Assembly: GCA_025928155.1 (NCBI GenBank)
Contig: JAICKC010000010.1
Span: 1-53,072, forward strand
Length of the DNA: 53,072 nt
Origin: Candidatus Saccharimonadota bacterium
GTDB lineage: Bacteria; Patescibacteriota; Saccharimonadia; Saccharimonadales; UBA4665
Direction of reading: 5' to 3'
Of this stretch, positions 1 through 53,072 are shown piece after piece (within the stretch, counting starts at the first letter, position 1; each line of letters begins with the position of its first letter). The position numbers and the translations under genes are program-made. The notes under the pieces were generated by a model that did not search any database, was not told the origin of the DNA, and saw nothing but the letters and a program-made list of their open reading frames with translations.

Positions 1-716
1 TCGGCGCGCTGCTGCGTGGCGTCATGACGCATGCCGGCGGTGTCTACGATCATCCGGCCATCAGTAAGCTCGTGTGCTCGCTGGTACTGCCTTTCCCAGT
101 CATGTGGATTTAGCGCATTTTTGCCACCACGGTATAGCAGGATGGCTGCCCCACCAACACCTCCACGGATCTGAGTCACCAGGTCAACCCGCTTCAGCGT
201 AGCTTCGATGTCACCGTCTTCGCCATTCTTAATAGCGAGTGGCAGGTTGCGCCTATTAGCTATCGCTCGCAGCAACTCGAGGTTGTTGGCACTGCGGGCA
301 CCGAGCCATGCTAGTGTAGTCCTGTCTTCGTAACGGTCGGCATGCTCTTGGTAACCAAACTCCATAGCCACGTTTCCGTAAGTACCCGCTAAGTCTGTCG
401 TAATGCGGTGTGCTTGCCCGACTTCATGTGGTGTGGTTTCCATGCCGCCCCAATTCTTCTCATCGCTTCGGGGCTTGTAGCCGCAGGCTCGTATAAGCGC
501 GCCCATGGCTGCTAGTGTTGCCGCCTCGGCAGCTAATCGTTCCGGGTTATCTGTTAGCGCGCAAGGGCCGACAATTGCAAGCAATCTGCTCGGATCATCG
601 ATAAAGTCATTGACGTGTTGCTGTCGTTCCCCTATCATCGCTACTTGCTGGGAGGACAGTGGGTGCATGGCGTTAAGTTCGGGGGTAGTTGGTGAGAGTG
701 GGGCTCTGCTTGGCAT
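1..716 (-). CDS. 3-deoxy-7-phosphoheptulonate (DAHP) synthase, class I, C-terminus outside window
   Basis: This partial gene runs off the left edge, so about 238 codons are visible. Class I DAHP synthases condense phosphoenolpyruvate with erythrose-4-phosphate, the committed step of aromatic biosynthesis. Visible family motifs in order are IVGPCAL near residue 46 (IVGPCSI in AroG), YKPRSDE (FEKPRTT), GARSANNLE (GARTTESQ), IKNGEDGDI (FKNGTDGTI) and LYRGGKNA (ILRGGKE). The start is the ATG at 716, preceded by AAGGA. Upstream lie a Tyr-Trp-Phe leader ORF and a terminator, so expression probably responds to aromatic amino acids. No other shikimate-pathway gene is present in the window. It could be a divergent relative with another substrate, but the run of motifs makes DAHP synthase the best reading. 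Confidence 0.85.
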   Translation of the reverse strand, partial: MPSRAPLSPTTPELNAMHPLSSQQVAMIGERQQHVNDFIDDPSRLLAIVGPCALTDNPERLAAEAATLAAMGALIRACGYKPRSDEKNWGGMETTPHEVGQAHRITTDLAGTYGNVAMEFGYQEHADRYEDRTTLAWLGARSANNLELLRAIANRRNLPLAIKNGEDGDIEATLKRVDLVTQIRGGVGGAAILLYRGGKNALNPHDWERQYQRAHELTDGRMIVDTAGMRHDATQQRA

Positions 717-734
717 AGGTTGTTCCTTGGAATT

Positions 735-760
735 AAAAAACCGCCACGTTTGTGACGGTT
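735..760 (-). terminator. attenuator terminator before the DAHP synthase gene
   Basis: A 9-bp stem (AACCGTCAC / GTGGCGGTT, one G-T pair) with loop AAAC is followed by six T on the minus strand, which is a Rho-independent terminator. It lies between the leader ORF and the DAHP synthase start. Leader bases 804-795 (GTGGCGGTTT) copy the 3' arm and can pair with the 5' arm (760-752) over 9 bp, giving a mutually exclusive antiterminator. Confidence 0.85.
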
Positions 761-782
761 GGATTGCTGATTACTTTTTATG

Positions 783-854
783 CTATACGAGAACAAACCG
801 CCACGAGATTGTGTCGGTAAACCAATACTGGTTGCTCTGCCTATATGTTGACAT
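783..854 (-). CDS. aromatic leader peptide (Tyr-Trp-Phe), 23 aa
   Basis: A short ORF starts at an ATG 7 nt after the -10 box and has no Shine-Dalgarno site. The peptide begins MSTYRQSNQ, continues YWFTDTIS and ends WRFVLV. Tyr, Trp and Phe are adjacent (codons TAT TGG TTT at 827-819), with a further Tyr, Trp and Phe elsewhere. The antiterminator segment (804-795) begins 14 nt after the YWF codons and ends 9 nt before the stop codon. That is the geometry expected if a ribosome stalled for aminoacyl-tRNA exposes the segment and a terminating ribosome masks it. An upstream in-frame ATG overlaps the -10 box and is unlikely to be used. Expression is inferred. Confidence 0.8.
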   Translation of the reverse strand: MSTYRQSNQYWFTDTISWRFVLV

Positions 855-861
855 GGGTTCC

Positions 862-890
862 ATCCTATATACTTGGCTGCGGTTTGTCAA
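862..890 (-). promoter_or_regulatory. promoter of the aromatic leader
   Basis: TTGACA (890-885), a 17-nt spacer and TAGGAT (867-862). The -35 box lies inside the last codons of the preceding gene. The leader ATG is 7 nt downstream of the -10 box, so the transcript is probably leaderless. Confidence 0.75.
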
Positions 891-1503
891 GCTCGGCAGC
901 CCATTGTAGCTGATTTATGAGCGTGAGATGGGCGGAGTCTTGCCGTGCACTTGGCCGTGCGTCAAGGAGCAGCGCCTTGCCGAGAAAACGTGCGCTGATA
1001 CTGATGCCGGCTCCCCACTCTCTATGAGCAATATCGTCGTACCCCTGGTATGTGGCCATAACCGGTGCTCTGCCTGGTTCGTAGCGGTGACTGCGCATCA
1101 TACGGAGTGTGGCTGTATCGCGCCGCACTCTTGCCAGCTGAGTTAAGCTGTTAAATCCGATGGCGATGGGCAGGGTTGGGACGCCAACTGCCAGAAGACG
1201 TTCCATGTCCGCTTGCTCGGCAGCTGAAGCTTCCTGCCATAGTGAAGCGTCAATCCAGAGCCCGGCAGCGTCAAAGGCATTTTCGTGCACATGCTTGAGC
1301 GTTGTTGCGTAGCTGACAGGATTCGCAGATGGATCAACCAGTTTTAAATCATCAAGCCTCTGGGCTCTGATAGTCAGTGCCCTCGTTCTATTCTGTCGCA
1401 GTAACGCGGTGAGGCCGAGGCGGGCATCGGCCAGATCAAGCCATTGCTTGCGCTGGTCCCGGTATTGCTCCGAAGCAATCGCGGCGTCTTTATTGAGGGG
1501 CAT
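865..1503 (-). CDS. unidentified 212-aa protein controlled by a Phe leader
   Basis: I do not recognise the family. The 212-residue product is soluble, helical in its first 60 residues (DLADARLGLTALLRQNRTR) and mixed afterwards, with no signal peptide or membrane segment. The N-terminal helix weakly resembles the first helix of AroQ chorismate mutases (Asp, then Arg ten residues on), but the later catalytic residues cannot be placed, so that is only a thought. It is preceded by a leader peptide with three consecutive Phe codons and a terminator, and followed by the promoter of the DAHP synthase leader, which overlaps its 3' end. That setting suggests a role tied to phenylalanine or the chorismate branch; this is inferred from context alone. 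Confidence 0.6.
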   Translation of the reverse strand: MPLNKDAAIASEQYRDQRKQWLDLADARLGLTALLRQNRTRALTIRAQRLDDLKLVDPSANPVSYATTLKHVHENAFDAAGLWIDASLWQEASAAEQADMERLLAVGVPTLPIAIGFNSLTQLARVRRDTATLRMMRSHRYEPGRAPVMATYQGYDDIAHREWGAGISISARFLGKALLLDARPSARQDSAHLTLINQLQWAAELDKPQPSI

Positions 1504-1530
1504 AGTAATCTCTTGTGATGTTAGTAAAAT

Positions 1531-1552
1531 AAAAAACCGCCTGGTGGCGGCT
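1531..1552 (-). terminator. attenuator terminator after the Phe leader
   Basis: The hairpin CCGCC-ACCA-GGCGG, extended by a G-T and an A-T pair, is followed by six T and TTTT after one A. Leader bases 1599-1593 (TGGCGGT) can pair with the 5' arm, the same design as at the DAHP synthase locus. Confidence 0.75.
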
Positions 1553-1573
1553 GGCTTCTGGTTGATTGGTTCG

Positions 1574-1645
1574 CTATGAACGTACAGAAATTACCGCCAA
1601 GTTACTGCCGGTAAAGAAAAAGTGATGCTGCAAATTCACAGACAT
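1574..1645 (-). CDS. phenylalanine leader peptide, up to 23 aa
   Basis: A short ORF contains LQHHFFFTGSN, with consecutive codons TTT TTC TTT at 1621-1613, and ends AVISVRS before TAG. The ATG at 1645 is only 2 nt from the -10 box. The in-frame GTG at 1639 is 8 nt away and fits a leaderless start better, giving 21 residues. The antiterminator segment at 1599-1593 begins 13 nt after the Phe codons and ends 16 nt before the stop. Two His codons precede the Phe run. Confidence 0.75.
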   Translation of the reverse strand: MSVNLQHHFFFTGSNLAVISVRS

Positions 1646-1647
1646 GT

Positions 1648-1676
1648 ATGTTACGTCTTTTATCGTGCTTTGTCAA
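1648..1676 (-). promoter_or_regulatory. promoter of the Phe leader
   Basis: TTGACA (1676-1671), a 17-nt spacer and TAACAT (1653-1648). The -35 box is embedded in the last codons of the hydrolase gene, whose stop codon lies in the spacer. Confidence 0.7.
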
Positions 1677-2415
1677 CTCCGTTCAGCTGGGCGGCCAGGA
1701 TGATGGTTTGGAGCCAATGCTCGATAATAGCGAAGTATTTTGGCGGGTGGGGCATAAGTTTGGGCGAGTGGTCGCAGCCGCGAATGACGATGTAGTTGGG
1801 GTGCTGAGCGGCTGCGAAATAAGCTTGGGGTATTGCCGCGTTGATGACGCTGTCGAGCTCATGTTCGATAACAAACGTGTCACCGGCGAAGCTGCGAACA
1901 GCATCCAGCGCTCTATTTTGCATGTCAGGTGTGATGGACTCCCGCCAAATATCGCTGCGTTCCTTGCTTTTGCCGCTGCGGGTCGCGCGGAATGGCAGCT
2001 CGAATTCGGCATCGTCGTAGATTGCTGGGGCCCGTAATACCAGTGTCTCCAGCGGTCGTTCGGAAGCCAGGAGCGCCGCCATGTATGCACCGAAGCTGCC
2101 GCCGATGGCCACAATATTCTGATAACCACGTTTCACCAATTCGTCATATGCGCCCACAACTTCTTGGAATTGTTGAGCGCGGGTTGCTCTAGCGAGCGGC
2201 ACTGGGTGGTTGCCGTGGCCGGCGTAGTTGAGCATAGCGAAGGTGGTGCCAGTTCCCTGGACCATTCGTACGACACCCTCGGTGTGTCCTTCGATGGTGC
2301 TGGTAAAGCCCTGCAGCCAGAGAACGGCCCAATCCTTTGCTGCGTCTTCGGGCGTGAAGAGCCGCCAAGGCGTTTTATCGCCTTCGTGATCCAGTGTAAA
2401 GTCTTCGGTTTGCAT
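1660..2415 (-). CDS. alpha/beta hydrolase, serine aminopeptidase-like
   Basis: A 251-residue protein with alpha/beta-hydrolase features: WLQGFTST near residue 33 (oxyanion strand), NYAGHGNH, nucleophile elbow GGSFGAYM with the catalytic Ser, and a late His in RGCDHSPKL. It probably hydrolyses a small ester or peptide; the substrate is unknown. The ATG at 2415 is chosen because a TATGAT -10 box ends 6 nt upstream, giving a leaderless start, and because the N-terminal extension upstream reads through the rpsI terminator. It lies between rpsI and the Phe attenuator, whose promoter overlaps its 3' end. Confidence 0.8.
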   Translation of the reverse strand: MQTEDFTLDHEGDKTPWRLFTPEDAAKDWAVLWLQGFTSTIEGHTEGVVRMVQGTGTTFAMLNYAGHGNHPVPLARATRAQQFQEVVGAYDELVKRGYQNIVAIGGSFGAYMAALLASERPLETLVLRAPAIYDDAEFELPFRATRSGKSKERSDIWRESITPDMQNRALDAVRSFAGDTFVIEHELDSVINAAIPQAYFAAAQHPNYIVIRGCDHSPKLMPHPPKYFAIIEHWLQTIILAAQLNGVDKAR

Positions 2416-2430
2416 GCAGCAATCATACCA

Positions 2431-2458
2431 AAAGCTCCCCGATTTCTCGAGGAGCTTT
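2431..2458 (-). terminator. terminator after rpsI
   Basis: An 8-bp stem AAAGCTCC / GGAGCTTT with a 12-nt loop and a short T run lies just after the rpsI stop. It closes the infA-rpsI gene string. Confidence 0.6.
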
Positions 2459-2476
2459 ATATAAGTTCGCGTACGT

Positions 2477-2899
2477 TTACCGCTTGGTAAACTGGCGCTG
2501 CTTGCGGGCACCCTTGAGGCCGAACTTCTTGCGTTCTTTCTCACGGGGGTCGCGGCTGAGCAAGTCAGCGCGCTTGAGCGTACCGCGGTAGTCGCCGTTC
2601 AGCTCGGTGAGAGCCTTGGCGATGCCGAGGCGGATAGCGTCAACTTGGCCGGCGTGACCACCACCACTCACTACGGCGCTAACGTCGTAGTCGCTGACAG
2701 GCAGCTCAAGGGTGACAAATGGCTTCTGGAGTTCGGCAAGGAGCGTCTTGCTCTCGGCCAGATATTCGGTCGCCGGCTTACCGTTCACGACGATATTCCC
2801 CTTGCCCTTTTGTACGCGTACGCGCGCGGTAGCACTCTTGCGGCGGCCAAGGGCGTAGAAGTAGCCTTTTTTAACGTCTTTAGGAGTGGCTGATACCAT
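2477..2899 (-). CDS. rpsI: 30S ribosomal protein S9
   Basis: 140 residues. YFYALGRRKSATARVRV at the N-terminus and the basic tail ending RKQRQFTKR (canonical KxR end that reaches the P site) identify S9. It overlaps the rplM stop by one base and ends the operon before a hairpin terminator. Confidence 0.97.
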   Translation of the reverse strand: MVSATPKDVKKGYFYALGRRKSATARVRVQKGKGNIVVNGKPATEYLAESKTLLAELQKPFVTLELPVSDYDVSAVVSGGGHAGQVDAIRLGIAKALTELNGDYRGTLKRADLLSRDPREKERKKFGLKGARKQRQFTKR

Positions 2900-3348
2900 T
2901 ATTTAGTTCCTTTCAAGCTAATAGCCTCGGGTTTCTGAGCCTCGTGCTTGTGCTCGGCTCCCATGTAGATCTTGAGGCGCTGCAGGCGTGCATCGCGCAG
3001 CTTGTTGACGGGCAGCATACCGCGTACAGCTTCGTATAGGGCGCGCTCTGGTGTACTGCCGCTTAAGACTTCTTTCAGGCTGGCTTCTTTAAGGCCGCCC
3101 GGGAAGCCGCTGTGGCGGTAATACATCTTGTCTTCCAGCTTATTGCCGGTGACCTTTAAGTCAGCGGCATTCACGACGACGACGAAGTCGCCAGTGTCGA
3201 TGTGCTGCGTAAACATAGGCTTACCCTTACCGGTCAGTAATGTTGCAATCTTGGTGGCGGTGCGGCCAAGGCTGACTTCAGAAGCGTCTACGACGTACCA
3301 CTTGCGGGTAACATCGCTCGGCTTGGCGCTAAATGTCTTCTGGTTCAT
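2899..3348 (-). CDS. rplM: 50S ribosomal protein L13
   Basis: 149 residues. RKWYVVDASEVSLGRTATKIA, GDFVVVVNA and YRHSGFPGGLK are L13 signatures. The C-terminus carries a short Lys/Glu-rich extension. It overlaps both neighbours by one base, indicating translational coupling in the rplQ-rplM-rpsI string. Confidence 0.97.
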   Translation of the reverse strand: MNQKTFSAKPSDVTRKWYVVDASEVSLGRTATKIATLLTGKGKPMFTQHIDTGDFVVVVNAADLKVTGNKLEDKMYYRHSGFPGGLKEASLKEVLSGSTPERALYEAVRGMLPVNKLRDARLQRLKIYMGAEHKHEAQKPEAISLKGTK

Positions 3349-3827
3349 TATTTAGCCTCCTTTGTGTCGGCGGCTACTGCTGCTTTTGCGGTCTTCGCGG
3401 CTGGCTTCTTGGCAGCTTCGGCTTTAGGCTTTTCAGCTGCTACACTCTTGGCTATCGGGGCTTCCTTGAGGTCGTCCACAAAGCTTACACGGGCCATGTC
3501 AGCGTTGTCGCCGCGGCGAGTTACGGTGCGCTTGATGCGGAAGTAGCCACTGTCACGCGCACCGAGTTTCGGGGCGATCTCGTCCACCAGCTTGTTGGCG
3601 GTGCTAATCTGTTGCAGGGCAGCAATTACCTGGCGGCGGTTGTGTAAATCACCCTTCTTAGCCTTGGTGATCAGACGCTCTACGTACGGTACGACAGCCT
3701 TGGCCTTCGGCAAAGTGGTCTCGATCGATCCGTAGATGATGAGCGATTCAGCTAGGCCCTTTACGAGGGCTTCGCGCTGATCGCGTTCGCGGTGGAACTT
3801 CGTTCCTTGATATCCGTGGCGATGCAT
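3348..3827 (-). CDS. rplQ: 50S ribosomal protein L17 with Ala/Lys-rich tail
   Basis: 159 residues, longer than the usual 115-130. MHRHGYQGTKFHRERDQREALVKGLAESLI and VPYVERLITKAKKGD are L17 hallmarks. Residues after about 118 form a low-complexity Ala/Lys/Glu tail (EKPKAEAAKKPAAKT). Similar tails occur on S5, L15 and L23 in this window. It sits directly after rpoA, as in most bacteria. Confidence 0.96.
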   Translation of the reverse strand: MHRHGYQGTKFHRERDQREALVKGLAESLIIYGSIETTLPKAKAVVPYVERLITKAKKGDLHNRRQVIAALQQISTANKLVDEIAPKLGARDSGYFRIKRTVTRRGDNADMARVSFVDDLKEAPIAKSVAAEKPKAEAAKKPAAKTAKAAVAADTKEAK

Positions 3828-3830
3828 AAT

Positions 3831-4778
3831 TTACAGCTCCAACTCCGCGATTTTTTCCTTAACCTCATCGAGCGCTTTGCTGCCGAAGCCCTTCAGGTCA
3901 CGCAGTTCCGCATCGCTAAGGCTAAACAAGTCTTGCACGGTGTGAATATCGTTGTTGACGAGCGCGTTGGTCGTGCGGGCGGTCAGGTTCAGGTCTTCAA
4001 TAGACGTGTTGAGTAGTGAAGCGTCGTCGCTACTACCGGCACTCAGGCTGTCGCTGTGAGCGTTGCCTTCGCTGACTTCGTGAGCGACGACACGGGTCTT
4101 GCCGGCAAGCGCAGTGTACTGGTTAACCAGGATGGCGGCGGCTTCTTCGAAAGCGTCACGGGGCGTGATCGTGCCGTCGGTGTCAACCGTGATGCTCAGC
4201 TTGTCGAGGTCAGTCTGCTGGCCGACACGGGTCTTCTCGACCTTGTAGCGGGTACGCTGTACTGGGCTGAATATGGTGTCGAGGGCGATGAAATCACTCT
4301 GCTTCTTCGCAGTGCTTTCTTCGATCGGGCGGTAGCCGCGACCGGTTTCGACCACGATGTCCATAACGAAAGTTGCCTTGTCGTCGTCGACGGTCGCGAT
4401 GAGCTGGTCGGTGTTGACGACCTCAACGTCGGCGTTACCTTGGATGTCTTTGCCAGTTACCGCGCCCTTACCCTTCTTGGTAATGCGCAGGGTTTGCGGC
4501 TCGTCGCCGTAGACCCGGAAACGGAGGCCCTTGAGGTTCAGCATGATGGCCACAATATCTTCCTTCACGCCTGGAACAGTCGTGAATTCGTGGGTTGCGC
4601 CCTCAATCTTAAAGCTCGTGATGCCAGCACCAGCGATGCTGCTGAGCAATACGCGACGCAGGGAGTTGCCAAGCGTCATGCCGTAGCCGCTTTGCAGTGG
4701 CTCGATCACAAACGTACTGCTGGTAGCGCTGTGGTCGTCAACGGCTACGAGGCTGGGGGTTTGAATCATCTTTGACAT
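3831..4778 (-). CDS. rpoA: RNA polymerase alpha subunit
   Basis: 315 residues. The N-terminal assembly domain has EPLQSGYGMTLGNSLRRVLLSSIAGAGI, and the alpha-CTD near residues 255-315 has LNLTARTTNALVNNDIHTVQDL and LKGFGSKALDEVKEKI (helix-hairpin-helix used for DNA and activator contact). A Ser/Asp-rich linker joins the two. The order rpsD-rpoA-rplQ is the usual bacterial one. Confidence 0.98.
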   Translation of the reverse strand: MSKMIQTPSLVAVDDHSATSSTFVIEPLQSGYGMTLGNSLRRVLLSSIAGAGITSFKIEGATHEFTTVPGVKEDIVAIMLNLKGLRFRVYGDEPQTLRITKKGKGAVTGKDIQGNADVEVVNTDQLIATVDDDKATFVMDIVVETGRGYRPIEESTAKKQSDFIALDTIFSPVQRTRYKVEKTRVGQQTDLDKLSITVDTDGTITPRDAFEEAAAILVNQYTALAGKTRVVAHEVSEGNAHSDSLSAGSSDDASLLNTSIEDLNLTARTTNALVNNDIHTVQDLFSLSDAELRDLKGFGSKALDEVKEKIAELEL

Positions 4779-4803
4779 AGTTGTTCTCGCTTTTCCTTCC
4801 CTG

Positions 4804-5421
4804 TTAGCGTGAGTAGTATTCGACGATTAGTTGTTCGTTAATTTCTGGCTCGGCGTCGTCTCGCAGAGGCAGATTGGTTACAGTTACAGCAGTCTTCTTG
4901 CGGTCGACTTTCAGCCACGCGGGATACGTTGATGGTGCGGGGCTTACGTCATCCAACTTCTTGAAGTACTCGGTGCCCTGACTATGCTCACGTAGAACGA
5001 TTTCGTCGCCAATGCGCACACGGATGCTCGGGATGTCGACGCGGCGGCCGTTCAGCATGAAGTGGCCATGGGTCACCAGCTGGCGGGCAGCGCGGCGGGA
5101 AGGAGCATAACCAGCGCGGTAGACAGCGTTGTCAAGGCGGCGCTCCAGGTACTGGAGCAAGGTTGCGCCAGATTGACCTTGGGTGCGGGAGGCTTCGGCC
5201 ATAAGGTTGCTGAATTGCTTCTCAAGCAGGCCATACAGGCGCTTGACCTTTTGTTTTTCGCGCAGCTGCAGCGCGTACTGACTGGGCTTGTTGCGCATAC
5301 GGCCGTTGGCGGCTTGGCCCGGGAGGGTGGTGCGCTTAGCCAAAGCCTTGTGAGCCTTGGGGTGTAGTGCGTAACCTTCGCGGCGGGAAAGTTTGACAAT
5401 AGAACGAGTATCTCGTGCCAT
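4804..5421 (-). CDS. rpsD: 30S ribosomal protein S4 (zinc-free form)
   Basis: 205 residues. LPGQAANGRMRNKPSQYALQLREKQKVKRLYG and the S4 RNA-binding fold LERRLDNAVYRAGYAPSRRAARQLVTHGHFMLNGRRVDIPS are clear. No Cys is present, so this is the C-minus form without the N-terminal zinc knuckle. S4 binds the 5' domain of 16S rRNA and often regulates its operon. Confidence 0.97.
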   Translation of the reverse strand: MARDTRSIVKLSRREGYALHPKAHKALAKRTTLPGQAANGRMRNKPSQYALQLREKQKVKRLYGLLEKQFSNLMAEASRTQGQSGATLLQYLERRLDNAVYRAGYAPSRRAARQLVTHGHFMLNGRRVDIPSIRVRIGDEIVLREHSQGTEYFKKLDDVSPAPSTYPAWLKVDRKKTAVTVTNLPLRDDAEPEINEQLIVEYYSR

Positions 5422-5424
5422 GGC

Positions 5425-5826
5425 TTAGACCCTCCGTGCTTTCTTAGGGCGAACGCCGCCGTGCGGCACGCCGGTTACATCAGTAATGCTTTCAACGTTG
5501 ATGCCGACGGTCTGCATGGCGCGGACAGCGGCGTCGCGGCCGAGGCCGACACCTTTAATATAGGCGTCGACGCGGCTCAAGCCGTAGAGCTGCTTAGCAG
5601 CCTGACCGGCTTTTTCAGCGGCAACCTGAGCGGCGTACGCGGTGCCCTTCTTGGAGCCGCGGAAGCCGCAGGCGCCAGCACTGCTAGCAGCGAGTGCGCC
5701 ACCATTGGCGTCGGTGAGCGTTACAATGGTGTTATTGAATGTTGCCTGCACGTGCAACTGGCCGGCGGCCACGCTGCGCTTGGCTTTTTTCTTCTTGGGG
5801 GTAGTTGTAGTAGATGTATCTGCCAT
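5425..5826 (-). CDS. rpsK: 30S ribosomal protein S11
   Basis: 133 residues from the ATG at 5826, which has AGGA 9 nt upstream. An ATG three codons earlier abuts that site and is less likely. ATFNNTIVTLTDANGGALAASSAGACGFRGSKKGT and GLGRDAAVRAMQTVGINVESITDVTGVPHGGVRPKKARRV are S11 signatures. Confidence 0.96.
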   Translation of the reverse strand: MADTSTTTTPKKKKAKRSVAAGQLHVQATFNNTIVTLTDANGGALAASSAGACGFRGSKKGTAYAAQVAAEKAGQAAKQLYGLSRVDAYIKGVGLGRDAAVRAMQTVGINVESITDVTGVPHGGVRPKKARRV

Positions 5827-5855
5827 AGTATTCATTCCTAAAGGCTAGCGCTTGG

Positions 5856-6245
5856 CTAGGTCTTGCTGGCCACCTTCTTAGCGGTACCGCCCACGGTTAC
5901 CTTCTTGCCACGGCGGGTGCGGGCGTTGGTCTTGGTACGCTGACCACGGCTCGGCAAGTTGGCGGCGTGGCGCAAACCGCGGTAGGCCTTGATTTCCTTG
6001 AGACGCTTGATGTTGGCGGCGGTCACGCGCTGTAACTCACCTTCTACTGTCAGACTCTCGTTGATATAGTCCTGGATCCGAGCGATCTCGGCGTCAGTCA
6101 GGTCTTTGGTGCGTACGGTTCGCTCGACCTTTGCGGCTGCCAGGATGTCCTCGGCGGTCTTCGGTCCAATGCCGTACACGTACGTCAAAGCGACCCAGAT
6201 TTGTTTTTCTGCCGGAATCGTAACTCCAGAGATTCGTGCTGCCAT
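5856..6245 (-). CDS. rpsM: 30S ribosomal protein S13
   Basis: 129 residues. MAARISGVTIPAEKQIWVALTYVYGIG and YRGLRHAANLPSRGQRTKTNARTRRG are typical. S13 forms inter-subunit bridges from the head of the 30S subunit. It directly follows rpmJ. Confidence 0.97.
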   Translation of the reverse strand: MAARISGVTIPAEKQIWVALTYVYGIGPKTAEDILAAAKVERTVRTKDLTDAEIARIQDYINESLTVEGELQRVTAANIKRLKEIKAYRGLRHAANLPSRGQRTKTNARTRRGKKVTVGGTAKKVASKT

Positions 6246-6248
6246 ATG

Positions 6249-6365
6249 TTAACCCTGCCTCTGCTTGTGCTTTGGCTTAAATTTGTTGATAACGTACAGA
6301 CGGCCCTTCCGGCGAACAATCTTGTCGTCGGGGCTGATTTTCTTGACGCTTGCACGCACTTTCAT
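6249..6365 (-). CDS. rpmJ: 50S ribosomal protein L36 (zinc-free form)
   Basis: 38 residues: [15 protein letters not shown], then [12 protein letters not shown] and KPKHKQRQG. The framework is L36, but the Cys positions of the zinc ribbon (KICxxCK and VIC) are Ser, Asp and Asn; only the His remains. It lies between infA and rpsM, its usual place. Confidence 0.95.
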
Positions 6366-6428
6366 GCGGATCATTGCTCCTTAACTTGCAATAACACACT
6401 GCAATTAACTTTGATACTGTTTGGGCTC

Positions 6429-6650
6429 TCAACCCTTGCGGTACGTAATTCGACCCTTCGTAAGATCGTAAGGTGTCAATTCTACGGTAACGCTGTCGCC
6501 TGGGACGATACGAATGAAATGCTTCCGCATTTTCCCCGCGACGTGAGCTATAATTTGATGGCCGTTTTCAAGCTCTACCCGAAACTGAGTACCCGGGAGC
6601 GTCTCCACAATGGTACCGGTCAGTTCAATTACTTCTTTACTCGCCGCCAT
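6429..6650 (-). CDS. infA: translation initiation factor IF-1
   Basis: 73 residues in a single OB fold: [73 protein letters not shown]-type sequence, here quoted only to mark the typical GKMRK and YDLTKGRI(T)YR motifs. The ATG at 6650 is the standard start and lies directly after an AT-rich hairpin. First gene of the infA-rpsI operon. Confidence 0.96.
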
Positions 6651-6671
6651 AAATATATCTTCGATATATTT
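6651..6671 (-). promoter_or_regulatory. perfect hairpin abutting the infA start codon
   Basis: A 9-bp perfect inverted repeat, AAATATATC-GAA-GATATATTT on the minus strand, ends exactly at the infA ATG. It contains no clear Shine-Dalgarno site. It could gate initiation of IF-1 by temperature or by a bound factor; the function is unknown. Confidence 0.6.
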
Positions 6672-6736
6672 CTCAGTTGTCGGTAAATCCAAGTAAATTT
6701 GCCTCTACCTCTGCACTGAGCATATAACAAGTGTTA

Positions 6737-6766
6737 ATTATAGCAGTATTTACAGCATTCTGTAAA
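6737..6766 (-). promoter_or_regulatory. promoter of the infA-rpsI operon
   Basis: TTTACA, an 18-nt spacer and a consensus TATAAT on the minus strand. It predicts a 5' leader of about 80 nt before infA. Confidence 0.75.
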
Positions 6767-6790
6767 GAGTGATGACGAAAAAGTCAAGGT

Positions 6791-7726
6791 TTATGCGGCC
6801 AGCGCCAACACCGTGCCTCCAAGAATGCATTGTGTGGATATTGCAGCGTGATCGCCGGAGAGTAGTGGGCTAACCTCGTAGTTCGTAAATGCCAGCAGTG
6901 TTTCGTCGTTAGCCCCTCTGCCTAAGATGTGGTCAGAACGGATTGCCACAGGGCCTTTGAAGAGTGTCGGAGCGGATTCTCCTGGGCCAGCCGCATTGAC
7001 AAAGCCCCCCTCGCCGCCAGTCAGAATGCTCATCGTGTTGTCATTAGGCATAGCACAGACGCGGACGCCATCGCTCACTAGCTGGGTCAGTCGGCCGGTG
7101 TCGTAGTACTGGAAACCGGGCCAGAGTTGTGGGAGGTGCCGCGTTACGGTATTCAGCCCGCGGTACAGCCTGGTTCTTCGGCTGTCGCCGACGTATGCGG
7201 TGCTTAGGTCGCCAAGGATAAACTGCCCCTCTGCTAACGTGCTTTGGCTGGCCACCTGATCCCGTTGCTCGTCAAGAGCCCTTCTAAGGGCGCGGTTCGC
7301 CGTAGCGCGTAGTGTATTGCTGGTGCTGTCGTTATGTATCGCGGTAGCAGTACCATATTTAGTTTTGACCTGCGGCAGTGCTCCGAGACCGGCCAGTACG
7401 AGCTTCCCTGCTCCTTCGTAGATTTCTTGTTTCGCCCAAATCGAGGATCTTAGCTTGTCGTCTTTTCGGATGCCGCCAGCAATGGTGCCGACGTAGCCGA
7501 GTTCGCGCATCTGGTCGTGTGACTTCCTAAGATCGCTCAGTGTCGCCGTGCGATTGGCGAGTTCAACGACCGCGAGGATATCGGGTTGGCCAAGGTTTTT
7601 AATAGCGTTCCAAGCCTTATCCTGATAGGCTTGCCACCCTTTTACCGAGTGTTCTGGCTGGCGGGGGCCGGCTAGCAGCGCTGCGTTGTAGCTGCTAAGG
7701 CGTAGGGGCTGTAGCTGCGTGTTCAT
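6791..7726 (-). CDS. putative endonuclease/exonuclease/phosphatase (EEP)-fold protein
   Basis: 311 residues from the ATG at 7726. Ordered motifs resemble the EEP superfamily: PDILAVVELAN (DIL.LQE), FILGDLSTAY (GDFN), IRSDHILGRG (D/SDHI) and LLSGDHAAIS (SDHxP/A). Such enzymes cleave phosphodiesters or phosphomonoesters with a metal, so nuclease or phosphatase activity is plausible. The match is motif-level only and the sequence between motifs is unfamiliar. There is no signal peptide. It is a single gene between infA and an exoprotein gene, where adk and map would often lie. Confidence 0.5.
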   Translation of the reverse strand: MNTQLQPLRLSSYNAALLAGPRQPEHSVKGWQAYQDKAWNAIKNLGQPDILAVVELANRTATLSDLRKSHDQMRELGYVGTIAGGIRKDDKLRSSIWAKQEIYEGAGKLVLAGLGALPQVKTKYGTATAIHNDSTSNTLRATANRALRRALDEQRDQVASQSTLAEGQFILGDLSTAYVGDSRRTRLYRGLNTVTRHLPQLWPGFQYYDTGRLTQLVSDGVRVCAMPNDNTMSILTGGEGGFVNAAGPGESAPTLFKGPVAIRSDHILGRGANDETLLAFTNYEVSPLLSGDHAAISTQCILGGTVLALAA

Positions 7727-7744
7727 GGGGTAAACTCTTAATAT

Positions 7745-7773
7745 ATAGTACCACAAGCGCTATAAGAAGTCAA
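7745..7773 (-). promoter_or_regulatory. promoter of the EEP-like gene
   Basis: TTGACT, a 17-nt spacer and TACTAT on the minus strand. The ATG lies 18 nt after the -10 box with no Shine-Dalgarno match. Confidence 0.65.
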
Positions 7774-7809
7774 TGTATTGTGCTTGGACGTAGGAGGTAT
7801 AAGGCCGTA

Positions 7810-8307
7810 CTATGAAGAGCAAACTTTGAAAGAGCCGGGCACGGAATTTTGGGTAGCTACATCTTTGGGTATGCAGCTTTGTCCAACCCACACCACTGCC
7901 CACGAAGTGCCACTGCCTTTAGCTAGGGCAACGCCTTGGGCGCTTGTGCCATCGGTAGCGAAGCTGCCACTCATTTTAAGCCCTGTTTCAATAAAGCCTG
8001 GGGCTGTTACGGTGCTGCCCGCTATCAATGAGCAGCTGGTGTCCTTGCGGAGGTCGTTACTGCAGTAGCTGAGGATGGTTTGGTTGGCGACCGCAATCTC
8101 GGCATCGGTCGGTGGGTCTACCGGGGTCGTGGCCGTAACAGCGCCAGAAGCGTTCGTTTCCTGCCGTACAGGGGCGCCAATAGGTTGAGAGTAGGCATGA
8201 ATAATCAGCCCAATAAGTACCGCTAACCCGACCGGTACTAGAAAACCGACCAGCGTGGCTGGGTCGAAGCGTTTTGTCTCGGCGAAAGAATTAGCCATAC
8301 GCGTCAT
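7810..8307 (-). CDS. membrane-anchored exoprotein of unknown function
   Basis: 165 residues. One hydrophobic segment (VGFLVPVGLAVLIGLIIHAY, about residues 20-40) is followed by a Thr/Pro-rich linker and an outer domain with four Cys (SYCSND, TSCSLI, QSCIPKD, FKVCSS), consistent with two disulfides. This implies a type II anchored protein outside the membrane. It lies 40 nt downstream of secY and could be cotranscribed. No family recognised. Confidence 0.7.
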   Translation of the reverse strand: MTRMANSFAETKRFDPATLVGFLVPVGLAVLIGLIIHAYSQPIGAPVRQETNASGAVTATTPVDPPTDAEIAVANQTILSYCSNDLRKDTSCSLIAGSTVTAPGFIETGLKMSGSFATDGTSAQGVALAKGSGTSWAVVWVGQSCIPKDVATQNSVPGSFKVCSS

Positions 8308-8347
8308 ACGTTAAGCATAAGCGGCGGCGGGCACCGCGTGCAAGTGG

Positions 8348-9871
8348 TTACTTCTGGGCAGCTTCTTTGTTGGCGGCAACAGGTTTCTTGCGGCCCGGCA
8401 AGAAACGCAGCCGGCGGCCGGTTACGGCTCCGCTTTCGCCGCCTGCGGCACTATCGTAAAAGAAGTCCTCGCTCTCGTACTGGTCGTACGTAACCATGAG
8501 CGCGCGCGACTCAATCGCTCGCAACGTTTCCAGTGAGACTGACACCAGGATAAGTACGCTGGTACCACCGATGGCGATATTGCTGGTGTTCAGGAATACC
8601 TGAGCGATAATCGGCAAGATGGCGAGGAGGCCTAGGGCGAGTGCACCGAAGAGGGTCAGCCGGTTGACGGTGCGGCTCAGGTGTTTTTCTGTTTGCAGAC
8701 CGCTCCGCACCCCCTCTATAAAGCCGCCTTGTTTTTGCAAGTTTTCGGCAATTTCTTTGCTGTTAAAAGTCACACTGGTGTAGAAGAAGGTAAAGATGAA
8801 TACCAACAGGAAGTAGGTAACTGGGTAGATGTACGGATGCCAGCCACCAGCGGCAAATGTGCTGGTTGACGGGTTTTGGAACCAGGTTACCATGTCGGTG
8901 CCGATGTGCTGCAGACGGACACTGTGGTTATTGAGGAGCAACTGTCCCGCAAAGCTTGGTACGCTCAAGAACGCTACAGCGAAGATAATTGGCACTACGC
9001 CGGCAGTGATGAGCTTAACCGGCAAAATAGTGGTGACGCCGCCATATGCTCGGTTTCCTTGCACACGTTTCGCGTAGTTCACGGTAATACGCCGGGCGGC
9101 CTCGTTCAACATCACCACTATCCACGTGACGACCAGCACCGCTACTAAGATAAGGAGCGCGTACCAGAAAGACTTCTCATTAATAGGGAGCTCTTTACCA
9201 AACACGTGCCACTTGTTGGTTTTGTCGTAAATACTACCCGCTAGGCTGCTAATGGTTCCTGGCAGACTGCTCACGATACCCACGGTAATAAGCAGCGAAA
9301 TACCATTGCCCACCGACTGTTCGGTTACCAGCTCGCCAAGCCACATAAGTAGCATGGATCCACCGGTAAGTGCGGCCACCATGAGCGCCCACTGCCAGAT
9401 GGATGTGTTAGCGGTAATGTCACCGATACCCCCCACCTGCTGCGCCTGGGTGCGTACCAGATAAATGGCGCCGACACTTTGAATAAGTGCCAGCGGGAGG
9501 GTGAGGATACGAGTATACTGGTTGATTTTCTTCTGGCCGGATTCACCTTCTTTATGCAAAGCCTCAAGTTGTGGAACGGCCTTGGTAAGTAGCTGCATGA
9601 TGATGCTGGCGTTAATGTACGGCCCAAGGCCAGCCAGCATAATACTGAAGTTCGCCAGCGCACCGCCGGAAAGTATGTTCATGAAGTTCAATAGCTGTGG
9701 CGTGTGGCTATTGAAGAGATTGGTAAGCACCTGTTTGAGTGTTTCGGGCGAGCTTAGCGGTATTGGTACGTGCGCCAAAATCCGATAAATAAGCAATATG
9801 CCAAGTACGGCCAGGATGCGTTTGCGCATGTCTGCCTGTCCGAGGCTGCGGCCAATAATCTTCCAATTCAC
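8348..9871 (-). CDS. secY: preprotein translocase subunit SecY
   Basis: 507 residues, somewhat longer than the typical 430-440, mainly at the C-terminus, with ten predicted membrane helices. GLGPYINASIIMQLL, QYTRILTLPLALIQS and the cytosolic loop FLPGRKK support SecY, the channel of the Sec translocon. The start is GTG at 9871, preceded by AAAAGGG. It has its own promoter and is separated from rplO by an insertion of three genes. No adk or map follows it. Confidence 0.95.
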   Translation of the reverse strand: MNWKIIGRSLGQADMRKRILAVLGILLIYRILAHVPIPLSSPETLKQVLTNLFNSHTPQLLNFMNILSGGALANFSIMLAGLGPYINASIIMQLLTKAVPQLEALHKEGESGQKKINQYTRILTLPLALIQSVGAIYLVRTQAQQVGGIGDITANTSIWQWALMVAALTGGSMLLMWLGELVTEQSVGNGISLLITVGIVSSLPGTISSLAGSIYDKTNKWHVFGKELPINEKSFWYALLILVAVLVVTWIVVMLNEAARRITVNYAKRVQGNRAYGGVTTILPVKLITAGVVPIIFAVAFLSVPSFAGQLLLNNHSVRLQHIGTDMVTWFQNPSTSTFAAGGWHPYIYPVTYFLLVFIFTFFYTSVTFNSKEIAENLQKQGGFIEGVRSGLQTEKHLSRTVNRLTLFGALALGLLAILPIIAQVFLNTSNIAIGGTSVLILVSVSLETLRAIESRALMVTYDQYESEDFFYDSAAGGESGAVTGRRLRFLPGRKKPVAANKEAAQK

Positions 9872-9907
9872 CTTTTGTCCCTTTTCATAACGCTGAAATC
9901 TTATATG

Positions 9908-9936
9908 AGTATACAGTGGCTACTATAGTTCGTAAA
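9908..9936 (-). promoter_or_regulatory. secY promoter
   Basis: TTTACG, a 17-nt spacer and TATACT on the minus strand, about 36 nt upstream of the GTG start. Confidence 0.7.
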
Positions 9937-9966
9937 GTAATGCAGTATCTTTTACAAACGCTGAGA

Positions 9967-10485
9967 TCAGAGTTCTCGTTGCAGATGAGAAACGGTCTCG
10001 TGCGATCCTTCCCCTGTGCGTACTAAGCCTTTCTGAGTCAGCTTTTTGGTGGGCTGGCCCTGCATAAAAACTGCTGCACACTCATCGGCTAGCATGCCTC
10101 GCTCAAATTCTATATGGAATTTATCTTGTTTGAACAATAGCGGCAGGTGATCTCTAAAATACATCGCGCCGCTTTGGTCAAGGTCAATCCCGCACACCAC
10201 TTTCTTAATCCTACCCAATACGCAAGCTCCGAAACACATCGGACACGGCTCGTACGTTGTGTAGATCGTCGCCTCTTTAGGGTGCTTACGCAATATGTCG
10301 TTAGCAGCTTGTAACGCCAACATTTCTGCATGTCTAAATCGATTATTGTCGGAGTACACATGGTTGTGAGCCCGGGCTATGATTTCCCCATTCAGTTCTA
10401 TGACGCAACCGATGGGCCAGTCTCCCTGTTCGAGCGCCAGCTGTGCCTCTTTGATCGCCTCCTGCATGAATTGTTCGTTGATCAT
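9967..10485 (-). CDS. cytidine/deoxycytidylate-family deaminase (guanine deaminase or TadA-like)
   Basis: 172 residues from the ATG at 10485. The zinc-dependent deaminase core is complete: RHAEMLAL (HAE, zinc ligand His and catalytic Glu) and PCPMCFGACV (PCxxC zinc ligands). The overall length and GDWPIGCVIELNGEII fit the nucleoside/tRNA-adenosine deaminase superfamily, closest to the guanine deaminase type in EPCPMCFGA. The exact substrate cannot be told. The start is 7 nt after a TAGAAT box, so it is probably leaderless. Confidence 0.85.
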   Translation of the reverse strand: MINEQFMQEAIKEAQLALEQGDWPIGCVIELNGEIIARAHNHVYSDNNRFRHAEMLALQAANDILRKHPKEATIYTTYEPCPMCFGACVLGRIKKVVCGIDLDQSGAMYFRDHLPLLFKQDKFHIEFERGMLADECAAVFMQGQPTKKLTQKGLVRTGEGSHETVSHLQREL

Positions 10486-10492
10486 GCAAGCC

Positions 10493-10521
10493 ATTCTAGC
10501 CGAGCCGTAGCTGTACACCAA
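10493..10521 (-). promoter_or_regulatory. promoter of the deaminase gene
   Basis: TTGGTG, a 17-nt spacer and TAGAAT, with the ATG 7 nt downstream. Confidence 0.65.
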
Positions 10522-10542
10522 GCGCTTTCAGCTGATTTGTAG

Positions 10543-12354
10543 CTAGGCAGTGGTGCTAGCTTCAGGTATACCGACATAACCGCCACTTTGGTGGGCCCAG
10601 AGTTGGGCATAAATACCCTGTTTTTGTTTGAGTAGCTCGGTGTGTGTGCCAATTTGCACGATGTGCCCTTTGTCCATCACTACAATTCGGTCCATCCGCT
10701 GAATGGTACTCAACCGATGTGCTACAACGATCGCGGTGCGATCTTTCATAAGTTTCCAGAGCGCCTCCTGAATAAGCTTTTCGCTGTGGCTGTCGAGTGC
10801 GCTGGTGGCCTCGTCAAGCACTAAAATAGGCGCGTCGCGCAAGAGTGCCCGGGCGATAGCTACCCGTTGGCGTTGCCCACCACTCAGTTTCACCCCTCTT
10901 TCGCCCACCAACGTGTCGTAGCCCTCTGGCAAATCTTGGGCAAATTCCTGCACGTAGGCGGCCCGCGCCGCGGCCATCACCTGGGTTTCGGAAGCGGTCG
11001 GCTTACCATAGCTAATGTTTTCGTACACGTTGCGGTGAAACAGGAGCGGCTCCTGTGGGACATACGAAATGCACGCACGCAGATCTGCCTGGCGCAAATC
11101 GCGAATGTCTCTGCCGTCGAGGGTTATCTGGCCCGCGCTCACATCCATAAACCGCATGAGCAGTTTGGTGAGCGTGGTCTTACCCGAGCCCGAGTAGCCT
11201 ACTAAGCCGATTTTCTCGCCTGGTTTGATGGATAGGTCGAAGCTGCCGACGGCATATTTATCAGGCGCCTCTGGGTATGCGAACGACACCTCGTGGAGTG
11301 TCAGCTGGTGCTGCGGGCCCTTGGGCAGGCGCTTGGGCTTTGCAGAGTCGTTAACTGTAGTCGGGACTAGCATGGTTTTGACTGGCTCGTACGCCATACC
11401 CATGACCTCCTCGTAGCGCTTGACAATCTCGGCAATGTCGAGGGTGCTGGTGACCAACTTTATGACGTAGAGTTGTACTAAGACGACGACAGTGATTGAT
11501 ATGGTGTGGTGCTCGTATAACCGGGCCGAAAGTATAAGAAGTGTGGCTGTGGCGATGGCGGCGAGTATCATTCGACCATTGTCCGCAGGCAGGCTGGACA
11601 GCCAGGAGCGACGTTGCGCGCGAGCCCACTGCGTCATAGAGGGCTGTAGGTGTGTCTCCTCGTAATGCTCCATAGCAAAGCTCTTTACTGTGGTGCCGTG
11701 CGTGAGAGCATCGCCTATGTCAGCAGCAATCTGGCTGTTCGCACCGCTCAGTACTCGGCGGAATTTAAGCCTCCACGAACTGCTCCAAAGAGTAAAACTT
11801 AAGACACAGACCATGGTTGCTACGGTAACCATTGCCAGCAGGGGTGACTGAAATGCAATCACCCCCACACCTGCCAATACAATGGTTGTCTGTTTGGGAA
11901 TAGACAGTGTCACTAACTCGCCGTAGCCGTTGAAAGCGTCTCGGATACGTATGGCTTGGGCGCCCAGAGAGCCGAAGTAAGCAGTGGTGAAAAACTCATA
12001 GTCTTTGTGCAAGAAGTTGCTGAAGATCTCTTTTTGGACATACTTGCCCCCCACGATAGCATTGTGGCTCACGAAGGCGCCCCCCAGGCTCCAAAGGGCA
12101 CTGTATACCAGTGATAAAATGATCACCCATGCGGCATACACTGTAACTTTATCAAAATGCTGTTGCATAATCGCTTGTATTGCGTAGGCACTAACCAGCG
12201 GGATGAAGATATTGTAGGCTGCAAATGCCGGAATGCGACACAAGTAGCAAATAATAAGCCCCGGCTTGTCCTGAATGTTGCCGAGCCAAAACAAACGGTG
12301 AATTTGCCGAGTAATATGCTTATCTCGGCGGGCAGTCTTCGAATCTGTGGCCAT
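10543..12354 (-). CDS. ABC exporter, fused membrane and ATPase domains
   Basis: 603 residues. The first 320 or so carry about six hydrophobic segments (type I exporter fold). The ATPase domain has Walker A GYSGSGKTT, Q-loop YVPQEPLLF, signature LSGGQRQRVAIARAL and Walker B ILVLDEATSALDS. It resembles MsbA/multidrug-type half transporters that work as dimers. The cargo is unknown. A TATACT box ends 9 nt before the ATG. It is one of three genes placed between secY and rplO. Confidence 0.93.
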   Translation of the reverse strand: MATDSKTARRDKHITRQIHRLFWLGNIQDKPGLIICYLCRIPAFAAYNIFIPLVSAYAIQAIMQQHFDKVTVYAAWVIILSLVYSALWSLGGAFVSHNAIVGGKYVQKEIFSNFLHKDYEFFTTAYFGSLGAQAIRIRDAFNGYGELVTLSIPKQTTIVLAGVGVIAFQSPLLAMVTVATMVCVLSFTLWSSSWRLKFRRVLSGANSQIAADIGDALTHGTTVKSFAMEHYEETHLQPSMTQWARAQRRSWLSSLPADNGRMILAAIATATLLILSARLYEHHTISITVVVLVQLYVIKLVTSTLDIAEIVKRYEEVMGMAYEPVKTMLVPTTVNDSAKPKRLPKGPQHQLTLHEVSFAYPEAPDKYAVGSFDLSIKPGEKIGLVGYSGSGKTTLTKLLMRFMDVSAGQITLDGRDIRDLRQADLRACISYVPQEPLLFHRNVYENISYGKPTASETQVMAAARAAYVQEFAQDLPEGYDTLVGERGVKLSGGQRQRVAIARALLRDAPILVLDEATSALDSHSEKLIQEALWKLMKDRTAIVVAHRLSTIQRMDRIVVMDKGHIVQIGTHTELLKQKQGIYAQLWAHQSGGYVGIPEASTTA

Positions 12355-12462
12355 GATACGGACAGTATAAAGTATTGCGGGTAGGAAAAAAGATCAATTA
12401 TAGTGGACAGCTCCTCGAGAATATCCGGTGATGCTACCGATCCGATTATCTAGACGATACCC

Positions 12463-15400
12463 CTACAGGTCGATATTTTTTGGCACAGGAATTCTAAACT
12501 CCATCAGACTCGTGCCGATATTTGATATACGAGAGTTTTTGTAGAGATTGATGAAAGCTCTAAATTCTGGAGACTTCTGAAGTATATCTCGGACGTATAG
12601 CGATATCTCTTCAGCCTCACCCTTATACTGCTCTTTGGGTCTTAGGATGGTACAGAAGCCTCCGGCCCAGTAGTTCATGTCTCTATCGATGAACGCAACC
12701 TTGCCAAGATGCTTCAAGCTGTTAGAGGTACTAATAAATAGATCGTTCTTTTTAAGTCTACTTTGTTGAGGCAGATCAAAACTCTCACTTAAATATATGG
12801 GCTTTTCGAGTTTGTATCCACCTTCCTGTAAATCAATATGGGTCGAGGTCAGTACTCTCTTACTGGTCTCGAATCTTTCTTGATCCGGCTTTTTGTACGT
12901 TACTCCATTTATAGCGTCAAAGAAATGTTTAAGTTTTACTGTCGGGCGGTCGTGGAACTTCGTATGCTGGATACCGTACCTAACAGAGTTATCAAACACG
13001 TGACGACTAAAATCAAACAGGTCGCACATATCTATGATTTCAACATGGTCACGTATATCTTCGCTCACTGAATCCGGCAGTGAACCCTCGAAGCTGCGAA
13101 GTATATATGAGCTTACCTTGCGCTCATCGCGCGGATCTTTAGTAGAATACAGTTTACTGGCGAGCTCACCATCCTTTGATCTTCTAAGTTTGATTCCTTC
13201 GTTGCCACGCCGTTTACTGAACTCATAACCCAAGAACTCTAGCTCTTTGTTGCCGGATCCTGCGTCTACAATGACTACCTGCTGCTTGTAAGATATGGCA
13301 AAATGCAACAACTTTATCTTTTCTAGTTCAACAATGTGCGAATAGGGCAGATCCTCTTCTATATACTCTCGAAACGCCTCACTTGCGGCTGGAGACATAC
13401 TATCATTACGGTGTGGACTCTTCATGAAGCCCACATACTCATCGAATCCTAAAGCGCCATAAGCATATGTAGCGTATCGTGAGAATGCATTCTCGATTCC
13501 GTTACATGTTACATCTTGATAATCAACAAAGAACCTATCGATAATCCTTTCAATCGCCTCGATATCTTGAGCATGCCGCTTCTCGAGAAACAAAACGATT
13601 GAATAGACGTTCGTCGCCATGAATGTTTTCTCTCCGAGATACACACAGGCTTTAATGAGGAAGTTCTTGAAGAGAAAATCTCGCGTCTTTACATTAAGAG
13701 TCTCCGATGAGGTTAGGAAGCTAACGGGAAGAATTATTCCTGCGACACCGCCGTCGCAAAGTAGCTGCTGAGTGCGTTCCACAAAGCAACACTCGATGTT
13801 ACCACTTTTATCTGAGATGTACGGGTAGAGTGAAAAGGTCTCCTTACCGGCATTTAGAGTATTCTTAAATTCGCTCACAGAGTAAGGGGGGTTAGCTACT
13901 ACGATATCAAATGTACCCTCATCACCCGTGCGAATATCCTCCAGTTTCCTCATACCTCGATAAGTTCTGCTCTTTTCAAAATTGTCTAAGCCGTCACCCA
14001 TAATGATATTTGCGTCACCATCACCATTAAGAAAAGTGTTTATCTTCGTGGTTTTTGCAAGTCGGTAGTCTTTCTCAATTCCGTAGACGTACTCTTTTGT
14101 CCATTTATAGCTATGTCGATGGCTCTCGAACTCATCTTTTGCCGCCTTCGGGCCCTTTATGTAAGCTTCATTATTCGCGATATTCTTGACTCTCTGGTCT
14201 ATCTCATCCATCATTTCCGTCAAGAAGTGCCCGCTACCCGAAGCATAATCAATAATGTAAGGAAGGAAGAACTTCTCCTCCTTATTGTTTTTTCTGTCGA
14301 TGATCTGATCTACGGGCAGCGATTTACATATAAATCGTGCAAGAGGTAGGGGGGTGAAATATTGCCCCACCTCTTGCTTAAAGCCGGTACTGAGCAACAA
14401 CTCAAAGAAGTCCCCTAGAAATTGTTGTTTCTGATTGTATTTAAGTCGGTAGGGCTGCAGAAGCTGAACGACTTCTTTAACGATAGAAGCATTTTCCTCG
14501 AAAGTATTCTTATTGTAGACCTCCTTGAATGCAAACTCGGTATTCTTATACAGGCGTAACTTAATAAACTCATCTCTAATCTTGTCTGTCTTAGGCGCTC
14601 TTTCAAGCAAATTGTTTAGTTGGTCGATGCTGAGGTCTTCGACGTCAATGTTGATATAGTCCTTTGCCCCACGCTTGTATAAGTTGTTTAGTCGGTCAAA
14701 GAATGAAGTGTAGGTGTCTGATCCTTTCCACTGGAATTCCACTTCCTTACCACTACCGTCCTTGAAGTCTTCATCAACAATCTTACATATAAATAAATTG
14801 AAGATTTTGTTAAATGCGTTCGATTTGTCGGAAACGACATTTCTCCTCAAGATTTCAGCAAACTGGTTAAAGATCACGCTCGAACTGTTATGCTCCAAGT
14901 CTTGGAGGTCAGTGTATATAAGTCCCTTGAACTCAGGTTTATAGGGTGGAATATCATCATCAAATAAGCCCTTCGTCTGAAAGGTCTTATCCCAGTGCTC
15001 AAAAACTTCGAAGGTGTCGGTGCAGGCGTCAAAGTCAGAGGAAAGCTGCACGATGTCATTAACGTATTCGACCCTAGCACCGTTGGCGGTGGACGAGTAT
15101 AGGCATAAATATTTGGTTGCCCGCTCCTGAATGTAGTAGCTGAAAAGCTGACCGCCATCCTGGTACATTTTCTGCCTCTCTTTGCTGTACTCTTTCCCCC
15201 AGGTTTTACACTCAATCATCAGAAACGGTGCATTTGCACCGTCACGTACCAATATATCCAATCTCCCTTTGCCCTTATGACCGAGTTTCCAACCCTTTTC
15301 TAGCTCAATCTTATTGGCATCATATCCTTTACGGAGGAGCCTATCGATGCACTCCAGAACGACAAGATTCTCGCGCTTACTTACATTTGATGCCGCCATG

Positions 15401-15606
15401 TGATGTGTCCTGATTTCATTTGGATACAGAATAGTACCCGCACCAGTATCTACGGTAATGGAGATTGGTCCATCATAGTGTTTTCGATAGACTCCGACCT
15501 CACCTTCTAGGGGATGAAAATTGAGCGCAGAAAGCCAGTTCAACAGCTCTTGTGGTGCTATCCGGGCTTTATCTGATAGTCGTACAGTTTCTTGTAGGTC
15601 GGCCAT
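12463..15606 (-). CDS. single-chain restriction-modification enzyme (nuclease + N6-adenine methylase + specificity domain)
   Basis: 1047 residues. The N-terminus has a PD-(D/E)xK-like site, D117 and IECK at 131-134 (HsdR_N style). The central methylase has QYFTP at 415-419, motif I YASGSGHF at 454-461 and NPPY at 572-575, so it methylates adenine N6. The last 200 residues (VTYKKPDQE, LKKNDLFISTSNS, PKEQ) resemble an HsdS target-recognition domain. This is the type IIG or fused type I-like layout in which one protein cuts, methylates and recognises DNA. The gene is visibly AT-richer than its neighbours and has no partner genes, consistent with horizontal transfer. Confidence 0.85.
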   Translation of the reverse strand: MADLQETVRLSDKARIAPQELLNWLSALNFHPLEGEVGVYRKHYDGPISITVDTGAGTILYPNEIRTHHMAASNVSKRENLVVLECIDRLLRKGYDANKIELEKGWKLGHKGKGRLDILVRDGANAPFLMIECKTWGKEYSKERQKMYQDGGQLFSYYIQERATKYLCLYSSTANGARVEYVNDIVQLSSDFDACTDTFEVFEHWDKTFQTKGLFDDDIPPYKPEFKGLIYTDLQDLEHNSSSVIFNQFAEILRRNVVSDKSNAFNKIFNLFICKIVDEDFKDGSGKEVEFQWKGSDTYTSFFDRLNNLYKRGAKDYINIDVEDLSIDQLNNLLERAPKTDKIRDEFIKLRLYKNTEFAFKEVYNKNTFEENASIVKEVVQLLQPYRLKYNQKQQFLGDFFELLLSTGFKQEVGQYFTPLPLARFICKSLPVDQIIDRKNNKEEKFFLPYIIDYASGSGHFLTEMMDEIDQRVKNIANNEAYIKGPKAAKDEFESHRHSYKWTKEYVYGIEKDYRLAKTTKINTFLNGDGDANIIMGDGLDNFEKSRTYRGMRKLEDIRTGDEGTFDIVVANPPYSVSEFKNTLNAGKETFSLYPYISDKSGNIECCFVERTQQLLCDGGVAGIILPVSFLTSSETLNVKTRDFLFKNFLIKACVYLGEKTFMATNVYSIVLFLEKRHAQDIEAIERIIDRFFVDYQDVTCNGIENAFSRYATYAYGALGFDEYVGFMKSPHRNDSMSPAASEAFREYIEEDLPYSHIVELEKIKLLHFAISYKQQVVIVDAGSGNKELEFLGYEFSKRRGNEGIKLRRSKDGELASKLYSTKDPRDERKVSSYILRSFEGSLPDSVSEDIRDHVEIIDMCDLFDFSRHVFDNSVRYGIQHTKFHDRPTVKLKHFFDAINGVTYKKPDQERFETSKRVLTSTHIDLQEGGYKLEKPIYLSESFDLPQQSRLKKNDLFISTSNSLKHLGKVAFIDRDMNYWAGGFCTILRPKEQYKGEAEEISLYVRDILQKSPEFRAFINLYKNSRISNIGTSLMEFRIPVPKNIDL

Positions 15607-15884
15607 ATTTAACAGCCCTCAGCCATGGGGCCTCCAAATACCTACTGATCGAACATCTTCGGGGTTCACATTATCGGGCCGTCTTTAATATTTTATTAGC
15701 TTCAATATACTATAGTAACACCAAATAGGACAGGGCGCCCTGAGTACAGACGAGGAGATCCGCAAAGAGATAAAGAAATTCGAGGAGCCGTTACCCCAAT
15801 CGGGTTGTAGCCCGAATGCATAGAGAGGTTTCAGCGGACTATTGAACGCGCCGAGCGTCTCAGTAAGTAATTCTGTATTAAAGA
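15607..15884. other. intergenic stretch between the RM gene and rplO, no clear gene
   Basis: The minus strand presumably holds the RM gene promoter, and GAGGG lies 9 nt before its ATG. On the plus strand, about 15731-15817 reads as a short open stretch (ALSTDEEIRKEIKKFEEPL) without a start codon, possibly a decayed gene fragment. Nothing else is supported. Confidence 0.4.
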
Positions 15885-15912
15885 TTAAAGAGGCCACGTG
15901 GGGCCTCTTTAA
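15885..15912 (-). terminator. terminator after rplO
   Basis: The palindrome TTAAAGAGGCC / GGCCTCTTTAA with a 6-nt loop, 27 nt past the rplO stop, is an 11-bp stem likely to end the ribosomal operon on the minus strand. The T run is interrupted. Confidence 0.65.
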
Positions 15913-15938
15913 TAACGATTCGAGGTAGAAGAAAGAAG

Positions 15939-16409
15939 CTACTTCTCTTCTTTTTTCTTGGTAGCCGGGCGAGGCTGGCGGGCCACGGCAGTGAAGTCGC
16001 CGCCGGCCTTTTGGATGGCTTCGACAGCGCTCTGGCTGGCAGCCTGTAGGCTAACGCTTACTTTCTTGGTGAGTTCGCCGCGGGTCAAGAGTTTGACGCG
16101 GACGTACGGGCTGCTCACGAGACCTTTTTCGGCTAGAACAGTGTTGTCTACCTTGGCACCGAGGCCATTCAGCTGGTTAGTAAAGACGTTTTCGGCCTTT
16201 ACTTTATAGCTGCGGAAACCGTGGAGCTTCGGCAAACGCTGCATGAGTGGGTTCTGGCCACCCTCGAAACCCGGGCGTTTGCTGAAGCCAGTACGAGCGC
16301 CCTGACCCTTGGTACCGCGGCCGGCGGTCTTACCCTGGCCGGCAGCGATGCCGCGGCCGACGCGCTTGCGTGACTTACTGGCAACGGGCTGTAATTCATG
16401 GTACTTCAT
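15939..16409 (-). CDS. rplO: 50S ribosomal protein L15
   Basis: 156 residues. MKYHELQPVASKSRKRVGRG, GKTAGRGTKGQGAR and GFEGGQNPLMQRLPK are L15 signatures. It overlaps the rpsE stop by one base: rpmD (L30), normally between S5 and L15, is absent. It is the last gene of this ribosomal string. Confidence 0.97.
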   Translation of the reverse strand: MKYHELQPVASKSRKRVGRGIAAGQGKTAGRGTKGQGARTGFSKRPGFEGGQNPLMQRLPKLHGFRSYKVKAENVFTNQLNGLGAKVDNTVLAEKGLVSSPYVRVKLLTRGELTKKVSVSLQAASQSAVEAIQKAGGDFTAVARQPRPATKKKEEK

Positions 16410-17065
16410 TATTTGCTCTCCTTTGAGGCTGCTTTCTTGGCAGCAGGCTTCTTTTCGGCCTCAGTCTTTGGCTTCTCGACAGCCTTGTGGGCCTTCGCTG
16501 CAGCGGTGTCGGTGCGGCTGGTGACCCAGTTTTTGGCTGGCTCCAGGCTTTGCAGGGCGGCAATAGTAGCGTAGGCAGTGTTGGCCTTGTTGGTTGAGCC
16601 GAGACTCTTGCTGAGCACGTTGCTCACGCCGGCTACTTCCAGGATGGTACGCACCACACCGCCGGCGATCAGACCGGTACCAGCGCTGGCTGGCTTGATG
16701 AGGATACGGGCACCACTGACTTTGCCTTCGGCGTCATGCGGCAGCGTTCCCTTGTAGAGGTTGATGCGGTGCAGATGCTTCTTGGCAACTTCGGTAGCTT
16801 TAGTAACAGCGGCGGTTACATCGGCGCCCTTGGCGATGCCAATGCCGACACGGCCCTTATGGTCGCCGATTACGACGAGCGCGCGGAAGCGGAAGCGGCG
16901 GCCGCCCTTAACAACGCGGGCTACACGGTCGATGTGCACGATACGTTCATCGAACTCTTTCTTCTCTTCTACGACCGGGCCGCGGTCGCCGCGACGGGGC
17001 GGACGGCCACCGCGCTGCGGTGCGCGGCCGGTGCTAGGGGTTGGTGTTTGGGTGGTTTCAGCCAT
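16409..17065 (-). CDS. rpsE: 30S ribosomal protein S5 with tailed ends
   Basis: 218 residues, longer than the usual 165. The core has FDERIVHIDRVARVVKGGRRFRF, VGIGIAKGADV and AGTGLIAGGVVRTILEVAGVSNVLSKSLGS. Pro/Arg-rich residues before about 33 and an Ala/Lys-rich tail after about 195 are extensions. S5 supports decoding accuracy. Confidence 0.96.
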   Translation of the reverse strand: MAETTQTPTPSTGRAPQRGGRPPRRGDRGPVVEEKKEFDERIVHIDRVARVVKGGRRFRFRALVVIGDHKGRVGIGIAKGADVTAAVTKATEVAKKHLHRINLYKGTLPHDAEGKVSGARILIKPASAGTGLIAGGVVRTILEVAGVSNVLSKSLGSTNKANTAYATIAALQSLEPAKNWVTSRTDTAAAKAHKAVEKPKTEAEKKPAAKKAASKESK

Positions 17066-17067
17066 GA

Positions 17068-17424
17068 CTAGAACTCCAGTCCTTTCTCGCGAGCAGCGTC
17101 GGCCAGAGCCTTGACGCGGCCGTGAAACATGCGACCGCCGCGGTCAAATACGACACTCGCCACTTTAGCTTTCTTGGCCTTTTCGGCGATTTCAGCACCG
17201 ACCCAGGCAGACTTTTCGGTCATGGTGCCTTTGGCGACCTTGCTGCCGATGGTGGTAGCGGCGGCAACCGTCTTGTGCTTGGTGTCGTCGATGATCTGGG
17301 CACTGACGTGGCGGCCGCTAATAAAGACGCTCAGGCGAGGACGCGTAGAGGTGCCGCTTAAGCGGGCGCGAATGCGGCGTTTACGCAATGCGAGGTTCTT
17401 AGCCTTGAGTGCAAGGTTATTCAT
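17068..17424 (-). CDS. rplR: 50S ribosomal protein L18
   Basis: 118 residues. RKRRIRARLSGTSTRPRLSVFISGRHVSAQIIDD and FDRGGRMFHGRVKALADAAREKGLEF are L18 signatures; L18 binds 5S rRNA. One-base overlap with rplF. Confidence 0.97.
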   Translation of the reverse strand: MNNLALKAKNLALRKRRIRARLSGTSTRPRLSVFISGRHVSAQIIDDTKHKTVAAATTIGSKVAKGTMTEKSAWVGAEIAEKAKKAKVASVVFDRGGRMFHGRVKALADAAREKGLEF

Positions 17425-17963
17425 TACTTGTCCTTTCCTGACTTGCCGGACTTGCGGATAATGCGCTCGCCCATGTATTTAATACCCTTGCCCTTATATG
17501 GTTCGGGTTTCTTCAGTGCGCGGATCTCGGCGGCCGTCTGGCCCACCTGCTGTTTATCGGTGCCGCTCACGGTGATTTTGTTCTGCTCCACCAGAGCCGT
17601 AACGCCTTGCGGAAGGTGATAGATAACTTCGTGGCTGAAGCCCAGGTTCATTTTCAGGTCTTGTCCGGCCAGTGCCACCCGGAAACCAACACCGTTGACT
17701 TCCAGCTGCTTGCTAAAGCCTTGACTGACGCCGGTAACCATGTTAGCGAGCAATGCGCGCATCAGGCCGTGTTTGGCGCGGACTTTCGGTTCGTCATTCG
17801 CGCGGGTGACAACAATCTGGTCGCCCTCTTGCGTGACGGTTATGTCGGGCATGGTGAACTGCGTAAGCGTTCCCTTCGTCCCGGCCACGGTAATCGTGTC
17901 TGGGTCGACAGTGATTGTCACGCCGCTCGGTAGTCCGATTGGTAGTTTTCCTACTCGACTCAT
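17424..17963 (-). CDS. rplF: 50S ribosomal protein L6
   Basis: 179 residues. MSRVGKLPIGLPSGVTI, and the C-terminal PEPYKGKGIKYMGERIIRKSGK motif, identify L6. It sits between rpsH and rplR as in the classical spc order. Confidence 0.97.
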   Translation of the reverse strand: MSRVGKLPIGLPSGVTITVDPDTITVAGTKGTLTQFTMPDITVTQEGDQIVVTRANDEPKVRAKHGLMRALLANMVTGVSQGFSKQLEVNGVGFRVALAGQDLKMNLGFSHEVIYHLPQGVTALVEQNKITVSGTDKQQVGQTAAEIRALKKPEPYKGKGIKYMGERIIRKSGKSGKDK

Positions 17964-17997
17964 TTTCTTATTCCTTTAGTTCCTTACGTTCTCTTGC

Positions 17998-18399
17998 CTA
18001 GTAAATGCTGGCGATTAGTTCACCGCCCAGGCCGGCTTGCTTGGCTTCAGTACCGGTCATCAGGCCCTTGGAGGTGCTGACGATGATGATACCGCGGCCG
18101 CGTTTGACGGTTGGCATTTCACGAGCGTTACTGTAGACGCGGCGCCCCGGTTTACTCAGACGCTTGATCTCAGTAATGCGGGCGTTTTCGCTCTCCGGGT
18201 TGATGACGATGTGCATCTGCTTGCCGACGCTCAGGTCGGTCACATTGACACTCTGCAGAAAGCCGTTAGCCTGCAGGCTGCGCGCCACCGCTTCTTTGAT
18301 GTTGCTGTGCGGCAGGCTGACTTCGTTTTTCTGCACGTTAATTGCGTTGCGGATACGGGTCAGCATGTCGGCGATAGGGTCAGTTGTAGTAACGCTCAT
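17998..18399 (-). CDS. rpsH: 30S ribosomal protein S8
   Basis: 133 residues. DPIADMLTRIRNAINV, KRLSKPGRRVYS and RGRGIIIVSTSKGLMTGTEA are S8 signatures. S8 binds 16S rRNA helix 21 and often represses the spc operon. Confidence 0.97.
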   Translation of the reverse strand: MSVTTTDPIADMLTRIRNAINVQKNEVSLPHSNIKEAVARSLQANGFLQSVNVTDLSVGKQMHIVINPESENARITEIKRLSKPGRRVYSNAREMPTVKRGRGIIIVSTSKGLMTGTEAKQAGLGGELIASIY

Positions 18400-18400
18400 C

Positions 18401-18670
18401 TTACCAACTCGCTTTCGTTATACCAGGGATTTCACCTTTGCTTGCATGCTCGCGGAATGTAATACGGCTGAGTCCAAACTGGCGCATGTAGCCGTGCGGA
18501 CGGCCAGTCAGGATGTCGCGGTTCTTCCAGCGGGTGGGGCTGCTATTGCGCGGGAGCTTGGCGAGACCTTCAAAGTCGCCGAGTTCCTTCAGTTCGGCGC
18601 GTTTTGCGGCGTACTGCTGGATCATCTTTTGGCGCTTTTTGTCGCGAGCGATCATGGATTTCTTGGCCAT
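18401..18670 (-). CDS. rpsN: 30S ribosomal protein S14 (zinc-free, long form)
   Basis: 89 residues from MAKKSM at 18670; an earlier in-frame Met lies in rpl[52 protein letters not shown] is the S14 C-terminal block. No CxxC pairs, so it is the zinc-independent type. Confidence 0.95.
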
Positions 18671-18671
18671 A

Positions 18672-19274
18672 TTATTTGCTCTCCTTTTCGAATGGCATGC
18701 CAAATTTGCTTAATAGTGCTTTGCTGTGGTCGCGCTCCCCTGCTTTCACTACGAACACGACTTGCAGGCCGTGTGCTGTGGTAGTTTCCTCGAACGTCAG
18801 TTCAGGGAATACGCTCTGGTCAGTCATGCCGATGCTGTAGTTGCCCTGCTTATCAAAGGCTTTGACGGGAACGCCGTGGAAGTCGCGCAGGCGCGGCAAG
18901 ACGATGTTGATTAGGCGATCCATGAACTCGTACATGCGGGCACCACGGAGGGTCAGCTTGAGGCCGATCATGTTGCCTTCGCGCAGCTTAAAGCCGGCAA
19001 TGGAGTTCTTGGCCACGGTTTCAACCGGAGCTTGGCCAGTAATTTTGCGCAAAGTGTTCTTAGCGGCCTCAATCGTCTTCTTGTCTTCCTTGGCGCGGCC
19101 GAGGCCGACGTTGACGACGATTTTCTCGAGGCGCGGTACCTCATGTACGTTCTTGAGCTCCAACTCTTTCTGTAGCTCACTCACGAATTTGCTGGTGTAG
19201 GCTTCCTGGAGACGAGGAACGTATTTCGCAGGGGCTTTGGTGGCCGTTTTGGTGGTCTTTGTCGCAGCTGCCAT
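18672..19274 (-). CDS. rplE: 50S ribosomal protein L5
   Basis: 200 residues including an Ala/Thr/Lys-rich N-terminal extension of about 18. [35 protein letters not shown] and the ending [13 protein letters not shown] plus GRNYSIG-like stretch [11 protein letters not shown] identify L5, a 5S rRNA binder. Confidence 0.96.
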
Positions 19275-19621
19275 TACTTGATCTCCTTTCCACTTTTCTT
19301 GTACACACGGGTCTTGTTGCCCTTATCGTCGAGCTTGATACCGATACGGGTCGGCTTCTTGCTTTCGGGGTCAATCACCGCCACCTTGCTCACCCACATG
19401 GGCTTGGTGAGGTCGATGATACCACCCTGCGGGTAAGCGTTGTTGGGCTTGACGTGTTTCTTGACGATGTTGATGCCTTCGACGGTCACCTTGTTCTCAA
19501 ACGGGTGGGTCGCAATGACCTTACCGGTCTTACCTTTGTACTTGCCGCTCAAGACTTGGACAGTGTCGCCCTTCTTGATACGTATCTTGTACAATTTGGT
19601 GGGAATTGTTGACTTATTCAT
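19274..19621 (-). CDS. rplX: 50S ribosomal protein L24
   Basis: 115 residues. The KOW motif IKKGDTVQVLSGKYKGKTGKV and GINIVKKHVKP identify L24, an early assembly protein. Confidence 0.96.
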   Translation of the reverse strand: MNKSTIPTKLYKIRIKKGDTVQVLSGKYKGKTGKVIATHPFENKVTVEGINIVKKHVKPNNAYPQGGIIDLTKPMWVSKVAVIDPESKKPTRIGIKLDDKGNKTRVYKKSGKEIK

Positions 19622-19623
19622 GG

Positions 19624-19992
19624 TTAAAGTACCTCCGGTGCGAGGCTGATAATCTTGGCGTAGCCAAGGTCACGGAGTTCGCGGGGGACGGGGCCAAAGA
19701 TACGGGTTGCGCGCGGCTGCTTGTCATCGTTGATAATGACAGCGGCGTTGTCATCGAACTTGATGGTGCTACCATCCTTGCGGGTGATTTCCTTTGTCGT
19801 CCGTACGACCACCGCTTTTACTACGCTCTTTTTCTTAACGGTGCCGGTCGGGCTGGCTTGCTTGACGGTGGCAACGATGATGTCACCAACGCCGGCGTAC
19901 CGACGGCGGGTGCCGCCAAGCACGCGGATGCACAGGATTTCCTTAGCACCGCTGTTGTCACAGACGACTAGGCGGGACTCTTGTTGAATCAT
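19624..19992 (-). CDS. rplN: 50S ribosomal protein L14
   Basis: 122 residues. [27 protein letters not shown], and the C-terminal [26 protein letters not shown], are L14 signatures. Confidence 0.98.
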
Positions 19993-20264
19993 TACGCTTC
20001 ACCCTCCTTTTCGACGTGGGTCACGCCGGCCTTCTCGACCACGTGCGCGAGCCTGTGACTCTTGCGGCGGCTAATCGGGCGAGTTTCCACGATGACAACT
20101 TTGTCGCCGACGTGGGCTTCGTTCTTTTCATCGTGGGCGATGAATTTTTTGCTGACCGTATATTGTTTGCGGTACAGCGGGTGCGTCTTGCGCTCGCGCA
20201 CAAGAACGACAATAGTCTTGTCGGCCTTATCACTCGAGACGACGCCGGTAATTGACTTCGCCAT
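19992..20264 (-). CDS. rpsQ: 30S ribosomal protein S17
   Basis: 90 residues. [25 protein letters not shown] and [21 protein letters not shown] are S17 signatures. One-base overlaps on both sides. Confidence 0.97.
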
Positions 20265-20464
20265 TACTTGGCCTCCTTAACTAGTTGTTCGCTCAAAACC
20301 GTGAGCATTCGGGCGAGATCTTTACGCTTGCCCCGGACAGCGCGCACGTTCTGGTTGTCACCCAGGTAGATGTGGCGCTTTAAGTCGGCGATTTCGTCGC
20401 GCAACTTAACGGTCTCCGCGGTCAATTCTTGCGTAGAGAGCTTGCGGATATCTGCAATTTTCAT
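20264..20464 (-). CDS. rpmC: 50S ribosomal protein L29
   Basis: 66 residues. MKIADIRKLSTQELTAETVKLRDEIADLK and VRAVRGKRKDLARMLTVL fit the two-helix L29 fold at the peptide tunnel exit. Confidence 0.96.
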   Translation of the reverse strand: MKIADIRKLSTQELTAETVKLRDEIADLKRHIYLGDNQNVRAVRGKRKDLARMLTVLSEQLVKEAK

Positions 20465-20465
20465 G

Positions 20466-20879
20466 TTATGCCTCCTCCTTCACCAGGAATTTGGTCTTCA
20501 CTGGCAGCTTGTGAGCGGCCAGGCGCATAGCCTCCCGGGCGGTTTCCTCGGTTACACCCTGCATTTCGAATAGGATGGTGCCCGGGCGAACCTTGGCAAC
20601 AAAGAACTCTGGAGAGCCCTTGCCGGAACCCATCTTTACGTCCAGTGGCTTGCGGGTCACTGGGGTGTGCGGGAAGATGCGAATCCAGATTTTACCGCCG
20701 CGCTTGATGTAGCGGGTCATGGCCTGACGACTGGCTTCAATTTGCCGTGACGTAATACGCTCGTGGCCCTGAGCCTGCAGCGCGTACTCGCCGAAAGCGA
20801 TGTAGTTGCCGCTGGTAGCGACGCCGCGGATCTTGCCCTTACGGACTTTGCGGAACTTGGTGCGCTTAGGGAGCAACAT
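20466..20879 (-). CDS. rplP: 50S ribosomal protein L16
   Basis: 137 residues. [61 protein letters not shown] and [15 protein letters not shown] are L16 signatures. Confidence 0.98.
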
Positions 20880-20880
20880 G

Positions 20881-21510
20881 CTAGCTGTCTCCCTTGTAGA
20901 TCCACACCTTTACGCCCACGATACCAGCGCCTGGAAACAACGCACGGGCGGCAGCGTAGTCGACGTTGGCGCGGATAGTGTGCAGCGGCACGCTCCCGGC
21001 AACTTCTTTTTCGCGGCGGCTCATTTCGGCGCCATTCAGACGGCCGGCTACCTCAATGCGGATGCCCTGCGCGCCTGCCCGCATGGTAGCAGCACTGGCG
21101 CTCTTAATAGCGCGGCGGAAGCTCATACGGCGTTCAATCTGGTGGGCGATGTTTTCGGCAACCAGCTTGGCGTACAAGTCAGGCTTCTTAACTTCTTCGA
21201 TGTTGACGCGTACCGGGACGCCGTACACTTTTTCGAGTGCAGCCTTGAGCTCTTGTGCGCCCTGACCCCCACGGCCGATGACCACACCAGCTTTAGCGGT
21301 GGCAATAGTAACGGTAATGAGGTTGGGTGAACGCTCAATGTCGACTTTGTTGATAGCGCCACGGCTCCCAAATTTATCCTGGATAAGCTTACGGACATGC
21401 AGGTCGTCGGCCAGGTATTTGGCGTACTGGTTCTTGCCGACGAACCACTTGCTACGCCAATCTTTGTTGAGCTGCAGACGCATGCTGATGGGGTTTACTT
21501 TCTGGCCCAT
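20881..21510 (-). CDS. rpsC: 30S ribosomal protein S3
   Basis: 209 residues. [24 protein letters not shown], the KH motif [13 protein letters not shown] and the C-terminal block [31 protein letters not shown] identify S3. Confidence 0.97.
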
Positions 21511-21917
21511 TACTTCTTCTCCTCTTCCTTGGCAGGCTTAGTTTCAGCTTTGGCCTTAGTTGCGGCGGCCTTTGGAGCGGGACGCTGCTCGCCTTCAACT
21601 AACACACGGATGTGGCTGCTGCGCTTCTGGTACGGAAGGGCGCGGCCCATAGCGGCTGGCCGGAAGCGCTTCGTGCGTGGGCCGTGGTTGACGGTGATCT
21701 CGACAATGCGTAGGCCGTCCGCCTTGTAGTTATGGTTGTGTGTTGCATTCGCAGCCGCGCTCTTGATGGTCTTGAGGACCGGCAGGGCGGCGCGGCGCGG
21801 CGCGTGCTCCAGGATGACAATAGCGTCAGCCACGGTGCGGCCACGAACTAGGTGGGCAACGGCTCCGACTTTGCGCGGGCTCATCCGGACTCCTTTAGAC
21901 TCTGCTTTAACGCTCAT
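21510..21917 (-). CDS. rplV: 50S ribosomal protein L22
   Basis: 135 residues. RMSPRKVGAVAHLVRGRTVADAIVILEHAPRRAA and GPRTKRFRPAAMGRALPYQKRSSHIRVLV (tunnel loop) identify L22. Lys/Ala-rich tail. Confidence 0.97.
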   Translation of the reverse strand: MSVKAESKGVRMSPRKVGAVAHLVRGRTVADAIVILEHAPRRAALPVLKTIKSAAANATHNHNYKADGLRIVEITVNHGPRTKRFRPAAMGRALPYQKRSSHIRVLVEGEQRPAPKAAATKAKAETKPAKEEEKK

Positions 21918-21919
21918 GC

Positions 21920-22192
21920 CTACTTACCTTTCGCCAGCTTTCCGCCATGGCTGCGGAATTTACGGGTTGGGCTGAATTCGCCAAGCTTGTGGCCGACCAT
22001 GTTCTCAGTCACGAACACCGGTACGTGTACCTTACCGTTGTGCACGGCAAAGGTCTTGCCGACAAAGTCCGGCGCAATGGTGCTGGCGCGAGCCCAGGTT
22101 TTAATAATGGTACGATCCTCGGGGCCCAGCTTCGCAACTTTGTTAGCGAGCTTTGGATCGATGAATGGCCCTTTCTTTAGTGAACGACTCAT
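21920..22192 (-). CDS. rpsS: 30S ribosomal protein S19
   Basis: 90 residues. [38 protein letters not shown] and [19 protein letters not shown] are S19 signatures. Confidence 0.98.
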
Positions 22193-22195
22193 ACG

Positions 22196-23026
22196 TTATT
22201 TCCTCTTAGCCGCATGACGGCTCCTTACGATCATGTTGCTGGTAGACTTCCGCCGGCGAGTCTTGTAACCCAGGGTCTTCTGACCCCAAGGAGTACGAGG
22301 CGCTTTGGCCATACGGTGACGACCGCCGTCACCACCACCGTGCGGGTGATCCACGGCATTCATGACGACACCGCGGACGCTCGGGCGCTTACCCAGGTGG
22401 CGCGAGCGGCCGGCTTTACCGATTTTGATGTTCTGATGCTGCTCGTTACCGACGACACCGATGGTAGCAGTGCAGTTCAGGTTCACCAGGCGGACTTCAC
22501 CGCTCGGTAGGCGGACCTGACCGTACTCACCTTCTTTTGCCATTAGCTGAGCGCCGTTACCGGCGGAGCGGACCATCTGGGCGCCCTTGCCTGGCTGCAG
22601 CTCAATAGCGTGGATGGTGGTGCCGACTGGAATATTTTTGAGCGGCAAACGGTTGCCGGTCTCAATGGCAGCTTCTTCGTGAGCGGCCAGCTTCTGACCA
22701 ACAGCCATGTCCTTAGCGGCCAGCACGTAGTGATATTTGCCGTCAGTATCTTTGACACGGGCAATTCGGGCGCTGCGGTTTGGGTCGTATTCGATGTGCT
22801 CGATCGTGCCTTCACCCTTGAAGTTGAAGTTCACCAAGCGGTAGAACTTGCGGGCGCCGCCGCCCTGGTGGCGGGTGGTGATGCGGCCCTGGTTGTTGCG
22901 TCCGTTACCACGGCGCTTTGTAACGAGTAACGAGCGTACGGGCTTCTTGGTGGTTACCGCACCGAAATCCTGGCTGCTCATGCCGCGGCGGCCGGGAGTG
23001 GTCGGGTTGTATTGCTTAATGGCCAT
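22196..23026 (-). CDS. rplB: 50S ribosomal protein L2
   Basis: 276 residues. MAIKQYNPTTPGRRGMSSQDF, GRNNQGRITTRHQGGGARKFYR, and GVVMNAVDHPHGGGDGGRH (peptidyl-transferase proximal loop) identify L2. Confidence 0.98.
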   Translation of the reverse strand: MAIKQYNPTTPGRRGMSSQDFGAVTTKKPVRSLLVTKRRGNGRNNQGRITTRHQGGGARKFYRLVNFNFKGEGTIEHIEYDPNRSARIARVKDTDGKYHYVLAAKDMAVGQKLAAHEEAAIETGNRLPLKNIPVGTTIHAIELQPGKGAQMVRSAGNGAQLMAKEGEYGQVRLPSGEVRLVNLNCTATIGVVGNEQHQNIKIGKAGRSRHLGKRPSVRGVVMNAVDHPHGGGDGGRHRMAKAPRTPWGQKTLGYKTRRRKSTSNMIVRSRHAAKRK

Positions 23027-23463
23027 TATTTTTCTCCTGACTTGCGGCTGCGTAGCAGGCCACGGTGGGCAGTCTTGTTTTCGGCCTTAGCCGTTGCTTT
23101 CACAACGGCGGGCGCGGCTTTCTTGTCGATTTTCTTAGCCTTATCATCTGCCTTAGCTTCGGCTTCCTCAGCTTCAAAGAACGGCAGGTGGCTGCCGGTG
23201 GCTAGCGTTACGTAAGCCTTCTTGATATCGCTTTGAGAACCGTAACGGTTGGTGTAGCGCTTACCGGTGGTGTTCATGACACGCTTCTGTTTACCCTTGC
23301 GGGTTATCGTGCGTACGTTTGCAACCTTAACTTCGAACTGCTTTTCGACAGCTGCAGCGATTTCGTGCTTATTGAGCTCGGTTGGCACGTCCAGCGCGAA
23401 CGTGTTGGTAGCCTGGCTGGTAGCGTAGCTCTTTTCGCTCAAACGCGGTTTTAGTAAATGCAT
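23026..23463 (-). CDS. rplW: 50S ribosomal protein L23 with long tail
   Basis: 145 residues, against about 100 usually. The core LLKPRLSEKSYATSQATNTFALDVP and VRTITRKGKQKR with GSQSDIKKAYVTL is L23; the last 45 residues are Ala/Lys-rich. L23 is the docking site for trigger factor, whose gene is also in this window. Confidence 0.95.
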   Translation of the reverse strand: MHLLKPRLSEKSYATSQATNTFALDVPTELNKHEIAAAVEKQFEVKVANVRTITRKGKQKRVMNTTGKRYTNRYGSQSDIKKAYVTLATGSHLPFFEAEEAEAKADDKAKKIDKKAAPAVVKATAKAENKTAHRGLLRSRKSGEK

Positions 23464-24101
23464 TACTTGTCTCCCTTCAGCCAGGACTCGGTGGCTTTCA
23501 GTGCGTCGGTAGTAAATACCAAGTGGTCGGCGTTCAGTACACCGTAAACACTCAAGTAGGTGGCACTGACTACAGAAACGCTGCCGAGGTTGGTGGCAGC
23601 GCGCACGAGTTCAGGAGTCTTTTCAGTGACTACGAGCATAGTGGTGCGCTTAGCGTCAATCTTAGCGAGCAGCTTAGCGAGCTCGGCCGTCTTACCGTCC
23701 TTAACAGCAAACTTCTCAACAACGACAACTTTACCGTCTTTGTTGGCGAGGCTCAAAGCCTGGCGAATAGCCTGGCGCTTGGCGGCAACAGGCAGCTTCT
23801 TCGTGTAGTTTTCTTCGCCGGTTGGGCCGAAGACGATACCACCACCACGCCAAATCGGGTTGCGTGAGCTACCAAAACGAGCGCGGCCGGTACCCTTTTG
23901 CTTCCATGGCTTGCGGCCACCACCGCGCACCAAACCACGGGTCTTCACAACCGCGAGGTTGTCGCGGCCGTTGGCCAGATAGGTGTCGTACGCCTGGCGG
24001 AGCAGCTGGTGACTAGTAATTTCTACGCCGAAAACAGCGCTGTCGAGCTTCGCTGGGGTCGTGGCCTTAGCACCACTTGCAGTAAAAGTAGGAACTGCCA
24101 T
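23463..24101 (-). CDS. rplD: 50S ribosomal protein L4
   Basis: 212 residues. RGLVRGGGRKPWKQKGTGRARFGSSRNPIWRGGGIVFGP is the conserved L4 loop. In some bacteria L4 also regulates the S10 operon by binding its leader; the leader here has a terminator-like hairpin. Confidence 0.97.
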   Translation of the reverse strand: MAVPTFTASGAKATTPAKLDSAVFGVEITSHQLLRQAYDTYLANGRDNLAVVKTRGLVRGGGRKPWKQKGTGRARFGSSRNPIWRGGGIVFGPTGEENYTKKLPVAAKRQAIRQALSLANKDGKVVVVEKFAVKDGKTAELAKLLAKIDAKRTTMLVVTEKTPELVRAATNLGSVSVVSATYLSVYGVLNADHLVFTTDALKATESWLKGDK

Positions 24102-24102
24102 A

Positions 24103-24729
24103 TTAGTTTGCCCCCTTAATGATTACGATACCCTTGTTGGGACCTGGAACTGCACCGACTACGCCGATGTAGCCCTTTTCTGCGTCCACGAGCGCGATCT
24201 TCAGGTTGCGCACGGTGACTTGCTCGTGACCGAGCTGGCCAGCCATCTTCTTACCCTTGAAAATCTTCTGAGGGTACATGCTACCGATGGAACCCACGCG
24301 GCGGTAGCTACGGCCACCATGCGTCTTGCGACCGCGGTGGAAGTTGTGGCGGCGGATGGTGCCAGCCCAACCCTTACCTTTGCTGGTGCCGGTGACGTGT
24401 ACGACGTCGCCAACTGAAAAGACCTCGGGGCTGATTTGGCTTCCAACCTTGAGGTCTTCAGTGATTTCGTCGGCGTTCGCGAGGCGGAACTCACGGACGA
24501 TCTTCGGCATAATGCCGGCGGCCTTAAAATGACCGGCTTGGGCTTTGGGGGTCTTAGCCTCCTTGGCGGTTTCAAAACCGAGCTGTACGGCGGTATACCC
24601 GTCGGCCTCGTCGGTCTTGACCTGCGTAACAACGCAGGGACTAGCGGAAAGCAAGGTAATAGCCTGAACGACGCCATCGTCTGCGATGGTGCTGGTCATG
24701 CCTACCTTTCTCGTGATTAGTGCTTTCAT
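24103..24729 (-). CDS. rplC: 50S ribosomal protein L3
   Basis: 208 residues. MKALITRKVGMTSTIADDG, VTGTSKGKGWAGTIRRHNF and MYPQKIFKGKKMAGQLGHEQVTVRNLKI are L3 signatures. First gene of the rplC-rplO string; rpsJ, its usual partner, is about 3 kb upstream. Confidence 0.97.
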   Translation of the reverse strand: MKALITRKVGMTSTIADDGVVQAITLLSASPCVVTQVKTDEADGYTAVQLGFETAKEAKTPKAQAGHFKAAGIMPKIVREFRLANADEITEDLKVGSQISPEVFSVGDVVHVTGTSKGKGWAGTIRRHNFHRGRKTHGGRSYRRVGSIGSMYPQKIFKGKKMAGQLGHEQVTVRNLKIALVDAEKGYIGVVGAVPGPNKGIVIIKGAN

Positions 24730-24766
24730 AGCATCCTTTTTACGTTAACTCCGGCTCCGGTTAGAC

Positions 24767-24787
24767 AAAAAAATGCCGGTGGCCGGC
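24767..24787 (-). terminator. terminator-like hairpin in the rplC operon leader
   Basis: GCCGG-CCA-CCGGC followed by seven T on the minus strand, about 40 nt before rplC and 70 nt after the predicted start of transcription. A second inverted repeat (TAACCGG / CCGGAGTTA) lies between it and rplC. The arrangement implies attenuation of the ribosomal operon. No amino-acid-rich leader ORF was seen. Confidence 0.65.
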
Positions 24788-24856
24788 GGTTTCTACCCCT
24801 GTTATGGAGTGACCTTTCCTAACTCACCTAGAGTGGATAATTTGATATACCCATAC

Positions 24857-24886
24857 AGATTAGCACATTGATGCTACCTCTGTCAA
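24857..24886 (-). promoter_or_regulatory. promoter of the rplC-rplO operon
   Basis: TTGACA (24886-24881), an 18-nt spacer and TAATCT, just after the end of the polyprenyl synthase gene. Confidence 0.65.
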
Positions 24887-24902
24887 TCCGTTGCAAATTC
24901 CA

Positions 24903-25703
24903 CTACAGACTGGCTTTTTGCGGCGTTCGGGCAAGTGCGTAGATATAGTCAACCAGCTCAGCGTAGTTGGAACGGGTGGCGTACGGCTTGAGCTGCGCAA
25001 CTGCTTCTCGCAGCGCGTCTTCGATTGCCTTTTCAACCTCATCTAGATTGATGAGCTGTGGTAGTGTCGGTACGCCGTTCGCGCTATCTTCTTCGAGGTC
25101 ATCGATGTCGTCACGGAGCTGGAAAGCCCGTCCAGCTAAACGCCCGGTCTGATGGAGGCGCTTCGCCGCTTCAGGGTCACTGGCGGCCAGCCCAGCGAGG
25201 TAGCCGCACAGACCGAAGAGCGCGCCGGTTTTGCCGTCGGCAATCTTAAGGACGTCGGCGGCAGTAGCGTCCGAGGGGCTCAGCTTTGCCTCCAGCGCTA
25301 CCGCTTCCGTGAGCTCTATAAAGGTTTTAGCTGCCTGCTGGGTAGCCTTGGCGCTGTTTTTTATGCCTGAAAAGGATAAAACAGCCCGTGAGAATAGACT
25401 GTCGCCAGCCAGGAGGGCCATAGTGCCACCATACAACTTGTTGACACTCGGGCGGGAGCGGCGCTCGTCGGCCTTATCGATGATGTCGTCATGCAGCAAA
25501 CTCCCGGTGTGCATGAGCTCTACGGCTACAGCACTCTCCAGTATTTCTTTTTCCGCAATGTCCAGCAGCCGCCCGCAAGCCAGCACAAACTTTGGGCGTA
25601 CTCGCTTGGCCTTGGGGGCATCCAATAAGTGGCGTTCGGCTGCGGTAATCACCTTGTCACCGGTGATGTGGCCCATCAGAAGCTCCTCAAATGTTGCGTC
25701 CAT
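24903..25703 (-). CDS. trans-isoprenyl diphosphate synthase
   Basis: 266 residues, shorter than the usual 300-330. First Asp-rich motif LLHDDIIDKADERR near residue 92 (DDxxD), second LRDDIDDLEED near residue 197 (DDxxD), and KTGALFGLCGYLAG between them. These enzymes elongate allylic diphosphates with IPP. Chain length cannot be read with confidence. It is divergent from, and shares a symmetric promoter with, a UbiA prenyltransferase, so it probably supplies that enzyme's donor. Predicted leaderless start, 8 nt after TACAAT. Confidence 0.9.
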   Translation of the reverse strand: MDATFEELLMGHITGDKVITAAERHLLDAPKAKRVRPKFVLACGRLLDIAEKEILESAVAVELMHTGSLLHDDIIDKADERRSRPSVNKLYGGTMALLAGDSLFSRAVLSFSGIKNSAKATQQAAKTFIELTEAVALEAKLSPSDATAADVLKIADGKTGALFGLCGYLAGLAASDPEAAKRLHQTGRLAGRAFQLRDDIDDLEEDSANGVPTLPQLINLDEVEKAIEDALREAVAQLKPYATRSNYAELVDYIYALARTPQKASL

Positions 25704-25711
25704 TACCTGGC

Positions 25712-25741
25712 ATTGTAATCGAAGCTAGGTCTAGCTACAAT
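25712..25741. promoter_or_regulatory. fully overlapping symmetric divergent promoter
   Basis: On the plus strand TTGTAA (25713-25718), 17 nt, TACAAT (25736-25741). On the minus strand TTGTAG (25740-25735), 17 nt, TACAAT (25717-25712). Each -10 box almost coincides with the other strand's -35 box. The two ATGs start 7 and 8 nt past their -10 boxes. The centre holds an AGCTAG/CTAGCT repeat, a possible operator. Confidence 0.75.
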
Positions 25742-25748
25742 GACCAAC

Positions 25749-26753
25749 ATGAGTGTACACGTGTCCATGTGGGGCACAGCCCTTCGACGAATACCACGAG
25801 TGGATAAAAAAGAGTGGGATGGGCTGGATCCGATCAGTCAGTGGCTGATCGCTACCCGCGGAGCGCTGTTCATTGTGACCGCCTATGCATGCCTCATTGG
25901 TGCGCTCATGGCTTGGCGCGTCGACTACTTCAATATCTGGAAATTCCTGCTCTGCCTGCTTGGGCTAGTGTTGGCGCACGGCACCAACAACCTCATAAAC
26001 GACTACACGGACTCCGTCCGAGGCGTCGATAGTGATAACTACTTCCGTACCATTTATGGCCCGCAACCCATGCAACTCGGCTGGTGGAGTAAGCGTCACC
26101 AACTGACGGAGGCTGCGGTAACGGGCGTGCTCGCTGTGGCGTGCGGTTTAGCGCTTATCTTTATTACGCACGACGTGCGGGTAGCGTGGCTGATGGCAGT
26201 CGGCGCGGTGTTCGTGCTGTTTTATACCTGGCCGCTCAAATACCTCGGCTTAGGCGAAATCGCCGAGGTCGCTATCTGGGGACCCTTGATGGCCGGCGGC
26301 ACGTATCTGGTGCTTACCGGCACCTGGAGCTGGTCAGTAGCCGCGGTTTCAGTCGTCTATGGCCTATCTGTCGCCAGTATCCTTATGGGTAAGCACACCG
26401 ACAAGTTGAGTGAAGATAAGAAAAAGGGTGTGCACACGCTACCTGTTATCTTAGGCGAAACGGCTGCTCGCTATACTAACATGGTTATCGTGGCTGCGAT
26501 GCCGGTTCTGGTAGCTTTGTACGTTGTGCTTGGCTGGATCGGTCCGGTCGCTCTTATAATAGTGCTCGGTGTGCCGGCAATTGTCAGGATGTTCAAGTTC
26601 TACAGCAGACCACGTCCAGTTGAACGGCCTAAAGATTATCCGGCCGGGCTGTGGCCGTTATACCTGTCACACAGCGCGTTCAAAACGAGCAAAGTCGTCG
26701 GTGGACTGTTCGTGCTCGGGCTGCTGGCCGACACGGTTATCAGTCACCTGTAG
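25749..26753 (+). CDS. UbiA-family prenyltransferase (MenA-like)
   Basis: 334 residues from the ATG at 25749; an ATG at 25740 overlaps the -10 box and is rejected. About eight to nine membrane helices. Asp motifs NLINDYTDSVRGVD near residue 85 and DKLSEDKKKGVHTLP near residue 213 are the Mg-diphosphate sites of UbiA enzymes, which attach a prenyl chain to an aromatic or other acceptor. YTWPLKYLGLGE is also family-typical. The acceptor is unknown. Divergent partner of the polyprenyl synthase. Confidence 0.9.
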   Translation: MSVHVSMWGTALRRIPRVDKKEWDGLDPISQWLIATRGALFIVTAYACLIGALMAWRVDYFNIWKFLLCLLGLVLAHGTNNLINDYTDSVRGVDSDNYFRTIYGPQPMQLGWWSKRHQLTEAAVTGVLAVACGLALIFITHDVRVAWLMAVGAVFVLFYTWPLKYLGLGEIAEVAIWGPLMAGGTYLVLTGTWSWSVAAVSVVYGLSVASILMGKHTDKLSEDKKKGVHTLPVILGETAARYTNMVIVAAMPVLVALYVVLGWIGPVALIIVLGVPAIVRMFKFYSRPRPVERPKDYPAGLWPLYLSHSAFKTSKVVGGLFVLGLLADTVISHL

Positions 26754-27665
26754 GCCGTCGCGACGAGCTTTTACGATGTACTGAGCACTGATCGGCACAA
26801 CAGTGGTCACTTTTGACCTATCCGCTGCCAGAATAGCTGCTTCGAATACGCGTCCGGCCGCCTCGGCAAGTACGTTATTTTTCATCACGTTCCACTCTGG
26901 ATTGTGCTCCGCCTCACACATTTGTCTGATGAACTCTCGGTCGGCTACCTTCAGCTGACTCAATACGACGAGACCATACGACTGCTTAAATATCCCTACT
27001 TTTTCCGCACCTTCCATGGTGATATCCATGACTGCTCGACGCCGACGTAGAACTGCGTAGTCAAAGGTATACCCCTCGCCCTCGCTATCCATGAACAGAG
27101 GCATGAAGATGTAGCCCAGTTTTTTGTCGGCCTCTGCCGCGAGCTGTATATCCGTTTTCCTGTCGAGTGCCCTCATCTCATCCGGAAGTGCGGCTACGAG
27201 CCTATCCAGGTACACTGGACGATTCCAGTCGCCGTCCTGCCTCATACCGCCAAGCTCTAACGAGATTGAAGCGTCGCCCCTCTTTCCTTTCTTTGGCTGG
27301 TAGTTGACAAGCGCGGCCGTTGCCGCTGTACCGAACCAGCGTACGTAGGTATCGAGCAGCTCGGGATTACCAGCCAGTGCCTGGTAGCTATCCCGTATCT
27401 TGTACTCGTTCTCCGGGTCTGCCATTACCAGACGCCCTATGTTCTCAAGCTGCCTGGCCTGGCGACCTGATGTTACCATCAGGTTTGCTGTATCAACTGC
27501 CTCTAACAACGCGGCCGGGTCCTCGGCAGTGTCAGCGAATCGTGCCTCCAGGGCCTCTTTATCAGCTCGGCTGATTGGCGACATGGCAGCTCGTATCCAC
27601 CAGCCCGGCTGGACGGGGTGATCTATCGTACTTATCGGGGTTAGACGTTCGCTTAGTTGTGTCAT
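26667..27665 (-). CDS. unidentified 332-aa protein
   Basis: No family recognised. A soluble, charged protein without signal peptide, membrane segment or Cys cluster; it has one Cys. Notable stretches are GWWIRAAMSPIS at the N-terminus, PKKGKRGDASISLELGG, and a basic RRRRAVMDITMEG near residue 210. It follows the rpsJ terminator by 13 nt, has no clear promoter of its own, and may depend on read-through. Its last 29 codons overlap the 3' end of ubiA on the opposite strand. Confidence 0.65.
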   Translation of the reverse strand: MTQLSERLTPISTIDHPVQPGWWIRAAMSPISRADKEALEARFADTAEDPAALLEAVDTANLMVTSGRQARQLENIGRLVMADPENEYKIRDSYQALAGNPELLDTYVRWFGTAATAALVNYQPKKGKRGDASISLELGGMRQDGDWNRPVYLDRLVAALPDEMRALDRKTDIQLAAEADKKLGYIFMPLFMDSEGEGYTFDYAVLRRRRAVMDITMEGAEKVGIFKQSYGLVVLSQLKVADREFIRQMCEAEHNPEWNVMKNNVLAEAAGRVFEAAILAADRSKVTTVVPISAQYIVKARRDGLQVTDNRVGQQPEHEQSTDDFARFERAV

Positions 27666-27677
27666 AATTCTTTCGTT

Positions 27678-27710
27678 AAAAAACCGCCGGTAGGGTGCCG
27701 GCGGTTTTTT
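27678..27710 (-). terminator. bidirectional terminator after rpsJ
   Basis: A 13-bp stem AAAAAACCGCCGG / CCGGCGGTTTTTT with a 7-nt loop, symmetric and therefore active in either direction. It lies between rpsJ and the 332-aa gene on the minus strand. Confidence 0.9.
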
Positions 27711-27729
27711 GGTTCCCCTTCGGGTTGGG

Positions 27730-28056
27730 TTACATCTTGATTTCGACGTCGCAGCCGGCCGGCAGGCTGAGATTCATGAGCGAGTCAATGGTCTTCGGGG
27801 TTGGCTCAAACACGTCGATAAGGCGCTTGTGGACGCGCATTTCGAACTGTTCGCGACCCTTCTTATAGACGTGGGGGCTCTTCACGACAGTGAAGGTGCT
27901 GCGGCGCGTCGGCAGTGGGATGGGGCCAGCAAGGCTCGCACCGGTGCGGAGGGCGGTGTCAACAATTTGTTTGGCGGCCTGGTCAATGACCTTGTGGTCG
28001 TAGGCCTTGAGGCGGATGCGGATTCGCTGTTTTTGCTCAGTTTTTGCGTCTGGCAT
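27730..28056 (-). CDS. rpsJ: 30S ribosomal protein S10
   Basis: 108 residues from [25 protein letters not shown] at 28056. [39 protein letters not shown] is the S10 core. The in-frame open stretch upstream is the 5' leader, and GGAGAAA precedes this ATG. S10 is also NusE in antitermination complexes. Here it is detached from rplC by four genes. Confidence 0.96.
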
Positions 28057-28161
28057 AGTTGGTTTCTCCTGCCGGCTCAACCCGGCTCGGTACTGTAACA
28101 TGTCCTTTTGGGAGTCCTCCCGCAGGCCACTTTTAGTCAGCACATATTAGTTTATGAGTAG

Positions 28162-28190
28162 ATTATACAACAGTCGCTACGATGCCGCAA
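28162..28190 (-). promoter_or_regulatory. rpsJ promoter
   Basis: TTGCGG, a 17-nt spacer and consensus TATAAT on the minus strand, giving a leader of about 100 nt with a GGGAG/CTCCC hairpin. Confidence 0.75.
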
Positions 28191-28269
28191 CTCGGCTCAC
28201 CCTTATTTTCTTGCCTGGCATAGTATAGTCGCTACTCCCGTGCCGAGGCTGTGATATTACGCACAACGA

Positions 28270-28298
28270 AAAGAGCGCCCCACCGAGGAGCGCTCTTT
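28270..28298 (-). terminator. tuf terminator
   Basis: AAAGAGCGC / GCGCTCTTT with an 11-nt loop, 18 nt after the tuf stop codon. Confidence 0.85.
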
Positions 28299-28316
28299 CG
28301 TTGGCCGGAATCTCTA

Positions 28317-29501
28317 TTACTTCTCGATCTTCGTGACCACGCCAGCACCAACGGTGCGGCCGCCTTCGCGGATAGCGAAGCGCAGACCCTGCTCCATAGC
28401 GATAGGAGCAAGCAGCTTAACCTTAAAGGTGATGGTGTCACCAGGCATGACCATTTCCTTGTCAGCCGGAAGCTCAACCTCACCAGTTACATCCGTCGTA
28501 CGGAAGTAGAACTGCGGCTTGTAGCCCTTGAAGAATGGCGTGTGACGGCCACCCTCTTCCTTGGTGAGAATGTAAACTTCGGCGTCAAAGTCGGTGTGCG
28601 GGGTGATGGTGCCCGGCTTAGCCAGCACCTGACCACGCTCAATGTCGTCGCGCTCGATACCACGGAGTAGTACACCAGCGTTGTCGCCGGCCTGACCCTG
28701 GTCAAGGCTCTTCTTGAAGGCCTCAATGCCGGTCACAACACTCTTGGTGGTCGGGCGAACACCGACGATTTCAACTTCGTCGTTGATCTTAACAATACCC
28801 TGTTCAATACGACCGGTAGCAACCGTGCCACGGCCCTTGATGCTGAAGACGTCTTCAATAGGCATCAGGAATGGCTTGTCGAGCTCGCGGGTCGGCTCAG
28901 GGATGTAGTCGTCCATAGCTTTGACGAGCTCCATAACGGCATCTTCGTTGGCAGCATCGCCATCGAGCGCCTTCGTGGCAGAGCCACGGATGATCGGAGC
29001 GTCCTTGTCGAAGCCGTTCTTCTCGAGCAGCTCGCGAACTTCCTCTTCGACGAGGTCGACGAGGTCGGGGTCGGCCAGGTCCATCTTGTTGAGGAAGACG
29101 AGGATTTTCGGCACGCCCACCTGACGAGCCAGCAGCACGTGCTCGCGGGTCTGAGGCATAGGGCCGTCGGCGGCGGATACAACCAGGATAGCGCCATCAA
29201 TCTGAGCGGCACCAGTGATCATATTCTTGACGTAGTCGGCGTGACCCGGCATGTCAACGTGTGCGTAGTGGCGCTTTTCGCTCTCGTACTCTTGGTGAGA
29301 AGTGGCGATGGTGATACCACGTGCTTTTTCTTCTGGGGCGTTGTCGATGTCCTCGTAGTTACGGGGTTTGTTGACGTCGCTCGGAAGCTTCTTAGCTAGT
29401 ACGTGGGTAATAGCCGCGGTAAGAGTGGTCTTACCGTGGTCGACGTGGCCCATAGTACCAACGTTGACATGCGGCTTGCTTCGGTCAAATGTTGCTGCCA
29501 T
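28317..29501 (-). CDS. tuf: elongation factor Tu
   Basis: 394 residues. G motifs are canonical: [26 protein letters not shown], and effector [10 protein letters not shown]-terminal [19 protein letters not shown] is typical. EF-Tu carries aminoacyl-tRNA to the ribosome. It has its own strong promoter and terminator. Confidence 0.99.
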
Positions 29502-29576
29502 TTGTAATGGTTGCTCCTTTTAATAAATATTAGTTGACTGCGTGAAATAATAAAAACTCACACGAGTTACCTGTCT

Positions 29577-29605
29577 AGTATAGAGAAGGCACCGATGTTT
29601 GTAAA
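29577..29605 (-). promoter_or_regulatory. tuf promoter
   Basis: TTTACA (29605-29600), a 17-nt spacer and TATACT (29582-29577) on the minus strand; the leader carries AAGGAG before the ATG. It diverges from the Ile leader promoter 19 bp away. Confidence 0.8.
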
Positions 29606-29623
29606 TACCGGTAGTGTGGTAAC

Positions 29624-29652
29624 TTGCGTTTTGGGCGCAGGCCGTGCATACT
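29624..29652 (+). promoter_or_regulatory. promoter of the Ile leader
   Basis: TTGCGT, a 17-nt spacer and CATACT, with the leader ATG 7 nt downstream. Confidence 0.65.
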
Positions 29653-29659
29653 GCCTGAC

Positions 29660-29728
29660 ATGGTGCGTTCTATAGCCCAAATTATCGCCATTATTATCAC
29701 TCCCGACCGGGGCGTGTTAGTAGTGTAG
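29660..29728 (+). CDS. isoleucine leader peptide, 22 aa
   Basis: The peptide begins MVRSIAQ, continues IIAIIIT and ends PDRGVLVV. Six of 22 residues are Ile, five of them in a span of six residues (ATT ATC GCC ATT ATT ATC). The antiterminator segment CCGGGGC (29707-29713) begins 9 nt after the last Ile codon and ends 12 nt before the stop. It precedes a threonine dehydratase-like gene, the first step to isoleucine. Confidence 0.85.
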   Translation: MVRSIAQIIAIIITPDRGVLVV

Positions 29729-29747
29729 ACAGATTACAAAGACTAAC

Positions 29748-29779
29748 AAGAGCTCCGGGTAACCGGAGCTCTTTATTTT
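29748..29779 (+). terminator. attenuator terminator before the threonine dehydratase-like gene
   Basis: An 11-bp stem AAGAGCTCCGG / CCGGAGCTCTT with loop GTAA, followed by TATTTT. Leader segment 29707-29713 can pair with 29752-29758 (GCTCCGG, one G-T pair), which excludes the terminator stem. Confidence 0.8.
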
Positions 29780-29788
29780 GGAGAAAAT

Positions 29789-30892
29789 ATGACAATGATA
29801 GCAGAAACGGTAGACTCGTACACGGCATTCGGAGTACATAGACAGATACAGGAAACGCTGAGCGGTGTCTCGCCCGAAGATGAGGTGCGTATGGGACTGC
29901 AGGACCCGGAGCTACGTCTCCTGCGCGTGCCGGGGCTGGAGCGGCATCGGCTGTACACTGTGGACGAGTCAAGCCAGCCAAGCGGTAGCTTCAAAGACAA
30001 CGGCATGGCCCTGGCGGTTAAGCGGGATTTGCACGAGCACCCTGAAAGAGCGCGCTATTATTGTGGTACTGCCGGTAACGCGGGCGCCTCGGTGGCTTGG
30101 GCGGCCAGCTCGCGCGGCCGGGAGGCTGTGCTGGTAGCGCCCCGTACGCTGCGTGACTCCAAACGTGAAAACATGAAACGCCGTGGTGGTGAGGTTATGG
30201 TAGTAGAGTCGGATCTCGTGGTAGACGCCATAGCCCATGCTGAGCAGCTGGCTGGTAGAGATCCGCGGGGCCATTTTCTGCATCCGTTTGACAATCCTGA
30301 CGCACTTGCGGGACAAGGCCTGCCGGCCCGTCGAGTAGCTCGAAAATTTCAGGAACTCGGCGTTACCGGCGACGTTATCCAGATGCTCCAACGTGGCGGT
30401 GGCAGCTTGTGCGCCGCCAGCGCCAGCGTAGGCTACACGCAAGGCTGGCAGACGTATGAGGTTCGGCCGGCGGGCGACATCGATTCGCGTTATGATGGCC
30501 TAAACGTGGCTAAGCCGGGCAAACTGGCAGCAGCGATACTGGGCAGTGATCAGTTTGTAGCGGGTACTCACTATGCCAGTCCTGCGGATACTGGCCGAGC
30601 AGCACAAGTGACGTATGAAGCCTACGGTCGCGACTTTGAGCCCTCGGCGCTTGCCGGAGTTGCCGCAGCGCTACGCCACGCCCAGGCTAATCCTCGGCCT
30701 ACGACGTATCTGACCATTCTATCGGGGCGTAATGCTGGTCCAGGCGCAGTGACAGAGTTTGTGGATGCGGCCCTCGAAGAGCAAGAGCTCTACGGCGCTA
30801 CCCTCTTGCCTGAAGTCGCAGCGCAGTCTTCTGATGGAAGGCCGACGCAGCTCTTGGTCGCTTGCGGCGCGACAGCGCTCGGTAACTACTAG
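29789..30892 (+). CDS. threonine dehydratase-like PLP enzyme (fold type II)
   Basis: 367 residues. SGSFKDNG with the PLP Lys69, GTAGNAGASVA at 93-103 (phosphate/carboxylate loop), HPFDNPDALAGQG at 165-177 (close to the IlvA block PFDDPxVIAGQG) and GGGSLCA at 203-209 (PLP phosphate loop). IlvA deaminates threonine to 2-oxobutanoate, the committed step to isoleucine. The C-terminal ACT regulatory domain of biosynthetic IlvA is absent. Threonine synthase or another beta-lyase is an alternative, but the Ile-rich leader and attenuator upstream favour IlvA. It stands alone on the plus strand; GGAG precedes the ATG. Confidence 0.75.
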   Translation: MTMIAETVDSYTAFGVHRQIQETLSGVSPEDEVRMGLQDPELRLLRVPGLERHRLYTVDESSQPSGSFKDNGMALAVKRDLHEHPERARYYCGTAGNAGASVAWAASSRGREAVLVAPRTLRDSKRENMKRRGGEVMVVESDLVVDAIAHAEQLAGRDPRGHFLHPFDNPDALAGQGLPARRVARKFQELGVTGDVIQMLQRGGGSLCAASASVGYTQGWQTYEVRPAGDIDSRYDGLNVAKPGKLAAAILGSDQFVAGTHYASPADTGRAAQVTYEAYGRDFEPSALAGVAAALRHAQANPRPTTYLTILSGRNAGPGAVTEFVDAALEEQELYGATLLPEVAAQSSDGRPTQLLVACGATALGNY

Positions 30893-31479
30893 CGGGCGGC
30901 AATGTGGTAGCGTTTGAGGACAACTTCTACTAAACCTGATACGTAGTCGAAGATTTTTTCAACGCGCTTGGCGTAGTGCTCGGCTTGCTCTTCGTTTAGC
31001 GGTGGAACGCGGCGGGCCAGCGTATTAAACATGGCCTCCAATGGGTCGCCTTGTATGGTCTCAGCTTCGCGAGAATCAATGATGTAGCTGCCCATGCGCT
31101 CTATGACCATATCGGCCCGAACTGGGTTAAGCCGCTTGCCTTCAAAGTAGCGTTTGAGTGCCCGGCGGAAGACAGCTTGGTTGACGCTAAAGCGCGCTTG
31201 GTCTTCAAAGCCCGGCATACTCTGCACGGCGTCCTGCGGCACGTGGTTTTCGCCTAGTAGCAGTAAGATAGATAGGCCGAGACAACGCTGTTCGGTTAGA
31301 AAACTCTCGTGATAGGCAGATACCACGCGCTCAAGCTCCCACGGCGCTTTTACGATCAGCCGTTCGATGCCGAGGGCGTAGAATTCGTAGAGCGAAATAG
31401 GCGCCCGGTCTTCCGCCACCGCTTCTGCCGCTTGCTCTTCGGCGGTCTCATCAAGATACAGGTCGTCACCCTTGTCCAT
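30889..31479 (-). CDS. unidentified 196-aa protein downstream of fusA
   Basis: No family recognised. Acidic N-terminus (YLDETAEEQAAEAVAEDRA), then mostly helical, ending VVLKRYHIAAR. No membrane segment. Its stop codon overlaps that of the convergent threonine dehydratase-like gene. It follows the fusA terminator, and a 14-bp palindrome TGCTTATATAAGCA lies immediately before the ATG, either a -10 element or an operator. Confidence 0.65.
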   Translation of the reverse strand: MDKGDDLYLDETAEEQAAEAVAEDRAPISLYEFYALGIERLIVKAPWELERVVSAYHESFLTEQRCLGLSILLLLGENHVPQDAVQSMPGFEDQARFSVNQAVFRRALKRYFEGKRLNPVRADMVIERMGSYIIDSREAETIQGDPLEAMFNTLARRVPPLNEEQAEHYAKRVEKIFDYVSGLVEVVLKRYHIAAR

Positions 31480-31502
31480 TGCTTATATAAGCATACCACA
31501 AT

Positions 31503-31530
31503 GAAAACACCCCTTGGAGGGGGTGTTTTC
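31503..31530 (-). terminator. fusA terminator
   Basis: An 11-bp stem GAAAACACCCC / GGGGTGTTTTC with a 6-nt loop, 26 nt past the fusA stop. Confidence 0.85.
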
Positions 31531-31555
31531 TATATTGATCTACGCTCAGAAAACA

Positions 31556-33643
31556 TTATTTGGTGTTCTTGGCGATGATAGCCGTAGCTACGTTCGGCGG
31601 CACATCCGCGTAGTGATCGAGCTCCATGCTGGAGCTAGCCCGGCCCTGAGTCATAGAGCGCAGGTTAGTGGTGTAACCAAACATTTCACCAAGCGGTACG
31701 AAAGCTGTGATTTCCTTGATGCCGGAACTCAGGTCTTCCATACTCTCGATGCGGCCACGCTTGCTGTTCAGGTCACCGATGACGTCGCCCATGAATTCCT
31801 CAGGGGTGACAACAACAACTTTCATGACCGGCTCAAGCAGCGTCGGGCTGGCTTTCTTGACACCTTCTTGCAACGCCATAGAACCGGCAATGCTGAAGGC
31901 CATTTCATTGGAGTCGACTTCGTGGTAGCTGCCGTCGTAGATTTCAGCCTTGATGTCCACAACCGGATAGCCGGCGATTACACCATTACTCATAGCTTCT
32001 TCGACGCCCTTGCGAACGGCCGGGATGTATTCGGTCGGCACCACGCCGCCCTTGATGCTGTTGATCCATTCGAAGCCGGCGCCGGCTTCGTTCTGGCTTA
32101 GGCGCAGCCAAACGTCACCATACTGACCGCGGCCACCGCTCTGGCGGACGAACTTACCTTGGACTTCCACGGCGTCCTTGCGGATGGTTTCGCGGTAAGC
32201 AACCTGGGGTTGACCAATGTTAGCTTCGACACTAAACTCGCGCTTCATGCGGTCAACGATGATTTCTAGGTGGAGCTCACCCATGCCGCTGATGATGGTC
32301 TGGCCGGTTTCTTCATCGGTGCGGACACGGAAGGTCGGGTCTTCTTCGGCCAAGCGTTGCAACGCCAAGCTCATTTTCTCCTGGTCAGCTTTGGTCTTGG
32401 GCTCGATGGCGATACTCACCGGGGGTTCTGGGAAGTCGATACTCTCGAGGATAATCGGGTGGGTCGGGTCACAGAGGGTGTGGCCAGTGGTAGTGCCTTT
32501 GAGACCGACAATGGCGGCGATATCGCCAGTACCGACTTCGGTCACGTCTTCACGCTTGTCGGCTTGCAGACGGACGATGCGGCCGACGCGCTCTTTTTCA
32601 CCAGTGCTACTGTTGAGTACGTAGCTACCGGCCGTAACCTTACCACTGTACACGCGGAAGTAGGCCAGCTTGCCCACAAACGGGTCACTGGTGATCTTGA
32701 AGGCTAGTGCAGCCATGGGCTCGGACTCGCTGTGCTTGCGCTCAACTTCTTCGCCACTCTTGGGGTGAGTGCCCCAAGTGGTCGGGCGGTCGTCCGGTGC
32801 GGGCAGTAGGTCATTAACCAGATCAAGCAATTTTTCCACGATAACACCACGGCCGTCACCACCAGTTACGGCGTAGAATTTACCAGTCAACGTAGCGGTG
32901 CGGATAGCGCGGCGGATCTCGTCTTCTGTTAGGCCCTCTTCGCCAACCTCGAAGTACTTTTCGAGTATGGCTTCGTCTTCGGCCACCGCGTTCTCGATGA
33001 GCAAGGACCGGTACTTCTTGACCTGATCCAACATGTCAGCCGGTACCTCACCTTCCACGAGTTCGTGGTCAGTAAAGTCTTTGTAGGTGTAGGACTTCAT
33101 AGCTACGAGGTCAACGACACCGTTGATGCTCTGCTCGAACCCGATTGGCAGATGAATCGGGAAGGCACGCTTGTTCAAGCGGTTGTGGATACTGTCGAGG
33201 CTCTTGTAGAAGTCGCCGCCGGTCTGGTTGATCTTGTTGATGAAGCAGATACGCGGGGTACCGTACTTGTCAGCCTGGCGCCAAACGGTTTCAGACTGGC
33301 TTTCTACGCCCATCTTACCGTCGAAGACGACCACGGCGCCGTCTAGCACGCGCAAGGAGCGCTCCACCTCGGCGGTAAAGTCGATATGACCGGGGGTATC
33401 GATAATATTGATCTGATGACCCTTCCAGTAGCAGGTCACGGATGCGGCCACGATAGTAATGCCGCGCTCACGCTCCTGAGCCATCCAGTCGGTGGTGGTT
33501 TCGCCTTCGTGCACGGCACCGATCTTGTGCTTCAGGCCGGTGCGGTACAGGATACCTTCGGTGGTAGTAGTCTTACCGGCGTCAATGTGCGCGATAATGC
33601 CGAGGTTACGAATCTTGTCTAGTGGATATTTCTTGTCTGCCAT
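31556..33643 (-). CDS. fusA: elongation factor G with altered G4 motif
   Basis: 695 residues from MADKKYPLDKIRN; an upstream in-frame Met lacks the AGGAAA site that precedes this one. G1 AHIDAGKTTT (18-27), effector ERGITI, G3 DTPGHIDF (82-89) are canonical. The G4 motif reads NKIN at 136-139 where nearly all translational GTPases have NKxD. Domains II-V follow, with PTEYIPAVRKGVEEA and ASPTLLEPVM as usual. EF-G drives translocation. Order rpsL-rpsG-orf-fusA is the str operon with one inserted gene and tuf moved downstream. Confidence 0.98.
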   Translation of the reverse strand: MADKKYPLDKIRNLGIIAHIDAGKTTTTEGILYRTGLKHKIGAVHEGETTTDWMAQERERGITIVAASVTCYWKGHQINIIDTPGHIDFTAEVERSLRVLDGAVVVFDGKMGVESQSETVWRQADKYGTPRICFINKINQTGGDFYKSLDSIHNRLNKRAFPIHLPIGFEQSINGVVDLVAMKSYTYKDFTDHELVEGEVPADMLDQVKKYRSLLIENAVAEDEAILEKYFEVGEEGLTEDEIRRAIRTATLTGKFYAVTGGDGRGVIVEKLLDLVNDLLPAPDDRPTTWGTHPKSGEEVERKHSESEPMAALAFKITSDPFVGKLAYFRVYSGKVTAGSYVLNSSTGEKERVGRIVRLQADKREDVTEVGTGDIAAIVGLKGTTTGHTLCDPTHPIILESIDFPEPPVSIAIEPKTKADQEKMSLALQRLAEEDPTFRVRTDEETGQTIISGMGELHLEIIVDRMKREFSVEANIGQPQVAYRETIRKDAVEVQGKFVRQSGGRGQYGDVWLRLSQNEAGAGFEWINSIKGGVVPTEYIPAVRKGVEEAMSNGVIAGYPVVDIKAEIYDGSYHEVDSNEMAFSIAGSMALQEGVKKASPTLLEPVMKVVVVTPEEFMGDVIGDLNSKRGRIESMEDLSSGIKEITAFVPLGEMFGYTTNLRSMTQGRASSSMELDHYADVPPNVATAIIAKNTK

Positions 33644-33674
33644 TATTATTAAAGTTTCCTGATTACAATTTTTC

Positions 33675-33998
33675 TTAGGCAACGGAAGGCTCAGACGGTG
33701 CGTGACTACCCTGTATAACGCGGGCAGCTGCCTGGGCTGCTAATAAGCTTTCGTCAACACTCAATAAGAAACGACGCCTTGTGGCATCGTCTTCGATAGG
33801 TCCGACGCCTTCTATGGTCAACTGGGTCGTGGGCCCCTCAAAGTCATTCGTAACTGCTTCCACGTGCGGTGGATGTGAGTCCACAAAGGTTACCAGTGGT
33901 GAAACTTCCCAGGAACTATCTTTGTCTACAACAAAGTAAGAATCCCCTCCCGCTATTGCGTTGTGACCGCCATACTCGATAGCTTTGTTGCCTGCCAT
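33675..33998 (-). CDS. unidentified 107-aa protein inside the str operon
   Basis: No family recognised. Acidic, mixed sequence (GGHNAIAGGDSYFVVDKDSSWEVSPLV) with a helical C-terminus. It lies 8 nt after rpsG and 31 nt before fusA, so it is cotranscribed with them. Confidence 0.6.
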   Translation of the reverse strand: MAGNKAIEYGGHNAIAGGDSYFVVDKDSSWEVSPLVTFVDSHPPHVEAVTNDFEGPTTQLTIEGVGPIEDDATRRRFLLSVDESLLAAQAAARVIQGSHAPSEPSVA

Positions 33999-34006
33999 TT
34001 CAGACG

Positions 34007-34486
34007 TTAGCCTCTCGCGAAGTGGGCGAAAGCACGGTTAGCTTCGGCCATACGGTGGGTGTCTTCACGCTTCTTCACAGCCGCACCCTGGTTGTTGTAG
34101 GCGTCTTGGAGTTCCAGAGCAATGCGGTTAGCCATGCTCATACCCTTGCGAGAGCGAGCGGCGGCCACGAACCACATGATGGTCAGGTGGGTCTGGCGCT
34201 GACCTTTGACTTCAAACGGGATCTGGTAGTTGGCACCACCGACACGGCGGCTGCGGGTTTCCAGGTGCGGCTTGATGTTGCCAAAAGCTTGCTCAAACAC
34301 GTCGTGCGGGTTTTCTACCTTCAGGCGGTCAGCGGCGATTTGCATGCCAGAGTAAACGAGCCTCTCCGCAATCTGCTTTTTGCCATCCCGCATCACGCGG
34401 TTGATAAGGCGCTGTATCATCTCATCGTTGTACAGACGGTCAGGAGCGACATCGCGTACGAGCGCTTTGGTCTTGTGGCGTGGCAT
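34007..34486 (-). CDS. rpsG: 30S ribosomal protein S7
   Basis: 159 residues. [37 protein letters not shown] and MANRIALELQDAYNNQGAAVKKREDTHRMAEANRAFAHF identify S7, which nucleates the 30S head. Confidence 0.98.
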   Translation of the reverse strand: MPRHKTKALVRDVAPDRLYNDEMIQRLINRVMRDGKKQIAERLVYSGMQIAADRLKVENPHDVFEQAFGNIKPHLETRSRRVGGANYQIPFEVKGQRQTHLTIMWFVAAARSRKGMSMANRIALELQDAYNNQGAAVKKREDTHRMAEANRAFAHFARG

Positions 34487-34899
34487 TACTTGCTCTCCTT
34501 CTTGGCACCGTACTTGCTGCGGCCCTGCTTACGATTGTTGACACCCTGGAGGTCAAGTGCACCTCGTACAATGTGGTAACGCACACCAGGCAAGTCCTTG
34601 ACGCGGCCACCGCGGACGAGCACGACAGCGTGCTCCTGCAGGTTGTGGCCTTCGCCGCCGATGTAAGCCCAGACTTCGTAGCCATTGCCAAGGCGCACAC
34701 GGGCAACCTTACGCAAAGCTGAGTTCGGCTTCTTCGGTGTCTTAGTGGTGACCTTGACACAAACGCCCCGCTTGAACGGTGCCGGCTTTTCGTAGTTCCT
34801 GGTCTTTAGGTTGTTGGTCACACGCATGAGCGCCGGCGACTTGCTCTTGGTAGTCACCTTGGTACGCGGCTTGCGAACCAGTTGGTTAATTGTAGGCAA
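34486..34899 (-). CDS. rpsL: 30S ribosomal protein S12
   Basis: 137 residues with a TTG start at 34899 preceded by [37 protein letters not shown] and [32 protein letters not shown] are typical; the streptomycin-site Lys in PKKPNSA is intact. First gene of the str operon. Confidence 0.97.
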
Positions 34900-34992
34900 A
34901 ACCCTACTCCTTCCCTGTTATTCCTGAAGAGATTCCTCTCCTCTACCGCCATGATCCATTTGAATCGGCTCGGATTTGATATGTACCTCTTT

Positions 34993-35021
34993 ATTTTACC
35001 AGGTATTACTGTTTGTGACAA
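34993..35021 (-). promoter_or_regulatory. promoter of the rpsL-rpsG-fusA operon
   Basis: TTGTCA (35021-35016), a 17-nt spacer and TAAAAT (34998-34993). The leader is about 90 nt. Confidence 0.75.
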
Positions 35022-35555
35022 GGTACGCGGGGTCATCGTTATCCTATGCCTGCACCGTATGCCCGTGCTATCGTTCTCTACTGCGCATACCTGCTCTCGT
35101 GCCCGCTTTCATGCAGTACTAACCGTCGCTGTAAATAAGCCCAATCCTGGGAGTGCTACTACGAATACATGTCAGTTGGCAGCTCAGTCAGTTGTAATGC
35201 AGTGACGGTCTGTATGGCCTTTGGCAGTGTAGTGGAAGATTTGAGAATGTAGTAAGTAAGTTGACTGGAGTTGTTGGGTCAAGAGATTTTGACTAGCTGT
35301 GTTTGTTGGCGACGTGGTAAAAGTGGTGCACTAAAAGTTAGTACGTTTGAAGCAAGCGCGATGGAACGTACGGTACGTATATGTATATAGATACATGGAC
35401 TTACATATGTTTTCTTATCTGTTAAAAAAGTCCTTATCTAAGTATGGGGGTATACGATAAGCCGGAGGGGATTGAGTGATAAGGGTTTTGGATGGGGCTG
35501 CTGTTAGGGCAAAAATGGAGGCTTTAGTACCGCGTTTGGTGCAGTTTAAAGCGTA
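35022..35555. other. 534-bp intergenic stretch without a gene
   Basis: No ORF with coding features, no known RNA family and no strong promoter was found on either strand. It is AT-rich in places and contains small TACGT/ATGTA repeats. It may be decayed accessory DNA. Confidence 0.4.
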
Positions 35556-35604
35556 GTTCGAATCCTTCTAAGCTCGCTCAAAAGACTTCTTCGGAAGACT
35601 TTTT
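35556..35604 (+). other. tRNA 3'-end-like fragment followed by a UUCG hairpin
   Basis: Bases 35556-35580 (GTTCGAATCC... AAGCTCGCTCA) look like a tRNA T-loop plus 3' acceptor strand, but the 5' half of the T stem and the rest of a cloverleaf are missing. A hairpin AAAAGACTTC-TTCG-GAAGACTTTT with one A-A mismatch and a T run follows directly. A possible integration scar at the edge of accessory genes. Confidence 0.35.
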
Positions 35605-35624
35605 GTTTTGCTACAATAACCTTT

Positions 35625-36191
35625 ATGAACCAAAGTGGCTTGACTTCCGAGTTCTCCATATGCTTAACACTTGACCATAAGGCCACGCAAGACGTAGGTA
35701 CTATTCGCCAAGCCCTGCCACCGTCGCCCTATCGAGATGATCCTCCACACGTGACGCTACTACGGACTATTAAAACTCCAGTACCAATGAGTGACACGGA
35801 TTTGTGGCAGGATATGGAAAGGCTTCTAACCTTATCGAAGAACCTGCCGCTTACCGCAACAGTCCATAAACCAGCCAATAGTCTCGACCCTTTATTCAGG
35901 TGGTGTTCGAGTCGGGTGCTTCTCCACGCATCCCCGGAAATAAAATCATATCGCAAACATATACTACGAACCTTACAGGCTAATAATTATTCCGTTGGCA
36001 TAGTATCGCGCCTGACATTCTTTCCGCATATCTCTGTACGCCTCGGGGTTTCATATACCAAGAAAGCTAAAACAATGGCTGAACGAAGCTTTAGCCCTGA
36101 AACCAAACTCATCTTTAATGAATGGATCATTCTGAGGGATATAAAGAAAGACGGCAAGTACTTGGTCAAGAAAGTAGCTAAGAGTCCATAG
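35625..36191 (+). CDS. 2H phosphoesterase-family protein (2'-5' RNA ligase/cyclic phosphodiesterase-like)
   Basis: 188 residues. Two HxT/S motifs, PPHVTLLR near residue 41 and FFPHISVRLG near residue 129, are spaced as in the 2H superfamily, whose two His act on 2',3'-cyclic or 2'-5' phosphodiesters in RNA or nucleotides. The exact substrate is unknown. A TACAAT box ends 7 nt before the ATG, so the mRNA is probably leaderless. Confidence 0.75.
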   Translation: MNQSGLTSEFSICLTLDHKATQDVGTIRQALPPSPYRDDPPHVTLLRTIKTPVPMSDTDLWQDMERLLTLSKNLPLTATVHKPANSLDPLFRWCSSRVLLHASPEIKSYRKHILRTLQANNYSVGIVSRLTFFPHISVRLGVSYTKKAKTMAERSFSPETKLIFNEWIILRDIKKDGKYLVKKVAKSP

Positions 36192-36395
36192 TCGAGTAAG
36201 CCACTGCAGCAATACGGTACTCTATTCCCTACAGGGAGACAAAATACACAGGCTAGTTTATCTATAACGGATTGGCATTTACGCGACATTACGGATACCG
36301 TCGTTCCAACCCACTATCTCCGCGCCTATTGAGTTAAAAGCGGGTGCGGAAAGGTCGCCAATCTTATTCCTACAACGATTTGTAACAATACGGAC

Positions 36396-36434
36396 GCTCT
36401 CGAAAGAATCTTTTTCGGGAGCATTGTTTGTTTT
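36396..36434 (+). terminator. terminator downstream of the 2H gene
   Basis: A 10-bp stem GCTCTCGAAA / TTTCGGGAGC with a 7-nt loop, then ATTGTTTGTTTT. Confidence 0.65.
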
Positions 36435-36484
36435 AAGCTATCTCGCACATTTTTATACTTCATTCAAAGCGATCGAAAAAGAGC

Positions 36485-36811
36485 CTATATGTGTACGGCT
36501 GGCTCGAAACCATGCGCCATATTGACCTCTTCCAGATTGTAGACCGTGCGCCCACGCTCCTTGAGGAGCAGAGGTTCGAGCTCCGTTAAGTTGGGTGACC
36601 TGTACTCCTTCTTGGCGTCATCCGCGTCTTGCCGAGTCGCCCAGTGACTGACGAGCAGCAGGTGTGCCGAGTTATCCCCGTCTCGTAATAAGAAGTGCCC
36701 TATATAGCCTTTAAAATCCAACATATCCCGCCAGATGACCTCCGTTATCTCATACCCTCTGTCGGCATGCTCGGGTTTAAGCCAGGTTTCCCATACTATA
36801 AATACATCCAT
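36485..36811 (-). CDS. ABM-like (antibiotic biosynthesis monooxygenase) small protein
   Basis: 108 residues. The pattern MDVFIVWETWLKPEHADRG, DMLDFKGYIGHFLLRDG and AHLLLVSHWATRQDADD matches the dimeric alpha/beta ABM fold found in quinol and haem monooxygenases. The function cannot be narrowed. AGGAG lies 8 nt before the ATG, so this gene uses a Shine-Dalgarno site. Single gene in the accessory stretch. Confidence 0.6.
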   Translation of the reverse strand: MDVFIVWETWLKPEHADRGYEITEVIWRDMLDFKGYIGHFLLRDGDNSAHLLLVSHWATRQDADDAKKEYRSPNLTELEPLLLKERGRTVYNLEEVNMAHGFEPAVHI

Positions 36812-37062
36812 ATCTTCGCTCCTTTTTTATCGTCCATGATACTCGGCTCATACATCCGGCGCTGTACGGTACACTACTCGTTGCGAGGTACCGAGCAGGA
36901 CTTCAGGTGGGCTCTCACCAATTTTAGTAACAGATTAGAAAAGTCCCAGTACATGTGCTTCTGGAATTTTGCTTTTGTTTTAGCGCTGTTATTTTGAATT
37001 CCATTCCTTCTGGGTGGCGGTATTCTCCGTCTTTCTCATCTCGAGTTCCTGTTTACCTCTGA

Positions 37063-37068
37063 TATACT
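37063..37068 (+). promoter_or_regulatory. -10 box of the histidine phosphatase gene
   Basis: TATACT, 7 nt before the ATG; no good -35 box. Indicates a leaderless transcript. Confidence 0.5.
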
Positions 37069-37075
37069 CTGTTGC

Positions 37076-37669
37076 ATGAATACCTTCTACATCGTTCGGC
37101 ATGGTGAAACAGAAAATAATCGCGCAAAGCGGCTTTCCGGATGGATAGATACTCCGCTTACTGACAACGGGTTAGTGCCCACCAACAGTGTCATTGCGAA
37201 GCTTAAAAAACTGCAAATAGACGAAATGTACTCAAGCGACCTGGGGCGGGCCTTTGTCACGGCCTATGTTGTTGCTCGCGGCCTGAATTTTACAAAAGAA
37301 ATCAAACGGCTATCTGGACTCAGGGAAGTCAATTATGGTGACGCTGCAAATATGCTTTCTGCTGATGCCTATAAGCTGTACCCGAAGCTAGACAGGGACA
37401 CTCACTACACTCCTCCAAACGGCGAGTCACTGGATCATATGCAAAAGAGAGTATTTGAGACCATCGACATGCTCAATAAGACACATACAGATAAAACGAT
37501 AGTCCTGGTTTGCCATTCTGGCGTTATGGCAGCACTCCGCGCGAGTCATATTGGGCAAGACTTTGGTGAACATAATATTAGCGAAGGCTATGCACACGAC
37601 TATGTTGGAATGTTCACGTTCGAGAACGGTACGGTTACCGGCTTCAAAGAATTTTTAGGACATCCATAG
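37076..37669 (+). CDS. histidine phosphatase family protein (phosphoglycerate mutase-like)
   Basis: 197 residues. YIVRHGETENN at the N-terminus (RHG, phospho-acceptor His), LSGWIDTPLTDNG, YSSDLGRAFVTA, and the second catalytic His in VLVCHSGVMAAL. Cofactor-dependent mutases and small-molecule phosphatases share this fold; size and divergence favour a phosphatase. Confidence 0.88.
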   Translation: MNTFYIVRHGETENNRAKRLSGWIDTPLTDNGLVPTNSVIAKLKKLQIDEMYSSDLGRAFVTAYVVARGLNFTKEIKRLSGLREVNYGDAANMLSADAYKLYPKLDRDTHYTPPNGESLDHMQKRVFETIDMLNKTHTDKTIVLVCHSGVMAALRASHIGQDFGEHNISEGYAHDYVGMFTFENGTVTGFKEFLGHP

Positions 37670-37836
37670 CTATCCAAGTTGGCAAGATAAGCCTTGTCGT
37701 CCCGATCTCCACTCCTACATCGACAAGCCGATAGTAAATATATAAGTTTTCCTCTAAGAGTTCTGTAAAAATGTTCGAGAGGAGCTGCGTATCTATGGTA
37801 ATCGGTGCCAGATTTGCAAATCGAGCAACTACACGC

Positions 37837-37866
37837 TAAAAACCGCCCCTGTTTTAGGGGCGGTTC
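37837..37866 (-). terminator. rpoC terminator
   Basis: A 9-bp stem AACCGCCCC / GGGGCGGTT with a 7-nt loop, followed by TTTTAG on the minus strand, 24 nt past the rpoC stop. Confidence 0.85.
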
Positions 37867-37889
37867 ACTAGATTTTCTGTTTCTAGGTT

Positions 37890-40800
37890 TTATGCTTCGA
37901 CGCGCACTTCGGCTTCGTCGGCAACATCTACATCGTCACCTTCGTCCAGCGCGTTGCTGGCGCCCCAACCGGTGCCGACGGGGATCTTGCGGCCCAGGAT
38001 GACGTTCTCCTTCAGGCCATAGAGCTTGTCGATCTTGCCGCTGGTAGCGGCGGCTATGAGCACCCGGGTGGTGTCCTGGAAGCTGGCAGCACTCAGGAAG
38101 CTGTCGGTAGACAGGCTGGCCTTGGTGATGCCGAGCAGCAGCTGAGTGTATTTAGCCGGCTGCTTGCCGTCGGTCACAAGCTGTTCGTTGGCTTCAACAA
38201 CTGCCAGTTTCGAAACTACGTCACCGGTTACAAACTCGCTGTCGCCAGCGTCGTCAATCTGAACGCGGCTGAACATCTGACGCACGATGATCTCGAGGTG
38301 CTTGTCGGCGATGTTTTGGCCTTGGCCGGCAAAGATGCTCAAGATTTCATTCATGATGTAGCGCTGAGTAGATTCTACGCCCTGCAAGCGCATTAGCTCA
38401 TGCAGGTTGATGGAACCGTTGGTCAGGCGCTGACCGGCGACAACCTTGTCACCGTCGGTGACCTGCAACTGCTTGAAGCCGGGGATTTCGTAGCGGACCA
38501 CACTTTGGCCGGTCGGCGTAATGATGATCTGTTTGTCTGTCACTTCGACCTTACCAGCCATGGGGCTTACCAGCGGCTCGCTGTTGTCTCCCAGAGCAGC
38601 GACAACATCGCCAATGACGATTTCGGTGCCGCTGGCAATAGCAGCCTTGCGCTCACCGAGTTCAAGGACCAAGTTGTCTTTTTCGTTTGCAGTGACCTGC
38701 ACAATGTAGTGGTCGCCTTCTTCCCAAGCATTAGCTATTCCGGCAATGTCAGTCAGGTAAGCCTGACCCTTCGGGGTACGGACTTCGAAAAGTTCCTCAA
38801 TACGGCTCAGGCCCTGAGCGGTGTCGTCGGCTACTGCCGCACCAGAACGGTGCTTGGAGTCGAGAGACAGCTGCGTACCAGGTTCACCGATACTCTGTGC
38901 GGCAATTACGCCGATGGGGCTGTGCGCCGCCACTAGTAGGCCGGTAGCCGGGTCGATACCGTAGCTCTTCTGCGGCACGCCGCGAACACTACTGGCACTG
39001 AGGGCACTCATGATCTTTACACCGTCAATCTTTTCATCGGCCTGAACAGCCTCAGCAACCTCTTTGGTGAAGAGTTCGCCGTCCTTCAGGTAACCCTTAA
39101 CGTCCTCGGCAGCGTAGCGGCCTTGCAGGCGGGAGGCGTAGTCTACGCCGATAACTGCAGCATCTTCACGTAGCATGGCGAAACCTGGGTCAGTAGCGTC
39201 CTCTTCGTCGCCAAAGGTAAAGACGTCTTGGGAAACATCGACGAGACGGCGGGTCAGGTAACCGGCGTCAGCGGTCTTGAGCGCGATGTCGATGACGGCC
39301 TTACGAGTACCACGGGTACCGGTGAAGTATTCGAGCGGGGTTAAGCCCTGGATGTAGCCGGACTTAATCGGCAGCTCAATTACGTTGCCACCAGCGTCCT
39401 GGAACACGCCCAGCATGCCCACGGACATTTTCATCTGTGAGACGTTACCACGTGCCCCAGAGGTGATGGCGATAGCCATGGAGCCGTCCTGGTCCTGCAT
39501 CTGTTCGGAGAGCATGTTCTGTACCTGGCTGTCCACCTTTGTCCAGTTGTCGACGATGAGGCGGTGGCGTTCCTCGTCGGTGATGAAGCCTTGTTCGTAC
39601 TGGTCAGAGATGTTGGCGCTGCGCTCGTCACCGGCTTTAATGGCGCCGTCCAGGCCCTTGATGGGCTCGAAGTCGTCCATGCCCATGCTTAGACCACTCA
39701 TGGTAGCATAGCGGAAACCGACGTCTTTCAGGTTGTCGGCGATCTCGGCCGTGATGACCTGGCCGTACTTCTGGTACACGGCAGCCATGACCTTCTGCAA
39801 CCGCTTCTTGGTCATTGCTTCGTCCTGGTATTCGAAATCTTCGGGGAAGGTTTCGTTGAAGTAGAGACGGCCAAGGGTAGTCTCGCGGATTTCACCGCGG
39901 AATGGCACGCGTACGCGGCTCTGCAATGTTACTCTGCCGGCGTCAAAGGCCATGCTGGCTTCGTCGAGGCTACTGTAAGCAACCGTTTCTTCTTGGGCAG
40001 TGCCTGGGCGCTCGTAGGTCAGGTAGTAACAGCCGAGCACGATATCCTGCTCAATGTGCAGGATCGGCGAACCGTCGGCTGGTTTCAGCAAGTTCATGTT
40101 AGCGGCCATGATGTCACGGGCCTCGGCCTGGGCGGCGTCGCTAAGCGGCAAGTGCACGGCCATCTGGTCACCGTCGAAGTCGGCGTTAAAGCCCTTACAG
40201 ACGAGTGGGTGTAACTGGATAGCGCGGCCTTCGATGAGTACCGGCTGGAATGCCTGGATGCTTAGGCGGTGCAGCGACGGGGCACGGTTTAAGAGCACGT
40301 ACTTGCCCTTAATGACTTCGTCGAGGGCATCCCACACCTCTGTTTCGCCAGTTTCAATCATGCGAGTGGCGCTGCGGATGTTGTGGGCCTGTTCGCGGGC
40401 GATCAGCTCACCGATGACGAACGGCTTAAACAGTTCCAGAGCCATCATCTTCGGCAGACCACACTGGTGGATCTTGAGTTCCGGTCCGGACACGATAACG
40501 GAGCGGCCGGAGTAGTCCACACGCTTACCGAGTAGGTTCTGGCGGAAACGACCCTGCTTACCTTTCAGCATGTCGCTGAGGCTCTTGAGGCGACGACGTT
40601 GGCCGGTAGCGGCTACAGCGCGGCCGGAGCGGGCGCTGTTGTTGTCGATGAGGGCGTCAACTGCTTCCTGCAGCATACGCTGTTCGTTGCGGCGGATGAC
40701 TTCAGGGGCATTCAGCTCAATGAGTTTCTTCAAACGGTTGTTACGGTTGATGACGCGACGGTACAGGTCGTTCAAATCGGATGTCGCAAAACGTCCACCG

Positions 40801-41735
40801 GTTAGCTGTACCATCGGGCGCAGGTCCGGAGGAATCACCGGCAGTACCGTCGTGCACATGCTGCCTGGGCGGATGCCAGCGCGCTCCATGCTCTCGAGCA
40901 GACGCAGCCGCTTCAGCAGTTTCTTTTTGCGTTGTCCTTTAGCTTCTTCAGCTTCTGCGGTCAGGTCTTCGATAAGTTGGTGCAGGTCGATTTCGTCGAG
41001 CAGCTCTTTCAGTGCCGCGCCGCCCATGCCGACAGTAAGCATCTTACGCAGGTCGTCAGGCAAAGCACGATATTCGCTTTCGCCCATCAGGCTGAGACGC
41101 ACTAGGCTGTCGAGCTGACTCTTCAGCTGGTCCCACTCCTTGTTGACTTCCTCAAGCTCCTTAGTTTGAGCTTCAGCCAGCGCTTTGACGTTGGCATCTT
41201 CTTTCTTGGCCTCGGCTTCGTAACGCAATTTGATAGCGTCCTGAGCAGCCTTGAACTCGGCCTCTTTGTCGGCACGGTGTTGGTCGCGCTTGGCAGTGTC
41301 TACGCTCTTAACGATGTAGCTCGCAAAGTACGCTACACGTTCCAGGTTCTTGACGGTCATGCCTAGCAGCAGACCGACAGCACTCGGGGTACCGCGCAGG
41401 AACCAAATATGTGCCACGGGCACGGCCAACTTGATGTGGCCCATGCGCTCACGGCGGACAATGGCGCGGGTAACCAGCTCGCCATTCTTGTCGACGGCAG
41501 CTTCGCGACTGCGTACACCTTTGTACTTGGCGTCGTGCGGGTTGATATCCTTAACAGGCCCAAAGATACGCTCGCAGAACAAGCCGTCACGCTCTGGTTT
41601 CTGGGTTCGGTAGTTGATGGTTTCTGGCTTGGTCACCTCACCGTAGCTCCAGTCCAGGATGTCTTTGTCGCTGGCCACAGCCAGGCGCACTGCATCGAAA
41701 TCTGCAATGTCGGTTCCGTATGAATATCGCCTCAT
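37890..41735 (-). CDS. rpoC: RNA polymerase beta' subunit lacking both zinc sites
   Basis: 1281 residues. The catalytic [14 protein letters not shown] motif is intact, as are [21 protein letters not shown]-like and bridge-helix regions. Two differences are clear. The N-terminal zinc ribbon (residues 61-92, [12 protein letters not shown]...VDKNGELV) has none of its four Cys. The second zinc site reads [10 protein letters not shown] where most bacteria have RRGVCALCYG. The trigger loop reads [11 protein letters not shown] in place of QLTMRTFHTGG: the His is kept, but Arg and Phe are Asp and Lys. A Lys/Glu-rich coiled coil lies near residues 150-205. It follows rpoB by 4 nt. Confidence 0.99.
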
Positions 41736-41739
41736 GGCT

Positions 41740-44700
41740 CTAGGCCTCCTCTTCTACAGTTAGGTTGTCGTCGGCAGCAGCTGCCAGGACAGCACCTTCG
41801 TCATCGGTTTCTTCGATGAGCATGTCGGTTTCAATCGTTTCTTCGTCGCTGACGTCCACGTCAGAAATGGTGGGAGTTGGGACGGTAACGGTGGACGGGT
41901 GGACCGCTTCCTGGTGGATATTGGTCGCCAGGATTGCTTCAGCATCGACGACTTCACTCTGGTGAACCAGGTCAACCTTCAGGCCAAGACCTTGTAGCTC
42001 CTTAACGAGCACGTTGAAGCTTTCCGGCACCTTTGGACCGACGATCTCGGTCTTCTTGATGATGCTTTCATACGCCTTGGAACGACCATATACGTCGTCG
42101 GATTTGATGGTGAGCATTTCCTGCAGCGTGTTAGCTGCACCATACGCCTCGAGTGCCCACACCTCCATTTCACCGAAGCGCTGCCCGCCGTTTTGGGCTT
42201 TACCACCGAGCGGCTGCTGGGTGACCATGGTGTATGGACCGGTGGAGCGGGCGTGGATTTTGTCAGCCACCATGTGGTTGAGCTTGATCATGTACATGCT
42301 GCCGACGGTGGTGCGTTCTTTGTAAGCGCCGCCGGTGCGGCCGTCGTACAGCTGCTGCTTACCGTCTTCAGGGAAGCCGGCTTCTTTGAGCAAGCTTTTA
42401 ATCTTGTCAAGTGGTACACCATTGAAGGATGGGCTAGCCACTTCCATACCGAGTGCCTTGGCGGCCATACCCAGGTGGGCTTCAAACAGCTGGCCGATGT
42501 TCATACGGCTCGGCACGCCGAGTGGGTTCAAAATGATATCAACAGGCGTACCGTCTTCCATGAACGGCATGTCCTCGATGGGCAGGATGCGGGCGATCAC
42601 GCCCTTGTTACCGTGGCGGCCACCCAGCTTATCTCCGACGCTGACTTTGCGCATCTGGGCCACAAAGACCTGAATTTGCATCAGCACGCCGGCCTTCAGC
42701 TCGTGACCGTTTTCACGGCTAAAGATTTTGACACCCACGACTTTGCCATGTTTGCCGTTGCTCATGCGCTGCGAGGTGTCGCGGACTTCCTTGGCCTTTT
42801 CACCGAAGATAGCACGAAGCAAACGTTCTTCGCTGCTCAATTCCTGTTCACCCTTCGGAGTGATTTTACCAACCAGGATGTCACCGGGGTGCACCTCGGC
42901 GCCGATACGGACGATGCCGTCTTCGTCGAGGTGACGCAGGGCGTCCTCAGAGACGTTCGGGATGTCACGGGTGACGATTTCAGGACCTAGCTTGGTCTCG
43001 CGAACTTCAATCATGTAGTCCACGATGTGGATGCTGGTCAGCGTGTCATTCTCAACCAGCTTACGGCTGATGATGATAGCGTCTTCAAAGTTGTAGCCAG
43101 CCCATGGCATGAAGGCTACAGTCAGGTTCTTACCGAGTGCCAACTCACCGCCGTCAATCGACATGCCCTCGATGAGGATGTCGCCTTGCTTGACCTTGTC
43201 GCCGGTGCTTACCACAACGGCTTGGTTAATGGAGGTACCTTCGTTGCTGCGGATGAAGTGCTGTGGTTCGTAGGCAACTTTGCCCTCTTGGTACTGTACG
43301 ACGACTTCGTCGCCAGTCGCTTTCAGAACTTCACCGTCGGCTTCAGCCAGCACTACCTGACCGGTGTTGCGGGCAGCGGCACTTTCTACGCCAGTACCGA
43401 CGATCGGCGCTTCCGGCTTGATTAGCGGTACGGCTTGGCGCTGCTGGTTGCTACCCATGAGTGCACGATACACATAATCTTTCTCGATGAATGGAATCAG
43501 GCCGGCGCTGGAACCAATGATCTGGTTCTGGGCGGCGTCGATGTGGGTAACATCGTCGCGGTCGGCTTCACCTGATGCCAGGTGGATACGGGCGCTGACA
43601 CGCTCATCCACAATCTTGCCGTTCTTGTCCAGCGCCACACCGGCACCAGCAATCACAGCTTGCTCTTCGTCAGCGGCGTCCAGGTAGACGATTTCGTCAA
43701 CCACCTTACCCTTTTCCACCTTGCGATATGGAGTCTCGATGAAGCCATATTCGTTTACGCGAGCAAAGTTAGCTAGGTTCAGCACCAAGCCGACGTTGGC
43801 GCCTTCCGGCGTTTCTACAGCACAGATGCGGCCGTAGTGAGTAGCGTGGGCGTCGCGCACCTCAAAGCCGGCGCGCTCACGGGACAGGCCGCCAGGACCC
43901 ATCGAGCTCAGGCGGCGCTTGTGAGCCAGTTCTGAGAGTGGGTTAATCTGATCCATGAACTGTGAAAGCTGTGAGCTTGCAAAGAATTCGCGCACCGCGG
44001 CGACCACTGGGCGAGCGTTGATGAGCTGACCGGGCTGCACGGTTTCAATCTCGCTCATAGACATACGGTCTTGAGTGTTACGCACCATGCGCAGCAGACC
44101 AATGCGGAACTGGCGTTGCACCAGCTCACCGACCATCTTAATACGACGGTTGGCCAGGCTGTCGATATCGTCGGCCGGTTCCTGGGTGATGTTCAAACGG
44201 ATGAGCTCGGCCATGATGGCAACCAGGTCCTCCAAACGCATAATGCGGTTTTCGGCAGTGTTTGGAATATCGAGCGAAAGACGCTTGTTGATCTTGTAGC
44301 GGCCCACGCGACTGAAGTCGAAGCGCTTGAAGTTGTAGAACATGTTTTCCAGCAAGGACCGGGCGTTGTCCACAGTAGCCAGGTCGCCCGGACGCAGACG
44401 GCGGTAGACCTCGATGAGTGCTTCGGCGTGGCCCTTGGTCGGGTCCTTTTCGAGCGTCGCGTCGAGGTAGCTGGTCTTGGCGGTGTCGACGTGCTTGAAT
44501 GCTTCACGCATCTGCGCTTCGGTCATGCCGAGTGCGCGCAGCAGGGTCGTTACCGGGATTTTGCGTTTGCGGTCGATCTTCACGTACAGCGCACCGCTAG
44601 CCGTGGTCTCGAATTCCAGCCATGCACCGCGGCCAGGAATAACCTTGGCGCTGTACAAATTCTGCGTACCGTGTATTTCGCTCGTGTAAAAAACGCCAGC

Positions 44701-45120
44701 TGAGCGGATCAGCTGGCTTACTACTACGCGTTCTGCGCCGTTAATAATAAACGTGCCACGCTTGGTCATCCACGGGTAGTCGCCGAGGTAGATTTCTTGC
44801 TCTTTGACTTCGCCGGTAACCTTGTTGGTCAGCTCCACGACCGCCTTCAGCGGCGCATCGTAACTCACGTTGTTTTCGCGAGCTTCCGCTTCGGTCATCT
44901 TGGGATCCTCAAAGTGGTATTCTTTGAACCGCAAAGTTAGCTTAGTGTTGGTATAATCGTCAATCGGGCTGATTTCGGCCAAGAGCTCACCGAGCCCTTC
45001 GTCGACGAGCCACTGGAATGACTTGTTTTGATGGTCTACCAAATTAGGTAAGTCGAGGTTATCGCTTACGTCAGTAAAGTAGACACGTGCTGCTTTCTTG
45101 CTTGCTGCTGCTTTCGCCAC
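41740..45120 (-). CDS. rpoB: RNA polymerase beta subunit
   Basis: About 1126 residues. The rifampicin region FFASSQLSQFMDQINPLSELAHKRRLSSMGPGGLSRERAGFEV keeps the usual Asp, His and Ser, so no resistance change is seen. C-terminal KPNGK-type region and WALEAYGAANTLQEML are canonical. I prefer the GTG at 45120 (AAGGGG 9-10 nt upstream); a TTG at 45171 would add 17 residues. An acidic tail of about 70 residues ends the protein. Confidence 0.98.
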   Translation of the reverse strand: MAKAAASKKAARVYFTDVSDNLDLPNLVDHQNKSFQWLVDEGLGELLAEISPIDDYTNTKLTLRFKEYHFEDPKMTEAEARENNVSYDAPLKAVVELTNKVTGEVKEQEIYLGDYPWMTKRGTFIINGAERVVVSQLIRSAGVFYTSEIHGTQNLYSAKVIPGRGAWLEFETTASGALYVKIDRKRKIPVTTLLRALGMTEAQMREAFKHVDTAKTSYLDATLEKDPTKGHAEALIEVYRRLRPGDLATVDNARSLLENMFYNFKRFDFSRVGRYKINKRLSLDIPNTAENRIMRLEDLVAIMAELIRLNITQEPADDIDSLANRRIKMVGELVQRQFRIGLLRMVRNTQDRMSMSEIETVQPGQLINARPVVAAVREFFASSQLSQFMDQINPLSELAHKRRLSSMGPGGLSRERAGFEVRDAHATHYGRICAVETPEGANVGLVLNLANFARVNEYGFIETPYRKVEKGKVVDEIVYLDAADEEQAVIAGAGVALDKNGKIVDERVSARIHLASGEADRDDVTHIDAAQNQIIGSSAGLIPFIEKDYVYRALMGSNQQRQAVPLIKPEAPIVGTGVESAAARNTGQVVLAEADGEVLKATGDEVVVQYQEGKVAYEPQHFIRSNEGTSINQAVVVSTGDKVKQGDILIEGMSIDGGELALGKNLTVAFMPWAGYNFEDAIIISRKLVENDTLTSIHIVDYMIEVRETKLGPEIVTRDIPNVSEDALRHLDEDGIVRIGAEVHPGDILVGKITPKGEQELSSEERLLRAIFGEKAKEVRDTSQRMSNGKHGKVVGVKIFSRENGHELKAGVLMQIQVFVAQMRKVSVGDKLGGRHGNKGVIARILPIEDMPFMEDGTPVDIILNPLGVPSRMNIGQLFEAHLGMAAKALGMEVASPSFNGVPLDKIKSLLKEAGFPEDGKQQLYDGRTGGAYKERTTVGSMYMIKLNHMVADKIHARSTGPYTMVTQQPLGGKAQNGGQRFGEMEVWALEAYGAANTLQEMLTIKSDDVYGRSKAYESIIKKTEIVGPKVPESFNVLVKELQGLGLKVDLVHQSEVVDAEAILATNIHQEAVHPSTVTVPTPTISDVDVSDEETIETDMLIEETDDEGAVLAAAADDNLTVEEEA

Positions 45121-45247
45121 GTGTAATACGCCCCTTACATGTTTAGTGGTGATAAATTTTAGAGGCAGCAACGATCACGAGAAATGAGTATGTTTGAAAT
45201 AATTCCCAAATGCACTCTCCTCGCTACCGCTATACTACCCTTGTTCT

Positions 45248-45274
45248 TTAGTGTTTCGCCCGAAGTTACACTAA
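45248..45274 (-). promoter_or_regulatory. hairpin in the rpoB leader
   Basis: A 7-bp perfect stem TTAGTGT / ACACTAA with inner pairing TTC/GAA lies in a leader of about 170-220 nt. No T run follows, so it is structural or a protein site rather than a terminator. Confidence 0.5.
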
Positions 45275-45342
45275 GCTGAGATTTTGAGCTGATCTGGTTG
45301 GCCACGCCAGCTCGGCCCAACTTACACTACTTCTTATCCACA

Positions 45343-45371
45343 ATTATACGCAGTAGAATTTGCAACGTCAA
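45343..45371 (-). promoter_or_regulatory. rpoBC promoter
   Basis: TTGACG (45371-45366), a 17-nt spacer and perfect TATAAT (45348-45343). The -35 box contains the stop codon of the upstream gene. Confidence 0.85.
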
Positions 45372-45954
45372 GTGACAGAGTATGATTTACTGTCAATAGG
45401 CGGGTTAATTTCTATGGCGTACAGTTGTACCGGCTCGCCCGACGCCTGTACGCCCCAATGGTCGCCACCTGGCATAGTAAACTCGCCCGGTCGCCCTATA
45501 GCGTGAAAGCTCATAGGGATGCCGGCGGCATACGATGCTTCGGCTTGCAGTAGCGCCCCGAATACCATGCCCCCAGGCGCGCCTCCGGCGTTTGCGCGAT
45601 CATACTGCCGACTACTTCCGCGTGTTCTTCTGCGTCCATGCCAACACCCCAAAGGTCAAGCTGCGTACCAGATCTACGGCCACCTAGCTCCGCATGCTCA
45701 AATGTCTGGTCAAGCACAAGGCTGCCGAGGCCGGCGGTGCGACCGCTTCGGTCTATCACCACACCATTTTCAAGCCCGAGTGTACGCATATCACGTACCA
45801 TGGATACTAAGGCATGAGGTATGTCTCTGAACCGGTCAGCGGCGCGGGTACGGACCCGGCGCAAGTCGTCAGGCATTGTCGTTGCCGCTTCGACAATTTG
45901 AGGAATCTGATGAAGGGTCCTTGTACCGAATTTTACGAATTTCGCGGTTGCCAT
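45368..45954 (-). pseudogene. unidentified gene split by a frameshift in a G run
   Basis: Two overlapping reading frames join into one protein: frame 1 runs from the ATG at 45954 to about 45575 (MATAKFVKFGTRTLHQIP...AQTPEARLG) and frame 2 from about 45570 to the stop at 45368 (MVFGALLQAEASYAAGIP...NPPIDSKSYSVT). They meet at a run of five G (45570-45574). A sixth G would restore one ORF of about 195 residues. No family recognised. It follows clpP by 26 nt. A sequencing error, decay or phase variation are all possible. Confidence 0.65.
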
Positions 45955-45980
45955 AGCTTTACATCCCTAGGCCTTGGGAG

Positions 45981-46586
45981 CTATGCAGCCTTCTGCGAAA
46001 TTTGGATATCGTTGATGACTTTGTCGACGATGCCATAGTCTTTGGCTTCCTTGGCAGTCATCCAACGGTCGCGCTCCATGTCCTCGTGGATGCGCTCCAA
46101 CTTCTGGCCGGTGTTCTTGGTCATGATTTCCTCAAGCAGCCGCTTGATGCGAAGCGACTCGCGCAGGTCGATCTCCTGGTCAGTGACCTTACCGCGCGTA
46201 CCACTAGACGGCTGGTGGATCATAACGGTGCTGTTGGGCAGGAGGAAGCGCTTGCCTTTGGTGCCACTACTTAGCAAGAACGCGGCGGCGCTGGCCTGAA
46301 CACCGATACCTACGGTCTGTACGTCATTGGTCACATACTGCATAGTGTCGTAGATGGCGAGCGCGTCATACACGCTGCCGCCGGGGCTGTTAATGTATAA
46401 GAAAATATCCTTTTTAGCGTCTTCGGCCTGCAGAAAGAGCATCTGGGCCACGACGATGTTGGCGCTGGCCTCGTTGACGTCAGTGCCAAGGAATACAATT
46501 CGATCTTTGAGCAAGCGGCTATAAATATCGTAGGCCCGCTCGTAGCGGCCTTCGCTTTCAACGACAGTAGGGACTAATACGCTCAT
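45981..46586 (-). CDS. clpP: ATP-dependent Clp protease proteolytic subunit
   Basis: 201 residues from [40 protein letters not shown] precedes this ATG, so the longer frame is rejected. Catalytic triad: Ser in [11 protein letters not shown], His in VMIHQPSS, Asp in [11 protein letters not shown]. Substitutions around the nucleophile (QASAA for AASMG) are mild. ClpP forms a tetradecamer fed by Clp ATPases. It is controlled by a CIRCE element about 125 nt upstream. Confidence 0.97.
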
Positions 46587-46692
46587 ACTACTTACCTCCC
46601 GAAATAAAAACATTATAAGTATTGACCATGATTGACAGTGGACGCAGCACACGCATTCGCTGCTTGTCTTGCTAGCTTTTGGTCACCCTACC

Positions 46693-46721
46693 AGTGTACG
46701 CCTTGGGTTAGCACTCGTCAA
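46693..46721 (-). promoter_or_regulatory. clpP promoter
   Basis: TTGACG (46721-46716), a 17-nt spacer and TACACT (46698-46693). The -35 box is inside the CIRCE element. Confidence 0.75.
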
Positions 46722-46734
46722 CTTAGAGTGCTAG
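46708..46734. promoter_or_regulatory. CIRCE operator (HrcA site)
   Basis: TTAGCACTC, a 9-nt spacer, GAGTGCTAG: 17 of 18 arm bases match the CIRCE consensus TTAGCACTC-N9-GAGTGCTAA bound by the heat-shock repressor HrcA. It overlaps the -35 box of clpP and the end of the upstream gene. Confidence 0.92.
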
Positions 46735-47140
46735 TTTCGGGACAGCCCGTGCTAATCACCAATTTACGAAGGGCATCGCAAAAGAGTACCACTTCATCAC
46801 AATACAGTTCCGGACCTATCTTGCAGTACGGGTTCTCGGTAGCGGCTAGCAGACCGTCGTATCCGTCAGCCACACGGCCTCTCCAATTGCGCGTGAACCT
46901 GCTCGTCTCCTCACCCGGATTGTCTGCACCTATCGGTTCAATGGTGGCAAGTATAAGCGGGCTTATGACGGTTACCCAGCAATTCGTTCTGTCTACTTGC
47001 TGGGTAGAGAAAAACATACGTCCCTCATAATTGGACAGCGCTGGGTCAAACTCACCCGACTTCAGCAGCTCGTCTAAATTCCTCGAGTGGTGATACAGCC
47101 GCTCTCCCACCTCTAAGTTATGCGAAGACAGCAGAGGCAC
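46718..47140 (-). CDS. unidentified 140-aa protein coupled to tig
   Basis: A GTG start 3 nt after the tig stop, with AAGGGG upstream, suggests coupled translation. The sequence (MPLLSSHNLEVGERLYHHSRNLDELL ... FCDALRKLVISTGCP) has no recognised family; it has three Cys in its last 40 residues and no membrane segment. Its last codons are part of the CIRCE element of clpP. Confidence 0.6.
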   Translation of the reverse strand: MPLLSSHNLEVGERLYHHSRNLDELLKSGEFDPALSNYEGRMFFSTQQVDRTNCWVTVISPLILATIEPIGADNPGEETSRFTRNWRGRVADGYDGLLAATENPYCKIGPELYCDEVVLFCDALRKLVISTGCPETSTLS

Positions 47141-47143
47141 GAG

Positions 47144-48430
47144 CTAGCCCCTTGATGCATACCCAACGAGTTTGCTAATGGTTTTCTCGGTGAGGATCCG
47201 GCTGCCTAGTTCGCGGCGATTTTCCACTTTGTCAAGCTCGGCGCGCATTTCTTTATCGTTGTAGCGACCCTTGAGCTCGGCAATGCGGTCGCTCAGCTCT
47301 TTGTCGGTGAACTTGATGCCCTCGGCTTCAGCCACCTCCCCGAGTACCAGGCCGGTTTTTACACGGGCTTCAGCGCTTTCGCGCAAGCCTTCGCGGTGTT
47401 TCTTGTCGGTTTTACCTTCGGCTTCGAGGTGCTCCTGCCAAGTCTGACCACGATATACGAGGTTACGGCGTTCCTCCTCTTCCATACGGTCGATTTCGTC
47501 CTCGATCAGACTATCCGGTATGTCGGCCTTGGCCTTCTCGGCGATTTCGGCGAGTAGGTTGTTCTCGAGAGTACGCTGAGCCTGAGTGTCTTTCTCGGCT
47601 TGCAACTGCTGCTTGACATCAGCCTTCAGCTCGGCAACGGTCTTGAAGGGTCCAACTTTGGCCGCAAACTCGTCGTCCAGCGTAGCCAGCTCGACTTCGC
47701 GCACGGTTTTGAGAGTAACCGTAAAGCTAACTTTCTTTTTTTGCAGGTCCTTCACGCCGTAGTCTTCGGGAAAAGTGACGTCAAACGTCTTCTTGTCGCC
47801 CGGTTTCATGCCAATCACTTCTGGCTCAAACCCGGGGATGAAAGTACCGCTGCCCAAAACTAATGCGTAGTCGCTGCCAGCACCGCCGCTGATCGGCTGC
47901 TTCGTTTCGGCATCTACACCTTTGAAATCGATAACCACCTCGTCACCGTCTTTGGCAGCACGTTGTACTTCGCTCTTGACGCTGTCGCGGCGGCGGAGGT
48001 CATCAACTACGGCCGCCACATCCTTGTCGGTTGTAGGTTCGACTTGCTTGGTCATCTTGATAGCTTTGTAATCGGGCAGTGTAATCTTGCCTACCACATC
48101 GACGGTAGCCTTGAATTCCAGTGTTGTGAATGGCACGAACTTAGTAACATTAACGTCCGGCTGCGAAACCACACGTAGTTTTTCGGCGCTGACTACCTCG
48201 ATGTACAGGTCATTGACGGCGTGTTCCAGGAATTGCTGCTGCAGGCTTTCGGGGTTGGCGTTCTTTTCAACCATTGCCTTCGGCGCATGGCCCTTGCGAA
48301 AGCCGGCCACACTCACGTTTTTGGCAAAATCAGCCAGCACATGATCTTTGACCTTGTCCATGAAAGCTTGGTCGGCTACCACTGTCAGCTCGACTTTAGT
48401 AGGAGATAACTGGGTTTTACTCACATTCAT
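47144..48430 (-). CDS. tig: trigger factor
   Basis: 428 residues. The ribosome-binding motif GFRKGHAPKAMVEK (canonical GFRxGKxP) lies near residue 42, the FKBP-like PPIase domain near 150-235 (GDEVVIDFKG, FIPGFEPEVIGMKPGDKKTFDVTFPEDYG) and a helical C-terminal domain follows. It chaperones nascent chains at L23. A TACAAT box 8 nt before the ATG suggests a leaderless transcript. tig before clpP is a common order. Confidence 0.97.
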   Translation of the reverse strand: MNVSKTQLSPTKVELTVVADQAFMDKVKDHVLADFAKNVSVAGFRKGHAPKAMVEKNANPESLQQQFLEHAVNDLYIEVVSAEKLRVVSQPDVNVTKFVPFTTLEFKATVDVVGKITLPDYKAIKMTKQVEPTTDKDVAAVVDDLRRRDSVKSEVQRAAKDGDEVVIDFKGVDAETKQPISGGAGSDYALVLGSGTFIPGFEPEVIGMKPGDKKTFDVTFPEDYGVKDLQKKKVSFTVTLKTVREVELATLDDEFAAKVGPFKTVAELKADVKQQLQAEKDTQAQRTLENNLLAEIAEKAKADIPDSLIEDEIDRMEEEERRNLVYRGQTWQEHLEAEGKTDKKHREGLRESAEARVKTGLVLGEVAEAEGIKFTDKELSDRIAELKGRYNDKEMRAELDKVENRRELGSRILTEKTISKLVGYASRG

Positions 48431-48472
48431 GAGTCCAGATTGTAACAGATGCGGAACAGATACACCAGCGAG

Positions 48473-49837
48473 CTAGATTTCCAGCAGGTCTCCATCGTCT
48501 TCCGAGTCATCCTCGGTCGGGAGCTTGCTGGCATGGCGGCGGTCGCGCACTATGCTCACGATGCGCTGTGGCCCATGCGTTTCCTCGACGCCGGTCGAGA
48601 GGTCACGCAATTTGAACTGCTCGCTGGCCAGTTCGGCCTCACCGATGAAAATCACGTATGGTATACTCTTTTTGACCGCAGTTCTGATCTGTTTTTCTAG
48701 CTTACGGCCAGTAGAGTCAACAGCTACATTGAGGCCCATTTTGCGCAGTTCCATAATGGCATGCTGGGCTTTTTCGTACATATTGTCACCGATCAGTATG
48801 GCATAGGCATCAGTTTCGCTGTGCAGTTTAGGCAACAGCTCATGGCTCTCCAAGAAGTTCTGCAATGTGGCGTCGCCCATGGCAAACCCAACGGTAGGCA
48901 CCGGCTCCACCCCAAAGAGCCCAACCAGCCCATCGTAGCGGCCGCCACCGAACATGGAACGATTGTTTTCAGGGTCTGTGTCAAATACCTCAAACACCAT
49001 ATCGGTGTAGTAGTCGAAACCACGCATCAAGGTCATATCAAATATGCAGTTCTTGACGTGGTTTTCGCGCAGCAGACTCAGCAACTGTTTCAGGCGCAGT
49101 ACGTGCGGGTTCATATCGAACCCAGCGGGCAAATCTTCCAGCCGTCGGGCTTTAAGCAGCTGTTGCAGACTGTCAAGTATACCGGCCTCGCGCTGACTCG
49201 GTGTGAGTAACGCATCGGCTTGAGCTATGAATTCACTGTGCTCCATCTTTTTCATGTGATCTACTAAGCGGATGAGCGTATCGCGCTGGGTGTGGTCGAG
49301 CCCGAGATAGCTGCCAAACAGTTCATCGATTAGCTTGCGGCTGCTGATCTGAATGCTATATTCGTCAGCCTTGGCACCAAAACTCTTCATGATCTGATCG
49401 GCTACCAGAATGACTTCGTGGTCACCTTCCACGCCTTCTACCCCGAATAGGTCGAAATTAGGCTGCCAGAATTCACGCAACCGGCCGCGCTGCGGTCGTT
49501 CGTAGCGCCACAGATTGGGAATGCTGTACCACCGCAACGGGTACGCCAGCTCTTGTCGGCGGCCCGCCACCATGCGACTGACGGTAGGGGTCATTTCGGT
49601 GCGGATGGTAACCATGCGATCACCGCGGTCTTTGAAAGTGTAGGTTTCGTTATCGATGATTTCTTGATTGCCCTTAGCCAGATATAGCTCGGTAGGCTCC
49701 AAGATGGGCGCAGTATATTCTTCATAGCCGAAGCGTTCGGCGACTTCGCGCATATGCGCGAACATCGCCTTTTGCAGGCGCATGTCTTCTGGGTAAAAAT
49801 CCCGCGCGCCTTTGTAGGGTTGGGTAGAAAGTGTCAT
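48473..49837 (-). CDS. hisS: histidyl-tRNA synthetase
   Basis: 454 residues. Class II motifs: TIRTEMTPTVSRMV, motif 2 WYSIPNLWRYERPQRGRLREFWQPNFDLFG, the His-specific RGFDYYTDMVFEV and motif 3 GGGRYDGLVGLFG. An anticodon-binding domain and an acidic tail follow. It starts 25 nt after hisGE and so lies under the same His leader. HisZ, the regulatory partner of short-form HisG, is a HisS paralogue, but the intact motifs here indicate a true synthetase. Confidence 0.97.
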   Translation of the reverse strand: MTLSTQPYKGARDFYPEDMRLQKAMFAHMREVAERFGYEEYTAPILEPTELYLAKGNQEIIDNETYTFKDRGDRMVTIRTEMTPTVSRMVAGRRQELAYPLRWYSIPNLWRYERPQRGRLREFWQPNFDLFGVEGVEGDHEVILVADQIMKSFGAKADEYSIQISSRKLIDELFGSYLGLDHTQRDTLIRLVDHMKKMEHSEFIAQADALLTPSQREAGILDSLQQLLKARRLEDLPAGFDMNPHVLRLKQLLSLLRENHVKNCIFDMTLMRGFDYYTDMVFEVFDTDPENNRSMFGGGRYDGLVGLFGVEPVPTVGFAMGDATLQNFLESHELLPKLHSETDAYAILIGDNMYEKAQHAIMELRKMGLNVAVDSTGRKLEKQIRTAVKKSIPYVIFIGEAELASEQFKLRDLSTGVEETHGPQRIVSIVRDRRHASKLPTEDDSEDDGDLLEI

Positions 49838-49862
49838 AGTTTCTTCTCCATTTTACTTAATA

Positions 49863-50796
49863 TTACGCAGTATTTCTAGAGGCCAACAGTGCAAGGGCGC
49901 CAAGCAGCGAGCCGCCCTGCTTGGCGTTTGCAATCGCTAGTGCATACAGCAGGTCGGCAGTTTCCGCCTGTACTGTCGCGGTGCCACCCGTACAGAGCTC
50001 CCCTAACAACTCAGCAAACTCTTCTCCCAGCTTCTTACGCAATCTATTATCATCGCCTGCCAGACGTTGCGTGTATGAGTCCTGCTGTCCGGTCGCGGCT
50101 TCACCGACACGCCGCTCTATAGCAGCGACAGCCTCGGCGACTTCCGAAGCGTCAAATATCAACCGCGTGGCACGGGGCGACGACTCTCGCCACACTGCAC
50201 CAAGTGTTACAGGCTGCAGATCGTCGCGAGCTACTATTAGGCAGTTCTGTCGAGCTGTTTCGCCGCTCTTCACTATATCTACCACGCCATCAATATCTGG
50301 ATAGACTTTAGGTGCCGCTTCTACAGAACCGCCCAACGTCGCCATTACTCGTACTGCGCAACCAAGTGCGCCAGATGATCGTTTAGCTGCCCGTGGGTAG
50401 CTAGTGGCTACTTGCAGCGTCTCACCAGACGCAAGCTTTTCCTGTACCTGTGTTGCTCGGACGGACGGAGCTAGTAGTGCTACACGCAGCCCAGTTTGGG
50501 CAACGGTGCGGTACACGAGCCCGTCCTGAGCGCTATCCGTTAGCTCGTCGAAAGTATCCGAGCCGATGAAACCAATACGGTCAGGCCTCGTTAATGCGGC
50601 CGGAATGTCTTTGTCGCGCAGCCGGACATACGTTTTACTGTCGTCTTGGGCAATGAAGTGATCTTCCAGCGAATGTCGGCACGTCTAAGCCGTTTGCTGC
50701 CAAGAGATCTGTCACTGGATCTCGGTTGTCGCCTTTTGGCAATAATACCATCTCGGCGGCGTTATATCGTTCCATTGTTTCTTGAGTGAATATCAT
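49863..50796 (-). CDS. HisG-HisE fusion (ATP phosphoribosyltransferase + phosphoribosyl-ATP pyrophosphohydrolase), frameshifted
   Basis: The ATG at 50796 opens MIFTQETMERYNAAEMVLLPKGDNRD (HisG MxxIALPKGR). A +1 shift near 50667 (gctGgaagat) puts the rest in another frame: KTYVRLRDKDIPAALTRP, IGFIGSDTFDEL, VATSYPRAAKRS, GGSVEAAPKV and the PRPP loop VDIVKSGETARQN. A HisE domain follows: KKLGEEFAELLGEL, ETADLLYALAI. Restoring the frame gives 310 residues. The first two steps of histidine synthesis would be on one chain. The C-terminal His-binding domain of long HisG is absent. Without frameshifting, only a 217-residue part from 50516 could be read as one ORF. First gene of the hisGE-hisS operon. 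Confidence 0.8.
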
Positions 50797-50835
50797 TGTA
50801 AATGTTCCTTTAGTAGTTATTCCGATTAGGGCTGT

Positions 50836-50864
50836 AAAAAACGCCGGAGCGTATCCGGCGTTTT
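50836..50864 (-). terminator. attenuator terminator of the his leader
   Basis: An 8-bp stem ACGCCGGA / TCCGGCGT with a 5-nt loop and six T on the minus strand (extended by A-T pairs to 11). Leader bases 50906-50899 (CGCCGGAG) pair perfectly over 8 bp with the 3' arm (50849-50842), competing with the terminator. Here the leader copies the 5' arm, unlike the other three loci. Confidence 0.85.
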
Positions 50865-50886
50865 GAAGTTCTAAGAGAAGAGCAAA

Positions 50887-50943
50887 CTAACCGACAGGCT
50901 CCGGCGACGTATGTACATGGTGCTGATTAGATCGTATGAACAT
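50887..50943 (-). CDS. histidine leader peptide, 18 aa
   Basis: The peptide is MFIRSNQHHVHTSPEPVG. Codons 8, 9 and 11 are CAC, CAT and CAT. The ATG lies 7 nt after the -10 box. The antiterminator segment begins 4 nt after the last His codon and 13 nt after the first. It precedes hisGE and hisS. Confidence 0.85.
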   Translation of the reverse strand: MFIRSNQHHVHTSPEPVG

Positions 50944-50950
50944 GACTGAT

Positions 50951-50980
50951 ATTCTACAAATGTTTAGCTAGCTCTGTCAA
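50951..50980 (-). promoter_or_regulatory. promoter of the his leader
   Basis: TTGACA (50980-50975), an 18-nt spacer and TAGAAT (50956-50951). The -35 box lies in the last codons of the ROK kinase gene. Confidence 0.8.
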
Positions 50981-51875
50981 ATTTACTCACTTTAGGATCC
51001 AACGAGTCAAAGGCGTGGCGGGCGGCCCCCCAAATAGCTAGGTTACCTTCCCGTGCCTGAAGTATTTCTATACGCGGTAGTCCAGCGTCGGTGAGGGCTT
51101 GCTGCAGTGCAGGTTGGAATAACTTCAGAGACAGCCCCACTTTGCCGCCAATAATGATTTTCTCGGGCGCAAAGTGTGCAAGCACTGCTGCCAGACCACG
51201 GCCGAGCTCCATACCCATTGTCTCATATGCTTTGGTTGCCTCCGGGTCACCTTGCAGCGCTAAGTAGGCGATGCTTTGAGCGCTACGTTGCTCGTCTGGC
51301 TTGGGTGTAGCGTATGCCGCCACCACAGCCCGTGCCGACACGTAATCCTCTAGAATTCCATCTTTGTATGGCAAATCCCACACTTCCCCGCCCAGTGGTA
51401 TGCGTGTATCCTGCTCGACATTCTTACCATCTTCAATGAAGCTGCCGCCTAGGCCGGTGCCGATGGTAAGCGCTACAAAGCGCTCGATACCTGACAATTG
51501 TAGCCACCCTACACCCAATCCAAAGGCACCTGCGTCATTTATAAAGTAAGTTGACAGGCCGGTTCGAGCCTGTAGGAGTTTACCCAGCTTGATGCCATGG
51601 ACAGCCTGAAATTTGTGCACCATGTGCGAGATGCCGGCTTCGTAGTCAAAGGGAGCGGGCATGGCAATTGAGCAGGCCTCCACTTCGCAGTCACTAGTTT
51701 GGGCACGTGCTGCTTCGATGACTTTTACAAGCCCCTCGACTATCTCATCTTCTGTCCCGGCCGATGGGCTGCTCGTCTCAACTGCTTCACCAACGAGCTT
51801 GCCATTTTTCAATACTACGGCTGCATCAACAGTGGTGCCGCCTACATCCACTCCTATTACTGCCCGTTTTGTCAT
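50964..51875 (-). CDS. ROK-family sugar kinase
   Basis: 303 residues. ATP site VIGVDVGGTTVDAAVV at the N-terminus, catalytic Asp in FINDAGAFGLG near residue 113 and phosphate loop LTIGTGLGGSF near residue 137. The Cys-rich zinc motif of many ROK proteins is missing, and there is no DNA-binding domain, so it is a kinase rather than a NagC-type repressor. Substrate unknown (glucose or polyphosphate-glucose type are options). A TAGAGT box lies 6 nt before the ATG. Confidence 0.85.
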   Translation of the reverse strand: MTKRAVIGVDVGGTTVDAAVVLKNGKLVGEAVETSSPSAGTEDEIVEGLVKVIEAARAQTSDCEVEACSIAMPAPFDYEAGISHMVHKFQAVHGIKLGKLLQARTGLSTYFINDAGAFGLGVGWLQLSGIERFVALTIGTGLGGSFIEDGKNVEQDTRIPLGGEVWDLPYKDGILEDYVSARAVVAAYATPKPDEQRSAQSIAYLALQGDPEATKAYETMGMELGRGLAAVLAHFAPEKIIIGGKVGLSLKLFQPALQQALTDAGLPRIEILQAREGNLAIWGAARHAFDSLDPKVSKFDRAS

Positions 51876-52025
51876 GCCATAACTCTATCGCATGCGTACT
51901 GCTTTACAAAGTGGTGTCCTTGAGAGACTTTCTTTTGAACACCCTTTGTAATGACTGAACCATCTCGTCCAGGTCTTCAAAGGGCGCCTGCTTCTTGGGT
52001 ACAAGTAGTTCCTATTCTTTACAAT

Positions 52026-52040
52026 TTCAACGTTGTTGAA
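52026..52040. promoter_or_regulatory. palindromic operator at the TetR promoter
   Basis: TTCAAC-GTT-GTTGAA is a perfect 6-3-6 inverted repeat overlapping the -35 box of the TetR gene. TetR regulators usually repress themselves and the adjacent transporter from such sites. Confidence 0.6.
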
Positions 52041-52064
52041 TTATTAAGCGATCCAGACTATGCT
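52036..52064 (+). promoter_or_regulatory. promoter of the TetR-ABC operon
   Basis: TTGAAT (52036-52041), a 17-nt spacer and TATGCT (52059-52064); the ATG is 8 nt downstream, so probably leaderless. Confidence 0.65.
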
Positions 52065-52072
52065 TATGAATA

Positions 52073-52678
52073 ATGGATGAGACTGCTACAAGGCCGGGCA
52101 GACGGCCAGGCCAAAATAAGACGAAGGCCAAAATTATTGTTGCCGCAGAAGCATTGTTCGCCAAAGAAGGCTTCGACCACACGACAATCAGAGCTATTGC
52201 GAGGCAGGCCGGTGTTGATCCCGCTCTAGTTCTACACTACTTTGATAGCAAGCAAGAGTTGTTTATTGCGGTTATGACGCCGCCGCAGCGGATGCCACAT
52301 AAAATTGCTAAAGAACTAGCAAATGGTAATCCGGAAACGCTTGGCTTGAGGATGGCGACACTTTTCGTAAGTATGCTTGATGCAAAATCCACGAACCATA
52401 TAGTGGTCAACGTTCTTAAGGCCGCTATACGTATTCCCGGCGCTGCGGTTCTCTTAAAAAGGATAATGGTTCGGCCGATATTGAAGGCTTTTAAGGAATC
52501 TGCGCTCGATCATGCTGAGTTACGGGCGACGCTTGCGCAATCACAACTTGTCGGCATGGTGATGACCCGCTACATTCTCAAAGTCGAGCCTCTGGCCTCG
52601 CTGCCCCCTAAAGAGCTTATCGCCTACATTGCGCCTACCTTACAAAGATATTTGACCGGTGATCTAAACGTTAGTTAA
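52073..52678 (+). CDS. TetR/AcrR-family transcriptional regulator
   Basis: 201 residues. N-terminal helix-turn-helix KAKIIVAAEALFAKEGFDHTTIRAIARQAGVDPALVLHYFDSKQELF is typical. The C-terminal ligand domain (ELANGNPETLGLRM...) is of the type found with ABC-2 exporters. It precedes an ABC ATPase gene by 11 nt, so it probably controls that exporter. Confidence 0.93.
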   Translation: MDETATRPGRRPGQNKTKAKIIVAAEALFAKEGFDHTTIRAIARQAGVDPALVLHYFDSKQELFIAVMTPPQRMPHKIAKELANGNPETLGLRMATLFVSMLDAKSTNHIVVNVLKAAIRIPGAAVLLKRIMVRPILKAFKESALDHAELRATLAQSQLVGMVMTRYILKVEPLASLPPKELIAYIAPTLQRYLTGDLNVS

Positions 52679-52689
52679 AAGGAGGTTTT

Positions 52690-53072
52690 ATGAATGATTC
52701 AGCTATCCAGGTAAAAAATGTCTCCGTCGTACTCGGCGGCTACTACCACGCGCTGAAACATGTGAGCGTCGACTTACCGGCAGGTAAGGTGGTCGGCTTC
52801 ATTGGTCCGTCGGGAGCGGGAAAAACAACACTAATCCGAAGTATCGTCGGGAGGCAAAGATTGTCAGGTGGCAGCATAACGATCAACGGCATGCCGGCTG
52901 GATCAGCAACACTGCGCTCACAGATGAGTTACATGACCCAGGAGGTGTCAGTATACGATGACCTCACCGTTCAGGAAAATCTTCGGTACTTCGCTACCAT
53001 GTTCGGTGTACCACGGAAAGAAGAGAGTGAAGCGATTGTGAACATTCTACGCACTGTTGATATGTCGGATCA
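52690..53072 (+). CDS. ABC transporter ATP-binding protein, truncated by window end
   Basis: 127 codons are visible. Walker A GPSGAGKTT at 39-47 and Q-loop YMTQEVSVYDDLTVQENLRYFATMFG suggest the ABC-2 (drug/lipid export) type. AGGAGG is 4 nt before the ATG at 52690. The signature motif and Walker B lie beyond the window. Confidence 0.92.
   Translation, partial: MNDSAIQVKNVSVVLGGYYHALKHVSVDLPAGKVVGFIGPSGAGKTTLIRSIVGRQRLSGGSITINGMPAGSATLRSQMSYMTQEVSVYDDLTVQENLRYFATMFGVPRKEESEAIVNILRTVDMSD

Follow-up and report, generated by a model that had tools for sequence, protein, structure and literature searches.

The hisGE-hisS region of the analysed DNA (the window, i.e. the whole stretch of 53,072 nucleotides) is likely to be a histidine-starvation operon, in which charged tRNA-His would be sensed twice in series, by attenuation at a His-rich leader and by a programmed +1 frameshift within hisG. 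From sequence comparison, the presence of a programmed +1 shift in hisG is strongly supported, and we infer that shifting is efficient and depends on histidine. We also consider it fairly likely that this is the first natural amino-acid-sensing programmed frameshift, where a +1 shift at a hungry codon would complete a biosynthetic-pathway enzyme only during shortage of the pathway's own amino acid; this is a joint claim, including the serial leader attenuator that would read the same tRNA and conservation across an order of ultra-small bacteria.

The operon was confirmed on the minus strand, at the place originally predicted, in the order ROK-family kinase gene (upstream), promoter, leader ORF, terminator, hisG, hisS and then trigger factor. 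The promoter (50951..50980) is composed of a -35 box TTGACA (50980-50975), an 18-nt spacer and a -10 box TAGAAT (50956-50951), and is followed by the leader ORF (50887..50943) and the intrinsic terminator CGCCGGATACGCTCCGGCG with its TTTTTT tract (50836..50860). The hisG zero-frame ORF (50635..50796) starts at ATG 50796 and codes for 53 aa including a tail HCPRRQ, its contribution to HisGE being residues 1-47. The +1-frame part (49863..50654) holds the remainder of HisG and then the HisE domain (ca. 50096-49914). The hisS gene (48473..49837; histidyl-tRNA synthetase, TIGR00442, 3e-101) has its own SD, begins 25 nt after the hisGE stop and is the sole HisS-family gene of the genome, which leaves no other family member as a candidate HisZ.

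The leader, HisG-HisE and hisS of the original prediction do exist, but hisGE is not one open frame. The HisG (PF01634, 2.7e-13) and HisE (PF01503, 2.8e-7; 31.3 vs. a cut-off of 21.3) domains, both over cut-off, do share a frame, and the search for this fusion in relatives found it in G021, G074, G083, G085, G099, G113 and G137, some other relatives having HisG alone; that frame, however, has neither a start nor an N-terminus of its own. The HisG start (MIFTQETMERYNAAEMVLLPKGDNRDPVTDLLAANGLDVPTFAGRSL) belongs to a separate frame that ends at 50635, so that frame 0 supplies codons 1-47 and the +1 frame all later ones. The site of the join (50653..50667, minus strand) consists of an SD-like element GGAAGA (50667-50662), a 3-nt spacer TCA, the slip codon CTT (50658-50656) and the putative hungry codon CAT (His, 50655-50653), the +1 frame resuming at ATT (50654-50652).

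When Leu is read in frame 0 and translation continues in +1, the joined products can be aligned across the join with eleven saccharibacterial HisGs that lack the shift, no gap at the join exceeding one residue, the relocated site of G211 (see below) aside (RSL|IA and RCL|T vs. RKLK, RRLR and RCLT). Against TIGR00070, the +1 part of the window scores 47.8 bits by itself and the joined product 64.3 bits, below the equivalog cut-off of 75.75, with the joined match starting at profile position 5. An AlphaFold model built on an 8-row alignment displays a HisG fold with pLDDT values mostly of 80-93 over the HisG part and the join at the start of a strand; its best PDB matches are all ATP phosphoribosyltransferases (to 1.6e-13).

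The frame break is common to 11 species, the window and ten further ones, from at least seven families of Saccharibacteria. They were identified among 393 surveyed genomes of the order and by the leader-pattern scan described below, and comprise G000, G074, G083 (= L071), G085 (= L072), G113 (= L084), G137, G143 (= L083), G173 (= L090), G211, G296, in which the shift-bearing gene is a second HisG copy, and L080 (UBA6039). All sequences are metagenome-assembled. The cassette, of ca. 13 nt, has the consensus GAGG-TNN-(C/G)TT-CA(C/T), a further example besides the window version being GCGAGGTGTCTTCACC. AAGGAG TGT CTT CAC was found in two species, GCGAGG TGT CTT followed by CAC or CAT in four, and GGGAGG TGT CTT CAC, AGGAGG TGT CTT CAC, GGGAGG TCA GTT CAT and AAGAGG TCG GTT CAT in one each, in addition to GGAAGA TCA CTT CAT in the window. 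The SD-like element is GAGG or AAGGAG in ten species; that of the window is weak, 12.7% of the other positions in the gene being as strong. As for the slip codon and the pyrimidine after it, CTT-C occurs in 9/11 species and GTT-C in 2/11, the latter counting against the proposal because GTT (Val) re-pairs less well. Three elements of the cassette carry 2 bits of information per position, namely the first base of the spacer, TT in the slip codon and CA in the His codon; conservation is high over most of positions -7 to +5 and low outside, despite highly diverged proteins; as the species are related, these per-site statistics overstate independence.

In G211 (L069, oriented position ca. 1275), the whole cassette is relocated into an N-terminal extension ahead of the HisG domain, so that conservation of protein sequence does not suffice to explain it. 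On the HisG tree, the shift-bearing genes require two changes vs. 8.9 with shuffled labels, which fits a single ancient gain plus a single loss. The exact motif GAGGTGTCTTCAY has 19 matches in the 393 genomes, five of which show the +1-shift signature, every one in hisG; the other 14 lack it and were rejected as cassettes in other genes. Among 380 genomes sampled across the phylum, HisG of other CPR orders provided no comparable case of an SD-like element plus site; two TTCAY matches, in L130 and L133, have neither an SD-like element nor a HisG N-terminus in frame 0.

Such a broken frame could in principle come from a decaying pseudogene or from an assembly or sequencing error, only the leader-hisS unit being then of importance. 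The lack of HisI, HisA/F and HisD in the genome and two leaders placed directly on hisS without hisG (L075 and L076) would fit this, but the same shift and motif occur in 11 species from independent assemblies, the tree needs only two changes, and in species pairs nonsynonymous change is well below synonymous change on both sides of the join (synonymous sites being near saturation), indicating purifying selection. On the grounds of conservation and selection, this explanation was rejected as highly improbable. Still harder to credit is a split HisG, in which the SD-like element, seen as GAGG in nearly all species, would let translation of a separate C-terminal polypeptide start internally: in 0/11 species is there an ATG, GTG or TTG in the +1 frame 4-12 nt past the element, and intact HisG has homologous residues for the segment between the site and the first start; the lack of a +1-frame start codon at SD distance led to its rejection. 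Transcriptional slippage was likewise rejected, the site having no homopolymer run. A programmed +1 shift during translation is the reading retained here.

Concerning the cue to which this shift would respond, all 11 species have a His codon in the A site. The third base of this codon, always C or T, is also the second base of the first +1-frame codon, where it swaps Thr and Ile. The shift might be programmed but constitutive, or responsive to another cue, with the His codon incidental: a +1 residue of Thr or Ile together with the slip base C partly forces CAC/CAT, and a preference for Thr or Ile after Leu at the protein level might account for some of the bias towards His codons. However, the His codon is kept even in the relocated G211 cassette, which is free of HisG constraint, the unshifted homologs have mostly Lys, or else Arg, Ser, Met or Thr, at that position, and the gene stands under a His attenuator and adjoins hisS. 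We therefore regard a constitutive shift as unlikely and favour the dependence on charged tRNA-His.

The leader peptide is MFIRSNQHHVHTSPEPVG, with three His in four codons (CAC 50922-50920, CAT 50919-50917 and CAT 50913-50911). Its start codon lies 7 nt downstream of the -10 box in the window, and this distance is 6-9 nt in 15 of 16 leaders (the window and 15 related ones); because the start codon is so near the -10 box, the leader mRNA is probably leaderless, the regulatory peptide being translated from such a transcript. The Rfam scan of the region gave no significant match, so that it matches neither the T-boxes nor the his leaders already catalogued. Ahead of the leader stop codon, a segment (GCCGGAGnnnnnCGG) is complementary to its own terminator hairpin; in the window this antiterminator segment is GCCGGAGCCTGTCGG (50891..50905, minus strand), at the end of the leader ORF, with a duplex energy of -23.6 kcal/mol. 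In a swap test, the mean duplex energy was -23.8 for true pairs vs. -20.0 for swapped pairs, with 0/100,000 permutations as good (z ca. -6), a result which holds when each distinct segment and terminator is represented by a single sequence. As in his-type attenuators, a leader ORF with clustered His codons thus stands beside a terminator, and, by the swap test, the antiterminator pairing and the terminator exclude each other. That uncharged tRNA-His controls hisGE and hisS through attenuation is, at the sequence level, a well-supported prediction.

An independent leader-pattern scan, conducted on 84,980 species genomes, gave 21 matches, of which 15 are true leaders, every one in Saccharibacteria-type metagenome-assembled genomes, the remaining six being chance matches. 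The His-rich leader ahead of the operon is therefore no chance feature. The genes behind the 15 leaders, nearly all of which lie ahead of hisG, hisD or hisS, are hisG(E)-hisS, hisS alone, hisG-hisD, or others mostly followed by hisS. That a single uncharged tRNA-His signal would raise both hisGE and hisS agrees with the conserved leader, the co-varying antiterminator, the 25-nt spacing and the adjacency of hisG and hisS in many relatives; full-length HisGE would, however, also need the +1 frameshift at the His codon.

Several other observations were made around these leaders. In L077, L079, L086 and L087, the His leader precedes genes judged by eye to be peptidase-like (M20-like, DD-dipeptidase/VanY-like), which suggests a histidine-scavenging regulon. 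A LOG/TIGR00725-like gene, also identified by eye, recurs adjoining hisG or after a His leader (L048, L049, L070 and L088). In L005, L006, L015, L017, L068 and L070, a TrpR-family protein encoded upstream of hisG, judged HisR-like by comparison with a published study (PMC9413887), ends in a His-rich tail (e.g. AHHAHLPPARA before the stop), and its last codons are complementary to a terminator located directly after its stop. The tail of this HisR-like repressor seems to double as an attenuator leader peptide, and the free leader may have descended from it.

As for the enzyme itself, the assignment to steps 1-2 of histidine synthesis holds for the HisG and HisE domains, but HisG does not stand within a complete pathway: HisI, HisA/HisF and HisD, the further pathway enzymes searched for, were not found in the 98%-complete genome. 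HisA/F was found in 0/10 shift-bearing genomes tested, and HisE is absent in five of the 11 shift-bearing species. Ordinary histidine biosynthesis is doubtful because most of the pathway is missing, and HisGE would have a role other than ordinary de novo synthesis. The regulatory reading is unaffected by this, but the gap in the pathway counts against the proposal insofar as it obscures what starved cells would gain from HisGE. It is possible that HisGE uses intermediates of a partner or host, or that it catalyses a changed reaction. G006, G007, G016, G099 and G108 possess HisG and HisD, in some cases along with what looks by eye like a HisB-N-like phosphatase, and no convincing HisA/F; such odd partial pathways occur even in a single-contig genome (G006).

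In the proposed mechanism, with ample histidine the ribosome would reach the UAG just past the antiterminator segment and cover this segment, letting the terminator form, while a ribosome stalled on the leader His codons would leave the segment free to pair with the terminator sequence, so that transcription goes on. Judging from the spacing, a ribosome waiting with the last leader His codon in its A site would mask the 5'-terminal part of the antiterminator and leave accessible the stretch that pairs with the terminator loop and 5' arm. In hisG, ample histidine would allow CAU/CAC to be decoded, and translation would stop 2-14 codons on. When His-tRNA is scarce, the ribosome would pause with CUU in the P site and the His codon in an empty A site, the SD-like element 3 nt upstream would strain it, and tRNA-Leu would slip from CUU to UUC, the remaining HisG(E) being then made. 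Ample histidine would consequently give little mRNA and a peptide of ca. 50 residues as product; hisS would be raised by the attenuator alone. Two sensors acting in series on the same tRNA might provide a sharp response.

Hungry-codon frameshifting has been a laboratory subject for decades. A review of 2016 describes how slow A-site decoding drives +1 shifts at codons termed "hungry", and states, for frameshifting serving starvation-specific proteins, that "no examples are known" (PMC5009743); neither hisG nor histidine is mentioned in a survey of frame transitions conserved among prokaryotes (PMC3711429). No earlier report of a his frameshift was found in the open-access full-text literature. 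If true, our proposal would supply an example of a starvation-read frameshift where that review knew none (PMC5009743), and would widen RF2-type regulation beyond a stop codon to the codon of an amino acid. The cassette is portable at ca. 13 nt, and sister cassettes built on other codons may be worth seeking. Automatic annotation would label such split-frame genes broken.

Compared with known systems, the enzyme resembles the short form of HisG plus HisE (PRA-PH) in its HisG fold, its PRPP-loop-like motif and the HisE motif KxxEExxE...D; it differs in that HisE is fused to HisG instead of HisI, in the lack of a separate HisZ gene and in the absence of most of the pathway. The leader shares with enterobacterial hisL and the candidate his attenuators of Gram-positive bacteria (PMC9413887) a His-codon leader peptide, a terminator and a mutually exclusive antiterminator, but it usually has only two or three His codons, probably a leaderless start, and one leader segment complementary to the entire terminator hairpin; a second, translational sensor would lie downstream, and the hosts are Saccharibacteria. 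The yeast Ty1/ABP140 site CUU-AGG-C (PMC5009743) also slips on CUU while a slowly decoded sense codon occupies the A site; there, however, a rare tRNA makes the decoding slow, no role as an amino-acid sensor is known, and an SD element is lacking.

Close parallels exist with prfB (RF2), whose cassette consists of AGGGGG, 3 nt, CTTT and a UGA in the A site (PMC12421855). The canonical prfB motif RGGRGGNNNCTTTGAC was not found in ten shift-bearing genomes, which counts against the proposal, as these genomes thus provide no internal positive control for the shift-proneness of their ribosomes. hisG has in common with prfB a conserved +1 transition after a short zero-frame ORF, an SD-like element 3 nt before the slip codon, CUU followed by a pyrimidine, and most of the protein in +1, with a slow A-site codon that would report the regulated activity. 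It differs in the gene concerned, in the slip to UUC, in the use of GUU as slip codon by some species, and in the A-site codon, which is not a UGA read by the gene's own product but a His sense codon, so that the quantity sensed would be charged tRNA-His rather than release factor.
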